A DNA stretch of 64,000 nt from Streptomyces violaceusniger Tu 4113 (GTDB lineage: Bacteria > Actinomycetota > Actinomycetes > Streptomycetales > Streptomycetaceae), in assembly GCF_000147815.2 (NCBI RefSeq), contig NC_015957.1, positions 3,906,001 through 3,970,000 on the forward strand, read 5' to 3'. This document shows, one piece after another, positions 1 to 64,000 of this stretch. A program made the translations under genes and the position numbers. Below the pieces are notes generated by a model. That model was not told where the DNA came from. It did not search any database and worked only from the letters and a program-made list of their open reading frames with translations. Numbering within the stretch: position 1 is the stretch's first letter; each line of letters begins with the position of its first letter.

Positions 1-609
1 GCGTACATGAGTTTGCAGGAAACTTATCGAGGACGGCAAACGCCCGCTCTCTCATTCGCTCAAGAAGCAATTACTCTAAACTCGCATCAGCTAACACCAC
101 TCATCCGTACGATGCTCGGGACGAGACTGGCCAGAGCACACGCGTGCCTGGGGAACGGAGCATCGTGCCTGAAAGCGCTGGACGCCGCGAGAAACGACTT
201 CGATCAGGTGGGGAGCCTGGAGGAACCAGGCTACGTCTCTTACGTTGATGCTATTGAAGTAGCCGCACAGGAGGGGGCTTGCTATCTCGACCTCGGGATG
301 AGTCAGAAGGCAGTCACTTCACTTACCAGCGCCATTGGTCTGTTGAGCATCCATGCCCCAAACCGAGTTCGCGACAGAGTCCACTACCTTTCTCGACTTG
401 CTAAGTGCTATCTCCTTGACGGGGAGGTTGAGCAAGCGTGTCAGACGGGGAGCCACGCGCTGGACCTTAGCCGCATGATTGGTTCAGCACGCGTCGCTGA
501 TAGACTGGGAGAATTTGCGGTGTCACTTGCGCCGTACAGTGGAGTTTCCAGCGTTATCGACTTTAGGGAGAAGTATCGAGTGGCCGCGCAGGAACTAGCT
601 TGGTTCTAG
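1..609 (+). CDS. C-terminal part of a TPR-type (XRE-like) regulator, 5' end outside the window
   Basis: The frame is already open at base 1 (gcg tac atg agt), so the ATG at position 7 is probably internal and the gene starts upstream. About 200 residues are visible. They are helix-rich, with repeated Leu/Ala patterns such as LARAHACLGNGASCLKALDA and YLDLGMSQKAVTSLTSAIGL, which are spaced like tetratricopeptide repeats. Streptomycetes carry many XRE-type regulators with an N-terminal helix-turn-helix and a C-terminal TPR-like region of about this length, so the visible part fits the C-terminal half of one. No DNA-binding domain is in view. GC is visibly lower than in the genes from 5 kb onward, suggesting accessory DNA. 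The stop codon overlaps the convergent HAD gene by 4 bases. Confidence 0.6.
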   Translation, partial: AYMSLQETYRGRQTPALSFAQEAITLNSHQLTPLIRTMLGTRLARAHACLGNGASCLKALDAARNDFDQVGSLEEPGYVSYVDAIEVAAQEGACYLDLGMSQKAVTSLTSAIGLLSIHAPNRVRDRVHYLSRLAKCYLLDGEVEQACQTGSHALDLSRMIGSARVADRLGEFAVSLAPYSGVSSVIDFREKYRVAAQELAWF

Positions 610-1322
610 CTTCCCTGCGAGTCAAAGACTGTGTTGCGTAGCTCCTCTATGCTCGTCAGGTCAGTGAGTACCAAATCAGCGCCGCACTTTTCTAGCACCT
701 TAACGGAACTTCTTCCGGTTGCTACTCCGACCGCGAATACGCCAGCATCGCGGGCGCCTTTAATGTCATGCGGCGTGTCGCCAATGACGAATGTTCGCTT
801 GCCAGCGAAGGAAGTATGGTACTTCTCTTCGGCCCGTTCGCAAGCGAGCCGAACAAGCACAGCCCGGTCGCTTCCGTCATCGCCGTAGCCGCCTACCTCA
901 AGGTCGAGGCTATCCGCAAGATTGAATGCGCTGAGCTTTGTTTTGGCGATGGACCGGATATTTCCAGTCACCACGGATTGCACTACGCGCCCATCCTGGA
1001 GGGCGTAAAGAGCATCAGCGGCCCCCGGTAAAGAGCGTCCGGATTCCCGAATGCGCCCTTCCAATTTGTGTGCGGCTACACCAAGCGCAGAGCAGAAGCG
1101 CGAAACAGATGCCTGGGAAACCTCGACATCATTCAATTCAAGGGTCTCGGTGATAATGGCGCGTTCCGTGCGGCCGGTCATGGAAGCCAGCCGACTAAGG
1201 GGGCGCCCGATTGCCGACCTGAAGGCATGTTCGTAGATGTCACGGCTGACGCCACCAATACTCACAAGGGTATGGTCCACGTCCCACAATACGAGTGCTG
1301 AATCTCGCTGGCTCTTCGACAC
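606..1322 (-). CDS. HAD-superfamily hydrolase (phosphoglycolate phosphatase-like)
   Basis: A 238-residue HAD phosphatase. Motif I near the N-terminus is DVDHTL (DxDxT/V, nucleophile and acid/base Asp). Motif II Ser/Thr lies in SVVTGN at about residue 117. Motif III Lys lies in the KTKL region, and motif IV is GDTPHD near residue 182. An alpha-helical cap sits between motifs I and II (C1 type). The family hydrolyses small phosphorylated metabolites in the cytoplasm; the substrate cannot be told from sequence. The start is GTG at 1322 without a clear Shine-Dalgarno. It is convergent with the TPR gene and shares that gene's lower GC. Confidence 0.8.
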   Translation of the reverse strand: MSKSQRDSALVLWDVDHTLVSIGGVSRDIYEHAFRSAIGRPLSRLASMTGRTERAIITETLELNDVEVSQASVSRFCSALGVAAHKLEGRIRESGRSLPGAADALYALQDGRVVQSVVTGNIRSIAKTKLSAFNLADSLDLEVGGYGDDGSDRAVLVRLACERAEEKYHTSFAGKRTFVIGDTPHDIKGARDAGVFAVGVATGRSSVKVLEKCGADLVLTDLTSIEELRNTVFDSQGS

Positions 1323-1394
1323 CCAGGCATCGTCTCATGCCAAGTCATCATCGGGAAGTCCGCTGCCGCAGCGGTCATCAGCGCAGACGTCAAG

Positions 1395-1429
1395 CCCCCG
1401 CACCCGCCACAGTTTGGCGGAAACGGGGG
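1395..1429. other. Two-part hairpin upstream of the truncated membrane protein gene
   Basis: CCCCCG (1395-1400) pairs with CGGGGG (1424-1429), and CCGCCA (1404-1409) pairs with TGGCGG (1415-1420). They are separated by a 3x3 internal loop and capped by 5 bases. A second small hairpin, CCGCTG-ccg-CAGCGG, lies at 1360-1374. Either could be a terminator remnant or a leader structure. No gene ends here on the + strand. Confidence 0.4.
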
Positions 1430-1464
1430 TATCGCGGCTCGGCGGACAATGTGAACGGGGAATC

Positions 1465-1890
1465 ATGGATCAAGGACTGGCCGCTCTACTGGGCGCGGTT
1501 GTTGGAGCACTGGCCACAGGGGGTGCAACATACCTAACCGCCATAGCCACGGAAAGTACACATAAGAAGCAAGCGCGCCGAGATGTGTACCACACTTACT
1601 TACAGGAGTTCCTGGCTCTGAGAATACGCCTGGCGCGACTTTCCGTCGCCCTACTCCCCAGTCCTAGGCGAGCACAGTGGATGACTCGCAGCAGCAGTGC
1701 GCCGGAATCCTTGCGCTCGGGCGGCTTTACCCCGTCGGCTTCGGGGCGAGCAGCGCGCCACCTGATCGAACTCCTCACGCGTGAGAATCGAGGTCTCGAT
1801 TGCCATAACGGGCACGCCCTGATCGGCCCGCACGGGGCTGCGCTTGTGCATCTTCCACCCCATGAGCGCGAGGTTCGTCATGCATCTTGA
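1465..1890 (+). pseudogene. Truncated small membrane protein fused out of frame to recombinase debris
   Basis: The ATG at 1465 follows a GGGGAA sequence. The first 60-65 residues look real: a glycine/alanine-rich transmembrane helix (GLAALLGAVVGALATGGATY) followed by a basic amphipathic stretch with HKKQARRDVY. From about base 1660 the translation becomes low-quality because the DNA is the antisense of a serine-recombinase gene. The original gene therefore seems to have been cut and joined to unrelated DNA at about 1660-1670, beside a CCTAGG hexamer. The chimeric ORF reaches a stop at 1890 by chance. I do not recognise the family of the N-terminal part. Confidence 0.55.
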
Positions 1891-2085
1891 CCAGGGTCCG
1901 AGAACGCCGTTGCGCGGGACGCCTGGCAAGCTCGGCGCTTCCGGTTCCGCAGCGGTGTTCTTCGTGTGGGCTTGGTGGGCTGCCCAGTGCGCGGACGGCG
2001 ATAGAACCCTGTCCCGGTTGAGCATCTGCGCAATGGCGTGCGGAGTCTTCCCCGACACTAAAAGCTGTCCCACAATTCCAGGAGG
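1664..2085 (-). pseudogene. Fragment of a large serine recombinase (phage or ICE integrase)
   Basis: The minus-strand translation contains KTPHAIAQMLNRDRVLSPS, then NLALMGWKMHKRSPVR, then VMAIETSILTREEFDQV. This is the order seen in the PF07508 'Recombinase' domain of large serine recombinases, just before the zinc ribbon. After this the frame is lost. The continuation PERKDSGALLLRVIHC (start of the zinc-ribbon region) is found in another frame, so there is a frameshift near 1750. The resolvase catalytic domain is missing upstream and the C-terminus is missing downstream. The fragment is dead and marks an old integrated element. Confidence 0.75.
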
Positions 2086-2092
2086 CTGAGGG

Positions 2093-2506
2093 TCATGCTG
2101 TGTTCGGGGCGGTGCCGATGGCGCCGGCCGAGCGCAGCGAACGCCCGAGGTCTTCAGTGAGGATGCGGGGGTGTCGCCGCCACCACCACAGGTCGGGGCC
2201 GGGCAGCCTGTGGAACTGGTCGAGTGCTTGGCCGTCGTCGTCGATGGTCGCGGCCTTGTAACGGTCGTCCAAGGCTCTGATCTTCGGGGTCCAGAGCTGG
2301 ACGATGTGTTCGTCCAGCAGGAGCCACGCCTCGTGCAGCCAGTTTCGGCAGTACAGATCGTTGGTGTACTCGTAGATGTCGTCGCCGTAGCCACGCTCGA
2401 TGGCGCTCACCAGGGCGGCCCACGCGTTCACCCTTTCAGCGACTGTGAATGCCGTCCGCCAGCCGCGCTGGTGCAACAGCTCTCCCACCTCGGTTTCAGT
2501 AGCCAC
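2093..2506 (-). CDS. Hypothetical protein, 137 aa
   Basis: The frame is open from GTG at 2506 to the stop at 2093. The translation is a plausible soluble protein with many Trp and acidic residues, including RGYGDDIYEYTNDLYCRNWL in the middle and PGPDLWWWRRHPRILTEDL near the end. The composition and lack of low-complexity bias favour real coding on this strand. I do not recognise a family. It lies between the recombinase remnant and the IS5-like element, so it is probably cargo of the same accessory DNA. The reading frame also continues upstream of the GTG without a better start codon. Confidence 0.55.
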   Translation of the reverse strand: MATETEVGELLHQRGWRTAFTVAERVNAWAALVSAIERGYGDDIYEYTNDLYCRNWLHEAWLLLDEHIVQLWTPKIRALDDRYKAATIDDDGQALDQFHRLPGPDLWWWRRHPRILTEDLGRSLRSAGAIGTAPNTA

Positions 2507-2545
2507 AGGCGTGAGGCTCTCATGCCGAATCCGTCCGGGCGACCG

Positions 2546-3426
2546 AGATGTGTCCCGCCAGAGGCCGACGGGCCCCGCAGGATGATCAAGATGAGACGAT
2601 CTCGCCGTGGCTGGTGTGATCACGGCTTCGGAGCCGTCCTGGATAGCCCCGTTCACCGGGCTGAGCCGCGGCAGTTCGGCAAGCTGGTGACAGCTCTGCG
2701 GCGCGATGGTGCGGACGCGGTCCGCAGGGGCCGACCGTGGAGCCTGCCGCTGGAGGACCGGGCACTGCTGGTCGCGGCGTACTGGCGCACGAACCTGACC
2801 ATGCGCCAACTGGCGCCGTTGTTCGGGGTGTCCAAGTCGGCGGCGGACCGGATCATCGATAACCTCGGGCCGATGCTCGCCCTCCAGCCCCGCAAGCGGT
2901 TCGCGAAGGACACTGTGCTGATCGTGGATGGCACCCTGGTGCCCACCCGCGATCACACCGTCGCCGAGCAGTCGAAGAACTACCGGTACTCCACCAACCA
3001 CCAGGTCGTCATCGACGCCGACACCCGCCTCGTCGTGGTGGTCGGCCAACCCCTGCCCGGCAACCGCAACGATTGCAAGGCGTGGGTGGAGTCCGGCGCG
3101 AAGGCCGCCGTCGGCACGACCATGACCATCGCCGACGGCGGCTATCCGGGCACCGGGCTCGTGATGCCACACCGGCGCCGCAAGGGCGAGGAGTTGCCCG
3201 ACTGGAAGCAGGCCCACAACAAGTCCCACAAGCAGGTCCGCGCTCGCGTCGAGCACGTCTTCGCCCGCATGAAGAGCTGGAAGATCCGCCGCGACTGCCG
3301 CCTCAAAGGCGTCGGCGTCCACCACGCCATGCTCGGCATCGCCCGCCTGCACAACCTCACCCTCACCGGCTGACGACGGAACGAGCAGGTCAGCGAGCAC
3401 GGCCGAGATCATTTACGGGACAACCC
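2546..3426 (+). mobile_element. IS5-family-like insertion sequence (IS112 type), inactive
   Basis: The element is bounded roughly by TGTCCCG at 2551-2557 on the left and its complement CGGGACA just before 3424 on the right; the rest of the ends match poorly. It holds one transposase gene, which is frameshifted. The right end abuts the IS701-like element. The ends are estimated, and no target duplication was identified. Confidence 0.55.
2607..3373 (+). pseudogene. IS5-family DDE transposase with N-terminal frameshift
   Basis: The C-terminal 230 residues are a clear DDE transposase. They include LVAAYWRTNLTMRQLAPLFG (helix-turn-helix), VDGTLVPTRDH with the first catalytic Asp, a region around ADGGYPGTG with the second, and VEHVFARMK with the catalytic Glu. 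The GTG at 2607 opens with VAGVITASEPSWIAPFTGLS in a different frame. At 2661-2668 the sequence reads CTGAGCCG. One extra C would restore the family sequence SPRQFGKL and join both frames. A one-base deletion so close to the start is unlikely to be programmed frameshifting, so I call it a pseudogene. Confidence 0.8.
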
Positions 3427-3430
3427 CTAG

Positions 3431-3448
3431 TAGGACTCCGTTAGGTCT
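3431..3448. repeat. Left terminal inverted repeat of the IS701-like element
   Basis: TAGGACTCCGTTAGGTCT, a perfect 18-base inverted match to 4827-4844. Confidence 0.9.
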
Positions 3449-3482
3449 TCCGGTTCGGCCTGTTCCTGGGCATGTTGGGTGG

Positions 3483-4834
3483 ATGGACGCACATGAAGTG
3501 AACCGTGTTCGGGCGAAGTTGGCGTTATACGTGGCTGACGTGTTCACGTCGGTGCCGCGCAAGGACCAGCGGGCCAAAGGCGACTGCTACCTGCGGGGAC
3601 TGATGTTGGACGGCCGCCGCAAGTCGATCCAGGCCATGGCCTAGCGGCTGCCGGACGGCAACGAACAGAACCTGCAGCAGTTCGTGAACCAGTCCACCTG
3701 GGACCCGGCGCCGGTGCAGCGGCGGATCTGCGAACGCATGCTGCCACTGGTCAACCCGACGGCCTGGGTGATCGACGACGTGTCGCTGCCCAAGGACGGA
3801 AGAATGTCGGTCGCCGTGGCTCCGCAGTACTGCGGAGCTCTGGGCAAGCGCGCCAACTGCCAGGTCGCGGTCAGCGTCCACGCCGCCAGTGACACGGCCT
3901 CCTGTCCACTGCAGTGGCGGCTGTTCCTGCCCAAGGAGTGGGCGGCGGACACTGACCGCAGGACCGTCACCCGCATCCCGCCCGAGGCCGGGCACCGCGA
4001 GAAGTGGCGGCTGGCTCTGGACATGCTCGACACGCTGGCCAGCTGGGGCATGAGGCCGCCGGTCGTGGTGGCCGACGCCGCCTACGCACACCTGCGGGCC
4101 AGCCTGGCAGAGCGGGGAATCGACTACATGCTGGCCGTCCGCGCGGACGTGACCGCCCACCCATTCAACGCCCAACCGACAGCCCCGGACCGCAAGGGCC
4201 CCGTCGGCTGCTGGCCCCAGCCCCGCTACCGCCGCCCCGCACCCTCGGTGGCAGCCCTTGCCACCGGCCTCGGACAGGAGGCGTTCACCTCCCTCACCTG
4301 GCGGCAGGGCTCACGCGGCGAATTACGTTCCCGCTTCGCCGCCGTGCGCGTCCGCCCGGCCGGCAACGCCGTCGAACGACCCATCCGGGCCGCCGCCTCG
4401 ACCGAACAGGGCTGGTGGGACGGCATCCTGCCCGACTGCTGGCTGGTCGTCGAATGGCCCGAAGAGGCCGAGGCTCCCACCGACTACTGGCTGTCCAACC
4501 TGCCGGCCGACACTCCGATTGCCGACCTGGTCCGTCTGGCGAAGGTCCGCTGGCGCATCGAGCACGACTACCGCGAACTCAAGCACGGCCTGGGCCTGGA
4601 CCACTTCGAAGGCCGGTCCTGGCCCGGCTGGCACCACCACGTCACCCTCGTGACCGCGGCCCACGCGTTTCTCACCGAACAACGTCTGGCCCCAAAAGCA
4701 CCTGGACCGCACTCACTCTCTACCAGATCCTCGACGACCTCCAAGACATCCTGAGGTGCTGGACCGGCACCTGCACCACCTGCCACCAGCCCCTCCCCAC
4801 CAGGACGACAACACCTAGATCAAGACAGACCTAA
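3483..4834 (+). pseudogene. IS701-family transposase, nonsense mutation and 3' frameshift
   Basis: The ATG at 3483 begins MDAHEVNRVRAKLALYVADV. The frame meets an in-frame TAG at 3642-3644, within QAMA-stop-RLPDGNEQN, and coding-like sequence continues on both sides, so a sense codon (probably GAG) has become a stop. The central part carries WVIDDVSLPKDGR and ADAAYAH, the expected DDE Asp positions, and RWRIEHDYRELKHGLGLDHF, with the catalytic Glu. Near 4690-4700 the frame slips: the natural C-terminus (WTALTLYQILDDLQDIL, then a CTTC-type pair of Cys) lies in the next frame and ends at 4834. With two independent lesions the gene is dead. Confidence 0.85.
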
Positions 4835-4844
4835 CGGAGTCCTA
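4827..4844. repeat. Right terminal inverted repeat of the IS701-like element
   Basis: AGACCTAACGGAGTCCTA, the reverse complement of the left repeat, followed directly by the CTAG duplication. Confidence 0.9.
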
Positions 4845-4850
4845 CTAGGG

Positions 4851-5221
4851 CCGGGACGTTCCGCTCAATGACCCACACCGCGCCGGGGTCCGGGTCCGGA
4901 ATAAGCGTTCACCCGACCCCGCCGTGTTCGACGGGCATGGGGCGGGTAGGTAGCCGTACGGGGAACGACCGCCGCCCCTTCATCGCAGCGCAATCCTGCG
5001 CATGGCCGACTGTCACCCGGTTACTGATGCTCTGCGACTTCACCTGAGCGGCGAAGGTCAGCATGACCATCATCGACGACCTGCTGCGATACCGCCACTG
5101 TCGGTCACTCCAGAATTACCCGTCTGGAGCATCGGGAAGGGGCGGGGTGGGACAAGGTCCGGTAGCCGGCGCGAGCGTGGGGGCAAGCGTCTCGTCGCCG
5201 ACGCGAGTGTGGGGCCAGCCG
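4851..5221. other. Intergenic region between the IS701-like element and the CoA-lyase operon
   Basis: About 370 bases without a convincing gene. A short + strand ORF starting ATGACCATCATCGACGACCT near 5063 soon becomes low-complexity. I see no tRNA, origin or att-site pair. The only structure is the hairpin at 5108-5129. This is probably the seam between the accessory segment and the chromosomal backbone. Confidence 0.5.
5108..5129 (-). terminator. Candidate terminator of the CaiB/CitE operon
   Basis: CTCCAGA (5108-5114) pairs perfectly with TCTGGAG (5123-5129) across an 8-base loop, about 95 bases downstream of the lyase stop. There is no U-tract, as is usual in streptomycetes. Confidence 0.4.
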
Positions 5222-6175
5222 TCACCCCCCGCCGTGGCGGGCCAGGGTGTGGCGGGCTGTTGCCGCCATCGCCTCGTCGACCATCCGGCCCTCGAAGAGC
5301 ACCGCCCCCGCGCCCTTCGCCTGTGCCCGCTCCACCGCCGCGATCAGCCGTTCACAGCGGGCCAGCTCCTCGGCGTCGGGTGCGAACACCTCGTTGACCA
5401 CCGGCACATGGGACGGGTGGATCACCGCCATCCCCTCGTAGCCGAGGGCGCGGTTCTGCTCGGCGAAGCGCCGTAGCCCCGCGAGGTCCGCCACGTCCGC
5501 CCATAGCCCGGCCACCGGGTGGGGGCGGTCCGCGGCGCGTGCGTCGAGCAGCGCGCGGGCCCGCAGTTCACGGGTCTCCTCGCCCTGCGGGGTCCAGCGG
5601 TAGCCGATCGCCCGCTCCACATCCCCGCCCGGGGCGGTCACCGCGCCCAGGTGGGCGATCCGGGCGGCGGCCCGGCCGATGGCGTACGCCTCGCGCAGTC
5701 CGCGTGCCGTTTCCAGCAGCGGCAGCAGGGCGAAATGGCCCTCGGGCAGGCCGTGTTCGCGCTCGCACCACGCCAGCAGCCGGTCGGCGGTGGTCACGTC
5801 CTCGGGGCCGCTCACCTTGGGCAGCACGATGCCGTAGAGCCCGGGACGGGCCACCGCTCGCAGGTCGTCGGCGCCCTGCCAGCCCGTGGCGCGGTCCAGT
5901 GCGTTGATCCGTACGAGCAGGCGTATTGGAGCGGGCGTTCCGGCCGTCACCTGGTCGGCAGCCACGGCCTCGGCCACGGCCTCGCGTGCCGCCGCCTTGC
6001 CGACCTCCGGGACGGCGTCCTCCAGGTCGAGGATGGCCGCGTCGGCGCCCGCCGCCTCCGCTTTGGGCAGCCAGTCGGTCCGGCTGCCGGGCACGAAGAG
6101 CAGGGAGCGCAGGGGGACACGACGTGTCGTCACGCCCGTCGTGTGCGTCGCGCCCGTATCGCCGTCAGATGACAC
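5222..6175 (-). CDS. CitE-like acyl-CoA lyase (HpcH/HpaI aldolase/citrate lyase family)
   Basis: A CitE/malyl-CoA lyase-like TIM-barrel enzyme. It opens with LRSLLFVPGSRTDWLPKA and then AAILDLEDAVP. It carries VLPKVSGPEDV, the conserved Arg in LLVRINALD, and a Glu in PLLETARGL that fits the metal or substrate site, and ends near GMAVIHPSHVPVVNEVF. The family splits 3-hydroxy-acyl-CoA thioesters (malyl-, citramalyl- or methylmalyl-CoA) into acetyl- or propionyl-CoA plus an oxo acid. I chose GTG at 6175 because GGAGG lies 6 bases before it; this start overlaps the end of the CaiB gene and implies coupled translation. A second GTG at 6133 would give a usual family N-terminus of 304 residues. Substrate unknown. 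Confidence 0.85.
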   Translation of the reverse strand: MSSDGDTGATHTTGVTTRRVPLRSLLFVPGSRTDWLPKAEAAGADAAILDLEDAVPEVGKAAAREAVAEAVAADQVTAGTPAPIRLLVRINALDRATGWQGADDLRAVARPGLYGIVLPKVSGPEDVTTADRLLAWCEREHGLPEGHFALLPLLETARGLREAYAIGRAAARIAHLGAVTAPGGDVERAIGYRWTPQGEETRELRARALLDARAADRPHPVAGLWADVADLAGLRRFAEQNRALGYEGMAVIHPSHVPVVNEVFAPDAEELARCERLIAAVERAQAKGAGAVLFEGRMVDEAMAATARHTLARHGGG

Positions 6176-7376
6176 CTTCGGCCTCCAGTTTCGCCAGCCG
6201 TCCGTCGTCGATGCCCAGCCACTTCCCGTAGACCAGCGCGTTGTCCGCGCCGAGGGCGGGGCCGGTCCGCCACACGGCACCGGGGGAGCGGTGGAAGCGC
6301 GGGATCACCGACTGCATCCGCACCGGGCCGAGGTCGGCGTCGTCCACCGTGATGATGTCCTCGCGTTCGGCGTAGACCGGGTCGGTGGCGATGTCGGCGG
6401 CGGTGAACACCCGCGAGGCCACCACCTCGGCCCGTTCGAACGCCGCCAGGCACTCGGCCGCCGGGCGCGCCGCGACCCAGTCCCGCAGCGCCGTGTCGAG
6501 CCGCTCGCGCCCCGCGTGCTGCTGGTCCACGGTGGCGAACTCCCCGTCGGGCAGGCCCAGCAGCCGCACCACATTGCGCACCGAGCGGTTGGTGGCGGAG
6601 GTGACGGTGAGCCAGTCGCCGTCGGCGCTGCGGTAGGTGTTGATGACGGCGGCCGGGGCGACGGCCAGTTGGTTGCCCGCCCGCTCGGGGGCCGTGCCGA
6701 GCTGGTCGTACGCGATGATCTGCCACTCCACCAGGCGGTACAGGGGCTCGAACAGCGCCAGGTCGATCCATTCGCCGTCGAAGTCCGGGTCGGTGTCACG
6801 GCGGTGCAGGGCGGCCAGGATCGCGAACGCGCCCATCAGCCCGGTGACCGCGTCACCGTGCGAGAAACCGGTGTGCACGGGCGGGCCGTCCGGGAAGCCG
6901 GTCAGATGGACCACACCGCTGCGGGCCTCGCCCATCTTCCCGAAGCCGGGCGCGTCGGCACGGGAAGAGGTCGCGCCGAAGCCGGAGATCTGCAGCAGGA
7001 TCGCGGTGGGGTTGAGCGCGTGGACGGCCTCCCAGTCCAGGCCCCAGGCGCGCAGGCGGCCCGCCCGGAGGGTCACGATCACCACATCGGCCCACGCGAT
7101 CAGCTCCCAGGCGACGTCGCGGCCCTCCTCGTGGTGCAGATCCAGGGTCACGGAGCGCTTGTTGCGGCCCGCCACCTTGAACCAGAGCGGAACGCCGTCG
7201 CGCCGCGGCCCCATCGCCCTCGCCGCGTCACCGGAGCCCGGCGGCTCCACGTGGACGACGTCCGCCCCCTGGTCGGCGAGCATCCCTCCGGCGAGCGGGC
7301 CCGCCACCACATGGGCGAACTCCACCACCTTCAGCCCTGTGAGCTGTCCCTGCCGTGTGCTGGTCTGGTCCTCCAT
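6165..7376 (-). CDS. CaiB/BaiF family (type III) CoA-transferase
   Basis: A 403-residue protein with the family III signature. It starts LKVVEFAHVVAGPLAGGMLA and has ADVVHVEPPGSGD and GRNKRSVTLDL. The Asp in FSHGDAVTGLMGAFAIL is in the position of the catalytic Asp that carries the acyl anhydride. These enzymes move CoA between carboxylic acids in the cytoplasm. The next gene is a CitE-like lyase with an 11-base overlap, so the pair resembles activation followed by cleavage, as with family III citramalate or malate CoA-transferases. The start is ATG at 7376 (MEDQTSTRQG). The longer frame to 7481 lacks a good start and family similarity. Confidence 0.88.
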   Translation of the reverse strand: MEDQTSTRQGQLTGLKVVEFAHVVAGPLAGGMLADQGADVVHVEPPGSGDAARAMGPRRDGVPLWFKVAGRNKRSVTLDLHHEEGRDVAWELIAWADVVIVTLRAGRLRAWGLDWEAVHALNPTAILLQISGFGATSSRADAPGFGKMGEARSGVVHLTGFPDGPPVHTGFSHGDAVTGLMGAFAILAALHRRDTDPDFDGEWIDLALFEPLYRLVEWQIIAYDQLGTAPERAGNQLAVAPAAVINTYRSADGDWLTVTSATNRSVRNVVRLLGLPDGEFATVDQQHAGRERLDTALRDWVAARPAAECLAAFERAEVVASRVFTAADIATDPVYAEREDIITVDDADLGPVRMQSVIPRFHRSPGAVWRTGPALGADNALVYGKWLGIDDGRLAKLEAEGVI

Positions 7377-7505
7377 GCGGCCAGGCTGCGGGGTGGGGTG
7401 TATGCGCGTCCAGCAATGAAGGGGGATCAATTCATGCGGATCTCGCAAGGATGGCGGAAGGATGACGCAAGGACCCCGCACGGGCCGGGTGGCGCCCCCG
7501 CGGCC

Positions 7506-8450
7506 TCACCACGGACCGTCGTCCGCCTCCTCCCACACCACCCCCGCCGGCAGGGCATCGGCGGCGGAGCGGAACTCCTCCAGTTGGTCCAGGAAGCGGC
7601 GCGCCCCCGGCGGCAGGGTGCGGCGCGTCGGCAGGACGACATACAGCCGGCGCTCCACCACCGGCCCCACCAGCGGGCGCCGCACCAGCCGGCCCGGCAC
7701 CATCAGCGGATGGACCAGGGCCGGCAGCGCGGAGACGCCGAGCCCGGCGGCCACCAGCCCGCCCACCGTGGCCACGTTCGACGCCTCGGCCGCCGGGTTC
7801 GCCTCCATACCGGCCTGGGCGAAGGCCGCGTCGGTCATCCGGCGCACGCTGGAGTCGGTGCCCACCGCGAGAAACGGCTCCCGGCCCAGCTCCTCCCAGG
7901 TCACCTCCTCCCGCTCGGCCAGCGGATGGTGCTCCGGGAGCACCGCGTCGAAGCGGTCGCGCACCAGCGGCCGCAGCCGTACGCCGGGGGCGCGCCGGGC
8001 CACCGTGCTGACCGCGAAGTCGGCGTCCCCGTCGACCACCCGCTCCAGCACCGAGCGTTCGAGCCCGTCCAGCAGCCGTACGGTCATCTCCGGGCGCCGC
8101 GCGCGGAAGGCGGAGATCACCGGCGGCAGCAGCACGGCCGCGACCGACGGCAGGGTCGCCAGGGCCACCGCACCGCGTTCACCGGCCCCGTAGCGCCCAA
8201 GCTGGGCCAGGCCCGCGCGGTGCGCGGAGAGGATCTGGTCGGCGATCCGCAGCGCCTCGGCGCCCGCCGGGGTGAGCCGCACATTGCGGGTGTCCCGCTC
8301 CAGCAGCCGCATCCCCAGCGTCCGTTCCAGATCGGCGACCGCACGGCTCAGCGACGACTGGGACACATGCAGTTCGGCGGCGGCCGCGGTGAAGCTCACG
8401 GCGCGCGCGACCGCCGCGTACGCGGTGAGCTGGCGCAGGGTGACGTCCAT
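7506..8450 (-). CDS. LysR-family transcriptional regulator
   Basis: A 314-residue LysR-type regulator. The N-terminal winged helix-turn-helix is MDVTLRQLTAYAAVARAVSF, then AAAELHVSQSSLSRAVADLE, and the effector domain follows from about residue 90 (GAVALATLPSVAAVLLPPV). It lies upstream of the CaiB/CitE operon on the same strand and is divergent from the CitMHS transporter. The 145-base gap holds a CAGATC-N9-GATCTG dyad typical of LysR sites. It most likely controls the transporter and perhaps the catabolic pair in response to the transported acid. The ATG at 8450 starts the conserved family N-terminus. Confidence 0.9.
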   Translation of the reverse strand: MDVTLRQLTAYAAVARAVSFTAAAAELHVSQSSLSRAVADLERTLGMRLLERDTRNVRLTPAGAEALRIADQILSAHRAGLAQLGRYGAGERGAVALATLPSVAAVLLPPVISAFRARRPEMTVRLLDGLERSVLERVVDGDADFAVSTVARRAPGVRLRPLVRDRFDAVLPEHHPLAEREEVTWEELGREPFLAVGTDSSVRRMTDAAFAQAGMEANPAAEASNVATVGGLVAAGLGVSALPALVHPLMVPGRLVRRPLVGPVVERRLYVVLPTRRTLPPGARRFLDQLEEFRSAADALPAGVVWEEADDGPW

Positions 8451-8496
8451 GGTCCGTGAGCGTAGGCGCGGGTGGCCGCGCGGCGGAACTGTTGCG

Positions 8497-8517
8497 CAGA
8501 TCGCATGGATAGATCTG
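8497..8517. promoter_or_regulatory. Candidate LysR operator
   Basis: CAGATC (8497-8502) and GATCTG (8512-8517) form a perfect dyad with 9 bases between, in the divergent LysR-CitMHS gap. It is the only clear dyad in that gap. Confidence 0.5.
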
Positions 8518-8595
8518 TGTTCAATGCTGGACGCGGATCTTTCCCCGCTCGGAAACTCTTCGGCAGCACCCGACCGGACGAGGAAGCGAGCGGCC

Positions 8596-9903
8596 ATGCT
8601 GGCAGCACTGGGATTCTGCACGATCGGCGGCTTCCTGCTGCTGACCATGTTCAAACGGGTCTCGGTGCTGGTCGCCCTCGTTCTCACGCCCGTGGTCACC
8701 GCGGTCATCGGCGGATACGGCGACGATCTGGGCCCGATGGCGCTCGACGGGCTGTCCAAGGTGGCCCCGACGGGCATCATGATCGCCTTCGCGGTGCTCT
8801 ACTTCAGCCTGATGATCGACGCGGGCCTCTTCGAACCGTTGATCCGCGGCATTCTGCGCGTCGCCAAGAACGACCCGGTACGGATCACGGTCGGCACCGC
8901 CGTGCTGACCGTGTGCGTCGGGCTCGACGGCGACGGCGCCTCGACCTTCCTCATCACCATCTCCGCGCTGCTCCCCGTCTATCAGCGGCTCGGGATGAGC
9001 CGGCTGGTGCTCGCCGGGGTGGTCGGCCTGGGCGCGGGCGTGATGAACATGATTCCGTGGGGCGGGCCGACGGCCCGCGCCGCCGCGGCCCTGAAGATCG
9101 ACACGTCCGACATCATCACGCCGCTGCTGCCCGCCCTCGCCGCCGGTATCGCCTGGGTGCTCCTCGCCGCCTACCTCATCGGACGCCGTGAGCGGCGGCG
9201 GCTCGAAGCCCTCGAGCCCGCCCCGCCTGCCGAGGTGGCGGTCGGGGACGGCCCCGGCACCCCCCGGGTCGCCGCCCGCCCCGGCCTCGCGCTGACCGTC
9301 TTCAATCTGCTGCTCACCGTGGCGCTGCTGGTCTGCCTGGTGCTGGAGGCCATGCCGCTGCCCGTGCTCTTCGTCTTCGCCTTCGTCCTCGCGCTGCTGG
9401 TCAACCACCCCCGCTGGGAGGACCAGCAGGAGCTGCTGGAGAAGCACGGCAAGAGCGTGGTGCTCGTCATCACCATGATCTTCGCGGCCGGGGTGTTCAC
9501 CGGCGTCCTCGGCGGCACCGGGATGATCGGGAAGATGGCGGAGGCGCTGGTCGACATCATCCCCGACGGGCTCGGCGGACATCTACCGGTGCTCGTGGCC
9601 GTCACCAGCATGCCGCTGAGCCTCGTCCTCACCCCGGACGCCTACTACTTCGGCGTGCTGCCGGTGCTCGCCGGGACCGCCGACGCCTTCGGCACCGACC
9701 ACGCCGAGATCGCCCGTGCCGCCGTCCTCGGCCAGATGACCACCGGCTTCCCGCTGAGCCCGCTCACCGCCGCGACCTTCATCCTCCTCAGCATGAGCGG
9801 GGTGCAGCTCGGGGAGCACCAGCGCTTCCTCTTCCGCTGGGCCTTCGGCACCACGCTCGTGATGACCGCCGCCGCCCTCGCGACGGGCGCCGTGCCGCTC
9901 TGA
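8596..9903 (+). CDS. CitMHS-family citrate/carboxylate transporter
   Basis: A 435-residue integral membrane protein with about 11 hydrophobic segments and an internal polar loop near residues 195-230. Family hallmarks include GLDGDGASTFLITISALLPVY, VGLGAGVMNMIPWGGPTARA and, in the second half, LTPDAYYFGVLPVLAGTADAF and GQMTTGFPLSPLT. CitMHS proteins import metal-citrate complexes or related tri- and dicarboxylates in symport with protons. The ATG at 8596 is preceded by GAGGAAG. The context (CoA-transferase and CitE-like lyase) suggests the cargo is activated with CoA and split, so a citramalate- or malate-like acid is as likely as citrate. Confidence 0.9.
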   Translation: MLAALGFCTIGGFLLLTMFKRVSVLVALVLTPVVTAVIGGYGDDLGPMALDGLSKVAPTGIMIAFAVLYFSLMIDAGLFEPLIRGILRVAKNDPVRITVGTAVLTVCVGLDGDGASTFLITISALLPVYQRLGMSRLVLAGVVGLGAGVMNMIPWGGPTARAAAALKIDTSDIITPLLPALAAGIAWVLLAAYLIGRRERRRLEALEPAPPAEVAVGDGPGTPRVAARPGLALTVFNLLLTVALLVCLVLEAMPLPVLFVFAFVLALLVNHPRWEDQQELLEKHGKSVVLVITMIFAAGVFTGVLGGTGMIGKMAEALVDIIPDGLGGHLPVLVAVTSMPLSLVLTPDAYYFGVLPVLAGTADAFGTDHAEIARAAVLGQMTTGFPLSPLTAATFILLSMSGVQLGEHQRFLFRWAFGTTLVMTAAALATGAVPL

Positions 9904-9990
9904 CCCGGACCGCCCACGCCCCCGTCGCGGCCGTTCCGGCGGCAGGGACGGGAGCTGGGGGACCAGCGGGACGGTGTGAGGGCCGCGCCG

Positions 9991-10080
9991 GGACGGTCCG
10001 TCAGCCTCCGGTCAGCGGCGGGACGGTCCGTCAGTTCCCGGTCAGCGCCGGGACGGCCCGTCAGTTCCCGGTCAGCGGCG
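9991..10080. repeat. Three tandem 30-base repeats at the 3' end of the dehydrogenase gene
   Basis: Units at 9991-10020, 10021-10050 and 10051-10080 share GGACGGTCCGTCAG...CCGGTCAGCG with a few substitutions. The stop codon of the alcohol dehydrogenase lies inside the third unit, so the last residues of that protein are encoded by repeat DNA. Confidence 0.85.
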
Positions 10081-11131
10081 GGCGGTGCGGTTCGATGACG
10101 GTGACCCCGCCCCTGGCCCCCGACGCCATCGTGGACAGCGCCTCCGGGACCGCGTCCAGCCCGATGACATCGGTGACCAGCAGATCCGGCCGCAGCGAAC
10201 CGGCCTCGACCATCTCCATCATCGGGCCGTAGGCGTGGGCGGCCATGCCATGGCTGCCCAGCAGGCGCAGCTCCTGCGCGATGACCCGGTCCATCGGGAT
10301 CATCGGGGTCCCGGCGGCCGGTGGCAGCAGCCCGACCTGGACATGGCGGCCGTGGCGGCGCAGGCTCTTGATGGACGCCGCGCAGGTCCGCGGCGAGCCC
10401 AGCGCGTCGAGCGAGACATGCGCGCCGCCGCCCGTGGCGTCCGCGACCGCCTCCGCCACCGAGCCCAGCGTGGACGCCACGTCCACGCACACCGCCGCGC
10501 CGAACCGGGCCGCGAGGGCGAGCGCTTCCGGTGAGATGTCCACCGCCACCACCCGGGCCCCGGCCGCGGCGGCGATCATCACCGCGGACAGCCCCACCCC
10601 GCCGCAGCCGTGCACCGCGACCCACTCGCCCGGGGCGACCTGGCCCTGGGCGACGACGGCGCGGAAGGCGGTGGCGAAGCGGCAGCCCAGACCGGCGGCC
10701 GTGGTGAACGACAGCTCGTTGCGTATCCCGACCAGATTCACATCGGCGTTCTCGATCGCGACGTATTCGGCGAACGAGCCCCAGTGGGTGAACCCGGGCT
10801 GCGTCTGCCGCTCGCACACCTGCTGGGCACCTTCCGCGCAGGCGGCACAGCGCCCGCAGGCACACACGAAGGGCACGGTGACCCGTTGCCCCGGGCGCCA
10901 GTTGAGGACGTCGGGCCCGACCGCCTCTATCACCCCCGCCAGCTCATGGCCGGGGACATGCGGCAGCCGGATGTCCGGGTCGTGGCCCATCCAGCCGTGC
11001 CAGTCGCTGCGGCACAGCCCGGTCGCCTCGACGCGGATCACCACGCCGCGCGGGGAGGGAGCGGGGTCCTCGACGCTCCGGACCTCGGGCCGGCGCCCGA
11101 AGTCGTCGAACACCACAGCACGCATGGACAC
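10061..11131 (-). CDS. Zinc-dependent alcohol dehydrogenase (MDR superfamily)
   Basis: A 356-residue medium-chain dehydrogenase. The catalytic zinc ligands are Cys in [10 protein letters not shown] (about residue 39) and His-Glu in PGHELAG. The structural zinc site is [19 protein letters not shown]. The Rossmann NAD(P) site is [19 protein letters not shown]. It oxidises alcohols or reduces aldehydes; the substrate is unknown. GTG at 11131 and ATG at 11125 are both possible starts; GGGAG favours the GTG slightly. The C-terminal residues (RPPLTGN) fall in a tandem repeat, suggesting recent change of the 3' end. It stands alone downstream of the GH92 gene, with a small hairpin at 11159-11180 between them. 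Confidence 0.9.
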
Positions 11132-11208
11132 CCGCTCCCTCGCTCGACCACACCCCCAGGCCCGTGTGTCCAGGCGGGCCCTAGAACCTACACCACAACG
11201 GGCCGGTA

Positions 11209-13614
11209 TCAGCCCTTGCGGGGGGCGCCCACCGAGGGCGGTTCCGCGCCCGGGCCGGTGCCCCAGGACGACGGCTGTGTGGACAGCCGGTGGGCCAGCT
11301 TCCCGCCGTGGGCGATCTGGTCCCAGTCCAGCCAGGTCCGCGCCACCTGACGGCCGCCCAGCGAGACGCCGCGCACATACCGCTTGGCGTCGCTCGCGCC
11401 CGGTGCGGTGACCGTCAGCGTGCCGCCCTGCCGGGTGCCGTACGCTCCGATGCGGACCACGGCCGAGGCGAACTGCGGGCTGGACAGGGCGAGGAAGTCC
11501 CCGCCGCTCATCGTCGGGTACAGGCCCAGCGAGGAGAAGATGTACCAGGCCGACATCGTGCCGAGGTCGTCATTGCCGGTCATCCCGTCCGGCCCGGTGG
11601 TGAACAGGGTCATCGCCGCCCGTACCGCGGTCGCCGCCTTCGCGGGCGCGCCCGCCCACAGATACATGTACGGGGCGTGCAGATCGGGCTCGTTGTTGGG
11701 GTTGTAGGTGGGCTTGCCGTAGTAGTCGTACGGGGCGGAGATCCAGTCATTGCGGGCCGTGCCCGCCGGGTCGGTGAGCAGCTTGTCGTAGGCGAAGAAG
11801 GCGTCGAGCCGCTTCTCGGCCGCGCGCCTGCCGCCCATCAGCTCCACCAGACCGGCCGGGTCCTGCGGCACCAGCCACTGGTACTGGTAGGCGCCGCCCT
11901 CGTGGAACTGCTTGCCCGCCTCCACCGGGTCGTACGGGGTCACCCACGCGCCGTCGGCCGTGCGCGGCCGGAAGTGGCCGATCGACGGGTCCCACAGCGT
12001 GCGGAAGGTCTGGCCGCGCTCGGCGAACATCCGGGCGTCGGCGCGGTGTCCGAGCCCGCGCGCCATCAGGGCGAGCGCGGCGTCCGCGGCGGAGTACTCC
12101 AGGGTGGCCGAGGCGGGGTGGACGCAGTCGTTGTCACCGCCCTTGTCGGCGCAGTCGGTGCCGAGCTTCAGCCCCGAGGGGACGTAGCCCAGCTTGCGGT
12201 AATAGTCCACTCCGGAGCGGCCGTTGTAGGGGGAGTCGGCGGGCGGGGTGCTGGTCGCGTTCTTCTTCAGAAGTGCGTACGCCTCGTCCTCGTGCCCGGC
12301 CAGCAGCCCCTTGGACCACGCCTCGACGAGGAACGGGGTCACCGGGTCACCCGTCATGATGTTGGTCTCGCTGTTGGCCAGCGCCCAGCGCGGCAGCCAG
12401 CCGCCGTCCCGGCCGATGGAGACGACCGACAGCGCGACATCGCGGGCCACCCCCGGCTCCAGCAGTTCCAGTAGCTGGTTCTGCGGCCGGTAGGTGTCCC
12501 ACAGCGAGAAGTTCTGGTACGGCGTATAGCCGGAGGCGGTGTGGGTCGCGCCGTCGAAACCGGTGTAGCGGCCGTCCACGTCGCCCGCCACATTGGGGTG
12601 CAGTTGCGCGTGGTACAGCGCGGTGTAGAAGGCGCGCTGCCGCTCCTCGGTGCCGCCGCCGACCCGGATCGCGTCGAGCTTCTTGCGCCAGGTGTCGTGC
12701 AGCGCGGCGCGGGTGGCGTCGAAGTCGTAGGAGTCCCCGGTCTCGGCCGTAAGGTTCTTACGGGCGCCTTCCGGCCCGGTGTACGACAGCCCGACCTTGA
12801 CCACCACATCCCGGTCCTGGCTCGCGTCGAAGCCGGCCCAGGCGCCGTTGCCGCCCTCTCCGGCCGCCTCGCGGGAGCCGGGGGAGGGGGTCGTGCCGCG
12901 CCAGGTGCCGTAGGAGGCGAAGGGGCGGTCGAAGGTGGCGGTGAAGTAGACGGTGTGCCGGTCTTTTCCGGCGCAGAAGTTCCCGGCCTCCACCCGGCCC
13001 TCGACGGTCCGGTCCCCGACCACGCGGATCTCGGAGCCGAAGACGTTCTGATTGGCCTTGCCGGTGTTGAACAGCACATTGGCCGCGCCGGTGGCCGGGA
13101 AGGTGTAGCGCTGCCAGCCGGTGCGCCGGGTAGCGGTCAGTTCGGCGTCGATGCCGTAGGTCTTCAGCCCCACCCGGTAGTAGCCCGGGGTGGCCTCCTC
13201 GTCGTCATGGCTGTACGTGGAGCGGTAGTGGTCCGGGTCGACGTCGGTGACCGCACCGGTCGTCGGCATGATGGGCAGCTCGCCCGCGACCCCGCAGCCG
13301 ACGCCGGAAAGATGGGTCTGGCTGAAGCCGTGGATGGCGTTCTGGTCGTAGTCGTAGCCGCCCTGACCGCCGGTGTCCGGGCTGACCTGGACCATGCCGA
13401 ACGGGGCGCTCGCGCCGGGGAAGGTGTTGCCGAAGTTCTCGGTGCCCACGAAGGGGTGGACCAGCGAGGTGGGGTCGGCCGGAGGGTCCCCGGCCGTGGA
13501 GGCGGCCGCCGCCCCCGGCGGTCCCAGCAGACCGCCGCCCAGCAGCGCCGCCGTCATCACCCCCGCGACCGTGCCCGCCGCGCGCGCACGGATTCCACCG
13601 ATCAGCGACCGCAT
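11209..13614 (-). CDS. Secreted GH92 alpha-mannosidase
   Basis: An 801-residue secreted enzyme. A signal peptide (basic start, hydrophobic [20 protein letters not shown]) is followed by the GH92 N-terminal beta-sandwich ([20 protein letters not shown]) and the (alpha/alpha)6 barrel. [20 protein letters not shown] is the family hallmark containing the catalytic-base Asp region, and [16 protein letters not shown] carries sugar-binding residues. GH92 enzymes are calcium-dependent inverting exo-alpha-mannosidases acting on N-glycans or mannans. The ATG at 13614 sits 8 bases after GGAGG; the upstream GTG overlaps that ribosome-binding site and is rejected. A perfect LacI-type palindrome lies just upstream, so sugar-responsive repression is likely. 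Confidence 0.92.
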
Positions 13615-13631
13615 GGGACGCACCTCCGCTT

Positions 13632-13643
13632 GACAACGTTGTC
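13632..13643. promoter_or_regulatory. LacI-like operator upstream of the GH92 gene
   Basis: GACAACGTTGTC is a perfect 12-base palindrome centred on CG, the form bound by LacI-family sugar repressors, 18 bases upstream of the GH92 start. No LacI gene is in the window, so the regulator would act in trans. Confidence 0.6.
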
Positions 13644-13677
13644 CGACCAGGGTCGCGAAACTTTGGCACGGGGGCTC

Positions 13678-13721
13678 GGCGGTGTCAATGACCCGTGCGC
13701 GGACGGGTCATTGACACCGCC
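13678..13721 (-). terminator. 19-bp perfect hairpin after the SDR gene
   Basis: The arms 13678-13696 and 13703-13721 are perfectly complementary over 19 bases with a 6-base loop. It starts 20 bases beyond the SDR stop on the minus strand and ends before the GH92 promoter region, so it is best read as the terminator of the SDR transcript. Confidence 0.75.
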
Positions 13722-13740
13722 CGCGCATCGGACCGTGGCG

Positions 13741-14532
13741 CTAGCGCTTGCCGCGCTGACCGTCGGCGAGCTGACGGGACGTCTCCCCGGCGCCCGCACC
13801 CCGCTGGGCCCGCTCGGCGAGGGTCGGGAACAGCCCGCCGAGAGCGCTGCCCAGGCGCAGCTCCAGCGGGGCCACGTTCACCTCGGCCCGGTTCCGCTCG
13901 ATGGCCCGGATGGTCGCGGCCGCCACCCGGCGGCTGGAGATCGTACGGACCCCGGTGGGGAGGGACGTGCCCGCGTCGGCGAACATCCCGGCGTCGCCCA
14001 CGAATCCGGGCTGCACCAGCGAGACCCCCACCCCCGTGCCATGCAGGTCCTGCCGCAGCCCGAGGGCGAAGCCGCGCAGCCCGAACTTGGCCGCGTTGTA
14101 GAGCGCGGCGCCGGGGGAGGCCGTACGCCCCGACAGCGAGCCGATCATCACAAGCTGACCGGATCCCGACTCCACCATGCGCGGTGCCATCAGCCGCGAC
14201 AGCAGCATCGGCGCGCGCAGATTGACGTCAAGGGCACGGTCCAGCTCCTCGGGCCGGTAGTCCAGGACCGGGCCGCTGGAGGGCAGCGCGGCGTTGGCGA
14301 TGAGGATCCGGGCGTCCGCCGCCTCCTCGATCAGGCGCTCCAGATCGGACCGTTCGGCCAGATCGGCGACGATCACCCGGCCGCCCAGCCGCTCTGCGAG
14401 TGGCCGCAGCACCTCCTCGCGGCGCCCGGTGAGCAGCAGCTTGGCACCCTTGGCCGCGAGCGCGTGGGCCAGCGTCTGCCCGATGCCGCCGGTGGCCCCG
14501 GTGAGCAGGACGGTCGTGCCGTCGATCCGCAT
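13741..14532 (-). CDS. Short-chain dehydrogenase/reductase
   Basis: A 263-residue classical SDR: TGATGGIGQTL (TGxxxGxG cofactor site), NAAL in place of NNAG, Ser in IGSLSG, and the YNAAK catalytic Tyr-Lys. The shape (N-terminal nucleotide fold plus a C-terminal helix-rich tail) fits the SDR family of general ketone/alcohol oxidoreductases. The ATG at 14532 is preceded by GGAGGAG. It lies 154 bases downstream of the amidohydrolase on the same strand, so it may be read from the glutamine-synthetase-like operon or from its own promoter. Substrate not predictable. Confidence 0.88.
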   Translation of the reverse strand: MRIDGTTVLLTGATGGIGQTLAHALAAKGAKLLLTGRREEVLRPLAERLGGRVIVADLAERSDLERLIEEAADARILIANAALPSSGPVLDYRPEELDRALDVNLRAPMLLSRLMAPRMVESGSGQLVMIGSLSGRTASPGAALYNAAKFGLRGFALGLRQDLHGTGVGVSLVQPGFVGDAGMFADAGTSLPTGVRTISSRRVAAATIRAIERNRAEVNVAPLELRLGSALGGLFPTLAERAQRGAGAGETSRQLADGQRGKR

Positions 14533-14686
14533 GCGATCTCCTCCGGTTACGGTCGAGTACGTTCCGGCACGGTACTGGGTATGCGCCCCGCGCCGGGCAA
14601 GGGCCCCGGCCCCGTCCCGTATGTACGCACGGCCCGCGGCGGCGCGATACCCGGGCGAGCCGCGGGGCCGGTGCGAGGCCGGGGCC

Positions 14687-15856
14687 CTAGCCCTCGCGCG
14701 GGGCCGGGGTGCCGAGGCCGTAGACACGGCGGGCGTTGTCCGCGCCCAGCAGCGCGGCCACCCGCCGGGCGTCGCGGCGCGACCAGGCGCCCTCCGCGAC
14801 CCAGTGAATCAGCAGCCCGGTCAGCGCCTCCCGGAAGAGCCGCGCCCCCACCACATACAGCTCGGGCAGCCCATAGGCATCGGTCGAGAAGAGCACCTTG
14901 CCGAACGGGGCGAGCTCCAGCATCTCGGCGAGCACGGCCCCGGCCCGCGCCCCGGTGTGCGACAGGGCCAGTCCCACATCGGCGTAGACATGGGGGAAGA
15001 CGGCGGCCAGATAGGCGGCGCCGCGGTGGTACGGATAGCCGTGCAGCAGGATCAGCGTGCAGCCCGTGGGGCGCACCGCGCGGATGAAGTCGGTGAGGGC
15101 GAGCGGATCGCAGCGGTCCAGCCGCAGATCGGGATCGCCGAATCCGGTGTGCAGTTGCAGCGGCAGTCCGGTGTACGCCGCCGACCACAGCAGATGGCGC
15201 AGCAGTACGGGGTCGGTGACCCGGGCGGCGGCGGTGCCGCCCTGACCGCGCCGGGCGAGCCAGTGCTCGGCGGCGGTGTGGACGGCGCCGGGGCCCGGCG
15301 GATCGGGCTCGAAGTCCAGTCCGTAGCGGTAGGCGGCCACCGACTTGAAACCGGCCGCCGTACGGGCCGCCTCCCGGATCCCGTCCGCCACTCCGGCCAG
15401 GAAGTCGTCGGCGGTCAGCGAGGTGTCGGCGACCCGCTCCGCCAACTGCTCCAGACGGACGATCTCATGGGCGGTGCCACCCGCCGCGAGGGCCAGCTCC
15501 TGAGGGGTGGTCAGATTGCCTGGCAGCCCGGTGTCCACCAGGAATTCGCTGATCCCGGCGGCGCTCAGCAGCCGCCGGGTCACCTCCCGCGGGCCCAACT
15601 CGCGCCGCCGGGCGAGGTAGTGGGCGGGCGGGCAGTGCGGTTCGAGGCCGAGCAGCGGCGGACACCAGCGGCGCACCGCGAACCCGAGCTGGCTGTCGAA
15701 GAAGGTGGTGCCGAGCGCGGCGGGCGCGTCGGATTCGGTCAGGAACGCCTCGAACGCGGCCGAGCTCAGCTCGGAGCGGACCACCCCATGGCAGTGGTGG
15801 TCCACCAGGAGCGGCAGCGGCGGCTCGGTCGGATCCGTCTGCTCGGCGGCCTCCAT
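14687..15856 (-). CDS. Amidohydrolase-family protein (FluG N-domain-like)
   Basis: A 389-residue metal-dependent amidohydrolase of the COG2159 type. The HxH metal site is in LVDHHCHGVV near the N-terminus. Further ligand-type residues are in LQLHTGFGDPDLR, LLHGYPYHRGAAYL and FSTDAYGLPELY, and the last Asp fits the catalytic Asp. The gene starts 3 bases after the stop of a glutamine-synthetase-like gene, so the two are cotranscribed. In fungi the FluG protein is a fusion of exactly these two domains. The pair probably makes and breaks a gamma-glutamyl amide, but which amine is used is inference. Confidence 0.82.
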   Translation of the reverse strand: MEAAEQTDPTEPPLPLLVDHHCHGVVRSELSSAAFEAFLTESDAPAALGTTFFDSQLGFAVRRWCPPLLGLEPHCPPAHYLARRRELGPREVTRRLLSAAGISEFLVDTGLPGNLTTPQELALAAGGTAHEIVRLEQLAERVADTSLTADDFLAGVADGIREAARTAAGFKSVAAYRYGLDFEPDPPGPGAVHTAAEHWLARRGQGGTAAARVTDPVLLRHLLWSAAYTGLPLQLHTGFGDPDLRLDRCDPLALTDFIRAVRPTGCTLILLHGYPYHRGAAYLAAVFPHVYADVGLALSHTGARAGAVLAEMLELAPFGKVLFSTDAYGLPELYVVGARLFREALTGLLIHWVAEGAWSRRDARRVAALLGADNARRVYGLGTPAPREG

Positions 15857-15859
15857 CGG

Positions 15860-17218
15860 TCAGTACCGCCTCCGGGTCGCGACGGCGATCTCCCGCGGGG
15901 ACGACTTCTCGAACAGGGCGGCCTCCGCCCGGCGCACCGCGGCGATCGACTCGAAGAGCGGATCGCCCAGCGCCTCGCGCAGCACCGTCGAGTCCTCGAA
16001 GTGCTCCAGCGCGGTGAGCAGCGAGGTGGGCAGCCGCCGCTCGCGCCCCTCGACCGCGGGGTCCCCCGAGACGGGTGGCGGCAGGGAGAGCCCGGAGTCC
16101 AGCCCGCCGAGGCCCGCGGCGATGACCGCGCCCGCCACCAGATAGGGGTTGGCCGCCGGGTCGAAGGACTTGATCTCGGCGTTGGCCGCCCCCGGATCGT
16201 CCGGTGCGCCGGTGATGAAGCGCACCGCGGCCTCGCGGTTCTCCAGGCCCCAGCACTGGTACGCCCCGGCCCAGCGCGAGGGTTCGAGCCGGAGGTAGCT
16301 CGCGGGGGAGGGGGCGCCGATGGCGAGCAGGGCGGGCAGTTCGCGCAGCACCCCGGCGAGGAACGCCTCGGCCGTCGCCGTCATGCCGTGCGGCCCGTCG
16401 CCGTCCCGGCACAGATTGCGGTCCCCCTGCCACAGGCTCAGATGGACATGGGCGCCGTTGCCGACCCCGTCCGGGTCCACCACCGGGCCGAACATCGGGT
16501 TGAGCCCGGCGCGCCCCGAGCACGCCCGGATCGTCTCCCGCACCAGCACGGCGAGATCGGCGGCGCCGACCGGGTCGGCGGGCGCCAGGGACACCTCGAA
16601 CTGCCCGGGGGAGTACTCCGGGTGGAGCTGGAGCACCTCGGTGTGCTGCGCGTCCAGCGCCCCGAGCAGCTCGGCGAGGTAGTCGGCGAGGTCGGCCACG
16701 CGCGCCATGCCGTAGGCGGGACCGGCGGAGGGGTAGTGCGGCGGGTCCTGGTCCGGGTCGCCGGTGGTGACGACCCACTCGGTCTCGAACCCCATGCGTA
16801 CGCTCAGCCCCCGCTCCCGCGCCCGCTCGGCCATCCGCCGGGCGAACAGCCGCTGGCAGACGGGGTGCGCCCGGCCCTGCTGGTCGTACCGGTCGACCGG
16901 GGCCCAGGCCCAGCCGGGCTGGGCGGCCAGCGGGATGAGCCGGTCCAGGTCGGGGATGAGCCGCAGATCCCCGTCGGGGCCGCCGACATGGCGGCTGGTG
17001 GTCATGGAGTCGTCCACGAGAAAGACGTCGAAGACGGGGGACATCCCGACCCCGCGCCGTGCGGCATGGGGCAGCCGCGCGGTGGGCACGGACTTCGCTC
17101 GGGTCACCCCCGCGTTGTCCACCCAGGTCAGCGCGATGCCCTGGATTCCGCTCGCGGTGAGCCGCTCGGCCTCCTGCCGAGCCCGTGCGTATGTCTGCTC
17201 ACGATCGCCGGTCCCCAT
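15860..17218 (-). CDS. Glutamine-synthetase-family protein (gamma-glutamyl-amine synthetase-like)
   Basis: A 452-residue GS-fold protein. Recognisable elements are IALTWVDNAGVTRAKSVP (beta-grasp N-domain), MGFETEW (metal Glu), HPEYSPGQFEVSLAPADP, the loop NGAHVHLSLW with the active-site His, and ENREAAVRFI. True GlnA enzymes have a longer, more conserved active site and an adenylylation Tyr, which I do not see. GlnA-like proteins of streptomycetes ligate glutamate to polyamines or ethanolamine, and that is the likelier role here. The ATG at 17218 follows GAGGAGG. It is first gene of the operon with the amidohydrolase. Confidence 0.85.
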   Translation of the reverse strand: MGTGDREQTYARARQEAERLTASGIQGIALTWVDNAGVTRAKSVPTARLPHAARRGVGMSPVFDVFLVDDSMTTSRHVGGPDGDLRLIPDLDRLIPLAAQPGWAWAPVDRYDQQGRAHPVCQRLFARRMAERARERGLSVRMGFETEWVVTTGDPDQDPPHYPSAGPAYGMARVADLADYLAELLGALDAQHTEVLQLHPEYSPGQFEVSLAPADPVGAADLAVLVRETIRACSGRAGLNPMFGPVVDPDGVGNGAHVHLSLWQGDRNLCRDGDGPHGMTATAEAFLAGVLRELPALLAIGAPSPASYLRLEPSRWAGAYQCWGLENREAAVRFITGAPDDPGAANAEIKSFDPAANPYLVAGAVIAAGLGGLDSGLSLPPPVSGDPAVEGRERRLPTSLLTALEHFEDSTVLREALGDPLFESIAAVRRAEAALFEKSSPREIAVATRRRY

Positions 17219-17426
17219 GGGCGCCTCCTCAGCCACGTCCTGTACGCCGAGACTATTGCCTGCGGACGGTCTTGTGGTGACGCGTTGTCCCGATCGCGTA
17301 CGGGGTGTGACGGTGGCTTATGCCGGTCGGAGGTTGACACGGCCGGCCGGGGCGTCGAGGGGCCCGGCCCGCCGGTCGAGGGGTTCGGTTTCGGCCATGC
17401 GGGACGCCCATGCTGGACGCCCGGTG

Positions 17427-18416
17427 TCAGCGCCCGAGGCGCTCGGTGATGTCGTGCAGGACGACCCGGGCGGCGGTGGGCCCGGCGTTGAGGTACCAGG
17501 GGTCGTCATCGACCTTGACGGTGTGTCCGGCGCGGACCGCGCCCAGCTTCTTCCACAGCGGATGGGACAGATACGTGGCGGTGTCGGTCTTCCCGGGGCG
17601 GCCCTGGACGGAGTAGAAGATCCAGTCGCCGTCCATCTGCGGGATCCGCTCACCGCTGAGGTCCTGTGAGATGTCGTCGAAGCGCTGGGACTTGGGGCGG
17701 CCGAGCCCCATGTCGTCGGCGATGGTGCCGGTGAACGACTTCTTCCCGAACATCCGCACCCGGTCGGGGTTGAAGCGCACCATCGACAGCTCCGTGTGCT
17801 CGCCGCCCAGCTTCTCGCCCTGGTCGGCGGCGTCCTTCTCGAAGCGGGTGAGGAGGGTGCGGGCCCGCTCGCGCCGGCCCACCGCGTCGGCGACGGTCAG
17901 CAGATCCTTCTTCCAGTTCACCCCGCGGCCCTTGGTGACCACGGTCGGGGCGATGGCGGACAGGGTGGCGTGGAGATTGCCCTGGGTGCCGTTGACCAGG
18001 ATCAGATCGGGCTTGGCGGCGGCCAGCTTCTCCATGTTGGGGGAGGTGCGGGTGCCGATGTCCGCCATCGCGCCGAGCGCCTCGGCCTGCCGGGGGAAGG
18101 CCGTGCGCAGATAGGTGGGGACCAGCCCGGCGTAGTCGGCGCGGGTGGTGGCCACCGGTACGACGCCGAGGGCGAGCAGATCGTCGAGCTGCCCGGTGCT
18201 GATCGCGGCGATGCGCTTCGGCTCGGCCTTCAGCGGCGTACTGCCCTGCTCATGGGCGACGGTGCGAGGGAAGGCGCCGTCGGCCGCTCGGGACTCCGGG
18301 GCTTTGGAGGACGTGGAGGACGTCGAGGACGACGCGGCATCCGAGGAGCCGCAGCCGGTGAGGACGGCGCCGGCGAGGGCGGCGGAGAGCAGGGGGAACA
18401 GACGGTGGGGGCGCAC
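17427..18416 (-). CDS. Iron-siderophore ABC transporter substrate-binding lipoprotein
   Basis: A 329-residue lipoprotein. The signal ends in the lipobox LTGC, and a Ser/Thr-rich linker follows (ASSSTSSTSSK). The mature part has the class III binding-protein fold of the FecB/FepB type: PKRIAAISTGQLDDLLALGV, KPDLILVNGTQ, then a helix backbone and VDDDPWYLNAGPTAARVVL at the end. It captures ferric siderophores at the cell surface and hands them to a permease, which is not in the window. The start GTG at 18416 follows GGAG by 6 bases; the TTG 6 bases earlier touches that site. A DmdR/IdeR-type iron box lies 17 bases upstream, so expression should rise when iron is scarce. Confidence 0.9.
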   Translation of the reverse strand: MRPHRLFPLLSAALAGAVLTGCGSSDAASSSTSSTSSKAPESRAADGAFPRTVAHEQGSTPLKAEPKRIAAISTGQLDDLLALGVVPVATTRADYAGLVPTYLRTAFPRQAEALGAMADIGTRTSPNMEKLAAAKPDLILVNGTQGNLHATLSAIAPTVVTKGRGVNWKKDLLTVADAVGRRERARTLLTRFEKDAADQGEKLGGEHTELSMVRFNPDRVRMFGKKSFTGTIADDMGLGRPKSQRFDDISQDLSGERIPQMDGDWIFYSVQGRPGKTDTATYLSHPLWKKLGAVRAGHTVKVDDDPWYLNAGPTAARVVLHDITERLGR

Positions 18417-18432
18417 GGACAACTCCAGTAGC

Positions 18433-18451
18433 TAAGGTGAGGCTTACCTTA
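18433..18451. promoter_or_regulatory. DmdR/IdeR-type iron box
   Basis: TAAGGTGAGGCTTACCTTA is a 9-1-9 dyad with one mismatch. It is close to the known actinomycete iron-box pattern TTAGGTTAGGCTnACCTAA. It lies just upstream of the siderophore-binding protein and covers the stop codon of the CdaR gene. Confidence 0.8.
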
Positions 18452-19655
18452 CCTTGTCCTGGGTGGCGCTCTCCTGGAGGATGTCGGTCAGGCAGGCGAG
18501 ATACATCTCGATGGCCTGGGCCGGCTCCCGCACCTGTCTCCCCGACAACTTTCCGATCTTCTCCAGCCGGTACAGGAGTGTGTTCCGGTGGATGTGCAGC
18601 CGCTCTGCGACCCGCACCAGATGAAACCCCCCCTCCGCCCAGCCGATCAGCGTCTCCCGCAGGGTCGGCCAGTCGGGCTGTCCGGGCAGCTCCCCCAGCA
18701 CGGCGTCGGCGAACCGCGCCCGGCTCTGCCGCGGAGCGGACCCCAGCAGATGCGGTATCCGCAGGTCGGCGGCGGTGAAAACGCGGTCGCCCGGGAAGAC
18801 GGCCGGTCCGGTGCGCAGCGCGGTGGCGGCGTCGCGATAGGAGTGGTGCATCCCGGTGGTGCCCGCGCCGGGTTCGCCGACGGCCATCCGCCCGTCCAGA
18901 CCGTGCCGGTCGTACAGCAGCGAGAGCAGATGGCCGCAGGCGTCGGCGAGCCGTCCCGGCGCCGTCCGCTCACCGTGCGCGGCGGCCAGCACCACATACC
19001 GGCCGGCGGCCTGGACCCCCGCCACGTCCTGCCGGTCCCGGAACACCTCCCGTACGGTCCGCAGCACCGTGATCCGGGAGACCGCCGCCGCGCCCTCGTC
19101 CGCCGGGCTCACCTCCAGCAGCACCGCGGCCCGGGCCGGCCCGGGGGCCAGACCCAGCTCCACCGCCCGGGCGTCCACCGCTCCGGCGTCGACCACCTCG
19201 GGGTCGTAGAGCGCGATGTCCCGTACGAAGTCGTCGACCGCCCGCTCGTGGAGCAGCCGCGAGCGCAGCAGCGCCGCCTCCTCCAGGAGGATCTCCGTCT
19301 GCCGCCGCACCACCAGGCCGAAGCGGTGCACCTCCGCCGGCACCCCGGTCAGACAGACCGTGCCGATCACCTCCTCCCCGACCGTGATCGGCAAGCTCAT
19401 CCCGGGCCGCACCCCCCGCATCCGGCCCGCCTGCTCGGCGGTGTGGGTGGCGGGCCGCCCGGTGCGCACCACCTCCAGGGACGCCTCGTGGACGGTGCCG
19501 ACGCGCGCGAGGTCGCCGCAGCCGATGACGACCGCCCCGGGGTCGGTGATCAGCACATTGAAGCCGGTGATCCGGCCGATGTCCTGGGCGATTTCCTGAG
19601 CCAGCTCCGGGGTCAGGGCGGGACGGCCACTCATGGGATCGATCGAGGGGTCCAT
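18444..19655 (-). CDS. CdaR/PucR-family regulator (sugar-diacid type)
   Basis: A 403-residue regulator. The N-terminal third (LTPELAQEIAQDIGRITGFN, then GVRPGMSLPITVGEEVIGTV) is the sugar-diacid-recognition domain. The C-terminus has the PucR-type helix-turn-helix RVAERLHIHRNTLLYRLEKI. The family activates or represses catabolic genes in response to small carboxylates. It is divergent from an MFS transporter-amino-acid-dehydrogenase operon, which is its likely target. The start ATG at 19655 has no clear Shine-Dalgarno; an internal ATG at 19634 is also possible. The stop codon lies inside the iron box of the next gene. Confidence 0.88.
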   Translation of the reverse strand: MDPSIDPMSGRPALTPELAQEIAQDIGRITGFNVLITDPGAVVIGCGDLARVGTVHEASLEVVRTGRPATHTAEQAGRMRGVRPGMSLPITVGEEVIGTVCLTGVPAEVHRFGLVVRRQTEILLEEAALLRSRLLHERAVDDFVRDIALYDPEVVDAGAVDARAVELGLAPGPARAAVLLEVSPADEGAAAVSRITVLRTVREVFRDRQDVAGVQAAGRYVVLAAAHGERTAPGRLADACGHLLSLLYDRHGLDGRMAVGEPGAGTTGMHHSYRDAATALRTGPAVFPGDRVFTAADLRIPHLLGSAPRQSRARFADAVLGELPGQPDWPTLRETLIGWAEGGFHLVRVAERLHIHRNTLLYRLEKIGKLSGRQVREPAQAIEMYLACLTDILQESATQDKVR

Positions 19656-19660
19656 GGATG

Positions 19661-19705
19661 GATCGTACAAGCGTGGGCTTCCAGATGGCGATCGGTTCGT
19701 ACGAT
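19661..19705. promoter_or_regulatory. Possible CdaR operator half-sites
   Basis: GATCGTACAA (19661-19670) and TTCGTACGAT (19696-19705) are inverted near-copies in the 170-base divergent gap. TCGTACGA in the second is itself a palindrome. This is suggestive only. Confidence 0.3.
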
Positions 19706-19825
19706 TCCAACGATGACCGACCGCCGGACGCTGCCTACTGTCTTCGGACATCAGCACCGGGCGCCTCGCGACCGCCCGGCCATCCGTCCTCCTCCTCCCC
19801 AGGAGCATCTCCTCAGGAGACGGCC

Positions 19826-21220
19826 ATGAGCACAGCATCCCTGGAGAAATCCCGTCCCACCCGCACCCACTGGCTCATCACGCTCTACGCCGGCGGTGGT
19901 GAGTTCTGCGACGGCTACATCCTCAGCATCATCGGCGTCGCGCTTCCGCTTCTCACCGCCGACTACCACCTCAACTCCTTCGACTCCGGAGTGGTCGGCT
20001 CCGCCTCCCTGGTCGGCATGTTCGCCGGCGGCCTGGTCTTCGGCTATGTCACCGACCGGGTCGGGCGGCAGAAGGTCTATCTCTTCGATATCGCCGCCTT
20101 CATCCTGCTCTCCGCGGCGCAGTTCTTCGTCAGCGATCCCTGGCAGCTCACCGTGCTGCGCTTCCTCATGGGCATCGCCATCGGCGCCGACTTCGCCATC
20201 GCGGGCACCATCGCCTCGGAGTTCGCGCCCCGCAACTCCCGGGGCCCGCTGCTGGTCATCATGGTCACCATGTGGTCGGTCGGCGCCGCCGTGGCGTATG
20301 TCGTCGGCTGGGCGATGATGTCCTCCGGTTATGACAACTGGCGCTGGATGCTCGCGAGCAGCGCCATCCCCGCCGTCCTCATCCTCCTGTTGCGCTTCGG
20401 CACCCCCGAGTCGCCGCGCTGGCTGCTCAGCAAGGGCCGCAACCAGGAAGCGGAGGCCGTGCTGAAGCAGATGCTCGGCCCGGACGCGACCCTGGCCGAC
20501 CTGGAGGCGGACACCGCCTCGCGCACCCGCTACACCGATATCTTCCGCGGCGCCTATCTGCGCCGGACCATTTTCGTCAGCGTCTTCTGGGCCTGCCAGC
20601 TCCTGCCGATCTACGCCATCACCACCTACGAACCCACCATCCTGTCCTCCTTCGGACTGGCCGACGGCAACGACTCCTATCTCGGCTCGGTCGTGGTGCA
20701 GATCTTCTTCGTGCTCGGCTCGCTCTCCGGGATCCTGGTCATCAACAAGGGGCGGCGCACCCTGCTCCTGTGGAGCTTCGGCCTCTCCGCGATCCCCCTG
20801 CTCTGCCTCGCGGCCATCGCCCGCCCCGCACCGGCGGTCGTGGTCGTCCTCTTCGCGGCCTTCGGCGTGGCGGCCTTCTCCAGTCAGTGTCTGCAGGCCA
20901 TCTACCCCTCCGAGCTGTTCCCGACCGGAGTGCGGGCCACCGCCAACGGCTTCGCCACCGGCATCAGCCGCGTCGGCGCGGCCATCGGCACCTGGGGAGC
21001 GCCCGTCGTCCTGGACCACAGCACCCGGCTGGCCATGCTGCTCGGCGCGGTGATCTGCGTCATCGGCTGGGGCACGTCGTATGTCCTCGCGCCGGAGACC
21101 AGCGGGCTCACCCTCGCCGACGCCAGTGCGGCGGACGCGGACTACAGCCCCCGCGGGCGTGCGCGTACCCGCCGTGACACCTCTTCGACCACACCGTCCC
21201 CCGCGAAGGAGCCTTCATGA
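19826..21220 (+). CDS. MFS transporter (sugar-porter type, organic-acid or amino-acid importer)
   Basis: A 464-residue protein with 12 predicted membrane helices. The MFS motif A is GYVTDRVGRQKVY between helices 2 and 3, and the second-half equivalent lies around INKGRRTLLLWSFG. LRFLMGIAIGADFAIAGTIA and IYPSELFPTGVRATANGF are typical of the sugar-porter branch (PF00083), which also carries aromatic acids, nicotinate and other anions. The ATG at 19826 is preceded by CAGGAGA. The stop overlaps the next start as ATGA, so transporter and FAD dehydrogenase form one operon and the substrate is probably the amine or acid oxidised by the second gene. Confidence 0.9.
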   Translation: MSTASLEKSRPTRTHWLITLYAGGGEFCDGYILSIIGVALPLLTADYHLNSFDSGVVGSASLVGMFAGGLVFGYVTDRVGRQKVYLFDIAAFILLSAAQFFVSDPWQLTVLRFLMGIAIGADFAIAGTIASEFAPRNSRGPLLVIMVTMWSVGAAVAYVVGWAMMSSGYDNWRWMLASSAIPAVLILLLRFGTPESPRWLLSKGRNQEAEAVLKQMLGPDATLADLEADTASRTRYTDIFRGAYLRRTIFVSVFWACQLLPIYAITTYEPTILSSFGLADGNDSYLGSVVVQIFFVLGSLSGILVINKGRRTLLLWSFGLSAIPLLCLAAIARPAPAVVVVLFAAFGVAAFSSQCLQAIYPSELFPTGVRATANGFATGISRVGAAIGTWGAPVVLDHSTRLAMLLGAVICVIGWGTSYVLAPETSGLTLADASAADADYSPRGRARTRRDTSSTTPSPAKEPS

Positions 21221-22509
21221 CCTCCCCGGACACCCCGCCCGCCACGGTCACGATCGTCGGCGGCGGAGTCGTCGGCCTGGCGTGCGCCCACTACCTCAGT
21301 GCCGCCGGGCTGCGGGTCACCGTCCTCGAACGCGACCGGCTGGGCAGCGGCGCGTCCCGCGGCAACGCCGGGGAGGTCTGCCCCGACCTGGTCGAACCGC
21401 TGGCCGCGCCCGGTGTCATCGCTACGGCGCTGCGCGGGCTGCACCGTCCGGACAGCGCGCTTGCCATCCACCCCCCGGCCGGTGCCGAACTGCTGCGGTT
21501 CCTGGTCCGGTTCGGGCTGCGGGCCACCTCGCGCCGCTACGCGCGGGGGGCCGCCGCCCTCGGCGCGCTCGCGAAGGGCACCTTCGGGCTCTTCGAGGAG
21601 CTGGAGGCGGCCGGTGTCGACGGGGAGGCGCATAAGGACGGGTTCCTGTTCGCCTTCCCCTCCCGCGAGTACGCCGCCGAGGCGCTGGCCGCCTTCCGCC
21701 GGCTGGACGCGCCCATCGCACCCGGCGGGGTGCTGGAGGGGACCCGGCTCGCGGAGGCGGAGCCCTCGCTCACCGACGGCGCGCGGGCGGGGTTCGTGGT
21801 GGAGCGTCAGTGGTCGCTCGACCCGTCGCTCTTCGTGGACCGGCTCGCCGAGCGGCTGCGGGGCCAGGGCGTCGAACTGGTCGAGGGCGCCCGGGTGTCG
21901 GCCGTCACGGACCGGGGCGGCCGCACCGAGGTGCGCACCTCGGCGGGGACGTACCGGAGCGACGCGGTGGTCATCGCCGCGGGCGTCTGGTCGCGCGAGC
22001 TGGTCCGCGGGCTCGGCCTGGATGTCGACCTGGTGGCGGGCAAGGGGTACAGCTTCTCCGTGGCGGCCGAACCGCCGCCTTCCCGCCTGGTCCACCTCGG
22101 CGCGGCCAAGGTGGTGCTCACTCCGATGGGCAAGCGGGTCCGGGTGGCCGGGACGATGGAGTTCGAGCGCGACGCCGACCGGTTCCGGCAGCGGCGCATC
22201 GAGGCCATCGTCGCCGCCGCGCGCCCGTATCTGCGCCATGCCGACTGGGACGACCGCCAGGAGGAGTGGGTGGGGCCGCGGCCCATGACCCCCGACGGGC
22301 TGCCGCTGATCGGGCCGGTGCCGGGCCATCCCCGGGTGCTGCTGGCGACCGGTCACAACATGCTGGGGCTGATGCTCGCGCCCGCCACCGGCCGGCTGGT
22401 GGCCGGACTACTGACGGGTACGGCGGATTCTGGTCTTTCCTCCGCTTTTGCCCCGGTGCGGAGCGTTCGCCGCTATTCTTGGCGTGTACGCGCCACCCGC
22501 GGCCGGTGA
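21217..22509 (+). CDS. FAD-dependent amino-acid dehydrogenase/oxidase (DadA-like)
   Basis: A 430-residue DAO-family flavoprotein. The ADP-binding fold TIVGGGVVGLACAHYLSAAG is followed by LERDRLGSGASRGNAGEVCP, where DadA-type enzymes contact FAD. Near the end, MTPDGLPLIGPVPG and LATGHNMLGLMLAPATGRLV form the second FAD-binding stretch. The family oxidises D-amino acids, sarcosine-like secondary amines or hydroxyproline. Translation is coupled to the transporter (ATGA overlap). The last 25 residues (from about GTADSGLS) are basic and not family-like, which suggests the original stop was lost and the tail extended. The exact substrate is unknown. Confidence 0.88.
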   Translation: MTSPDTPPATVTIVGGGVVGLACAHYLSAAGLRVTVLERDRLGSGASRGNAGEVCPDLVEPLAAPGVIATALRGLHRPDSALAIHPPAGAELLRFLVRFGLRATSRRYARGAAALGALAKGTFGLFEELEAAGVDGEAHKDGFLFAFPSREYAAEALAAFRRLDAPIAPGGVLEGTRLAEAEPSLTDGARAGFVVERQWSLDPSLFVDRLAERLRGQGVELVEGARVSAVTDRGGRTEVRTSAGTYRSDAVVIAAGVWSRELVRGLGLDVDLVAGKGYSFSVAAEPPPSRLVHLGAAKVVLTPMGKRVRVAGTMEFERDADRFRQRRIEAIVAAARPYLRHADWDDRQEEWVGPRPMTPDGLPLIGPVPGHPRVLLATGHNMLGLMLAPATGRLVAGLLTGTADSGLSSAFAPVRSVRRYSWRVRATRGR

Positions 22510-22671
22510 GCCGAAGGGGCGCACCGCTGTCGAAAGGGAGAGCGCGCGCGGCCCCTTGAGGAACGCAGGGGCCGGGCACGGTCGACCATCGGCAGGGGGT
22601 CCCTCCCAGCGGTAGCCGGGGGAGACGTGGGCGCCCCGGAGGCGAACCGAGCCCTGAGAAAAGGGGAACGA

Positions 22672-23817
22672 GTGATCAGTCGCAGAACGCTGTTCGCGAG
22701 CACACTGGGCATCACCGGCGGCCTTCTCCTCCCGACGGCGGGCGCCGGCGCGGCGCCCGCCGACTGGTCCCGGGCGGTGGTGGACTCCACCATCGCCCGC
22801 CGCCCCGACCCCGCGTCGCTCGGCGGCTGGGGCTACACCCAGGGGCTGTTCCTGCTCGGCGCCCACCGCGTCTACCAGCGGGTCAAGGAGCCCTCGTACC
22901 TGGCGTACATCAAGCGCTGGGTGGACAACTTCGTCGACGCCGACGGCCATATGAGCCGGACCTTCGACAACCTCGACGCGATGCAGTCCGGCAATCTGCT
23001 GCTGGTCCTCCACCAGGAGACCGGCGACCCCCGCTACCGGACCGCCGCCGACCAGATCCGGAACCGGATCACCACCTATCCGCGCACCGCCGACGGCGGG
23101 ATGTGGCACGCCACCGGCAAGACCAACGAACTGTGGGGCGACGGTGTCTTCATGGCCCAGCCCTTCCTGCTGCGCTACGGCATCGCCTACGGCGACCAGG
23201 CATACGCGTACGAGGAGGTCACCAGGAACCTCTCGGTGTACTTCCGCCACCTCAAGGCGTCCAACGGGCTGCTCTACCACGCCTATGACGCCGACGGGGA
23301 CGCCCCCTGGAAGCCCGACGCCGCCACCGGCACCTCCGGCTACTTCTGGGCACGGGCCATCGGCTGGACCGCGATGACCCATGTGGAGGTGCTGGAAATG
23401 CTCCCCGCGAACCACCCGCGCCGCGCCGAACTGATCGGCAACGTACGCCACTTGGCGAAGGGTTTCGCGCGCTACCAGGACTCGGCCACCGGCCGCTGGT
23501 TCCAGGTCGTCGACAAGGCGAGCGACCCCGGCAACTGGACCGAGACCTCCGCCTCCAGCATGTACACCCTGATGCTGCACGCGGCCCTGGACCACGGCTG
23601 GATCAGCGGGGGCGCCTACGCCTCGGCGGCGCGCAGGGGCTATCAGGGCGTGCTGCGGAAGGTGTCGGTCGGCTCCGACGGGCTGACGAACATCTCCGAC
23701 ATCAGCGAGGGCACCAACGTCGGAGACCTGGCCTACTACCTGGGCCGGCCGCGCAATACGAACGACCTCCACGGTCTGGGCGCCTTCCTGCTCATGAACG
23801 AGCGGCTCGCACACTGA
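22672..23817 (+). CDS. Secreted GH105 unsaturated rhamnogalacturonyl hydrolase-like enzyme
   Basis: A 381-residue (alpha/alpha)6-barrel enzyme. A twin-arginine start (ISRRTLFASTLGIT) indicates Tat export. ELWGDGVFMAQPFLLRYG contains the Asp of the GH105/GH88 catalytic site, and GYFWARAIGWTAMTHVEVLE and NWTETSASSMYTLML match family features. These enzymes remove 4,5-unsaturated uronic acid from oligosaccharides made by pectate or rhamnogalacturonan lyases. I chose GTG at 22672, preceded by GGGG and placing the Tat motif at the N-terminus; the longer frame adds 15 residues without export character. It converges on the PQQ-type dehydrogenase across a strong palindrome. Confidence 0.88.
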   Translation: MISRRTLFASTLGITGGLLLPTAGAGAAPADWSRAVVDSTIARRPDPASLGGWGYTQGLFLLGAHRVYQRVKEPSYLAYIKRWVDNFVDADGHMSRTFDNLDAMQSGNLLLVLHQETGDPRYRTAADQIRNRITTYPRTADGGMWHATGKTNELWGDGVFMAQPFLLRYGIAYGDQAYAYEEVTRNLSVYFRHLKASNGLLYHAYDADGDAPWKPDAATGTSGYFWARAIGWTAMTHVEVLEMLPANHPRRAELIGNVRHLAKGFARYQDSATGRWFQVVDKASDPGNWTETSASSMYTLMLHAALDHGWISGGAYASAARRGYQGVLRKVSVGSDGLTNISDISEGTNVGDLAYYLGRPRNTNDLHGLGAFLLMNERLAH

Positions 23818-23842
23818 CACGGACGTAGGGGCGCGGCACGGA

Positions 23843-23876
23843 CGTACGGGCGCGGTCCGCGGACCGCGCCCGTACG
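23843..23876. terminator. 34-bp perfect palindrome, bidirectional terminator
   Basis: Bases 23843-23876 are a perfect palindrome (17 bases each side, centre CCGCGG) between the convergent GH105 and dehydrogenase genes. Equal arms and no loop fit a terminator working on both strands. Confidence 0.8.
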
Positions 23877-23892
23877 CTCATCCGCGAAGGCG

Positions 23893-24975
23893 CTACTTCA
23901 ACTCGACCTGGAACACCTTGTCCGCGCCCTCCGGCTCCCCGCCGTTGTTGTCGGCGTTGGTCGTGGACAGCCACAGCGTGTTCTTGCCCGGCACGGTCTC
24001 CACCGTGCGCAGCCGCCCGTAGGAGCTGGTGTAGTACGCCTTGGGGGTGCCCGCGCTGGTCCCGTCCACCGGGATCCGCCACAGCCGCTCACCGCGCAGC
24101 GCCGCCATGTACATCGCGCCGTCGGCGTAGGTGACCCCGCTGGGCGAGGCGTCGCCGACCGGCCACTGGCGCTTGGGGTTGGTCATCCCGGAGGTGGAGC
24201 AGTTGCCCTCACAGGTCGGCCAGCCGTAGTTCTTGCCCGATTCGATGAGGTTGAGCTCGTCGTACTTGCTGTTGCCGAACTCGGCCTCCCACAGCCTCCC
24301 CTGCGGATCCCAGGTGATGCCCTGCGGATTGCGGTGGCCGTAGGAGTAGATGAGCGTGCCGAACGGATTGCCCGGGGCGGGCTTGCCGTCCGTGGTCATC
24401 CGGAGGATCTTGCCGTTGAGGGAGTTCTTGTCCTGGGCGAGATCGGGTGTCTGGGCCTCCCCGGTGGTGGCGTACAGATAGCCGTCCGGGCCGAACTTCA
24501 GGCGTCCCCCGTTGTGGTACTTGTTCTTCTTGATGCCGGTGACGAGCGCCTTGTAGCCGCTGAGCGAGGAGCCGTCGTAGGTCATCCGGGCGATGCGGTT
24601 GCCGTCGGAGGCGGTGTGCATCAGATAGACGGCGTGGTCGCTGTTCCAGTTCGGGGAGACCGCGATGCCCATCAGCCCGCCCTCACCCCCGGTGGTCACC
24701 ACATTGGGCACCGTGCCCACCTTGGTCCTGGCGCCCGACTGGGTGAGCTTGTACACGTCGAACGCATCGCGCTGGGTGATCAGGGCCGAGCCGTCGGGCA
24801 GCCAGCTCAGCCCCCAGGGGATCGACCAGCCGGACGAGACGGTCTTGATGTCCGAGGGGGCCGAGTCGGCCGCCGAGGTCGCGGCGCTGCCGGTGCCGGT
24901 CTGGGTGAGCAGCAGCCCCGCGGTGAGTGCGGTGGTGGCGGCCGCGGCCACCAGGGTCTTCCGATAGCTCTTCAT
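23893..24975 (-). CDS. PQQ-dependent sugar dehydrogenase (soluble GDH/sorbosone-dehydrogenase type)
   Basis: A 360-residue secreted six-bladed beta-propeller. A signal peptide (KTLVAAAATTALTAGLLLTQ) precedes IPWGLSWLPDGSALITQRD and EGGLMGIAVSP. YHNGGRLKFGPDGYLYATTG supplies the His that acts as base in soluble glucose dehydrogenase, and YSYGHRNPQGITWDPQG binds PQQ and calcium. The enzyme oxidises aldoses outside the membrane. A complete pqq operon lies 4.4 kb away. The ATG at 24975 starts directly at the signal peptide. It lies 11 bases downstream of a lyase-like gene on the same strand, so the two form an operon. Confidence 0.88.
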   Translation of the reverse strand: MKSYRKTLVAAAATTALTAGLLLTQTGTGSAATSAADSAPSDIKTVSSGWSIPWGLSWLPDGSALITQRDAFDVYKLTQSGARTKVGTVPNVVTTGGEGGLMGIAVSPNWNSDHAVYLMHTASDGNRIARMTYDGSSLSGYKALVTGIKKNKYHNGGRLKFGPDGYLYATTGEAQTPDLAQDKNSLNGKILRMTTDGKPAPGNPFGTLIYSYGHRNPQGITWDPQGRLWEAEFGNSKYDELNLIESGKNYGWPTCEGNCSTSGMTNPKRQWPVGDASPSGVTYADGAMYMAALRGERLWRIPVDGTSAGTPKAYYTSSYGRLRTVETVPGKNTLWLSTTNADNNGGEPEGADKVFQVELK

Positions 24976-24986
24976 CGCGCGCCCTC

Positions 24987-25793
24987 CTACTGGAGCTTGT
25001 ATGCCTTGAAGTTCCGGGTGAGCAGGTATGTGGTCTGGAGGCCGGTGCTGTTCAGGCTCCGGTAGATGCCCCACTTGGGCCGCAGATAGTTCTTGCCGCG
25101 CCACAGGTCCAGGCCGGTGCGCTGGTACGCGGCGACCTTCTTGCCGTCGCTGGTCACCGACCAGTCGGCGTACGCGCCCGAGTCGGCCGCCTTGACCTCG
25201 ACCGACACATCGCTCCAGGTGCCCTGGAGCGGCTTCATGTCGGCGGCCCCGGCCTCGGTGAGGTTGTCGTCGTCGTCCGACGTCCGGATCTCGACCTTCG
25301 GGCCGTCGCTGTGCTGGTGCAGCGACATGGTGAACAGTGGAGCGGCCACGTCGCCCACCTTGATCTGCATGATGTGGGTGAAGCCGGTGGTCGCGTCGAG
25401 GGTGTCCGGCACATACATCTGGTACTGGATCCGCCAGGTCTCGTTCTTGAGGATCTTGACGGCGGAGCCGTTCTGCTCCATGCCCCTGACCTCTTGGCGC
25501 TGGCGGTCGGTGCTGGTGTCGACGTCCTTGGGGTAGTGGATGTCGGTACGGAAACCGCCCTGGTAGGGGTAGATGTGGGTGACACCGGGGTGGGAGTCGG
25601 CGCGGTCGTCCTCGGCGCCCTCGAAGGCGTCGGCCACGCTCGCCCCCGATGCGGGGCTCCACTTCAGGCTCCAGGACGCGGCCGGCGTCTGCGGGGACCG
25701 CTCGGCACCGTAGGCGACCGCGGCCGGGGCGATCAGCGCGGCCGTCGCCGCGAGAGCGAGGGCGGTGCGTGGTAAGAGCGGTGAACGCTCCAT
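24987..25793 (-). CDS. Secreted beta-jelly-roll protein, possible polysaccharide lyase
   Basis: A 268-residue secreted protein with a signal peptide (LALAATAALIAPAAVAYG). The mature part reads like the beta-sandwich of heparin-lyase-I-type and glucuronan-lyase-type proteins: GGFRTDIHYPKDVDTSTDRQ and VRGMEQNGSAVKILKNETWR (ordered strands), GFTHIMQIKV, PLFTMSLHQH and KYKL-like closure. The family call is by eye and moderate. The gene sits 11 bases before the PQQ-type dehydrogenase in one operon, with a ROK-like dyad upstream, which suits carbohydrate-controlled expression. The start ATG at 25793 is preceded by AGGAG. Confidence 0.55.
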   Translation of the reverse strand: MERSPLLPRTALALAATAALIAPAAVAYGAERSPQTPAASWSLKWSPASGASVADAFEGAEDDRADSHPGVTHIYPYQGGFRTDIHYPKDVDTSTDRQRQEVRGMEQNGSAVKILKNETWRIQYQMYVPDTLDATTGFTHIMQIKVGDVAAPLFTMSLHQHSDGPKVEIRTSDDDDNLTEAGAADMKPLQGTWSDVSVEVKAADSGAYADWSVTSDGKKVAAYQRTGLDLWRGKNYLRPKWGIYRSLNSTGLQTTYLLTRNFKAYKLQ

Positions 25794-25835
25794 CAAGGAT
25801 TCTCCTGTCTGATCCTTGTTCACATGGGGGGACTG

Positions 25836-25852
25836 TAAGGAAGGCTTCCTAA
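25836..25852. promoter_or_regulatory. Candidate carbohydrate-regulator dyad
   Basis: TAAGGAAGGCTTCCTAA is an 8-1-8 dyad with one mismatch, 43 bases upstream of the lyase-like gene. Its shape resembles sites found before carbohydrate-active genes under ROK-type control. No regulator is nearby. Confidence 0.45.
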
Positions 25853-25894
25853 CCCGTCAACAGGTCGGCCACGGTCAGTCGCGGTCAGTCTCGG

Positions 25895-27124
25895 TCAGCC
25901 GCGGGAGACCCGGTAGACGACCGTGCCGTGCGCGGGCACCGAGGCGCTGATCGAGCCGCTCGTGGTGGAGGTGGCCTTCGACCACAGATCCTTCAGGCGG
26001 TACGAGGACGAGCCGCCGAGGCCGATCGCGCTCGCCGTCGTCGAGATCGTCTTGCTGGACGAGTTCTCGTTGAGCAGCGCCACCGCGTGGTCGCCGTTGG
26101 CCAGTTGCTTGGTGTACACGGTCTTCCCGCCACTGGAGGAGACGATGGTGGCCTGCTTGCCCAGAGTGTCCTGGTCGAGCGCGATGATGTCGGTGTTCTT
26201 CAGGATCGACTGGGCGGTCGCGGAGGCGTTCCGGATGTCGCTGCCGATCAGCAGCGGCGCCGCCATCATCGCCCACAGGCTGAAGTGGGTGCGGTACTCG
26301 GTGGCCGTCATCCCGCCGTTGCCGACCTCCAGCATGTCGGGGTCGTTCCAGTGGCCGGGGCCCGCGTACTGCGCCAGATCGTCGTTGATGTGCAGCTTGT
26401 CGATCATGCTGGACCACTTGTCGCTGATGTCGCCGGTGGTGCGCCAGGAGTTGCCGACCGGCTCGCCCCAGGTCCACACCTTGGGGGTGGTCTGGCCCCA
26501 TTCGCACAGCGAGTAGAGGATCGGGCGGCCGGTGGCGGCGAGCGCGTCGCGCATGGCCTTGTAGCGCTTCTGGGCGTCGACGCCCTGGTTGTTGCAGTTG
26601 TCGTACTTGAGGTAGTCCACGCCCCAGGAGGCGAACTGCTTGGCGTCCTGCTTCTCGTGGTCCAGCGCGCCCGGGAAGCCGTTCGCCGCGTTGCAGGTCT
26701 TGGTGCCGGCGCTGGTGTAGATCCCGAACTTCAGCCCCTTGGCGTGCACATAGTCCGCCACGGCCTTGATGCCGTTCGGGAAGCGGGTGTGGTGGGGCAC
26801 CAGATTGCCGCTCGCGTCCCGGCTGGGCTCGGCCCAGCAGTCGTCGATGTTGACGTAGGTGTAGCCCACGTCCTTGAGGCCGAGTGAGACGAACGCGTCG
26901 GCAACGCCTTTGACCATGGACTCGTTGAACGAGGCGTCGCAGTGGGTGGCGTTCCAGTTGTTGAAGCCCATCGGGGGCGTACGGGCGAGGCCGTTGTCCA
27001 GCGCGACGGCCTGCGGCGCCGCGGTGGTGAGGCTCACGGTGAGGGCGCCGGCGGCGACCGTGGTGGCCGCGGTGACGGTCGCGAGGCAGGAGCGAAGACC
27101 GCGTGATCGTGTGGATCTTTGCAT
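25895..27124 (-). CDS. Secreted GH27 alpha-galactosidase
   Basis: A 409-residue GH27 enzyme. After a signal peptide it begins NGLARTPPMGFNNWN, the standard family opening. DDCWAEPSRD follows, then YLKYDNC with the nucleophile Asp, and GPGHWNDPDMLEVGNGG with the acid/base Asp. A C-terminal beta-sandwich closes the protein (residues about 320-409). GH27 retaining enzymes remove alpha-1,6-galactose from galactomannan and raffinose-type sugars. The ATG at 27124 lies 6 bases after AAAGGAG. It is divergent from the GH29 gene, so both may be controlled from the 280-base gap. Confidence 0.93.
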   Translation of the reverse strand: MQRSTRSRGLRSCLATVTAATTVAAGALTVSLTTAAPQAVALDNGLARTPPMGFNNWNATHCDASFNESMVKGVADAFVSLGLKDVGYTYVNIDDCWAEPSRDASGNLVPHHTRFPNGIKAVADYVHAKGLKFGIYTSAGTKTCNAANGFPGALDHEKQDAKQFASWGVDYLKYDNCNNQGVDAQKRYKAMRDALAATGRPILYSLCEWGQTTPKVWTWGEPVGNSWRTTGDISDKWSSMIDKLHINDDLAQYAGPGHWNDPDMLEVGNGGMTATEYRTHFSLWAMMAAPLLIGSDIRNASATAQSILKNTDIIALDQDTLGKQATIVSSSGGKTVYTKQLANGDHAVALLNENSSSKTISTTASAIGLGGSSSYRLKDLWSKATSTTSGSISASVPAHGTVVYRVSRG

Positions 27125-27404
27125 GATCATCTCCTTTGAGCGCGGACAGTGCATCGCGGAAGGTAGGAGGTGTGGTGCGATGAGTCAAGGAATGGTGTGG
27201 ACCAAGGGGGTGGTGGTGTGGGTGGCGGTCGGCGAAAAGTTGCCAACTACCAGCAGGTTCCGCTTGTTTCTTGGCGTCGCACAGGAAATGTACAGCCAAA
27301 GAGGTCGGAGGATTTTTGACGCACGCTTATTGACCGGACCCCAACAGCCGGTGACGCTGCAACAGAACGGCACATGACCGTACGCCCCCCGAGAAGGAGC
27401 CTTC

Positions 27405-29198
27405 ATGGGCCGCAGATCGCGCCGGCGCCTCGGCGCCTGGCTGGCAGCCGTGCTGTCGCTCGTCGCCACCCTCGCCCTGACCGGCCCCGCCCCGGCGCGG
27501 GCCGATGTGATCAACCCCCGCCAGCAGTGGCTGCGCGACTCCCAGGCGGGCCTCTTCCTGCACTGGGGCATGCGCACCTCGCCCGGCTACACCGACTGCT
27601 CCGCCTGGGAGAAGGCGGTCACCGACGGCGGCTGGAAGGCCGACTACTGGGTGGCCGAGGCCAAGCAGCTGCACGCCTCCTACCTGGTGCTCGCCTCCTT
27701 CCACAGCCGTCTGGGCTACGCGCGGGCCTGGCCGTCCGCCGTCCCCGGAAGCTGCTCCACCAAGCGGGACTTCCTCGGCGAGCTGATCGACGCGGCCAAC
27801 GCCCAGGGGCTGAAGGTCATGCTCTATATGACCGACGATCCGCAGTGGCATGCCGAGGGCGGCCATGAATGGCTCGACTCGGCGGCCTACTCGGCCTACA
27901 AGGGCCATGACGTCGACCTGACCACGCGCGACGGCTTCGGCGAGTACTCCTACGACAACTTCGTGGAAGTGATGCGGAAGTACCCGAAGTTGTCCGGGTT
28001 CTGGATCGACAACGACAACGACTACTGGATCGACCACGGGCTCTACGAGAAGATCCGTGCCGACCGTCCCGGCTGGCTGCTGAGCAACAACAACGAAGAC
28101 ACGCCGATCATGGACACGGTCAGCAATGAGCAGAAGACCGGGATGACCCCGGCCTACGACTATCCCCAGGCCATCTGGACCCCGCAGCCCCGGCTCACCG
28201 AAGCCTGCTTCAAGCTGCCCAGCAGCGGAGCCTGGTGGTACAGCGGCACCGACTCGGCGGTGGACCACGGACTCACCCTCGGCCGGCTGATCAGCAACTC
28301 CGGATCGTCCGTCAAATCGCTGATGGCCGAAACCGCCCAGGTGAACGGGCGCTTCCCCAGCAAGCAGGAAGCCTTCAACGACTACGCCAAGAGCTATCTC
28401 GACAAGATCTGGGGGTCGCTGGGCGGCACCGAGGGCGGTGGCTACTCCTACGGCGGACTGCGGCCCGGCGCCTGGAACGACGGCGCCCACGGGGTGACCA
28501 CGGTGAGCAAGACCGACCCCGACCGTCACTTCGTCCACGTCCTCACCAGGCCCTCGGGCTCCACGCTGACCGTGCGGGACAACGGCTACAAGGCGACCGC
28601 TGTCACCGACTTCCGCACCGGCAAGAAGCTGAACTTCCGCCAGAGCGACGGCAGGATCACCATCTCCGGCATCACCGGCTGGGATCCGTACGACACCGTC
28701 CTCGCGGTCCGCACCGACGGCCGCCAGGGTGTCGTTCCGGCCAGTTCGATCACCGCGAGCGCCAGCGTCTCCGCGAGCGGCCACCCCGCCTCCGCCGTGC
28801 TCGACGGCGATCCGGAGACCTACTGGGACAACAGCACCACCCTGCCCGCCTCGGTCACCTTCGATCTGCGGTCCGCCAAGAGCCTGCGCTATCTGGCGGT
28901 GAACCAGCGGGAGTGGTCGGTCTCCTACGCCCGCTCCGACACCGAGCAGTCCGCCCGCATCCGCGACTACCAGGTGCAGGTCTCCAGCGACGGGCGCGAC
29001 TGGGGCAGCCCGGTGGCGAGCGGAACGCTGCCCAGCGCCCGCGGGGTGGCATTCATCGACCTCCCCGCCACCACCAAGCGCTATGTCCGGCTCACGGTGA
29101 ACAGCACCTGGGCGGCGGCCACCGACACCAAGCACTACCGCAAGCTGCTGCTCGACGAGGTGCGCATCGGAACCGCCTACCCGAGCAGCGGCTCATGA
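27405..29198 (+). CDS. Secreted GH29-like alpha-L-fucosidase with C-terminal discoidin/CBM32 domain
   Basis: A 597-residue secreted protein. The signal peptide (LGAWLAAVLSLVATLALTGP) is followed by a TIM-barrel domain: DSQAGLFLHWGM, ASYLVLASFHSR, and SGFWIDNDNDYWID, whose first Asp fits the GH29 nucleophile. From about residue 445 a discoidin-type domain (ASVSASGHPASAVLDGDPET, then KRYVRLTVNSTW) is a CBM32-like sugar binder. Divergence from typical GH29 is large, so another exo-glycosidase activity is possible. The ATG at 27405 follows AAGGAG. The first gene of the pqq group begins 157 bases later. Confidence 0.75.
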   Translation: MGRRSRRRLGAWLAAVLSLVATLALTGPAPARADVINPRQQWLRDSQAGLFLHWGMRTSPGYTDCSAWEKAVTDGGWKADYWVAEAKQLHASYLVLASFHSRLGYARAWPSAVPGSCSTKRDFLGELIDAANAQGLKVMLYMTDDPQWHAEGGHEWLDSAAYSAYKGHDVDLTTRDGFGEYSYDNFVEVMRKYPKLSGFWIDNDNDYWIDHGLYEKIRADRPGWLLSNNNEDTPIMDTVSNEQKTGMTPAYDYPQAIWTPQPRLTEACFKLPSSGAWWYSGTDSAVDHGLTLGRLISNSGSSVKSLMAETAQVNGRFPSKQEAFNDYAKSYLDKIWGSLGGTEGGGYSYGGLRPGAWNDGAHGVTTVSKTDPDRHFVHVLTRPSGSTLTVRDNGYKATAVTDFRTGKKLNFRQSDGRITISGITGWDPYDTVLAVRTDGRQGVVPASSITASASVSASGHPASAVLDGDPETYWDNSTTLPASVTFDLRSAKSLRYLAVNQREWSVSYARSDTEQSARIRDYQVQVSSDGRDWGSPVASGTLPSARGVAFIDLPATTKRYVRLTVNSTWAAATDTKHYRKLLLDEVRIGTAYPSSGS

Positions 29199-29355
29199 CC
29201 CCGTGCCCGACGACGAGGCCATCGACCATCGCGGACGACAGCACCACCCCCGACGGCGGGGCGCTGCGGATCCGGACCGCCGACCAACGGTCCGACTGAC
29301 GGTCCGTCCCGTCCCGTTGACCAATCCCCACCCAGATGGAAAGCAGGTCGAAGCC

Positions 29356-29499
29356 ATGAACGACACCACACCGCACACGGCTCCCGACGCGACGGACCGG
29401 ACCCGTACGGACGCCGCGGAAACCGCCTGGCAGACGCCCGACTACGTGGTCGTGGAGACCGCGCTGGAGGTCACCGCCTACTCGCTGAACGCCCGCTGA
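29356..29499 (+). CDS. pqqA: PqqA, precursor peptide of PQQ
   Basis: A 47-residue peptide. Its C-terminus ALEVTAYSLNAR holds Glu38 and Tyr42 in the E-x-x-x-Y spacing of PqqA, the residues joined by PqqE to build PQQ. It lies 10 bases before pqqB. The ATG at 29356 follows a weak GAAG. The N-terminal half is long and hydrophilic (DTTPHTAPDATDRTRTDAAE) compared with the 22-25 residues common in proteobacteria, as in other actinomycetes. No pqqF protease is in the window. Confidence 0.9.
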   Translation: MNDTTPHTAPDATDRTRTDAAETAWQTPDYVVVETALEVTAYSLNAR

Positions 29500-29509
29500 G
29501 CTCCCCGCC

Positions 29510-30424
29510 ATGCGTGTGCGCGTGCTCGGCACCGCGGCGGGTGGCGGCGTACCCCAGTGGAACTGCGCGTGCCCCGGATGCTCCGGGGCACGCGCCCACC
29601 CGGGGTGGCGCCGCCGCCATGCCTCGCTCGCCGTCCAGGCCGCCGAAGGCCGCTGGTATCTGGTCAACGCCACCCCCGACCTCGGCGAACAGGTCGAGGA
29701 CTGCCCCGAGTTGCACCCCGGGCCCGAACCGCGCCGGACCCCGCTGGCCGGGGTGATCCTCACCGACGCCGAACTCGACCACACCCTCGGTATCGCCCGG
29801 CTGCGCGAGGCGGACGGCATCGAGATCGTGGCCACCGCACCGGTGCGCAACGCCCTGCTGACCGGACTCCACCTGGGCGAGGTCCTCACCCCGTACGCCC
29901 GGCTGGACTGGCGCCCCCTCGGTCCCGAGGACCGGCCGCTCGCCGAGGATTCGCCGCCGGCCGTCGGCGCCGTCCCCGTCTCCGCCAAACGCCCCCGCTA
30001 CGCGGCCGGACTCGACGCCCCGGACGACGGCGCCCCGGACGACGACGCCTGGGTGGTCGCCCTGCGGCTGACCGACCGCACCACCGGCCGCTCCCTCCTC
30101 TACGCCCCCGCGCTCGCCGCCTGGCCCGACGCCTTCCAGCGCGCCGCCGAGAGCGCCGACCACGTCATCGTCGACGGCACGTTCTGGTCCGACGACGAGC
30201 CCCTCACCAGCGGCTTCGGCTCGCGTACCGCAACCGCCATGGGGCATCTGCCGATCGACGGACCGGACGGCACGGCGCGGCGGCTCGCCGCACTCCGAGC
30301 GCGCACCCTCTACACCCACCTCAACAACACCAACCCCCTCAACGACCCGGCCGCGCCCCAGCACACGGTGCTGCGCGAGCTGGGCGTCGAGGTGGCCGCC
30401 GACGGGATGGTGATCGACCTGTGA
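29510..30424 (+). CDS. pqqB: PqqB
   Basis: A 304-residue metallo-beta-lactamase-fold protein: RVRVLGTAAGGGVPQWNCAC and PGCSGAR at the N-terminus, the metal-type DAELDHTLGI, and TATAMGHLPIDGPDGT near the end. PqqB acts in the late hydroxylation steps of the PqqE product. The stop overlaps the start of pqqC (GTGA). Length and ends match the family. Confidence 0.95.
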   Translation: MRVRVLGTAAGGGVPQWNCACPGCSGARAHPGWRRRHASLAVQAAEGRWYLVNATPDLGEQVEDCPELHPGPEPRRTPLAGVILTDAELDHTLGIARLREADGIEIVATAPVRNALLTGLHLGEVLTPYARLDWRPLGPEDRPLAEDSPPAVGAVPVSAKRPRYAAGLDAPDDGAPDDDAWVVALRLTDRTTGRSLLYAPALAAWPDAFQRAAESADHVIVDGTFWSDDEPLTSGFGSRTATAMGHLPIDGPDGTARRLAALRARTLYTHLNNTNPLNDPAAPQHTVLRELGVEVAADGMVIDL

Positions 30425-31128
30425 GCACCCCACGGACACGTCTTGAGGAGCGGCTGCGCGCGGTCGCGCAGGAGCGCTACCACGACCGCCACCCCTTCAA
30501 CGTACGGATGCACGCGGGCGAGCTCACCCCCGCCGAACTGCGCCGCTGGATTCTCAACCGCTTCCACTACCAGCGCCACATCCCCATCAAGGACGCGCTG
30601 ATCACCGCCAAACTCGACACCGCACGGCTGCGCCGGATGTGGCTGCGGCGCATCCAGGACCACGACGGCGCCGCCGACGGCGAGGGCGGCATCGAGCGAT
30701 GGCTGCGGCTCGGCGAGGCCGCCGGCCTGGACCGGGACCGGCTGCTGTCCGGCGCCGAGGTGGTGCCCGGAGTGCGGCTCGCGGTCGACGGCTACGTCAA
30801 CTTCTGCCGGTTGCGCGGCCCGCTGGAAGCCGTCGCCGCCTCGCTCACCGAGCTGTCCGCGCCCGGCATCATGCTCACCCGTATCGACGCCTTCGAGCGG
30901 TACTACCCCTGGATCGAGCGCGCGGGCCTGGCCTACTTCCGCAATCGGGTCGACCAGGGGCGCCGGGACAGCACCGAGGCGCTCGACCTGGTCCTGACCT
31001 GGGCGCGGACCCCCGAGGACGAGGACCGCGCGGTGGCGGCGCTCGCGTTCAAATGCGATGTGCTGTGGTCGTTGCTGGACGCGGTCGAGCACGCCGACAC
31101 CAAGGACGGCCCCGGGGAGGGGGCATGA
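30421..31128 (+). CDS. pqqC: PqqC, PQQ synthase
   Basis: A 235-residue cofactor-free oxidase: HPFNVRMHAGELTPAELRRW, NRFHYQRHIPIKDALITAK and DGYVNFCRLRGPLEAV, with the His and Tyr residues that bind the substrate AHQQ. It completes PQQ by ring closure and eight-electron oxidation using O2. The GTG start overlaps the pqqB stop, and its own stop overlaps pqqD as ATGA, so the operon is tightly coupled. Confidence 0.95.
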   Translation: MSTPRTRLEERLRAVAQERYHDRHPFNVRMHAGELTPAELRRWILNRFHYQRHIPIKDALITAKLDTARLRRMWLRRIQDHDGAADGEGGIERWLRLGEAAGLDRDRLLSGAEVVPGVRLAVDGYVNFCRLRGPLEAVAASLTELSAPGIMLTRIDAFERYYPWIERAGLAYFRNRVDQGRRDSTEALDLVLTWARTPEDEDRAVAALAFKCDVLWSLLDAVEHADTKDGPGEGA

Positions 31129-31436
31129 CCGCCGCCGACACCCCGCCCGCCCCGGAGACCCCGCCCGCACCGCCCGAAGCGGCCGGATGGCGGCCCGCGC
31201 TGGCCCCCGCCGTGAGCCTGCGCCATGACCGGGTGCGTGACGCCGAGCTGCTGGTGCTGCCCGAGCGGGTGGTGGTGCTGCGGGGCAGCGCCGCACGCAT
31301 CCTGCGGCTGTGCGACGGCGACCGCGACCTCGACGCCATCGTGGCGGAGCTCACGAGCCGCTTCCCCGGCGCGCCCGTGGCCGAGGACGTGCCCGCCTTC
31401 CTCGGCCGGATGCGTACGGAGGGCTGGGTCCGATGA
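31125..31436 (+). CDS. pqqD: PqqD, peptide chaperone
   Basis: A 103-residue winged-helix protein, AVSLRHDRVRDAELLVLPER then ILRLCDGDRDLDAIVAEL. It is the RiPP-recognition element that holds PqqA and delivers it to the radical enzyme PqqE. An extra Pro-rich N-terminus (APETPPAPPEAA) precedes the core. It overlaps both neighbours by 4 bases. Confidence 0.95.
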   Translation: MTAADTPPAPETPPAPPEAAGWRPALAPAVSLRHDRVRDAELLVLPERVVVLRGSAARILRLCDGDRDLDAIVAELTSRFPGAPVAEDVPAFLGRMRTEGWVR

Positions 31437-32539
31437 CCGCCGCGCCCCGCCCCTGGGCCCTGCTCGCCGAGCTCACCCACGGCTGCCCGCTGCACTGCCC
31501 CTACTGCTCCAACCCGCTGGAGCTGGTCCGCCGCTCGCGTGAGCTGTCCACCGCCGAGTGGACGGAGGTGATGCGCCAGGCCGGGGAGTTCGGCGTGGTG
31601 CACACCCATCTCTCCGGCGGGGAACCGCTGTTGCGCCCCGATCTGGCCGAGATCGTCATCGCCGCCGAGTCCGCCGGGATCTACACCCAGCTCGTCACCA
31701 GCGGTGTGGGCCTGGACGAGCCCCGGCTGGCCGCCCTGATCGCCGCCGGGCTGCGCAGCGTCCAGCTCTCCTTGCAGCACGCCGACCCGGCCGCCTCCGA
31801 CCGGATCGCCGGATACCGCTCCTTCGCCGCCAAGGAACGGGCCGCCGCCCTGGTGCGCAAGGCCGGTCTGCCGCTCGGGATCAACGTCGTCCTGCACCGC
31901 GACAACCTCGACGCGCTCGACGCCATCATCCAGCGCGGTCTGGACTGGGGCGCCGACCGGATCGAGCTGGCCAACACCCAGTTCTACGGCTGGGCGCTGC
32001 GCAACCGCGACGCCCTGCTGCCCACCCGCGACCAGCTCGCCCGGGCACGGGAGACGGTGGAGCGCCGGCGGCAGCGGCTGGGCGGCACCGTCGACCTGGT
32101 GTGGGTCGTGCCCGACTACTTCGACGGCGTCGCCAAGCCCTGCATGGGCGGCTGGGGCGCGGTCTCGCTGACCGTCGCGCCCGACGGCACCGCGCTGCCC
32201 TGCCCCGCCGCCGCGAGCCTGCCGGACCTGGACCCGCCCCATGTGCGCGACCACACCCTGGAGTGGATCTGGGACCACTCCACCGCCTTCAACCGCTACC
32301 GGGGCGAGGAGTGGATGCGGGAGCCGTGCCGCACCTGCTCCCGCCGCACCGAGGACTTCGGCGGCTGCCGCTGCCAGGCGTACGCCCTGACCGGCGACGC
32401 CGCCCGTACCGACCCGGCCTGTGCGCTCTCCCCGGACCACGGCGTGATCCGCACGCTGACGGACGCCGGGCACCCGGCCGGAGCACAGGCCCCGGCGCGG
32501 ACCGGCGGCTATGCGTACCGCAAGCCCGGAGGAGGGTGA
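31433..32539 (+). CDS. pqqE: PqqE, radical SAM enzyme
   Basis: A 368-residue radical SAM/SPASM protein. The N-terminal cluster motif is CPLHCPYC (CX3CX2C), followed by HLSGGEPLLRPDL. The C-terminal SPASM part carries Cys in PCMGGWGAVSLTVAPDGTAL, PCPAA, CRTC and CRCQAYAL. It forms the Glu-Tyr carbon bond in PqqA, the first step of PQQ synthesis. The start overlaps the pqqD stop as ATGA. Confidence 0.95.
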   Translation: MTAAPRPWALLAELTHGCPLHCPYCSNPLELVRRSRELSTAEWTEVMRQAGEFGVVHTHLSGGEPLLRPDLAEIVIAAESAGIYTQLVTSGVGLDEPRLAALIAAGLRSVQLSLQHADPAASDRIAGYRSFAAKERAAALVRKAGLPLGINVVLHRDNLDALDAIIQRGLDWGADRIELANTQFYGWALRNRDALLPTRDQLARARETVERRRQRLGGTVDLVWVVPDYFDGVAKPCMGGWGAVSLTVAPDGTALPCPAAASLPDLDPPHVRDHTLEWIWDHSTAFNRYRGEEWMREPCRTCSRRTEDFGGCRCQAYALTGDAARTDPACALSPDHGVIRTLTDAGHPAGAQAPARTGGYAYRKPGGG

Positions 32540-32629
32540 GACCGGGCGCGGTTTGGCGCATACGCCTCGGCTTCCGTAAAGTTTCGCCGTTGTCCAGGGG
32601 AACAGGCGAACCAGAAAGCGGCAGCGGCG

Positions 32630-34108
32630 ATGACGGTGATAGACGAAGGCCGGGCCGAACAGGCGGCGGCCGAGGAGCCGGGCATCGACCCGGAGCGGCT
32701 GGCGACCTGTCTGAGCGTCCTCGCGGAACTCGACCGGCTGCCGGTCGACCACCCCGACGCGATCATGGTCCGCCGGGCCACCTCCGGCATCTACCGCAGC
32801 GTGAAGCAGCGCAGGCGCCAGGAGCGGCGGGCCGCGAAGACCGCGCATGACAAGACCGTGACCGAGGCCACCGCCACCGGCGCCGCCGACCGGATCGACG
32901 ACGAGACGCTGGGCCGCGCGCTCAGCAGCTCCGTCTCCACCGAGATCGCGGGCATCCTGGCGCGCCCCCGCTCCTGCTATGTCTGCAAGACCCGGTTCGT
33001 CGAGGTCGACGCCTTCTACCACCAGCTCTGCCGCGACTGCGCCGCCGAGAACCGGGCCCGCCGCGACGCCCGCACCGACCTCACCGGGCGCCGAGCCCTG
33101 CTCACCGGCGGCCGGGCGAAGATCGGCATGTACATCGCGCTGCGGCTGCTGCGCGACGGCGCGCACACCACCGTCACCACCCGCTTCCCGGGCGACGCCA
33201 TCCGCCGCTTCAAGGCCATGCCGGACAGCGGGGAGTGGTTGCACCGGCTCAAGGTCGTCGGCATCGACCTGCGCGACCCCGCCCAGGTCATCGCGCTGAC
33301 CGACGAGGTCAGTGCCGCGGGCCCGCTGGACATACTGATCAACAACGCCGCCCAGACCGTCCGCCGCACACCCCAGGCGTACGCGGAGCTGATAGCGGGC
33401 GAGTCGGCGCCGCTCCCCGCCGGGGAGCTCCCCGAGTCCCTGGTCCTCGGCGCCTTCGGCAGCGGCGCCCAGGCGGCCCTCCCGGCGCCCCGCACGCCGC
33501 AGGACGGCGCCCTCACCCCGCAGGACCTCACCGCCCTCGCCCTCACCAGCGGCTCCGCCTCACCGGCCCGGATCGAGGCCGGGACCGCGATCGACGCGGG
33601 CGGGCTGGTCCCGGACCTGGACCCGACCAACACCTGGGTGCAGCGGGTCAACGAGGTGGATCCGGTCGAGATGCTCGAGGTCCAGCTCTGCAATGAGACG
33701 GCGCCGTTCATCCTGGTGAGCCGGCTGCGCCCGGCGATGGCCGCCTCGCCCGCCCGGCGCAAGTACGTGGTCAACGTCTCCGCGATGGAGGGCAAGTTCG
33801 GCCGGGGCTACAAGGGCGCGGGCCATCCGCACACCAACATGGCCAAGGCCGCGCTGAACATGCTGACCCGCACCAGCGCACGGGAGATGTTCGAGTCCGA
33901 CGCCATCCTGATGACGAGCGTCGACACCGGATGGATCACCGACGAGCGCCCGCACCCGGAGAAGATGCGGCTGGCGGCCGAGGGCTTTCACGCCCCCCTC
34001 GACCTGGTGGACGGCGCGGCCCGGGTCTACGACCCGATCGTCCGGGGCGAGAGCGGCGAGGACCTCTTCGGCTGCTTCCTGAAGGACTACGCCCCGACGT
34101 CCTGGTAG
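32630..34108 (+). CDS. Atypical SDR with N-terminal zinc-ribbon-like extension
   Basis: A 492-residue protein. The first 110 residues are helical and charged. Cys116, Cys119, Cys134 and Cys137 form CX2C-X14-CX2C, as in a zinc ribbon. An SDR fold begins at about 148: LTGGRAKIGMYIALRLL (cofactor site), DILINNAAQTV, and VVNVSAMEG with the catalytic Ser. At the usual YxxxK position the sequence is HPHTNMAKAALNML, so Thr replaces Tyr while Lys stays. An insertion near residues 250-300 is Ala/Pro-rich. Such a missing Tyr suggests altered catalysis or a binding role. It stands alone downstream of pqqE with a 90-base gap and no shared function visible. Confidence 0.75.
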   Translation: MTVIDEGRAEQAAAEEPGIDPERLATCLSVLAELDRLPVDHPDAIMVRRATSGIYRSVKQRRRQERRAAKTAHDKTVTEATATGAADRIDDETLGRALSSSVSTEIAGILARPRSCYVCKTRFVEVDAFYHQLCRDCAAENRARRDARTDLTGRRALLTGGRAKIGMYIALRLLRDGAHTTVTTRFPGDAIRRFKAMPDSGEWLHRLKVVGIDLRDPAQVIALTDEVSAAGPLDILINNAAQTVRRTPQAYAELIAGESAPLPAGELPESLVLGAFGSGAQAALPAPRTPQDGALTPQDLTALALTSGSASPARIEAGTAIDAGGLVPDLDPTNTWVQRVNEVDPVEMLEVQLCNETAPFILVSRLRPAMAASPARRKYVVNVSAMEGKFGRGYKGAGHPHTNMAKAALNMLTRTSAREMFESDAILMTSVDTGWITDERPHPEKMRLAAEGFHAPLDLVDGAARVYDPIVRGESGEDLFGCFLKDYAPTSW

Positions 34109-34195
34109 GGCCGGGGCGCCGCGGGCGGCTGCGCGCCCCCCGCCGTGGCGGTTACGGGCGCGCCCGCGCCTTGCCCGGCGCGGTCCGCCGTGGCG

Positions 34196-35458
34196 TCAGG
34201 CGCTCGCCTTTCCGCCCGCCGCCGGGGTCCGGCGGGCGGGGGAGATGCCGAAGCGGCGGGCCAGGCGCCGCAGGCGGGCGCGGGCGGTGGCCCGGCCGCG
34301 CTCCCAGAAGCGGGCGGAGCGGCTCGCGCGCAGCTCCTCGAAGAGCTGGTCGTAGCGCCGGGCGAGCGGCGCGGGGTCATAGGCCCGGGAACTCTCCAGG
34401 GCGGCCGCGGCCATCGCCCGCCGGGCCGGGGCGTCGGCCATCAGGTCCATCAAGGCACTCGCCAGCGCCTGCTTGTCCCCGGTGGGGACGAGCCGTCCGG
34501 TGAGCCCGTCCTCAATGATCTCGGCGGGGCCGAGCGGGCAGTCGGTGCTCACCACCGGCACCCCGCAGCGCATGGCCTCCACGATCGTCATCCCGAACGA
34601 CTCGGCGTCCGAGGCCACCGCGACCAGCGATGCCTTCGCGAACTCCTCCTCGATGGGGGAGTAGGACCCCATCAGCTCCGCGCTCCCGGACAGGCCCAGC
34701 CGCTCGATGCGCTCCGCGAGCCGTTCCTTCTCCGCGCCCCCGCCGTAGATCCGCAGTCGCCAGGCCGGGAACTTCGCCGTGACCTCCGCGAAGGCGTCGA
34801 TCAGCAGGTCGAAGCGCTTGCCGCGGACCAGCCGCCCGGCCGCCGCGATCACCGGCGCGGTGCCCTCGGAGGGGGCGACGGCCGGTTCGGGGACACTGTT
34901 GGGTATCGCCAGGGTCCGCACCCCCGGCATCGGCATCTTCTTGCGGTAGACCGCGGCGTCCGCCTTCGTCGTGGTGACGACGGCGTCCAGCAGCCGGTAG
35001 TGCGGGGCCAGCTCCGCCCGCAGCTTCTTGCTGTGCGCCTCATACCGCAGATGCTCCTGGGCGATGCGCAGCGCGCGACGGGGGGCGAAGCGGGACAGGT
35101 AGACGTTCACCCCAGGCCGAGTGCCGATGATCACATCGGCGGGGCAGCCGCGCAGATACTCCGCGACCCGCGTGTCGACCAGGCGGTTGTACTGGTGGTG
35201 CCGCTTCTCCGCGGCCGGAAAGTCCCGGCTGGCCTCGAAGAACAGCGGATCCTTCGCGTCCGCGCTCTCCTGACGTACATCCACCAGGGGGACCAGCCGC
35301 ACCCGGGGGTCGAGGGCGAAACGCGGCGTCTCGCGATGCCGCATCATCGAGACGATCTCCACCTCATGGCGGTCGGCGAGCGCCGTCGCGAGGTTCATCG
35401 TCGTCCGGATCGTTCCGCCGATCCCGTAGGCGTTGTGCAGCAGAAATGCGATCTTCAT
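34196..35458 (-). CDS. GT4-family glycosyltransferase
   Basis: A 420-residue GT-B enzyme. The N-terminal Rossmann domain opens KIAFLLHNAYGIGGTIRTTM. The C-terminal donor domain has AAGRLVRGKRFDLLIDAF and SDAESFGMTIVEAMRCGVPV, the E-x7-E nucleotide-sugar motif. It transfers a sugar from a nucleotide donor, perhaps to a cell-wall glycan or teichoic/teichuronic acid; the acceptor is unknown. The C-terminal 35 residues are very basic (RATARARLRRLARRF), suggesting membrane contact. It converges with the SDR gene and is divergent from the response-regulator operon. ATG at 35458. Confidence 0.88.
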   Translation of the reverse strand: MKIAFLLHNAYGIGGTIRTTMNLATALADRHEVEIVSMMRHRETPRFALDPRVRLVPLVDVRQESADAKDPLFFEASRDFPAAEKRHHQYNRLVDTRVAEYLRGCPADVIIGTRPGVNVYLSRFAPRRALRIAQEHLRYEAHSKKLRAELAPHYRLLDAVVTTTKADAAVYRKKMPMPGVRTLAIPNSVPEPAVAPSEGTAPVIAAAGRLVRGKRFDLLIDAFAEVTAKFPAWRLRIYGGGAEKERLAERIERLGLSGSAELMGSYSPIEEEFAKASLVAVASDAESFGMTIVEAMRCGVPVVSTDCPLGPAEIIEDGLTGRLVPTGDKQALASALMDLMADAPARRAMAAAALESSRAYDPAPLARRYDQLFEELRASRSARFWERGRATARARLRRLARRFGISPARRTPAAGGKASA

Positions 35459-35633
35459 GCGGTATTTATCTCCGGCCGGTTGCATCTCTGGGGTAGGTTC
35501 CCCCCGGGACGTAGCGGACACCTTGTCCGGGCCCGGTAAGCCCGTCGCGTGAAGAAGGTGAGAGCGGGGTAAGAAGCCTCGCTCAGGACCCCTCCCGGGG
35601 CGGGCACCTCCGTGACCTTGGCAGACTCGGGGT

Positions 35634-36338
35634 GTGACCAACACCGTGCTGCTCGCCGAGGACGACCGTGCCATCCGCCAGGCGCTGGAACGCGCCCTGA
35701 CCCTGGAGGGGTACCGCGTCACCGCCGTGCCCGACGGGATAGAGGCGCTGGCGGCCATCCACCGCGAGTGCCCGGACGTGGTCGTCCTGGATGTGATGAT
35801 GCCGGGCGTGGACGGGCTGCAGGTGTGCCGGGTGCTGCGCGCCGAGGGGGACCGCACCCCCATCCTGATGCTCACCGCACGGGTCGAGACCGCCGACCGG
35901 ATCGAGGGGCTGGACGCCGGGGCGGACGACTATGTGGTCAAGCCCTTCGAGGTCGAGGAGGTCTTCGCCCGGCTGCGCGCGCTGCTGCGCCGCGCCGCCC
36001 CCGCCGAACCGGCCGCGCCGGAGGACGCCGCCATCGACGGCGTGCTGGAGGTCGCGGATCTGCGCCTGGACTCCTCGGCGCGGCGGGTCTGGCGCGGCAG
36101 TACGGAGCTGGAGCTGACCCGCACCGAATTCGACCTGCTGGAGCTGCTGGCGCGCAACGCGGGCATCGTCCTGGACCATGCCACCATCTACGCCCGCATC
36201 TGGGGCTACGACTTCGGCCCCGGATCGAAGAACCTCGCCGTCTACATCGGCTATCTGCGCCGCAAGGTCGATCCGGAGGGGCGCACCCCGCTGATCCATA
36301 CGGTGCGCGGGGTCGGCTACACCCTGCGGGAGGAGTAA
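35634..36338 (+). CDS. OmpR/PhoB-type response regulator
   Basis: A 234-residue regulator. The receiver domain has AEDD, phospho-acceptor Asp53 in VVVLDVMMPG, and VKPF with the switch Lys. The winged-helix DNA-binding domain is ELTRTEFDLLELLARNAGIV to HTVRGVGYTLREE. The start is GTG at 35634. Its TAA stop overlaps the ATG of the sensor kinase (TAATG), so they form a standard two-component pair. The signal is unknown. Confidence 0.95.
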   Translation: MTNTVLLAEDDRAIRQALERALTLEGYRVTAVPDGIEALAAIHRECPDVVVLDVMMPGVDGLQVCRVLRAEGDRTPILMLTARVETADRIEGLDAGADDYVVKPFEVEEVFARLRALLRRAAPAEPAAPEDAAIDGVLEVADLRLDSSARRVWRGSTELELTRTEFDLLELLARNAGIVLDHATIYARIWGYDFGPGSKNLAVYIGYLRRKVDPEGRTPLIHTVRGVGYTLREE

Positions 36339-37750
36339 TGGTGCGATTCCCACCGCTCCGCCGTGGGCGGCCCAGTCTGCGGACCACCTTCGCGCTCTCG
36401 TTCGCGGCGGCGGCCTCCGTGGTCACCCTCCTGGTCGGCGGTCTCAGCTACGACGCGGCGGCCGGGCTGGTGCGGGTCGACCAGCAGTCGGCGTTCGACG
36501 GTGTGATCCGCGATCTGCGCGGCCAGGTCCGCGGCGAGAAGGTGATCCTGCGGCAGTACCCCTCCGAGTCCGCCGTGCCCGTCCCCTACGACCTGCGGGA
36601 CGATCTGCGCCGGATCAGCCGGATGGACGTCCAGGTGATCAAAGGCAACGGCACGATCTACGACGCGGGGAAGCCCCCGCTGCCGGTGACCGGCGATGAC
36701 CGGATCACCGCCGCCTCCCGCACACCGGGCACCGTCGTACGGCGCGAGATCGGCATCGGCGGAGAGCAGTACCGCATGGCCACGGTGGCCGTGGGCGACG
36801 GCACCGGCGCGGTCCAGGTGGCCCAGCAGATCAGCGACACCGAGGATCTGCTGCGCGAACTCCAGAAGCGCACCGCGCTGTTCGTGGTCGCCGTCATCCT
36901 GGCCGCCGGACTGGCCGGCTGGTGGCTGGCCGGGCGGATCACCCGGCGGCTGGTGCGGCTGACCCGGGTCGCCGAGAGCGTGGCCGCGACCGGCCGGATG
37001 CAGGTGGCGGTGCCGGTCGCCGGGGACGACGAGGTGGGCCGCCTCGGGCGGGCCTTCGACGGCATGCTCGGCCGGCTCGCGCGCTCCAAGGACGACCAGC
37101 GGCGGCTGGTCGAGGACGCCGGGCACGAACTGCGCACCCCGCTCACCTCGCTGCGCACCAATATCTCGCTGCTGCGCCGCTTCGAGGAGCTGCCGGAGCC
37201 CGCGCGCGAGGATCTGCTGGCCGATCTGTCGGGGGAGACCCGGGAGCTGACCGACCTCGTCAATGAGCTGGTGGAGCTGGCGGCCGGACAGCGGGACGAC
37301 GAACCCCCTACGGAGGTCTCGCTGGCGGACGTGGCCACCACCGCCGCGAACCTCGCCCGGCGCCGGACCGGCCGGGAGATCAGCGTACGGGCCGAGGGCG
37401 ACACCCGGCTGACGGGCCGCCCGGCCGGCTTGCAGCGCGCGATCTCCAATCTGGTGGAGAACGCCGCCAAGTTCGACCGGGACGGCACCGAGCCCGTCGA
37501 GGTGGTGATCACCGGCCGCCGGGTGGAGGTCCTGGACCGGGGCCCCGGCATCGCCGAGGAGGATCGCGAGCGCGTCTTCGACCGCTTCTACCGCGCGCCC
37601 GGCGCACGCAGCCTGCCCGGTTCGGGGCTGGGCCTTGCCATCGTGCGCGAGGTCGCCCTCGCACACGGCGGCACCGTCTTCGCCCGGCCGCGCCCGGGCG
37701 GGGGCGCGATTCTGGGCTTCACGGTCGGCGACGGCACCGAGGAGCGGTGA
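36338..37750 (+). CDS. Sensor histidine kinase
   Basis: A 470-residue kinase. Two transmembrane helices (about 17-38 and 175-197) enclose an extracytoplasmic sensor region, followed by HAMP, HisKA with DAGHELRTPLTSLRTNI (phospho-His), and an HATPase with NLVENAAKF, DRGPGIAEEDR and GSGLGLAIVRE. It autophosphorylates and passes phosphate to the regulator encoded just upstream. The kinase and regulator overlap by one base. Confidence 0.95.
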   Translation: MVRFPPLRRGRPSLRTTFALSFAAAASVVTLLVGGLSYDAAAGLVRVDQQSAFDGVIRDLRGQVRGEKVILRQYPSESAVPVPYDLRDDLRRISRMDVQVIKGNGTIYDAGKPPLPVTGDDRITAASRTPGTVVRREIGIGGEQYRMATVAVGDGTGAVQVAQQISDTEDLLRELQKRTALFVVAVILAAGLAGWWLAGRITRRLVRLTRVAESVAATGRMQVAVPVAGDDEVGRLGRAFDGMLGRLARSKDDQRRLVEDAGHELRTPLTSLRTNISLLRRFEELPEPAREDLLADLSGETRELTDLVNELVELAAGQRDDEPPTEVSLADVATTAANLARRRTGREISVRAEGDTRLTGRPAGLQRAISNLVENAAKFDRDGTEPVEVVITGRRVEVLDRGPGIAEEDRERVFDRFYRAPGARSLPGSGLGLAIVREVALAHGGTVFARPRPGGGAILGFTVGDGTEER

Positions 37751-37751
37751 C

Positions 37752-37769
37752 ACCGGGCCGTGAGGCCCG
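37752..37769. terminator. Terminator between the kinase and methyltransferase genes
   Basis: CCGGGCC-GTGA-GGCCCGG is a perfect 7-bp hairpin just after the kinase stop; the opposite gene ends 38 bases away, so it may serve both strands. Confidence 0.55.
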
Positions 37770-37807
37770 GGCGCGACCATCTTGCCGCTGGGGCTTCCCG
37801 GCTGCCG

Positions 37808-38626
37808 CTAGCGCTTCCGGGCCACTCCCGCCCACATGTTGATGTCCGCGCTGCGGATGGTCTCCGGGCGGTCCCCGGGATCCGGGTTCCAGTGGTGGGG
37901 CTCCGACACACCCGGGTCGACCAGCTCCAGACCGTCGAAGAAGCCCCCGACCTCGCTCTGGGAGCGGGTGGTGAAGGAGATGCCGCTCTCCTTGTAGACC
38001 TGGATGACGTTCCGCCAGGTCTCCGCCGAGAAGTCATGCGTGGAGTGGGTCAGCATCAGATAGCTGCCCGGGGCCAGGGGCGCCATCAGCTCGCGGATGA
38101 TCTCGTACGGCTTGTCCTCTTCCGAGATGAAGTGGAAGAGCGCGTTCACGGAGATCGCCACCGGCTGGTCCAGGTCCAGCGTCTCATGCAGCTCGGGGGC
38201 GCTCATGATCCGCTGGGGATCGCGCACATCCGCCTGCACATAGGACGTACGGCCCTCGGGGGTGCCGACGAGCAGCGCCTGGGCGTAGGCCAGCACGATG
38301 GGGTCGTAGTCGGTGTAGACCACCCGGGCCTCCGGGGCGACGCCCTGGGCCACCTGGTGGAGATTGGGCTCGGTGGGTATGCCGGTGCCTATGTCGAGGA
38401 ACTGCCGGATCCCGGCCTCCCGGGCCAGCCAGCGGGTGGCGCGGTGGATGAAGCCCCGGTTGATGGTGGCATTGAGCCGGACGGTCGGATAGACCTCCAG
38501 CACCCGCCCGGCGGCCTCCGCGTCGACCTCGTAGTGGTCCTTGCCGTTGAGGTAGAAGTCGTACATCCGAGCCGGGTGCGGCTTGGTGGTGTCGATCTGG
38601 TCAGGGGCGAGCCCGTAGTCGGTCAC
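37808..38626 (-). CDS. DUF574-type SAM-dependent methyltransferase
   Basis: A 272-residue protein of the Methyltransf_19 type common in streptomycetes: TKPHPARMYDFYLNGKDHYE, NRGFIHRATRWLAREAGIRQ, FLDIGTGIPTEPNLH (SAM-binding loop) and VVYTDYDPIVLAYAQALL. The substrate is unknown. Start GTG at 38626 overlaps the stop of the DUF397 gene by 4 bases, so it belongs to the regulatory group with DUF397 and XRE. Confidence 0.85.
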   Translation of the reverse strand: MTDYGLAPDQIDTTKPHPARMYDFYLNGKDHYEVDAEAAGRVLEVYPTVRLNATINRGFIHRATRWLAREAGIRQFLDIGTGIPTEPNLHQVAQGVAPEARVVYTDYDPIVLAYAQALLVGTPEGRTSYVQADVRDPQRIMSAPELHETLDLDQPVAISVNALFHFISEEDKPYEIIRELMAPLAPGSYLMLTHSTHDFSAETWRNVIQVYKESGISFTTRSQSEVGGFFDGLELVDPGVSEPHHWNPDPGDRPETIRSADINMWAGVARKR

Positions 38627-38922
38627 GCGGCCCTCCGTTCCGGTGCGGTACCCGCCGAGGAGGTCAGGTTGGGGTCTGGACGCTTGAGCAGGAAGTCCGC
38701 GGCGCCGGCCTTGGCACCTTGGATGAACCGCTCGATTTCATGGTGGGTGTAGATCAGGGCAGGGCCGTCGGGATCGGTCGACTGACGCAGGGCGACCCGC
38801 CCGTCGTGCAGCCTCAGGGCCTCCACGCACGCACCGCCGTTGGGACCGCTCCACGGCTTGGCCCAGCCTTCGGTCCCCAGATGTTTGGCCGGCATGCCGT
38901 TGTACACATGTACCTGATCCAC
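38623..38922 (-). CDS. DUF397 protein
   Basis: A 99-residue protein of the DUF397 family: GWAKPWSGPNGGACVEALRL, VALRQSTDPDGPALIYTHHE and FIQGAKAGAADFLL. DUF397 proteins are small cytoplasmic partners of the adjacent WhiJ/BldB-type XRE regulators. GTG at 38922 follows AAGGAG. It starts 2 bases after the XRE stop. Confidence 0.9.
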   Translation of the reverse strand: MDQVHVYNGMPAKHLGTEGWAKPWSGPNGGACVEALRLHDGRVALRQSTDPDGPALIYTHHEIERFIQGAKAGAADFLLKRPDPNLTSSAGTAPERRAA

Positions 38923-38924
38923 AG

Positions 38925-39782
38925 TCAGAGCTCCTTGCGAATCCCACGGAGAAAACTCTCCGTGCGCCGCGCCGGTGTGGCCTGGGTGCCCATGCGGTCC
39001 AGGGCCTCCAAATAGGCGACCACATCGGAACGTTGGTCGAGATAGCCGGCGCCGGTCAGGCCCTCGGCGTAGACGATGTCCGGCAGTTCCGGGATCTGGA
39101 ACCGGAAGAGCTGGAAGGGTCCTCCCATGCCCGGGTGAGGGCCGGCGGAGAACGGCACCACCTGAAGGGTGATGTTGGGCTTCTGTGTCGCCTCGATCAG
39201 GTGGTCGATCTGGGCGCGCATCACCTGGGGACCCCCGATGGCCAGACGGAGCACCGTCTCGTCCATCACCACCCACAGATGCGGTCCGTCCGGGCGGCTG
39301 AGCAGCTCCTGGCGCTCCATCCGCAGCGCCACCCGGCGGTCCAGCTCCTGGGCGGAGCCGTGCGGGAAGCCGATGGAGAGCAGCGTGCGGGCATACTCCT
39401 CGGTCTGCAGGAGTCCGGGGATGAAATGCGGCTCGTAGGCGCGGATACGGCTCGCCACGCCTTCGAGGCTCACATAGAGACTGAACCAGTCCGGCAGCAC
39501 ATCGCGGAACCGGTGCCACCAGCCGGGTCTGTTGGCCTCCTCGGCGAGCGCGAGGAAGGAGTCGATCTCTTCCTGTTCGGCGCCATAGGTCTGCAGCAGC
39601 TTCTCGACGTAGGGGAGTTTCAGGCCGACCTCGGCCTTCTCCATCCTGCGCACCGTGGTCTGGTTGACGTGCAGCGCCCTGGCGGCCTGGTCGTAGCTGA
39701 CGCCGGCTTTCTCGCGAAGGTCCCGCAGCCTCATGCCGAGGACCATCTGCCCGACGGTCGGGGCAGATCGCGCTTCACCCAC
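38925..39782 (-). CDS. XRE-family regulator with DUF5753 domain (WhiJ-like)
   Basis: A 285-residue regulator. The helix-turn-helix is LRDLREKAGVSYDQAARALH followed by VNQTTVRRMEKAEVG. The rest is DUF5753: FSLYVSLEGVASRIRAYEPH, FIPGLLQTEEYARTLL and a C-terminal LFRFQIPELPDIVYAEG. Together with the DUF397 gene behind it and the HATPase gene divergent from it, it forms a WhiJ/abaA-type regulatory group that affects development and antibiotics in streptomycetes. The start GTG at 39782 follows AGGAGG. Confidence 0.93.
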   Translation of the reverse strand: MGEARSAPTVGQMVLGMRLRDLREKAGVSYDQAARALHVNQTTVRRMEKAEVGLKLPYVEKLLQTYGAEQEEIDSFLALAEEANRPGWWHRFRDVLPDWFSLYVSLEGVASRIRAYEPHFIPGLLQTEEYARTLLSIGFPHGSAQELDRRVALRMERQELLSRPDGPHLWVVMDETVLRLAIGGPQVMRAQIDHLIEATQKPNITLQVVPFSAGPHPGMGGPFQLFRFQIPELPDIVYAEGLTGAGYLDQRSDVVAYLEALDRMGTQATPARRTESFLRGIRKEL

Positions 39783-39858
39783 GTCATACCTCCTGGGACG
39801 GTCTTGTCAGAATCAGTGTGCCACGTACGAGGTGAGGGCAACAGAGTGCGCTGGCTAT

Positions 39859-39873
39859 TCTGCATTTTGCAGA
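39859..39873. promoter_or_regulatory. Dyad in the divergent XRE/ATPase gap
   Basis: TCTGCA-TTT-TGCAGA is a perfect 6-bp dyad with a 3-base centre in the 225-base gap, a likely binding site for the XRE regulator. Confidence 0.5.
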
Positions 39874-39954
39874 TCGCGCCTTGCCAACTGATGCTCGCAG
39901 CAACGATAGTGACGGGTGTGACCAGTCCAACGTGATTGCTGTGTCGCGCACTTG

Positions 39955-39978
39955 CGGCATTCACGTACGGCATTCACG
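39955..39978. repeat. Direct repeat upstream of the ATPase gene
   Basis: CGGCATTCACG occurs at 39955-39965 and 39968-39978, a 13-base period, close to the ATPase start. It may be part of the promoter control. Confidence 0.5.
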
Positions 39979-40007
39979 CCCCCACAAGGTAGACGGACGG
40001 AAGGCAC

Positions 40008-40475
40008 ATGGCCGTGGCATTGCGTCAACGCTCGACGATGGCCCACCACCCGAACTCCGGGAGCGTTGACTCCGCCCTCCGTCAGGAGAGGTTCCAACTG
40101 CCTGCCAGAGGCGCCTCGGTCGCCGTCGCCCGGCACCGGGTGCGCTCACGGGTGCTGGAGTGGGGCTTCCAGGAGGATCTCTGCGAGTCCGCCGAGCTGG
40201 TGATGTCCGAGCTGTTCACCAACGCCCTGGTGCACACCGGAAGCGAGCAGATCCTCTGTGTGCTGCGCGCCCATGAGCGGCACATGCTCTATATCGAGGT
40301 CGCCGACCAGGGCGGCGGACGGGCCGTCCCCACGCCGCGGGAGGCCGGTCTGGAGGACGAGTGCGGACGCGGACTCGCGCTGGTCCGCGCCCTGGCCGAC
40401 GCATGGGGGGACCGGCCGGGCGTGAACGGCGGACGGGTGGTCTGGGCTCAGATGAGCGTGACCGCCGGCCGCTGA
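40008..40475 (+). CDS. HATPase-type regulatory protein (RsbW/SpoIIAB-like)
   Basis: A 155-residue protein with the GHKL ATP site: SELFTNALVHTG (N-box), VADQGGG and GRGLALVRALADAWG (G-box). Such proteins act as anti-sigma-like kinases or switch partners in streptomycetes. Divergence from the XRE gene is the common arrangement. Start ATG at 40008. Confidence 0.9.
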   Translation: MAVALRQRSTMAHHPNSGSVDSALRQERFQLPARGASVAVARHRVRSRVLEWGFQEDLCESAELVMSELFTNALVHTGSEQILCVLRAHERHMLYIEVADQGGGRAVPTPREAGLEDECGRGLALVRALADAWGDRPGVNGGRVVWAQMSVTAGR

Positions 40476-40500
40476 CGCCGGGCCCGGCCCCTCGGCGCCG

Positions 40501-41838
40501 TCACACCGCCGTCGTCCGCTGCTTCCCCGGGGCGGCCGGACCGTCCGCGCGGTCCCGGGAGAGGGCGGCGTCGCGGGTCTCCCGCATGATGAGGTAGACG
40601 ATGAGCGAGACGGCCGCACACGCCGAGACGTACCAGTAGTACCCGGACTCCGCACCGCCCTTCTTGAACCACAGCGCCACATACTCGGCGGTGCCGCCGA
40701 ACAGCGCGTTCGCCAGCGCGTACGGCAGGGCCACCCCGAGTGCGCGGACATGGGTGGGGAACAGCTCGGCCTTCACCACGGCGTTGATCGAGGTGTAGCC
40801 GGTGACGATGACCAGCGCCGCGAGCGAGAGCAGCAGCGCCCCCGTGAAGGTGTCGGTGTGCGACAGCGCCGTCATGATGGGGACGGTGCCGAGCATCGAG
40901 CCGAAGCCGAAGGTGATCAGCAGCGGACGGCGCCCGATCCGGTCCGAGAGCGATCCGGCCAGCGGCTGCAACAGCATGAACAGGAACAGGGCGCAGAAGC
41001 TGACCAGCGACGCGTCCGACTTGCTCAGACCGGCCGTGTTCGACAGGTACTTGGTGAGATAGGTGGTGTACGTGTAGTACGCGACCGTGCCGCCCATGGT
41101 CAGCGCGATGACGAGCGCCGCCTCCTTGCGGTGGCGCAGCAGCTCGGCCATCGTCCCTCGTTCGTCCTGGTGAGCGTCCTCCTCGGTGTAGACCTCGGTC
41201 TCCAGCAGATTGCGCCGCAGCCAGAAGACCACCGCCGCGCCCACGGCGCCGACGATGAACGGAATGCGCCAGCCGTAGGAGTGCAGCGCGTCATCGGACA
41301 TGGTGTGCTGCAGCACGATCTGGAGACCGAGACCGATGAGCTGGCCCATCGTCATCGACACGTACTGGAAGCTGGAGACGAAGCCGCGGCGGCCGGGCTG
41401 GGACGCCTCGGTGAGATAGGTGGCACTGGCGGCGTACTCCCCGCCCACCGACAGGCCCTGCAGCAGCCGCGCCATCAGCAGCACGGCCGCGCCGAAGTAG
41501 CCGACCTGGTCATAGGTCGGGGCGATGGCGATGAGCAGCGCACTGGCCGACATCAGCGTCACTGTCAGGGTGAGCGCCGCCTTACGGCCGCGCCGGTCGG
41601 CGAACCGGCCCAGCAGCCAGCCGCCGACGGGACGCATGAAGAAGCCGACCGCGAAGATCCCGGCGGTGTTGAGGAGCTGTGCGGTGTCGTTGCCCTTGGG
41701 GAAGAAGGCTCCGGCGAAGTAGGTGGCGAAACTGGCGTAGACGAACCAGTCGTACCACTCGACGAGATTTCCGATCGAGCCGCCGAACACGGCTCGCCAG
41801 GGCGTGCGCGCTTGGCTCCGGGGAGCGCTGTCGGTCAC
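40501..41838 (-). CDS. MFS transporter of the metabolite:H+ symporter type
   Basis: A 445-residue 12-TM transporter. NLVEWYDWFVYASFATYFAG at helix 1, GRFADRRGRKAALTLTV (MFS motif A) and VGGEYAASATYLTEASQPGR are typical of the MHS subfamily that imports alpha-ketoglutarate, shikimate, proline or betaine. GTG at 41838 follows GGAGG. No catabolic neighbour indicates the substrate. Confidence 0.9.
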   Translation of the reverse strand: MTDSAPRSQARTPWRAVFGGSIGNLVEWYDWFVYASFATYFAGAFFPKGNDTAQLLNTAGIFAVGFFMRPVGGWLLGRFADRRGRKAALTLTVTLMSASALLIAIAPTYDQVGYFGAAVLLMARLLQGLSVGGEYAASATYLTEASQPGRRGFVSSFQYVSMTMGQLIGLGLQIVLQHTMSDDALHSYGWRIPFIVGAVGAAVVFWLRRNLLETEVYTEEDAHQDERGTMAELLRHRKEAALVIALTMGGTVAYYTYTTYLTKYLSNTAGLSKSDASLVSFCALFLFMLLQPLAGSLSDRIGRRPLLITFGFGSMLGTVPIMTALSHTDTFTGALLLSLAALVIVTGYTSINAVVKAELFPTHVRALGVALPYALANALFGGTAEYVALWFKKGGAESGYYWYVSACAAVSLIVYLIMRETRDAALSRDRADGPAAPGKQRTTAV

Positions 41839-41976
41839 AGGGGGCCTCCAAGTGAGCGGGGTGATCTCCACACCCCTACCCCGCGGAGGCCCGGTTGGAA
41901 AATACGCGCGACAGCGCCGGTTGACGCCGATTCGCCGGCGGGACCGGGGCCCCGGGCGGTGCGGCAGCCCTGGAAG

Positions 41977-42315
41977 TCAGCCCTGCCCCGTTTCCTCCTC
42001 CAGCACCGCCATCCGGCGCTTGCCCCACGCGCCCAGCGGACCCAGTGCCGTATTCAGCTCGTCGCCCAGCTCGGTCAGCGAATACTCCACCTTCGGCGGC
42101 ACCACGTCGTATAGCTCCCGGTGGACGATTCCGTCCCCCTCCAACTCCCTGAGCTGTTGCGTCAGTACTTTTTCGGTCACGCCCGGAACCAGCCGCCGCA
42201 ATTCCCCGAAACGGCACCGCTGGTGATTGAGCGCCCAGATGATCAGCACTTTCCACTTGCCGTCGATCACATCCACGGCCGCGTCCAGACCACAGACATA
42301 AGGCTGATTTCGCAT
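41977..42315 (-). CDS. HxlR-family transcriptional regulator
   Basis: A 112-residue winged helix-turn-helix: DVIDGKWKVLIIWALNHQ, CRFGELRRLVPGVTEKVLTQ and VEYSLTELGDEL. HxlR proteins sense reactive aldehydes or quinones. It is divergent from a reductase pseudogene and has an operator-like dyad in the gap. The ATG at 42315 starts the normal family N-terminus. Confidence 0.93.
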   Translation of the reverse strand: MRNQPYVCGLDAAVDVIDGKWKVLIIWALNHQRCRFGELRRLVPGVTEKVLTQQLRELEGDGIVHRELYDVVPPKVEYSLTELGDELNTALGPLGAWGKRRMAVLEEETGQG

Positions 42316-42340
42316 GGCCCCGCCCCACTGACCTCAAGGT

Positions 42341-42366
42341 AAGTACGCACTCTTTAGTGGGTACTT
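42341..42366. promoter_or_regulatory. HxlR-type operator
   Basis: AAGTAC (42341-42346) and GTACTT (42361-42366) form a perfect dyad with 14 bases between, in the form seen before HxlR-controlled genes, between the regulator and the reductase. Confidence 0.65.
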
Positions 42367-42456
42367 GCCCACATTACCGCCGGGGAACGAGGCTGTGAGC
42401 GGCGCGCCGGACCCCTACGAACCACCAGCGGTATCGAAACAACTGGAGCGGATGAG

Positions 42457-43340
42457 ATGAGCGAAACCCCCGTGACGGTGCTGGGCCTCGGCGACATGGG
42501 CACCGCGCTGGCCCGCGCCCTGGCGACGGCCGGCACCGGACGACGGTGTGGAACCGTACGGCCGCCAAGGCCGAGGCGCTCGCCGCCGAGGGCGCGCTGA
42601 CCGCCGCCACGGCCGGTGAGGCCGTCGCGGCGAGCCCCCTGGTGGTGGTCTGCCTGCTGGACTACGACTCCGTACGGCAGGTGCTGGACCCGCTCGGGGA
42701 CGCCCTGTCCGGCAAGGCCGTCGTCAACCTCACCAACGGCACTCCGCGGCAGGCCCGTGACCTGGCCGCATGGGCGGCCGGACACGGTGCCCAGTACCTC
42801 GACGGCGGCGTCATGGCCGTCCCGCCGATGATCGGGACGCCCGCCGCCTTCCTCCTCTACAGCGGCTCACCGGGCGTCTTCGCGGCCCACCGCGCCGTGC
42901 TGGACCGCTTCGGCGAGAGCCACCATCTCGGCGAGGACCCCGGCCGCGCCCCGCTGTACGACCTCGCACTGCTCAGCGCGATGTACGGAATGTTCTCGGG
43001 CGTGCTGCACGCCTACGCCCTTGTGCGGTCGGACGGCGTGGCGGCGGCCGATGCCGCCCCGCTGCTGGGGCGCTGGCTGTCCGCCATGTCCGGGGCCGTG
43101 GACGGCTTCGCGGGGCAGATCGACTCCGGTGACCACGCCACCGGGGTGGTCTCCAACCTCGCCATGCAGTCGGCCGCGTTCGTCAACTTCACCGGCTCCG
43201 CACGGGACCAGGGCATCAGCCCCGAACTGATCGTCCCGATCGGCGACCTCATGGCCCGCCGGGTCGCGGACGGCCATGGCCATGAGGGTCTCTCGGGGCT
43301 GGTGGAGCTGCTCGGCGCGGAACGGCCCGGCGCCGCCTAG
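42457..43340 (+). pseudogene. NAD(P)-dependent 6PGDH/imine-reductase-like oxidoreductase, frameshifted
   Basis: The ATG at 42457, after GGAG, begins with VTVLGLGDMGTALARALATAG, a Rossmann GxGxxG start in frame 1. The rest (VWNRTAAKAEALAAEGALTA to HEGLSGLVELLGAE) is in frame 0 from about 42534. Adding one G near 42531-42533 would rejoin them as ALATAGHRTTVWNRT. The lesion removes NAD(P)-binding in any translated product. The protein resembles beta-hydroxyacid dehydrogenase/imine reductase enzymes (VCLLDYDSVRQVLDPL and NLTNGTPRQARDLAAWA). It may be a true mutation or a base-calling error in a GC run. Confidence 0.75.
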
Positions 43341-43369
43341 GGGTGGGTGTCGCGTAGGTGTGGCGCCGC

Positions 43370-44497
43370 CTAGGCGTGGTGCTGCAGTACGGCCTCGCCG
43401 CATTCGGGCAGGCGCGGGGCGGGGTCGTTCTCGCCGGTGGGCTGGCGGGGGATCGGCTGGGGGAGCAGGAGCGGGGTACCGGGCTCGGCAGGCCCGGCGG
43501 GGGCGTCCGGCACCGCGTGCGGGCCGGATCCGCCGGGCCCCTCCGGAACCTCCGGCCCGCCGCCCCCGCCGCCGTGCCCGGGGGCGCCCGGGCCCTCGGC
43601 AGCCGCGGCTTGGGCGACCGGGGCCTCCCCGGCGGCTGCTTCGGTCGCGGTCTCGGCCTCGGCTTCGGCCTCCGTCTCGGCGTTGTGCACCGTCAGCATC
43701 ACCAGGCCGGTGCTCGCGACGAGGGCCGCGACCAGGGCCAGCAGGGTGCCGGGCGTACCGTGCCGGAAGTTCTCGCCCAGCGCGGCGATGCCGACGGCCG
43801 TGGCGACCACGGGGTTGACCACGGTCGCCGTCGCCAGCGGCGAGGCCAGCCCGGCGCCCCGGTACGACGCCTGGGAGAGCAGCACCCCGCCCGAGGCCAG
43901 CAGCCCGATCGTGACGAGGCCGGGCAGGGCGTCCTCCCACGCGTCCCAGGTCCACTCCACGGCCACGTTCTTGGTGACCACCGACGAGACACCGAAGGCC
44001 GTCCCCGCGGCCGCCGCCAGCAGCACACTGCGGATGACGGGCGACCGCATCAGGCGAGCCGCCCCGGCCAGCACGGCGATGGCGGAGACCGTGATCACGA
44101 TCAGCCAGACGCCCTCCTGCTCGGCCAGCGACTGGGCCCGCGAGGTGCCGGTGAGGGAGAGCAGTCCGGCGAGCCCCGCGGTCGCCAGCAGCGCGCCCCG
44201 CCAGCCGGATCCGCCGACCCGGCGGCGGACGAATATGGCCGCCATCGGCAGGGCGAAGACGATCGTCAGAGCCCCTAGGGGTTGCACCACGCTCAGCGGG
44301 CCGTAGGCCAGGGCGATCACATGGAGGACCGCGCCCGCACCGTTGAGGGTCACCGCGGCCCACCAACTCCCGCGCCGCAGCGGAGCGGCCGCGAGGCGCG
44401 GCGTCGTGGCCGCGACATGCTCCTGGAGTATGGCTCCGGCGGCGTAGCAGACCGCCGAGACCAGGGCCAGCAGCACAGACAGCGCAAGGGAGGTCAC
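43370..44497 (-). CDS. DMT (EamA) family transporter with low-complexity tail
   Basis: A 375-residue protein with about 10 transmembrane helices up to residue 270 (SLALSVLLALVSAVCYAAGA, PLSVVQPLGALTIVFALPMA, LASPLATATVVNPVVATAVG). From about 275 the tail is low complexity: Glu-Ala repeats (EAEAEAETATEAA), then Gly/Pro runs. GTG at 44497 follows AGGGGG. A 12-residue leader ORF overlaps it and a TAGTAG dyad lies upstream. Substrate unknown. Confidence 0.88.
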   Translation of the reverse strand: MTSLALSVLLALVSAVCYAAGAILQEHVAATTPRLAAAPLRRGSWWAAVTLNGAGAVLHVIALAYGPLSVVQPLGALTIVFALPMAAIFVRRRVGGSGWRGALLATAGLAGLLSLTGTSRAQSLAEQEGVWLIVITVSAIAVLAGAARLMRSPVIRSVLLAAAAGTAFGVSSVVTKNVAVEWTWDAWEDALPGLVTIGLLASGGVLLSQASYRGAGLASPLATATVVNPVVATAVGIAALGENFRHGTPGTLLALVAALVASTGLVMLTVHNAETEAEAEAETATEAAAGEAPVAQAAAAEGPGAPGHGGGGGGPEVPEGPGGSGPHAVPDAPAGPAEPGTPLLLPQPIPRQPTGENDPAPRLPECGEAVLQHHA

Positions 44498-44532
44498 GTC
44501 GCGGCCCCCTGGGCCGATCGGTCGTCGTCCAT
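44494..44532 (-). CDS. Possible 12-residue leader ORF upstream of the DMT gene
   Basis: An ATG at 44532 reads MDDDRSAQGAAT and its TGA overlaps the GTG of the transporter gene (GTGA), so ribosomes could pass from one to the other. AGGATGAGGGC lies before it. Short length makes coding uncertain. Confidence 0.35.
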   Translation of the reverse strand: MDDDRSAQGAAT

Positions 44533-44591
44533 GCCCTCATCCTTGACGGTGGGAGGCGCCCCCGTCGTCGTCCTTGAGCACAGATTTCCGA

Positions 44592-44609
44592 CTACTACTT
44601 GCGTAGTAG
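44592..44609. promoter_or_regulatory. BlaI-like dyad between the PAP2-DAGK and DMT genes
   Basis: CTACTAC-TTGC-GTAGTAG is a perfect 7-bp dyad resembling TACTAC..GTAGTA sites of BlaI/CopY-type repressors. It lies 95 bases upstream of the DMT start and includes the stop codon of the preceding gene. Confidence 0.4.
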
Positions 44610-46154
44610 AGACCTCCACCAATGGGGGGCCTTCGCGGCGGCCGTACGGGCCCTTTGGAGCAACTCGTTCTGCGGCTCGGCGGGTCGGTACACGGTGAGC
44701 GCCCCCGGCCACTTGTCGATCAGCAGCTCCTCCGCGGGGTCGGCGGCCACCTCTCCATCGTAGGCCCGGCTGTCCACTGCGTGGAGGCCCGACAGCCGCA
44801 GTTGGCGCATGCGCCGCGTCGTGTAGACGTGGGACCGCCCGAGCGTGCCGGTGAGCGCCGAGATCAGCAGCCGGGTGCGGGCCAGCCGCTCCTCGCCGTC
44901 GATCGCCCGTACATCGAGCAGTCCGTCGTCGAGCTGCTGACGGTAGGTGGGCGCGAAACCCTCGGGGGAGTAGATGCCGTTGCCGGCGAACAGCATCCAC
45001 AGCCGCCGCGGCCGCCCGTTGACCTCGACCTCCATGGGGCTCGCGGTGCGCAGCACCCGGGTGAGCGCGACGGCGGCCGCGGGCCACTTGCCGAGCCGGC
45101 CCTCCACGCTCTCCCGGATCCGTACCAGCTCCGGGTAGAAGCCGATGCTGAAGGTGTTGACGAACTGGCTGGTCGGGCCGCCTCCCGCGAGGGGGGTGGC
45201 GCGGCCGAGGTCCACGGCCACGGCGTCGCCCTCGGTCACGGCGTGGGCGGTGTCCTCGAAGGCCGGTACGCCGAGGTCCAGCGCGAAGTGGTCGAGGGTA
45301 CCGCCGGGGAACACGGCGAGCGGCAGCCCGCGTTCGGCCGCGATCGTGGCCGCCGCGTTGACGCTGCCGTCCCCGCCGCAGATGCCCAGCGCCCCGGCCC
45401 GGTCGGCGGCGCGCCGGGCGGCCTGCCCGAGCAGGTCCATGAGGTCGTCGTCGGGCCCGCACTCCAGGATCTCCGCGGCGGGCAGCAGCACCTGTAGCTG
45501 CTCGGCGACCGTGAAACCGCCGGTGGGGGTGGCCATCCCGGCCCGCTGGTTGACCAGGACCACCAGCCCCTCGCCCTTGGGCAGGGCGGGCGCCGAGATC
45601 CGCGGCCGGGCCTGCGCCGGGGCCTCGGGGCGCGGCGGCCAGTAGCGGCAGGTCAGCGCGGCGGCGCCGGCGCCGAGGGCGATTCCGGCCAGCACATCGC
45701 TGGGGTAGTGGACGCCCACGTACACCCGGGAGGCGGCGACGGCGGCGGCGAGCGGGGCGACCATCAGGCCGTACCGCGAGGACTCCAGGGCCACCCCGGT
45801 GGCGAAGGCGGCGGCGGAGGCCGAATGCCCGGAGGGGAAGGAGCTGGTCCACGGCTGCCGGCGCAGTCGGCGGACCAGGGGCACCGTCTCCATGACCGGA
45901 CGCTTGCGTTCCACCGTCCACTTGACCACGACGTTCGACACGAGCGAGGCGGCGGCGAGCGAGCCGATCCCGCGCAGCGCGGCCCGCCGCGCGGTGCGGC
46001 CGCCGACTGTGGCGAGCACCCCGGCCGTGCCGAACCACAGCCGGCCGTGGTCGGCGGCCCGGCTGAGCCGGGGCAGCAGCGGATGGGCGCCGCGGAGCCG
46101 GCTGTCCGCGACCCGCGCGAACAGCCGGCGGTCGAAGTCACTGATGCGTCTCAT
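44595..46154 (-). CDS. PAP2 phosphatase-diacylglycerol kinase fusion
   Basis: A 519-residue two-domain membrane protein. Residues 1-170 are a PAP2 lipid phosphatase: KWTVERKRP, SFPSGHSASA and SRVYVGVHYPSDVLAG give the three catalytic motifs. From about 205, a diacylglycerol-kinase domain has ICGGDGSVNAAATIA and FPGGTLDHFALDLG and a C-terminal YDGEVA. It probably interconverts phosphatidic acid and diacylglycerol or processes undecaprenyl-like lipids. The fusion is common in actinomycetes. ATG at 46154. Confidence 0.92.
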   Translation of the reverse strand: MRRISDFDRRLFARVADSRLRGAHPLLPRLSRAADHGRLWFGTAGVLATVGGRTARRAALRGIGSLAAASLVSNVVVKWTVERKRPVMETVPLVRRLRRQPWTSSFPSGHSASAAAFATGVALESSRYGLMVAPLAAAVAASRVYVGVHYPSDVLAGIALGAGAAALTCRYWPPRPEAPAQARPRISAPALPKGEGLVVLVNQRAGMATPTGGFTVAEQLQVLLPAAEILECGPDDDLMDLLGQAARRAADRAGALGICGGDGSVNAAATIAAERGLPLAVFPGGTLDHFALDLGVPAFEDTAHAVTEGDAVAVDLGRATPLAGGGPTSQFVNTFSIGFYPELVRIRESVEGRLGKWPAAAVALTRVLRTASPMEVEVNGRPRRLWMLFAGNGIYSPEGFAPTYRQQLDDGLLDVRAIDGEERLARTRLLISALTGTLGRSHVYTTRRMRQLRLSGLHAVDSRAYDGEVAADPAEELLIDKWPGALTVYRPAEPQNELLQRARTAAAKAPHWWRSLLRK

Positions 46155-46214
46155 GCGTGATGGGTATCCCGGAACCGCGGTCGGCAGTCGTCATTGGACG
46201 GCGACCGGGCCGAT

Positions 46215-46251
46215 CCGGGCCGGGCCGCCGCACCGGAGCGGCCGGGCCCGG
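46215..46251 (-). terminator. Hairpin downstream of the GH95 gene
   Basis: CCGGGCCGGGCCGC (46215-46228) pairs with GCGGCCGGGCCCGG (46238-46251) with one mismatch, about 50 bases after the GH95 stop. Confidence 0.5.
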
Positions 46252-46253
46252 CC

Positions 46254-46295
46254 GGGAGATCGCTGCCGGGAGATCGCTGGCGGGAGATCCCCGCC
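46254..46295. repeat. Three tandem 14-base repeats after the GH95 gene
   Basis: GGGAGATCGCTGCC (46254-46267), GGGAGATCGCTGGC (46268-46281) and GGGAGATCCCCGCC (46282-46295). Confidence 0.8.
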
Positions 46296-46301
46296 GGGGG
46301 A

Positions 46302-48632
46302 TCAGGACGCGGGGAGCCCCCAGCGCGGCGCCGGCTCGTTGGGCTCGACCGGACGGACCGTCAGGTCCGGGCGGTCGCCGCGGGCGGTGATGATCGCCTC
46401 CTGGCCCCTCCTGAGCGCGATCCGTATCGTTCCCGCGCCCACCGTCTCGTACGGCAGCCGCCGCCCGCGCGCGTCCCGCACCTCGATCGGCCCGTCGAGG
46501 GAGTGCCGTACGACGCAGGGCGCGCCCGCCTCGCTGCGCAGCCGCACCCAGCGGGTACGGCCGTCCTCGCGGGCGGCGCTCAGCAGGAACGCGCCCTGGG
46601 TGCGGAAGTCGTGGACCACCAGCTCACGCCAGGCGGCGGGCAGCGCGGGGAAGATCCGGATCACCCCGCCCCAGCTCTGGCACACCATGTCGTGCAGCGA
46701 CTGCGCGGCGGACAGCGGAGTCTCGATGACCGGGCCCGACTCCTTGTACATGGTGTTCGCCTGGATGAAGCGGCTCATCAGCTCGCCCAGGTACCTGAGC
46801 GCGTCCTCACCACGCCCCATCTGCGCGGACATCGAGGCGGCGCCGGTGAAGGTGTAGCCCTGGAGCGCGCCCTCGAAGCCGACCCAGTGGTTGAGCGAGG
46901 TCTCGATCAGCTCGCGCTTGGCGGGGTCCTCCCAGGTGACCTCGTAGAGCGGATAGACGGCGAGCATATGGGAGTAGTGGCGGTGGGACTTGGCGAACGG
47001 AACACCCGCGCCGATCATGAAGCCGTTCTCGTCGACGGGGTACGGCGTGAGCTTGGCCAGCACCTCCCGCCAGCGCGGCGCGGCGGAATCCTTGACGCCG
47101 AGCTGCCCGGCCGAGTCCAGGAGGGTGGCGCAGCCCCAGCGCAGCAGCATCAGGTCGTAGTTGCAGTCGGGCGCGTTGACGCCGTACTCGGGCGAGAAGG
47201 TGGCGGGCAGATGCAGCTTGCCGTCGCTGCCGGGGGTGAGGAAGTGGAGGTAGTAGGCGACGGCCTTGCGCAGCAGCGGATAGACCACCTCGCGCAGCAC
47301 CGACTCGTCCATGGTGTGGCGGTAGCTCAGCCAGACGTTGTGCAGCGCCCAGGTGAGGTTGCCGACCTCGGGGGTGGGCGGGTCCTGGCCGGGAATGCCG
47401 ACCGCGTAGCCGCCGTTCGCCGCGTCGCCGCCGTTGACCAGGTGGATGTCGGTGGTGCGGGGGATGCCCGCCGAGTCCTTGCGGTACGGGGTGGCGAGCT
47501 GGTTGGAGAGGTTGTCGCGGAATTCACTGAGCGCCCGGGTCACCGCGTCGAGTTCGAGGTGGTTGGAGCCGTGGATCAGCCAGTACTCGAGCTGCACATT
47601 GAGGTTCCACCAGGTCGCGGGCCACGGGGTGGACTCCAGCCAGGGGCCGGAGGTGGCCATCACGGGGGCGTCGGCGCGCGCGGCCGAGGCCACCTTATAG
47701 AGCTGGATCCAGTAGAAGCGCTGCAGCCGGGCGTCGGGGAGCGAGAGGAAGCTCTTCCGGTAGTACGTGTGCCACCAGGCGCGATGGCTGGGCGCGAGGA
47801 CGTCGTAGGAGAGCGCAGAGGCGAACCGGATGTCCTTGAGCGCACGGTCGCGCGCGGTGCGCCGGGGGTGGGAGTGGGCCACGGTGACGTACAGCGTCCG
47901 CCGCCCCGCGTGGGTCCGCTCCCGCCAGGCCGTCACATGCTGTCCGCCGGCCAGCAGCGGCTGCACGGCGGCCTGGATGCCGTGGTGGTCCTCGACGACG
48001 GCCGGGGGGTTGCCGGTGTAGCCGTCGGGGACCGGTTTGAAGGCGACCCGCGGGCTGATGGCCTCGGCGGGGTGGAACACCCAGCGGAACGCGGCCTCAC
48101 CGGCGCTCGGGGTCACCTCGATGGCCAGCAGGGAACGGGAGTTGTGGACGAGGGCACGCAGGCGGAGGGTGCCCTTGTCGGTGGTGATGGTCCCGGTCAG
48201 CTCGGCGTCGCGCAGCCGCAGCCGCCAGTCGATGGCGGTGATGGCCCCGACCGGCTCCAGGGTGAAGTACCCGATGGGCAGCCGGGCGAGCCCGAAGAGG
48301 GAGCCGAACTCCGGCCGGTGGTCCTGGACCTCGCTGTGCTGCACATTGAAGCGCACCGCGTTCGCGTCGCCAGGCTCGGCGTAGATGCCGGAACCGAGCA
48401 GGGCGTTTCCGAGGAACGGCCCCTCGTACCAGGTCTGCGGCATCTTCTGCCACACCATGTCGGCGTCGGCGAGGACCGTGGCCCAGGGGTCCCCCGCGGG
48501 GTGGGCGGTCAGGGCCGCGGCGGGGGCCTGCGGCTCGGCGGCGTACGCGGTGGCCGGGCCGGCGAGTCCGGCGGCGGCACCGGCGGCCACGGCGGTGCCG
48601 ACGACTGTCCTTCGGGTGGGTGCGGATGACAT
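46302..48632 (-). CDS. Secreted GH95-family glycosidase (alpha-L-fucosidase or galactosidase type)
   Basis: A 776-residue secreted enzyme. The Tat-type signal TRRTVVGTAVAAGAAAGLAG is followed by the beta-domain (YEGPFLGNALLGSGIYAEPG) and the (alpha/alpha)6 barrel. Family features include WPATWWNLNVQLEYWLIHGS, FSPEYGVNAPDCNYDLMLLR and KSHRHYSHMLAVYPLYEV. GH95 enzymes release L-fucose or L-galactose by inversion. The start ATG at 48632 directly precedes the signal. It belongs functionally with the other secreted glycosidases, although it is far from them. Confidence 0.87.
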   Translation of the reverse strand: MSSAPTRRTVVGTAVAAGAAAGLAGPATAYAAEPQAPAAALTAHPAGDPWATVLADADMVWQKMPQTWYEGPFLGNALLGSGIYAEPGDANAVRFNVQHSEVQDHRPEFGSLFGLARLPIGYFTLEPVGAITAIDWRLRLRDAELTGTITTDKGTLRLRALVHNSRSLLAIEVTPSAGEAAFRWVFHPAEAISPRVAFKPVPDGYTGNPPAVVEDHHGIQAAVQPLLAGGQHVTAWRERTHAGRRTLYVTVAHSHPRRTARDRALKDIRFASALSYDVLAPSHRAWWHTYYRKSFLSLPDARLQRFYWIQLYKVASAARADAPVMATSGPWLESTPWPATWWNLNVQLEYWLIHGSNHLELDAVTRALSEFRDNLSNQLATPYRKDSAGIPRTTDIHLVNGGDAANGGYAVGIPGQDPPTPEVGNLTWALHNVWLSYRHTMDESVLREVVYPLLRKAVAYYLHFLTPGSDGKLHLPATFSPEYGVNAPDCNYDLMLLRWGCATLLDSAGQLGVKDSAAPRWREVLAKLTPYPVDENGFMIGAGVPFAKSHRHYSHMLAVYPLYEVTWEDPAKRELIETSLNHWVGFEGALQGYTFTGAASMSAQMGRGEDALRYLGELMSRFIQANTMYKESGPVIETPLSAAQSLHDMVCQSWGGVIRIFPALPAAWRELVVHDFRTQGAFLLSAAREDGRTRWVRLRSEAGAPCVVRHSLDGPIEVRDARGRRLPYETVGAGTIRIALRRGQEAIITARGDRPDLTVRPVEPNEPAPRWGLPAS

Positions 48633-48876
48633 GACGCTCCAGGGGATGTGAACCGGGTGCGGGCGATCTTCTGCGGGGGCAGCAGCGGGCGGTCACGTAC
48701 ATGCCTGAGGTTCCACAATCTGAACCCCCGCGGGCATGATGCAGCCCGCGTGGCGGAACCGGAACCCCTTGTGCGTCATAAACATCGGATGGACGGCGAG
48801 CAGTCATGGGGAAAATGGCGTCTGCGCGGCGGCAAACGCGGTAAGACCTCGGACCTCCCGGCCCTGAGAGGGCGGG

Positions 48877-49138
48877 TTACGCGCTCGCTTCCCGCCCCCT
48901 GACGATCAGCCCGACGCCGTGCCGGAAGCGGTGCTCGAAGTCGCCGAAGTGCTCGGCGACCGCGGCCAGGGCGGGGAAGCGCTCGGCGGTGGCCGCCCGC
49001 AGCAGCGGCTCCATGCCGCCGATGTCCTGGGCGGCCTGTTCCTCCTGGGCCAGGCCGAGCGTGAAGTAGACCAGCGACCAGGTCCGCCGGCCGGCCTCGG
49101 CGGGGCTGTGGCCGCCGCCGAGGAACGCGCCGGCCAGG
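48877..49138 (-). pseudogene. C-terminal remnant of a TetR-family regulator
   Basis: The minus strand reads LAGAFLGGGHSPAEAGRRTW, LVYFTLGLAQEEQAAQDIGG and FEHRFRHGVGLIVRGREASA to a stop at 48877. This resembles the ligand-binding C-domain of TetR-type regulators (PF02909). The helix-turn-helix and the first 130 or so residues are absent: the frame runs directly into the monooxygenase fragment. The gene is thus cut by a deletion. Confidence 0.75.
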
Positions 49139-49999
49139 GGAGTCCCTCACCATCCCCGCCGATCAGCCGCTCACCTTCGACGAGCTGCGCCGATATGTGC
49201 GCCAGGTCGCGGGCACGGACTTCGGGATGCGGGCGCCCCGCTGGCTGTCCCGGTTCGGCAACGCCTCCCGGCAGGCCGCCCGCTGCCGCGACGGCCGCGT
49301 CCTGCTCGCCGGGGACGCGGCGCATATGCATATGCCGATGGGGGGCCAGGGCCTGAGCGTGGGGCTCCAGGACGCCTTCAACCTCGGGTGGAAGCTGGCC
49401 GCGGTGTGCCAGGGCCGCGCCCCCGACGGGCTGCTGGACACCTACCACGCCGAGCGCCACCCCGTGGGGGCCGCGCTGCTGGAGAACACCCGGGCCCAGA
49501 CCGTGCTCGGCGCCACGCACACCGCCGACGTACGCGCCCTGCGCTCGGTGTTCGGCCGGCTTCTGGCCGCCCACCCGGCGGTGAACCGGCAGTTCGCCGG
49601 GGCGCTCTCCGCGCTGGACGTGGCCTACCGCCCGGCGGTGGGGGAGCGGGCGGGGGCCGCGGAGCCGGGAGGGGCCGGGGGCGGTCACTCGCTGGCCGGT
49701 AGCCGCGCCCCCGACCTCGGGCTGGACGGGGCGCCCGAGCCCAGCCTGTATCCGCTGCTGGCCGACGGGCGCTTCGTACTGCTCCACCTCGGCCCGGGCG
49801 GCGACGCGGGGCGTGGGACGGCCGACGGCCCGGGTGCCGCCGACGCCCGCGCCGCCGAGGCGATCACCGGGAGTCCGGACCGGATGCGGACCGTGACCGT
49901 GCGCCGACCACCGTCCATGACGGCTGGGCGCGCCGGAGCACGGTGCTGGTGCGCCCGGACGGCCATGTCGCCTGGGATGCCGCGCTGTCCAGCACGTGA
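49139..49999 (+). pseudogene. C-terminal half of a FAD-dependent monooxygenase, frameshifted
   Basis: The frame at 49140 reads ESLTIPADQPLTFDELRRYV without a start codon and continues with GRVLLAGDAAHMHMPMGGQG (the GD motif of aromatic-ring monooxygenases) and LSVGLQDAFNLGWKLAAV. The N-terminal FAD-binding half (GxGxxG) is missing. Near 49905 there is a one-base slip; the normal end (VHDGWARRSTVLVRPDGHVA) is in the next frame and stops at 49999. The gene is dead: N-terminus deleted, C-terminus frameshifted. Confidence 0.8.
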
Positions 50000-50180
50000 G
50001 ACGAGTTCGGTGGGTCTCGTACGTACCAGCTCACCACGGACGGTTCCGCGCGGCCACCGGGCGCGGAAGGGGGTCCCGGCGACGGCTCGTTGTCCAGTCC
50101 ATGAGAATCGACGCGCGGACCGTTCAGACGCTGGTTAATCTGACGACAGATCCGGTTCAGCCGACACGAGGGAGTGTGCG

Positions 50181-50351
50181 GTGACCCCCGAACAAACACA
50201 GAGCGACGACGCGCGCGCCGATAACAGCGGGCGGTTCGTGCAGGCCACGGAGGTGGGCAGTCTGGAAGTATGGGCGCGTTCCGCGCCGATCCGACTCGCC
50301 GGTTACGAGGACGACCTCGCCGAGCCGCACATTCTCCAGAGCGTGGACTGA
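50181..50351 (+). CDS. Small ORF, 56-residue possible precursor or signalling peptide
   Basis: GTG at 50181 has a good ribosome-binding site (GGGAG, 6 bases upstream). The product is hydrophilic at first (MTPEQTQSDDARADNSGR), then has the patterned C-terminal half FVQATEVGSLEVWARSAPIR and LAGYEDDLAEPHILQSVD. There is no signal peptide or membrane helix. Leader-like Asp/Gln/Ser-rich start, single Trp and Tyr, and an acidic end fit a ribosomal-peptide precursor or regulator-binding peptide, but it matches no family I know. It stands alone, 280 bases before an XRE regulator, HEIGH peptidase and 7-TM protein. Could be a non-coding artefact. Confidence 0.5.
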   Translation: MTPEQTQSDDARADNSGRFVQATEVGSLEVWARSAPIRLAGYEDDLAEPHILQSVD

Positions 50352-50479
50352 TGGCCCGGCGCATGCGCTGAGAGCGGGGGAGGGCACCGGGCCCTCGGCC
50401 GCGGCCGCTGGCAGCAAGCGGACATCGCGGCCGTCGGCCGACCTCCTCCCTCGCCTGATCGATCACCCTCTTGGCCCAG

Positions 50480-50493
50480 CTACCAACTGGTAG
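50480..50493. promoter_or_regulatory. Dyad upstream of the XRE regulator
   Basis: CTACCA-AC-TGGTAG is a perfect 6-2-6 palindrome, about 140 bases upstream of the XRE start, and a candidate autoregulatory site. Confidence 0.45.
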
Positions 50494-50631
50494 TTAAGTC
50501 GGCCGCCCCCACGATTCGGCACCGGACTGGTGTGCTGTGCGATGGACATGGCAAGATGCGTCGCGCGGCATCGTCCGCCTTAACCAACCGTGAGGGTGTT
50601 CGAGCCCGGGAGCAGCCGTGAGGGGGCGCAG

Positions 50632-51159
50632 ATGGCAGCGGGTGCCGACAGGTCACCGGACGCCGCCGACAGCCCGCTGGCGGACCGGCTCAACTACCTG
50701 TTCACCACCATGCACCCGCCGGGCGCGCCGTACACCAACGCCTACGTCGCCGAGGAGATCAGCGGCGGCGAGGAGTACGGCGGGGTGAGCGTGACCGAGC
50801 AGTATCTGTCGATGCTGCGCAACGGCAAGCGCACCAATCCCAGCCCGGATGTGCTGCGGGCGCTCGCCAAGTTCTTCGCCGTGCCCGTCGGTTATCTGCT
50901 GGGCGACCTGTCGCCCTCGCAGGCCGAGCGGGTCGAGGAGGAGGTACGGTTCCTCGTCGCGATGCGCGACAAGCGGGTCCGCAGCATCGCGCTGCGCTCC
51001 GTGGGCCTCCCGCCAGAGGTCCAGGACAGTCTCACCACGATCATCTCCCAGTTCCGGCAGCAGATGAACCTTCCGCCCGAACCTCCCGGTCCGAACGGGG
51101 CCGCGGGAGCGGACGGTTCGGGCGGTCCGGACGGCGAGGCGACGAATGGCAGTCGATGA
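50632..51159 (+). CDS. XRE-family DNA-binding regulator (EspR-like)
   Basis: A 175-residue protein with a helix-turn-helix in residues about 15-85: LADRLNYLFTTMHPPGAPYT, VTEQYLSMLRNGKRTNPSPD, VLRALAKFFAVPVGYLLGD, like EspR of mycobacteria. A short C-terminal helix follows (VRFLVAMRDKRVRSIALRSV) and then a Pro/Gly-rich tail. I chose ATG at 50632, preceded by GAGGGGG; a GTG at 50590 would add 14 residues. It overlaps the start of the HEIGH peptidase gene by 14 bases. Confidence 0.88.
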   Translation: MAAGADRSPDAADSPLADRLNYLFTTMHPPGAPYTNAYVAEEISGGEEYGGVSVTEQYLSMLRNGKRTNPSPDVLRALAKFFAVPVGYLLGDLSPSQAERVEEEVRFLVAMRDKRVRSIALRSVGLPPEVQDSLTTIISQFRQQMNLPPEPPGPNGAAGADGSGGPDGEATNGSR

Positions 51160-51811
51160 CCCGGAACTGTTCTCCTCCTGGCGGCGGACCGGATACGAGG
51201 GTGGTACAGGCATGCGAGTGGGCCGGATGCGGCGGCAGTGCAAGCAGCTCATCAAGGAGCTCGGGCTGCCCGCCTCGACCGACCTGCCCGGTCTGTGCGA
51301 CCTCGTCGCCCGCCGCGTCGGACGCCCCGTCCATCTGGTGCCGATGAGCCTGGGCGGTGTGGTCTCGGGCATGACCGCCTCCACCGACGAGGACTACTGG
51401 ATCTTCTACGAGCTCAGGACGTCCCCCTGGCACCAGATCCATATCGTGCTGCATGAGATCGGCCATCTCCTGCTCGGACACGAGCAGGACCCGGCGGTCA
51501 CCGAGGAAGCGCTGCGGATGTGGACGCCGTCTGTCGATGTGACCACCGCGATGCGCCGGCTGGGGATGACCCCGGACTTCGCCCGCCACCACTGCTACGA
51601 CAACCTCACCGAGCGCGAGACCGAGGTGCTGGGCACGCTGCTGATGGAGCATGTGGTGCCGACCTCGCCGGACCACGGGCTGCCGCTTCAGGGCCGGGCG
51701 GCCGAACTCGCCGCGGCACTCGGCCCGGCGCTGCGCCACGTGCGCACCGACCGCGCGGCCGGCGCCGACGGTGGCGTACGCGGTGAGCCGGGCGGTGACG
51801 CCGGTGTTTGA
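51146..51811 (+). CDS. ImmA/IrrE-type zinc metallopeptidase-like protein
   Basis: A 221-residue protein with the zinc motif HIVLHEIGHLLLGHEQD (HEXXH) at about residues 107-123, and an N-terminal helix-rich region (MRRQCKQLIKELGLPASTDL). ImmA/IrrE proteins cleave or relieve XRE-type repressors; pairing with the XRE gene is characteristic. ATG at 51146 overlaps the XRE stop; an alternative ATG at 51212 would shorten it by 22 residues. The C-terminal tail is Ala/Gly-rich. Confidence 0.85.
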   Translation: MAVDDPELFSSWRRTGYEGGTGMRVGRMRRQCKQLIKELGLPASTDLPGLCDLVARRVGRPVHLVPMSLGGVVSGMTASTDEDYWIFYELRTSPWHQIHIVLHEIGHLLLGHEQDPAVTEEALRMWTPSVDVTTAMRRLGMTPDFARHHCYDNLTERETEVLGTLLMEHVVPTSPDHGLPLQGRAAELAAALGPALRHVRTDRAAGADGGVRGEPGGDAGV

Positions 51812-52988
51812 CCTCGTGTATCTCTGCTTCGGCGCCGCCGCCTGGACGATGGCCGGCTACAAGGCCCGGGCCTGGTTCCGCGACCGCGCCAACGCCGATC
51901 TCGGCCTGGCCTGCGTGATGACCGCGGCCGTGGCGAATGTGTTCCTGCTCTCCGCGCCCAGCGTCTACCGCTGGTTCGACGGCCTGGTGGGCGTCGCCAA
52001 TCTCGCCATGGTCTTCCTCTACTCCTCCGTCGTGGTGTTCGCCACCGGCGCCCTGGTGCTGCTGCTGCGCTGGACGGGGTCGGCGGTGCGGCCCGTCCTG
52101 GTGGTCGCCGCCGTGGCCGTGGCATGGACCGTGGCCATCGTCGGCTTCGCGGTCGGCCGCCCGGACGCGGTCGAGCACCCCCGCGACTTCAGCACCGCCT
52201 ACGCGGACGCCCCAGGAGTGGTCCTCTTCCTGGTGCTGTATCTGGCCATTTTCGGAGCCGGTCTGGCGGGGCTCGGCATCCTCTGCCCGCGCTATGCCGC
52301 CAGCCTGCGCGGCTCATGGCTGGCCCGGGGGCTGCGGGTGCTGGCCGCCGGATGCTGGCTGGGACTGGCGTACTGCGCCTGCAAGCTGATCGGTTTCGTC
52401 TTCTCCTGGGCGGGCCGTGAGCTGTACTGGCTCTCCAACGGGGTCGCCCCGCTGACCGCCTCGGTCGCGGCGCTCCTGGTGCTGGCCGGTTTCGCCATCC
52501 CCGCCGTCGGGCCGCGGGCCTCCGCGTGGCGCCGCTTCCGGCGGCTGCGGCCGCTGTGGCGGGAGGTCACCGCACAGGCCCCCGAGGTGTCCATGGGCCA
52601 CTCCCGCTGGACCGGCTGGTGGCCGTTCGCGGACCTCGAGTGGCGGGCCAACCGTCAGATGGCGGAGATCCGCGACGTACAGCGCGGCGTACGGCGCCAT
52701 GTGGAGGCCACCGTCCTGGAGATCGCGCATGTCAAGGCCGGCGCGGCGCGACTCGACGATTGGCAACTTGCTGCCGTAGTGGAAGCCGCGGCGCTCAGAC
52801 GCGGTTTGCTGAATCAAGCGGCGGGACATGTGCCGGGGTCCGCGGCGGACAGCGTGGTGATGACGACAGGCGCCGAACTGGTGGAGGAGCACGAGCATCT
52901 GGCCCGTGTCGCCGACGTCTATCACCTGCCGCTCGTGGACGAGGTGCTCGCGGAACTGAGGGAGGAGACCGCCGCCCAGCGGCGGTGA
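51783..52988 (+). CDS. DUF6545/MAB_1171c-type 7-TM membrane protein
   Basis: A 401-residue protein with seven hydrophobic segments in the first 250 residues (for example LVYLCFGAAAWTMAGYKAR, GLACVMTAAVANVFLLSAPS and GLRVLAAGCWLGLAYCACKL) and a soluble C-terminal domain (LRPLWREVTAQAPEVSMGHS, then MAEIRDVQRGVRRHVEATVL). The order XRE-HEIGH-this family is conserved in actinomycetes; its function is unknown. Start GTG at 51783 is tentative; GTG 51804 is an alternative. It overlaps the peptidase gene, implying coupled translation. Confidence 0.78.
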   Translation: MSRAVTPVFDLVYLCFGAAAWTMAGYKARAWFRDRANADLGLACVMTAAVANVFLLSAPSVYRWFDGLVGVANLAMVFLYSSVVVFATGALVLLLRWTGSAVRPVLVVAAVAVAWTVAIVGFAVGRPDAVEHPRDFSTAYADAPGVVLFLVLYLAIFGAGLAGLGILCPRYAASLRGSWLARGLRVLAAGCWLGLAYCACKLIGFVFSWAGRELYWLSNGVAPLTASVAALLVLAGFAIPAVGPRASAWRRFRRLRPLWREVTAQAPEVSMGHSRWTGWWPFADLEWRANRQMAEIRDVQRGVRRHVEATVLEIAHVKAGAARLDDWQLAAVVEAAALRRGLLNQAAGHVPGSAADSVVMTTGAELVEEHEHLARVADVYHLPLVDEVLAELREETAAQRR

Positions 52989-53008
52989 ACGGGGGGGATC
53001 ACAGACGA

Positions 53009-53037
53009 GGTGGCCCTGGACGGGGGTCGGGGCCACC
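53009..53037 (+). terminator. Terminator after the 7-TM gene
   Basis: GGTGGCCC (53009-53016) and GGGCCACC (53030-53037) form a perfect 8-bp stem with a 13-base loop, 20 bases past the stop. Confidence 0.55.
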
Positions 53038-53180
53038 CGTGGCACAGGCGGCGCTGGGGGGATTCAGCCCCGGCGCCGCCTCCCGGCCACCACCACGCGC
53101 ATCCGTGCGCATCGTCCGGACGGGCCGAAACGCCCCACCCGGTCAGGCCCGGAGGACGCCACCGCCTAGAGTCGGGATCC

Positions 53181-54413
53181 ATGCAGAACACCGCGCACGC
53201 CGCCGGAACGGACGGCCCGGAGCTCGTTGACACCGCCCCGATGATCGAGGACCTCTACCCGGCCCTGGCCACGCTCCGCGAGGCCGGCCCGGTCCATCGG
53301 ATCGCCGGCACCGACGGACGACCCGCCTGGCTGGTGACCCGTTACGAGGATGTGCGGCGGCTGCTCGCCGATCCGCGCCTGGCCCTGGACAAGCGCCACG
53401 CCGCCCCGGGCAACTACAGCGGCTTCTCCCTGCCGCCCGCCCTCGACGCCAATCTGCTCAACATGGACCCGCCGGACCACACCCGGGTGCGCCGGCTGGT
53501 GGTCAAGGCGTTCACCCCCGGCCGCGTGCAGCGGATGCGCGAACCGGTCCGGCGGATCGCCGATGAGCTGCTCGACGCCGTCGAGTCCGAGGGCCGCGCG
53601 GACCTGCTCGCCGCCTACGCCGGACAGCTCCCCATCATCGTCATCTGCGATCTGCTCGGCGTCCCGCAGCGCGACCAGCGCGACTTCCGGGCCTGGAGCG
53701 ACGCCCTGATCACCCCCGATCCGGCGCGGCCGCGGGCGGCGAAGGAAGCGGTCGGCAGCATGCTCCGCTTCTACACCGAGCTGATCGCGAAGAAGCGCGC
53801 CGAGCCCGGGGACGATCTGCTCTCGGATCTGATCCGGGTCCGCGACGACGAAGCCGGGGACGGCGACGGCAGGCTCACCGAGGACGAACTGACCTCGCTC
53901 GCCTTCCTCATCCTCCTCGCGGGCTACGAGAACACCGTCCACCTCATCGCCAACTCGGTGCTCACCCTGCTCGACCACCCCACGGTCCTCCTCCAGGAGC
54001 TGCGCGCGGAACCGGGCGGTCTTACGGCCGCCTTCGACGAACTGGCGCGGTACGAGGGCCCGGCGTCGCTGGGGATCCGCCGCTTCCCGCTCGAGGAGAT
54101 CGAGATCGGCGGTGTGACCATCCCCGCCGGGGAGACCGTGCTGCTCTCGGTGGCCTCGGCACACCGTGACCCGGCCCAGTTCAAGGATCCGGACGACTTC
54201 AATCCACATCTTGGCCGGTCCGGTCACCTTGCGCTCGGCCATGGCATCCACTACTGCCTCGGCGCGCCCCTGGCCCGGATGGAGATGGAAATCGCTCTGG
54301 CCGCGCTGGTTCGGCGTTTTCCGGGGCTGCGGCTGGATGTCCCGAGGGAGGAGCTCCGATGGCGGCCGTCGATCCGCGCGCGTGGCCTGATCTCGCTGCC
54401 CGTCGCATGGTGA
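53181..54413 (+). CDS. Cytochrome P450
   Basis: A 410-residue soluble P450. The I-helix reads LLAGYENTVHLIAN (AGx-E-T type), the K-helix ExxR is in ELARYE, and the heme loop is LGHGIHYCLGAPLARMEME with the Cys ligand. It is similar in size to CYP105/107-type enzymes that oxidise natural products. No ferredoxin or synthase is adjacent. It follows the XRE-HEIGH-7-TM group after a terminator, so it may be independent. ATG at 53181 has only a weak GGGAT. Confidence 0.93.
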   Translation: MQNTAHAAGTDGPELVDTAPMIEDLYPALATLREAGPVHRIAGTDGRPAWLVTRYEDVRRLLADPRLALDKRHAAPGNYSGFSLPPALDANLLNMDPPDHTRVRRLVVKAFTPGRVQRMREPVRRIADELLDAVESEGRADLLAAYAGQLPIIVICDLLGVPQRDQRDFRAWSDALITPDPARPRAAKEAVGSMLRFYTELIAKKRAEPGDDLLSDLIRVRDDEAGDGDGRLTEDELTSLAFLILLAGYENTVHLIANSVLTLLDHPTVLLQELRAEPGGLTAAFDELARYEGPASLGIRRFPLEEIEIGGVTIPAGETVLLSVASAHRDPAQFKDPDDFNPHLGRSGHLALGHGIHYCLGAPLARMEMEIALAALVRRFPGLRLDVPREELRWRPSIRARGLISLPVAW

Positions 54414-54727
54414 ACCGGGGAAGCGAACACGTTTTTGATGCATAACCCCCCGCCGATGCGGTAAAAAGGACTTCGAGCCCGCCCGGTGTGCATCCCCCGT
54501 CGCACCGGGCGGGCCTCTGTGTGTCCGAGCCGGTCCCATGCCCGGGGCCGTCGTCGACCGTGGGCGCCCGTTCCGCACCCCGCGCCGGGCCCATGCGCCT
54601 CACCCACCCCGGCCGTGGGCGGTCGCCACTACGGAAATCCCTAGAGCTCACCCCTGAGATCACTAGAGAGTAAGCTCACAGGCTTAACCACTGCTCCGGC
54701 TTCAGCGGACCGCACTAGCCTCCTCCT
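54414..54727. other. Intergenic region between P450 and the mutase operon
   Basis: About 314 bases. It holds the terminator at 54477-54514. Closer to mutA there is an AT-richer stretch with repeated CTAGAG and AAGCTCAC around 54640-54680, probably the mutase promoter. I see no B12 riboswitch consensus and no gene. Confidence 0.55.
54477..54514 (+). terminator. Terminator after the P450 gene
   Basis: GCCCGCCCGGTG (54477-54488) and CACCGGGCGGGC (54503-54514) are perfectly complementary over 12 bases with a 14-base loop, followed by CTCTGTGTGT. Confidence 0.8.
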
Positions 54728-56610
54728 ATGACGGTCCTGCCCGACGGGCTTCCCCTAGCCGACGATTTCCCTGAAGTGACGCGAGACCAATGGCGTCACC
54801 TCGTCGAAGGCGTGCTGCGCAAAACCGGCACATCGGACGCCGTGGGCGCCGAGGCCGAAGAGGCCCTCGCGACCGCGCTCGAGGACGGCATCACCGTCCA
54901 CCCCCTCTACACCGCCGAAGACGCGCCCCAGGACGCCGGATTCCCCGGCTTCGCGCCCTTCGTGCGCGGCGGCCGGGCCGAGGGCTCCGCCGTCTCCGGC
55001 TGGGACGTACGCCAGCGCCACGCCCACCCCGATCCGGCGCGCACCAACCAGGCGATCCTCGCCGACCTGGAGAACGGCGCCGGCTCGGTCTGGCTCGCGG
55101 CCGGCGCGGCCGGGGTGCCCGTGGACGGGCTGCCCGAGGCCCTCAAGGGGGTCTACCTCGACCTCGCCCCCGTCGCCCTCGACGCGGGCGCCGACTTCGA
55201 GGACGCCGCCCGCGCCCTGCTGCGGCTCTACGCCGGCCGCGAGGTGCCGCCGGGCGCCGCGCTCGGCAACCTCGGCGCGGACCCGCTCGGGCTCGCGGCC
55301 CGTACCGGACGCGACGACGGCCTGGCCGAGCAGCTCGCCGCCGCGGCCGACCTCGCGGGGATCTGCCACCGCGACCACCCCGGAGTGACGGCCTTCGCCG
55401 TGGACGCCCTGCCGTACCACGAGGCGGGCGCCGGGGCGGCCCAGGAGCTCGGCTGCTCCCTCGCCGCCGCCGTGGCGTATCTGCGCACCCTCACCGAGGC
55501 CGGGCTGAGCGTCGAAGCCGCCTGCGCCCAGCTCGAGTTCCGCTACGCGGCCACCGCCGACCAGTTCCTCACCATCGCCAAGCTCCGGGCCGCCCGCCGC
55601 CTGTGGGCGCGTGTGGCGCAGGCGTGCGGCGCGCCGCCGGAGGCGCGCGCCCAGCGTCAGCACGCGGTGACCTCCTCGGTGATGATGACCCGGCGCGACC
55701 CCTGGGTGAACATGCTGCGCACCACCGTCGCCACCCTCGCCGCGGGCGTCGGCGGCGCGGACGCGGTCACCGTGCTGCCCTTCGACAGCGCGATCGGCCT
55801 GCCCGACGACTTCGCCCGCCGGATCGCCCGCAACACCTCCACGATCCTGCTGGAGGAGTCGCAGCTGGCGCGGGTGATCGACCCGGCCGGCGGCTCCTGG
55901 TACGTCGAGAAGCTCACCGACGACGTCGCCCGCGCCGCCTGGGCCTGGTTCCAGGAGATCGAGCGCGCCGGGGGGATGGCCGCGGCCCTCGCCTCCGGGC
56001 TGGTCCGCGACCGGCTCGCCGAGACCTGGGCGCGCCGCGGCCGCGACCTCGCCCGCCGCAAGGAGCCGATCACCGGCGTCAGCGAGTTCCCGAACCTCGC
56101 CGAGCGGCCCGTCGAGCGCGAGCCCGTCCCGGAGCCGCCCAGCGGCGGACTGCCGAGGGTGCGCCGCGACGAGGCGTACGAGGCGCTGCGCACCCGCGCC
56201 GACGCCCAACTGGCGGCCGAGGGCAGCCGGCCCAGGATCTTCCTGGCCGCGCTGGGCCCCGCCGCCGCGCACACCGCCCGCGCCTCCTTCGCCGCCAACC
56301 TCTTCCAGGCGGGCGGGATCGAGGCGGTCCACGAACCCGCCACCGTGACCGCGGAGACGGTCGCCGAGGCGTTCGCCGCCAGCGGCGCCCGCGTGGCCTG
56401 CCTGTGCTCCAGCGACAAGCTGTACGCGCAGGAGGCGGCGGCCGTGGCCGAGCGGCTGAAGGCGGCCGGGGCGACCCGGGTCTACCTGGCCGGACGGCCG
56501 GGCACACAACAGGATGAGTACGAACGGGCCGGAGTGGACGGATACGTCTTCGCGGGCTGCGACGCGGTCGAGGTGCTCTCCTCGGCTCTGAACACCATGG
56601 GGGTGGCGTG

Positions 56611-56611
<1 letters not shown>
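54728..56611 (+). CDS. mutA: Methylmalonyl-CoA mutase, small subunit
   Basis: A 627-residue non-catalytic subunit. It has the TIM-barrel and the B12-binding fold but no DxHxxG (the region reads [20 protein letters not shown]). It begins [20 protein letters not shown]. The mutase interconverts succinyl-CoA and methylmalonyl-CoA for polyketide precursors and propionate use. The ATG at 54728 is preceded by CCTCCTCCT, not a Shine-Dalgarno, so translation may start leaderless or further downstream. The stop overlaps the mutB start. Confidence 0.93.
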
Positions 56612-58839
<2,228 letters not shown>

Positions 58840-58842
58840 TCC

Positions 58843-59841
58843 ATGCCACGGACGATCGACATCGAGGAGTACGCCAAGGGTGTGCTCGACGGCCATCGCG
58901 CGTATATCGCCCGTGCGATCACGCTCGTCGAGTCCACCCGGCCCGACCACCACGACCTCGCCCAGCGGCTGCTGGTCGAGCTGCTGCCGCACACCGGCGG
59001 GGCGCGGCGGATCGGCATCAGCGGGGTGCCCGGGGTGGGCAAGTCCACCTTCATCGACGCCCTGGGCACCATGCTCACCGGGGCCGGCCACAAGGTCGCG
59101 GTGCTCGCCGTCGACCCTTCGTCGACCCGCACCGGCGGCTCCATCCTGGGTGACAAGACCCGGATGGAGCGGCTGGCGGTCGACCCCGAGGCCTTCGTAC
59201 GGCCCTCGCCCAGCGCCGGGACGCTGGGCGGGGTCGCCCGCGCCACCCGCGAGTCCATGGTCGTCATGGAGGCCGCGGGCTATGACGTGGTGCTGGTGGA
59301 GACCGTGGGCGTGGGCCAGTCCGAGACCGCGGTGGCCAATATGGTCGACTCCTTCCTGCTGCTCTCCCTGGCCCGCACCGGCGATCAGTTGCAGGGCATC
59401 AAGAAGGGCGTCCTGGAGCTGGCCGACGTGGTCACCATCAACAAGGCCGACGGCCCCCACGCGCGGGACGCCAAGTCGGCGGCCCGCGAGCTGGCGGGCG
59501 CGCTGAGGCTGCTGCAGCCCGCGGACGCGCCCTGGAACCCGCCGGTGCTCACCTGCAGCGCCCGCGAGTCCACCGGGCTCGACGTGGTGTGGGAGCGCCT
59601 GGAGCAGCACCGCCGGGTGCTGGAGGCCACGGGCGCGCTCCAGGCCAAGCGGCGCGACCAGCAGGTCGACTGGACCTGGTCGATGGTGCGCGACCAGCTC
59701 CTCGCGCGGCTGCACGCCCACCCCGAGGTGCGGCGGCTCGGACCCGAGCTGGAACAGCGGGTCCGCGAGGGCACCCTGACGGCCACGCTGGCGGCGGACC
59801 GGCTGCTGGAGGCGTTCCGGGCCCCGGCCGACGGTGGATGA
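58843..59841 (+). CDS. meaB: MeaB, mutase-associated GTPase
   Basis: A 332-residue G3E GTPase. Walker A is SGVPGVGKSTFIDALGT, followed by VLAVDPSSTRTGGSILGDKT and ETVGVGQSETAVANMVD. MeaB loads and protects cobalamin on methylmalonyl-CoA mutase. It starts 3 bases after mutB. Its tail overlaps the next gene by 8 bases. Confidence 0.95.
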   Translation: MPRTIDIEEYAKGVLDGHRAYIARAITLVESTRPDHHDLAQRLLVELLPHTGGARRIGISGVPGVGKSTFIDALGTMLTGAGHKVAVLAVDPSSTRTGGSILGDKTRMERLAVDPEAFVRPSPSAGTLGGVARATRESMVVMEAAGYDVVLVETVGVGQSETAVANMVDSFLLLSLARTGDQLQGIKKGVLELADVVTINKADGPHARDAKSAARELAGALRLLQPADAPWNPPVLTCSARESTGLDVVWERLEQHRRVLEATGALQAKRRDQQVDWTWSMVRDQLLARLHAHPEVRRLGPELEQRVREGTLTATLAADRLLEAFRAPADGG

Positions 59842-60577
59842 GGCGCCGCTGCCGGAAGCGGCGCGGGTCGGGCCGTTCTTCGCCCTGCGCACCGGCATCG
59901 GCGAGCCGCGCGAGGAGGGGTACGTACGGATCGGCGAGGCGTACCGGCTGACCGGCGAGGGCGCCGCCGGGCCGGTGCTGCGCGCCCGGGTCGAGGCGGT
60001 CGCCGCGAGCCTGCGCACCGAGGAGCCGAGAGTCGCGGCCTCCCTCGCCTTCCAGGGCCTCGCCGCCCGGGTGTGGTCACTCGCGCTCGGCCCCGCCGCC
60101 CTCTCCGACCGGGTCCCCCACCTCCGGCCCGACCGGCTGTGGTGGAATCCCGGGCGGGTCGCCCCCGACGACCTGTGGTGGCCCGGCGTGCCGCCGGTGA
60201 TGGGCGAACCGGGAGGACTCGCCGGTCAGGTGGGCACCGCGGCGTTCGTCCATCTGATGCCGCTGCACCACGCCATCGGACGGGCCTACCGGGTCTCGGA
60301 GCGGCTGCTGTGGGGCAACGCCGCCTCGGCGCTGGCCGGTTCGCTGCGCGTGCTGCACGACTGGTGCCGGGCGCACGGCCGCGCCGAGGCGGCGGACCGG
60401 GCCACCGAGCTGGCACGTGCCCAGCTCGTCCACCCGCCGCTGCGCGAGGCCGGCACCCTGAGCACCGCGCCGCTCGGCTACCGGCGCCGCACCTGCTGTC
60501 TCTACTACCGCGTGCCCGGCGGCGGGTTGTGCGGCGACTGCGTACTGCGCGAGGCGCCGGGGCGCGGGAGCGCGTAG
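59834..60577 (+). CDS. FhuF-like (2Fe-2S) ferric reductase-like protein
   Basis: A 247-residue protein. The C-terminus has CCLYYRVPGGGLCGDC (CCx10CxxC), the FhuF iron-sulfur motif, and the rest is an Arg/Trp-rich helical domain (DRLWWNPGRVAPDDLWWPG). FhuF-type proteins reduce ferric siderophores in the cytoplasm. It starts at GTG 59834 inside the meaB end, so it is cotranscribed with the mutase genes, which is unexpected by function. Confidence 0.85.
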   Translation: MDEAPLPEAARVGPFFALRTGIGEPREEGYVRIGEAYRLTGEGAAGPVLRARVEAVAASLRTEEPRVAASLAFQGLAARVWSLALGPAALSDRVPHLRPDRLWWNPGRVAPDDLWWPGVPPVMGEPGGLAGQVGTAAFVHLMPLHHAIGRAYRVSERLLWGNAASALAGSLRVLHDWCRAHGRAEAADRATELARAQLVHPPLREAGTLSTAPLGYRRRTCCLYYRVPGGGLCGDCVLREAPGRGSA

Positions 60578-60653
60578 GGGACGCTCAGCGGGCGCGCGTA
60601 GGGGACGCCGGGGTGGCGCAGACGGCCTCCCGATGGGCCGATACGGTGGGCGA

Positions 60654-61457
60654 ATGCCGAAGAACGAGAACCTGTTCTCATCCTGGCGGGGCTGGTGCGG
60701 ACGCGTCACCTCCCGTCTGGTCCACCGTGGATGGCGCGCCGTGCAGCGGGCCGGCGCGGTGACGGCCGAGCGCCCCGGCCCGTACCGGTTCGGCAGCATC
60801 GGCGTCGGCACCCGGCTGGCGTTCCCCCAGGGCACCCTCTTCGGCGAACCGTGGATCGAGCTCGGCGAGCACTGCGTCATCGGCGAGCAGGTGACCCTCA
60901 CCGCCGGCATGATGCCCGGTGTGGACCTCGGCCCCGATCCGGTGCTGCGCATCGGCAACGGCGTGGTGCTGGGCCGGGGCAGCCATGTGATCGCGTCCGT
61001 GCCCGTGGAGTTCGGCGACGATGTCTTCTGCGGGCCGTACGTCTATGTGACCAGCGACAACCACTCCTACGACGATCCGGAGCAGCCCATCGGCCGCCAG
61101 TGGCCGCGCTCCGCGCCCGTCCACATCGGCCCCGGTAGCTGGCTGGGCGCGGGCGCGGTGATCCTGCCCGGGGCGCGGCTGGGCCGCAATGTGGTGGTCG
61201 CGGCGGGCGCGGTCGTACGAGGCGAGGTGCCCGACCACGCCGTGGTGGCCGGGGCGCCGGCCCGGATCATACGGCGATGGGCCCCGGAGGAGGGCTGGCA
61301 GCCGCCGTTGCGCACCCCGGCGCCGGTGCCGATCCCCGAGGACATGACCGTCGAGCAACTGCTGGCGCTCGCGGAGCTGGAGCGCGAGCAGACGAAGGAG
61401 CGGGGACAGGTGGGGGAGCGCGGCCTGGAGCGGGAGCCGGGGGCCGGGGCGTCGTAG
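60654..61457 (+). CDS. Hexapeptide-repeat acyltransferase
   Basis: A 267-residue left-handed beta-helix protein: IELGEHCVIGEQVTLTAG, VLGRGSHVIASVPVEFGDDV, SDNHSYDDPEQPIG, GPGSWLGAGAVILPGARLG and GRNVVVAAGAVVRGEVPDHA. It resembles maltose/galactoside O-acetyltransferases. The C-terminal 30 residues are Glu/Arg-rich. ATG at 60654 is chosen over the in-frame ATG at 60633 because GGTGGG precedes it. Substrate unknown. Confidence 0.88.
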   Translation: MPKNENLFSSWRGWCGRVTSRLVHRGWRAVQRAGAVTAERPGPYRFGSIGVGTRLAFPQGTLFGEPWIELGEHCVIGEQVTLTAGMMPGVDLGPDPVLRIGNGVVLGRGSHVIASVPVEFGDDVFCGPYVYVTSDNHSYDDPEQPIGRQWPRSAPVHIGPGSWLGAGAVILPGARLGRNVVVAAGAVVRGEVPDHAVVAGAPARIIRRWAPEEGWQPPLRTPAPVPIPEDMTVEQLLALAELEREQTKERGQVGERGLEREPGAGAS

Positions 61458-61507
61458 CAGGTCAGTAGAGTTTCGTGGACCGTTCCCCGACCCGCGAGGT
61501 GACCATC

Positions 61508-62803
61508 GTGAGCCCGCCGCCTCCCCCCGTGACCGTCATCGGTATCGGCGCCGACGGCTGGGACGGGCTCGGTCCCGCGGCCCGCGAGGCGTTGCGTACG
61601 GCCGAGGTGGTCATCGGCGGACATCGCCATCTGGGCCTGCTGCCGCCGGAGTGCCACGGTGAGCGGGTGCCCTGGCCGTCTCCGCTGCGCCCCGCCGTCC
61701 CCGGGCTGTTCGCCGCGCACACCGGGCGGCGGGTCTCTGTGCTGGCCAGCGGCGACCCCATGTACTTCGGCATCGGCCGCACCCTGGCCGAGCTGCTGGG
61801 TGCCGAGCGGCTGCGGGTGCTGCCCCATCCCTCGTCCGTCTCCCTGGCCTGTGCGCGGCTCGGCTGGGCGCTGGAGGAGACCGAGGTGATCAGCCTCGTC
61901 GGCCGTCCCCTGGCCACGCTCAACCGTGAGCTGTACGCCGGACGGCGGCTGCTCGTGCTCAGCGCGGGCGCCGAAACCCCCGCCGAGGTGGCCGGGTTGC
62001 TCGGGGACCGAGGGTTCGGCCCGAGCCGGATGCGGGTGCTGGAGCAGTTGGGGAGCGCGGAGGAACGCTGTGTGGAAGGCGCGGCCGAAGAGTGGCCCCA
62101 TCCGCCCGGCGACCCCCTCAACGTCATCGCCGTCGACTGCGCTCCGGCGGACGGCGTCCGGCCGCTGTCGCTCGCGCCGGGGCTGCCCGATACGGCGTAC
62201 GACCACGACGGACAGCTCACCAAGCGCCAGGTGCGGGCCGCCACCCTCGCCGCGCTCGCCCCCGCCCCCGGGGAACTGCTGTGGGACGTCGGCGGCGGCT
62301 CGGGCTCCATCGCCGTGGAGTGGATGCGCGCCCACCGCACCTGCCGGGCGGTCTCCGTCGAACGCGACCCGGTGCGCGCCGAGCGCATCGGCCGCAACGC
62401 CGCCGCGCTCGGCGTGCCCGGGCTGACCGTCGTCACCGGCGCCGCCCCGGACGCCCTGGCCGGACTGCCCACCCCCGACGCGGTGTTCATCGGCGGCGGC
62501 CTGACCGCCCCCGGGGTGCTGGAGGCGTGCTGGGCGGCTCTGCCGCCGGGCGGCCGGATCGTCGCCAACACCGTGACCCTGGAGTCCGAGGCGCTGCTCG
62601 CCGACCGGTACCGCCGCCACGGCGGCGACCTCGTCCGCCTCGCCGTCTCCCACGCCACCCCGGTCGGGGCCTTCACCGGCTGGCGGCAGGCGATGCCGGT
62701 CACCCAGTGGTCCGCCACCAAACCGCTCGACTCCCGGGGCCCTGGCGGGTACGCCGCCGATCCCGCGGGATCCGTCGAAGCCGCTCAAGGAGAGACACGA
62801 TGA
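61508..62803 (+). CDS. cobL: CobL, precorrin-6Y C5,15-methyltransferase (decarboxylating)
   Basis: A 431-residue two-domain enzyme. The N-terminal CbiE-like part has VTVIGIGADGWDGLGPAARE and LASGDPMYFGIGRTLAELLG. The C-terminal CbiT-like part has KRQVRAATLAALAPAPGELL and WDVGGGSGSIAVEWMRAHRT. It methylates C5 and C15 and decarboxylates the ring in aerobic B12 synthesis. GTG at 61508 follows GAGG by 8 bases; GTG at 61499 or 61475 are alternatives. It overlaps cobM as ATGA. Confidence 0.93.
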   Translation: MSPPPPPVTVIGIGADGWDGLGPAAREALRTAEVVIGGHRHLGLLPPECHGERVPWPSPLRPAVPGLFAAHTGRRVSVLASGDPMYFGIGRTLAELLGAERLRVLPHPSSVSLACARLGWALEETEVISLVGRPLATLNRELYAGRRLLVLSAGAETPAEVAGLLGDRGFGPSRMRVLEQLGSAEERCVEGAAEEWPHPPGDPLNVIAVDCAPADGVRPLSLAPGLPDTAYDHDGQLTKRQVRAATLAALAPAPGELLWDVGGGSGSIAVEWMRAHRTCRAVSVERDPVRAERIGRNAAALGVPGLTVVTGAAPDALAGLPTPDAVFIGGGLTAPGVLEACWAALPPGGRIVANTVTLESEALLADRYRRHGGDLVRLAVSHATPVGAFTGWRQAMPVTQWSATKPLDSRGPGGYAADPAGSVEAAQGETR

Positions 62804-63570
62804 CGGTGTACTTCATCGGCGCGGGCCCCGGTGCCGCCGATCTGATCACGGTGCGCGGCGCCCGGACCCTGGCCCGCTGCCAGGTGTGTCTGTACGCGGG
62901 CAGCCTGGTGCCGCGTGAACTGCTCGCCGAATGCCCGCCGGACGCCCGCCTGGTCGACACCGCCCGGCTCGACCTCGACCAGATCACCGCCGAGTTCGTC
63001 GCCGCCCATAAGGCGGGCCATGACGTGGCCCGCCTCCACTCCGGCGACCCGTCGGTCTTCAGCGCCGTCGCCGAGCAGATGCGCCGCCTCGACGCCGCCG
63101 GCGTTCCGTACGACGTCGTCCCGGGCGTCCCCGCCTTCGCCGCCGCGGCCGCCGCGCTGAAGCGCGAGTTGACGGTCCCGACCGTCGGCCAGACCGTCAT
63201 CCTCACCCGCATCGCCCAGCAGGCCACCCCCATGCCGGAAGGCGAGGACCTCGCCACCCTCGGCCGCAGCGGCGCCCTCCTCGTGCTGCATCTCGCCGCC
63301 CGCTACGTGGACCGCGTGGTCGGCGAACTCCTCCCGCACTACGGCGCCGACTGCCCGGCCGCCGTGGTCGCCATGGCCAGCCGCCCCGACGAACTGGTGC
63401 TGCGCGGCACGCTGGACGACATCGCGGCCCAGGTGAAGGCGGCGGGCGTGGTACGGACGGCGGTCATCATCGTGGGCCGCACCCTGGGCGCCGAACAGTT
63501 CCGCGACAGCCACCTCTACTCTCCGGACCGCGAACGCCCCCACGACCCCTGCGACCCGCAGGGGTCGTGA
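62800..63570 (+). CDS. cobM: CobM, precorrin-4 C11-methyltransferase
   Basis: A 256-residue tetrapyrrole methylase: MTVYFIGAGPGAADLITVRG, CLYAGSLVPRELLAECPP, VARLHSGDPSVFSAVAEQMR and YDVVPGVPAFAAAAAALKRE. It adds the C11 methyl group in B12 synthesis. ATG at 62800 overlaps the cobL stop. The last codons lie within the terminal hairpin. Confidence 0.95.
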   Translation: MTVYFIGAGPGAADLITVRGARTLARCQVCLYAGSLVPRELLAECPPDARLVDTARLDLDQITAEFVAAHKAGHDVARLHSGDPSVFSAVAEQMRRLDAAGVPYDVVPGVPAFAAAAAALKRELTVPTVGQTVILTRIAQQATPMPEGEDLATLGRSGALLVLHLAARYVDRVVGELLPHYGADCPAAVVAMASRPDELVLRGTLDDIAAQVKAAGVVRTAVIIVGRTLGAEQFRDSHLYSPDRERPHDPCDPQGS

Positions 63571-63599
63571 TCCCGCCCCGGCGTAGCCGGGATCACGAC
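63542..63599 (+). terminator. Alternative hairpins at the end of cobM
   Basis: ACGACCCCTGCG (63542-63553) pairs with CGCAGGGGTCGT (63557-63568) across 3 bases. GTCGTGATCCCG (63564-63575) pairs with CGGGATCACGAC (63588-63599) across 12 bases. The shared GTCGT (63564-63568) cannot be in both full stems. The second is beyond the stop and fits a terminator. Confidence 0.7.
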
Positions 63600-63638
63600 C
63601 ACCCGCCGCCTGACGCTGCCGGGGCGTCGGCCCGCCCT

Positions 63639-64000
63639 GGTGGTGTGGCCTCGATGGTGTCCGGGGTGCTGGGGCCCCGGCAGCGTGCGACGTGTGCCCG
63701 AGTGGTGTCCCGTACGCGGCGTCGCACGGTCCGTGCGGGGCACGCGGCGAGGGGGGCCGCGGCGTGCCACTGCGACCGCGCGGCGCGGGGCTGCCGGGAC
63801 CAGGACCACCCGCTGGCTGGTGGTGCCGGGGCGTCGGCCCCGGTGGTGTGGCCTCGATGGTGTCCGGGGTGCTGGGGCCCCGGCAGCGTGCGACGTGTGC
63901 CCGAGTGGTGTCCCGTACGCGGCGTCGCACGGTCCGTGCGGGGCACGCGGCGAGGGGGGCCGCGGCGTGCCACTGCGACCGCGCGGCGCGGGGCTGCCGG
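63639..64000. repeat. Long tandem repeat, 203-base period, reaching the window end
   Basis: Bases 63639-63797 recur without change at 63842-64000 (159 bases identical). The DNA between also resembles the region before the first copy (GGGGCGTCGGCCC). No gene on either strand is convincing, and the array continues past the window. The other intergenic bases from 63571 show no further feature. Confidence 0.85.

Follow-up and report, generated by a model that had tools for sequence, protein, structure and literature searches.

Several kinds of small-protein and RNA systems resemble parts of the locus described here. Pairs of an XRE regulator and an ImmA/IrrE protein exist, such as ImmR/ImmA of ICEBs1, RRNPP systems and Phr peptides provide the model for tails that are cleaved and sensed, and AfsS-type proteins are small pleiotropic regulators of Streptomyces. 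Among RNA elements, the riboswitches and structured leaders of Rfam include conserved multi-hairpin 5′ leaders located just before the ribosome-binding site (RBS). OvmZ/OvmW and Aur1O are co-regulators of Streptomyces clusters that are needed for cluster expression; OvmZ has no known domain, OvmW is a small protein with an HTH domain, and these proteins come from many clusters (PMC8910723, PMC11264864).

We analyzed a small ORF in a 64,000-nucleotide stretch of the Streptomyces violaceusniger Tu 4113 chromosome (the window). Its neighboring genes have the layout of ImmR/ImmA of ICEBs1, but the small ORF is unlinked to those genes. With AfsS-type regulators its product would share, by analogy only, a chromosomal location and a proposed influence on secondary metabolism. 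Like OvmZ, the family of the small ORF lacks a known domain; OvmW is set apart by its HTH domain, since neither the ORF nor its paralogues gave an HTH or other domain match (a distinction by domain content), and the best-conserved member of the present family, in contrast to these co-regulators, lies outside clusters. The leader found upstream of the ORF in most relatives is, like the Rfam elements, a conserved multi-hairpin 5′ leader just before the RBS, but it differs from them in giving no Rfam 15 match at the gathering score in the six loci searched.

Results

The features of the locus are listed in Table 1. The small ORF was confirmed to be a real gene, beyond chance. It had 1,048 homologues at E ≤ 0.01, and its codon-position entropies were 0.31/0.19/0.91 (115 unique sequences). 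Among 14 unique sequences of the window's clade, dN/dS was 0.019 for the last 33 codons and 0.56 for the N-terminal part. A preliminary description of this DNA had proposed a small ORF with an RBS, had pointed to its C-terminal half as the part to examine for conservation, and had named absence from related strains or lack of purifying selection on the frame as grounds for rejecting it. These results agree with the proposal, and neither ground for rejection was found. The gene was present in 169 of 297 family genomes and in five of 17 genera, two of which were represented by weak matches only; in a phylum sample, it was found in 11 of 396 genomes, all of the window's genus. The sequence GACAC, which we take to resemble the WhiA motif, lies before the RBS.

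Table 1. Features of the small ORF and its neighbors (positions in the window)
Feature	Position	Strand	Basis
Small ORF, 56 codons + stop, GTG start	50181..50351	+	ORF list, homologue search, dN/dS
Conserved C-terminal part, last 33 codons of small ORF	50250..50348	+	Homologue alignment, dN/dS
RBS of small ORF, GGGAG	50170..50174	+	Read from sequence; conserved in fetched loci
TAATCT, putative -10 element of small ORF	50136..50141	+	
Palindrome CTACCAACTGGTAG, ahead of XRE gene; neighbor, outside the small gene	50480..50493	.	Read from sequence, aligned loci
XRE-type regulator gene; neighbor, judged outside the small-ORF system	50632..51159	+	
ImmA/IrrE-like gene with HEIGH; neighbor	51146..51811	+	
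DUF6545/MAB_1171c-family membrane protein gene; neighbor, start read as GTG 51771	51771..52988	+	
Cytochrome P450 gene; neighbor, start read as ATG 53181	53181..54413	+	110.4 bits

Domain searches with the small ORF and its paralogues found no Pfam or NCBIfam domain, with a single chance-level Pfam match, and searches of databases and literature for the family returned neither a domain, a useful name, nor a paper. The structure of the small protein was predicted with low confidence (mean pLDDT 63, pTM 0.23), which is not proof of disorder. Three other identities were considered and rejected. A type I toxin was dismissed by eye for want of a hydrophobic stretch. As for a phage origin, phages gave no match, the ORF had no PHROG, and only one of 37 relatives gave a weak match (E 0.06). 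An operon leader peptide did not agree with the downstream side, where no gene was conserved.

The C-terminal tail PPLRLAGxDEDDxxEPHIVRGID, followed directly by the stop codon, recurred in divergent paralogues. The final D was present in each of the 120 orthologues whose reading frame was followed to its end (the window plus 119 loci; for one locus a start was not assigned) and in all 23 relatives (10 + 13) that were found with a profile before their frames were followed to the stop. The latter are evidence for the final D, while the 34 unique paralogue tails found by a pattern are not, because the pattern demands this residue. A profile built from paralogues only recovered the window ORF (E = 3.6e-4), the similarity between orthologue and paralogue tail profiles held in both directions, and hhalign aligned the tails over 22 columns with a probability of 97.6. 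Judged by these sequence comparisons, the small ORF is probably the chromosomal member of an undescribed small-protein family with the tail EPHI-x-x-x-D running to the stop.

The neighboring genes largely matched the preliminary description. The start of the XRE gene is probably ATG 50632, with GTG 50590 also in frame, which agrees with the reported distance of about 280 nt from the small ORF; from the XRE gene onward, successive genes overlap by 14 nt and by 41 nt, compatible with the proposed coupling, and the P450 gene is next in line. The ImmA/IrrE-like protein has the HExxH motif of the proposed zinc peptidase, in the form HEIGH, but its Peptidase_M78 match (17.3 bits) was below the cut-off of 22 bits. 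The DUF6545 assignment held (PF20182, 86.7 bits; NCBIfam MAB_1171c family, 151.5 bits), and the seven transmembrane segments claimed for this protein are plausible, since a hydropathy scan showed six clear segments. The palindrome CTACCAACTGGTAG exists as described but lies downstream of the small ORF, outside the ORF's own leader region. Among 11 aligned loci, seven had an exact copy, L073 and L076 a changed one, and L082 and L083 none; as the palindromic form is not kept across loci, we rejected it as a conserved operator.

The small ORF is an independent gene outside the XRE-HEIGH-DUF6545-P450 block, contrary to the membership in this group that had been proposed. Of the 80 named loci, the most window-like of at least 578, 10 had the ORF next to the group. 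Among 12 other genomes of the genus with the orthologous DUF6545 gene, four lacked the small ORF; the group stays together without it. In the eight genomes with both, the ORF adjoined the group in one, was separated from the DUF6545 gene by some 6 to 60 kb in six, and was on another contig in one. Thus, conservation of a small peptide gene beside XRE and ImmA genes was not observed (10/80 named loci; 1/12 other genomes), and the regulator and P450 genes beside the small ORF look like chance neighbors.

In most relatives (most Streptomyces and Actinacidiphila), a three-hairpin leader about 110 nt long precedes the ORF. This leader is a newly recognized structured RNA specific to one gene. It is absent after TAATCT in the window and from the window's clade, which has lost the leader and kept the protein. 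The structure was drawn by hand with the tests done afterwards, and the promoter repeat was picked after the sequences had been seen. A3 and A4 contained only leaders with the exact GGCGCCACCGCG box (88/113 loci), and the box is invariant in them because they were so chosen; no such restriction applied when all 120 loci were searched with the model. These searches matched the leader in 100 of the 120 fetched loci (65/80 + 35/40), 15 of the 100 being training rows and five being weak matches with E values of 0.001–0.008 (L038, L050, L085, L108, and L121). In 150 genomes, 53 matches were found in 52 genomes, all of them upstream of the small ORF on the same strand, and none in a genome where the ORF had not been found.

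In the 65 model-fitted rows, 19 of 27 pairs changed on both sides, double-change cells numbered 81 versus 28.5 ± 3.9 after shuffling, and 86.4% of the cells were paired versus 33–56% when slid. The signal was weaker in the 15 hand-structured rows alone, with seven double-change pairs versus 4.1 ± 1.4 (23 of 500 shuffles were as high) and pair types not above those of the shuffles. RNAalifold gave 13 pairs for the fitted rows, corresponding to parts of P1b, P2, and P3 with the outer P1 missing, and 12 pairs, mainly the long-range pairing, for the untrimmed leaders. The mean ViennaRNA probability was only 0.13 for hairpin P3 and 0.17 for the start-codon pairing. Sequestration of the start codon by CACCGCG had no covariation in the 105 loci outside the window's clade: both sides were present in 96, and nine were broken on one side with none compensated. 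When the window region and two leaders were scanned permissively against Rfam, the only match was a weak one to guanidine-II, inside the ORF of L102.

On chromosomes and plasmids alike, type II PKS, methionine-cycle, and mevalonate genes were recurrent neighbors of the paralogues, and the types of surrounding cluster varied. Of 38 genomic paralogue regions, 20 contained KSα with CLF, methionine-cycle, or KASIII genes, as against none of 120 orthologue regions, the orthologue itself being located outside clusters; the markers were chosen from fetched loci after the paralogue neighbors had been seen, and the controls were orthologue regions, not random ones. The other 18 regions had none of these three markers. 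The 38 regions exclude the orthologue-like L222 and L223 and include the orthologue-like L297 and L301, which have the leader. The corresponding count for plasmid paralogues (16/16) is circular, because the markers were picked from neighbors in fetched loci. OvmZ-like genes lay near two of the 38 genomic and five of the 16 plasmid paralogues. In some clusters, paralogues were located beside ScbR-type and SARP regulators; one paralogue adjoined a PqqD-family gene, and two lay directly 3′ of a condensation-domain gene.

Discussion

The reading we favor, to which we give about even chances, is that the small ORF encodes a regulatory or adaptor protein that acts via its C-terminal tail, is tied to secondary metabolism, is independent of the neighboring block, and has its leader acting in cis. 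The leader would most likely set expression of the small ORF. The predicted protein would be cytoplasmic and largely unstructured alone; the tail, including the terminal aspartate, may bind a putative partner tied to secondary metabolism and thereby affect metabolite output, and the divergent paralogues may do a similar job from within individual biosynthetic clusters.

Among the alternatives, cleavage of the conserved tail, followed by its intracellular or extracellular sensing through a genus-wide receptor, would agree with an N-terminal part that varies and a C-terminal part fixed up to the stop, and with the cluster regulators beside some paralogues, but a receptor gene is not a conserved neighbor, and we consider this unlikely. 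Modification of the tail, or its use as a substrate carrier, by enzymes from the cluster or from another locus draws on the paralogues inside biosynthetic clusters, including those beside the PqqD-family and condensation-domain genes. The cluster types, however, differ, and the orthologue has no conserved neighboring maturation enzyme of the kind expected beside a RiPP precursor, which makes a precursor or scaffold improbable for this gene. With regard to the RiPP-like system suggested earlier, a link to secondary metabolism returns by way of the divergent cluster paralogues.

The (C)ACC loops of the leader could also give it a role in trans, with the ORF as the second product of a dual-function transcript. 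These loops are frequent (ACC in P1b in 51/65 rows and in P2 in 48/65, CACC in P3 in 63/65), and the leader is single-copy in nearly all genomes; in the 150 genomes it never occurred without the ORF, however, and the protein was retained where the leader was lost, so that we regard such a role as quite improbable. A signaling role of the peptide for the XRE-HEIGH-7TM group next to it, as suggested in the preliminary description, has the adjacency in the window's clade in its favor, but a gene unlinked in other genomes and missing from a third of the 12 block carriers, together with a separately conserved region of its own upstream of the XRE gene, makes this very improbable. The earlier interpretation is thus supported in part: what stands is the conserved, selected gene with its conserved RBS and C-terminal half, not its membership in this group. 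A bolder reading, which we put forward as a rather unlikely idea, is that Streptomyces has one C-terminal peptide code for secondary metabolism, in which the ...EPHIxxxD tails of the chromosomal copy, riboregulated in most species, and of the cluster paralogues would compete or cooperate at a common receptor or enzyme.

The leader represents a previously unrecognized orphan RNA, and its natural loss from the window's clade allows a direct test of what it does. The small gene brings a nearly invariant tail to 169 of the 297 sampled family genomes, yet our searches gave it neither a domain nor a useful name. Should the tail have a shared docking partner, it would provide a new handle on the timing of antibiotic production in Streptomyces and a simple marker for clusters.

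Conservation of the small ORF

The genes around the 56-codon ORF are arranged in the window as in the preliminary description, and GGGAG stands upstream of the ORF. A search of 5.8 billion proteins yielded 1,048 homologues of the ORF product at E ≤ 0.01. Among the 120 matches listed, all named homologues were hypothetical or uncharacterised, and the nearest named relatives were from S. hygroscopicus, S. malaysiensis, S. endocoffeicus, and S. iranensis, which would put the window in the S. violaceusniger clade. The ORF matched no Pfam or NCBIfam family, and its alignment matched none of the PDB chains.

Features of the small-ORF locus in window coordinates
Feature	Position	Remark
Small ORF	50181-50351	56 codons, GTG start; start is our reading
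GGGAG upstream of small ORF	50170	
XRE gene	ATG 50632	start is our reading
ImmA/IrrE-like gene with HEIGH	from 51146	start is our reading
DUF6545 gene	from 51771	start is our reading
P450 gene	from 53181	start is our reading

The C-terminal half proved to be the conserved part of the product: its last 33 residues hardly vary, unlike the N-terminal part. Over the last 33 codons, dN/dS was 0.019 among 14 unique sequences from the window's clade, 0.128 among 43 from loci elsewhere in the genus, and 0.200 among 21 from a second genus, which was read as Actinacidiphila from the names of close matches; for the N-terminal part it was 0.56–0.75. Of 297 genomes from the bacterial family, 169 gave a profile match, spread over 5 of 17 genera, two of them represented only by weak matches; of 396 genomes of the phylum, 11 gave a match, all 11 belonging to the window's genus. 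Judged by these sequence comparisons, the 56-codon ORF is a gene. Another ORF, at window 49197–50138, resembles FAD-binding monooxygenases over their terminal portion alone (PF01494 positions 254–349 of 349) and is probably a truncated gene.

Relation of the ORF to the XRE group

The ORF had been proposed to belong with the XRE, HEIGH, and 7-TM genes downstream, which was not upheld by comparison with relatives. The 80 named loci are those most similar to the window out of at least 578; the XRE start lies less than 500 nt from the ORF start in 10 of them, all from the closest relatives (L071–L078, L082, and L083); XRE is also found 4 kb from the ORF in one locus, with a partial match 10 kb off in another. 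Of these 80, 62 carry a gene resembling an SDR that lies upstream in other strains. Among 40 loci from other genomes, no XRE gene resembling the window's clustered with any other locus. An orthologous DUF6545 gene is carried by 13 of the 101 genomes of the genus; of the 12 other than the window's, four lack the ORF. In the remaining 8, the ORF adjoins the block in one genome (G622) and sits on a separate contig in another, whereas in six it is separated from the DUF6545 gene by about 6, 15, 34, 50, 57, and 60 kb. Going by gene order, the ORF does not belong to the XRE group.

In most of the 10 loci displayed, XRE has conserved elements of its own upstream, and the previously noted perfect palindrome turned out, by comparison of aligned loci, to be a local form. 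The XRE, HEIGH, DUF6545, and P450 genes (window 50632–54413) constitute a separate conserved block of four; ImmA, DUF6545, and P450 were present in 11/11 loci fetched from the 12 other genomes (L186–L196), and XRE in 10/11. A literature query requiring all of its terms together found nothing on this block. Two further DUF6545 genes of the window's genome (L171, G000:C3:3419500-3426500; L172, G000:C1:85000-92500) lie near XRE and ImmA-like genes. Knockout of MAB_1171c is described in PMC8707978 as reducing biofilm by about 50%.

A structured leader RNA precedes the ORF in most relatives

The sequence 5′ of the ORF contains, in most relatives, an extended non-coding region that is conserved across the two genera. 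This leader was trimmed and aligned, its structure was assigned by hand, and a model was built with three hairpins: P1 (GGACGG..CCGUCC enclosing GGG..CCC), P2 (GGGA..GCC..GGC..UCCC), and P3 (CGGCGC-CACC-GCGnCCG). The model matched 65 loci in a set of 80 and 35 in the other 40, for a total of 100 of 120, including 15 training rows. Loci without a match were L071–L084 (14/14, the window's clade), L039, L047, L048, L061, L062, and L067; the window itself gave no credible match with filters off, the best being 10.7 bits on the other strand.

In the rows of the 65 loci matched in the set of 80, which were fitted to the model, 19 of 27 pairs showed changes on both sides, with 81 double-change cells versus 28.5 ± 3.9 after shuffling (0/500 shuffles as high), and 86.4% of cells were paired versus 33–56% when slid; the covariation excess was smaller on the 15 training rows. 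The loops carried ACC in 51/65 (P1b) and 48/65 (P2), and CACC in 63/65 (P3). Across 150 genomes, 53 matches were found in 52 genomes, every one on the ORF's strand, with the leader 3′ end 194–303 nt ahead of the ORF end and none in genomes where the ORF search came up empty. Rfam gave no leader match in six loci at the gathering score, and scanning the window region and two leaders at permissive settings turned up a single weak match, inside an ORF.

The CACCGCG stretch in P3 and CGCGGUG at the ORF start codon are complementary; of 105 loci outside the window's clade, 96 have both. The nine exceptions showed no compensation; the start of L049 was probably misassigned. Mean ViennaRNA pairing probabilities over 88 leaders were 0.17 for the start-codon pairing and 0.13 for P3 itself. 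An inverted repeat, GAGCG-N4-8-CGCTC, chosen after the fact, occurred upstream of the ORF in 83/120 loci (L031–L150) versus 10/563 control windows and is a possible regulator site.

Divergent paralogues, often in biosynthetic clusters, share the C-terminal tail

Additional weak matches of the ORF profile proved to be small, divergent proteins that share the tail of the ORF product. A second profile, built from eight of these paralogues, recovered the window ORF (E = 3.6e-4) and matched 165/246 genus genomes, orthologues included; hhalign joined the orthologue and paralogue profiles over 22 columns (probability 97.6). The final residue was D in each of the 120 orthologues followed to the stop codon and in 23/23 relatives that were found by profile and followed in the same way. 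A tail pattern fitted 120 of the 24,615 open frames (≥40 codons) in the 120 orthologue loci, as expected for one orthologue per locus, the fits being counted rather than individually confirmed. Among 59 paralogue and plasmid regions, the leader model found matches in 3, each next to an orthologue-like copy. In G597:C1 and G726:C1, paralogue matches of equal score lie near both chromosome ends, perhaps in terminal inverted repeats.

One paralogue was matched by 17 Streptomyces plasmid records, from which 16 regions were fetched, 15 of them annotated. The gene directly upstream in these 15 was metF (9), ahcY (2), metK (1), a condensation-domain gene (2), or a PPTase gene (1); DUF6059 lay directly downstream in 6, and some stretches carry phenazine, mevalonate, ScbR-type, or type II PKS genes. 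The order metF, small protein, DAHP synthase recurs near plasmid replication or ParA-type genes in plasmids L226, L227, L236, L237, and L238, and at L230:7959-8657 one paralogue has a PqqD-family gene after it. The 38 genomic paralogue regions contained KSa with CLF in 7, methionine-cycle genes in 7, and KASIII in 8; at least one of these was found in 20/38, versus 0/120 orthologue regions, and a wider marker set gave 19/38 versus 3/120. The corresponding plasmid figure, 16/16, is circular because the markers were drawn from the fetched loci.

Possible role of the small protein

The protein model of the ORF product was poor, with one short helix. A tail conserved right up to the carboxyl end, the small size, and the lack of a conserved partner gene suggest a protein that would dock its tail on something encoded elsewhere. 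The product may instead be a precursor or a released signal.

The tail strings did not occur in the literature searched, and the family was not named in the literature surveyed; Aur1O, OvmZ, and OvmW are treated in PMC8910723 and PMC11264864. The company of the paralogues suggests that the small-protein family is linked to secondary metabolism.
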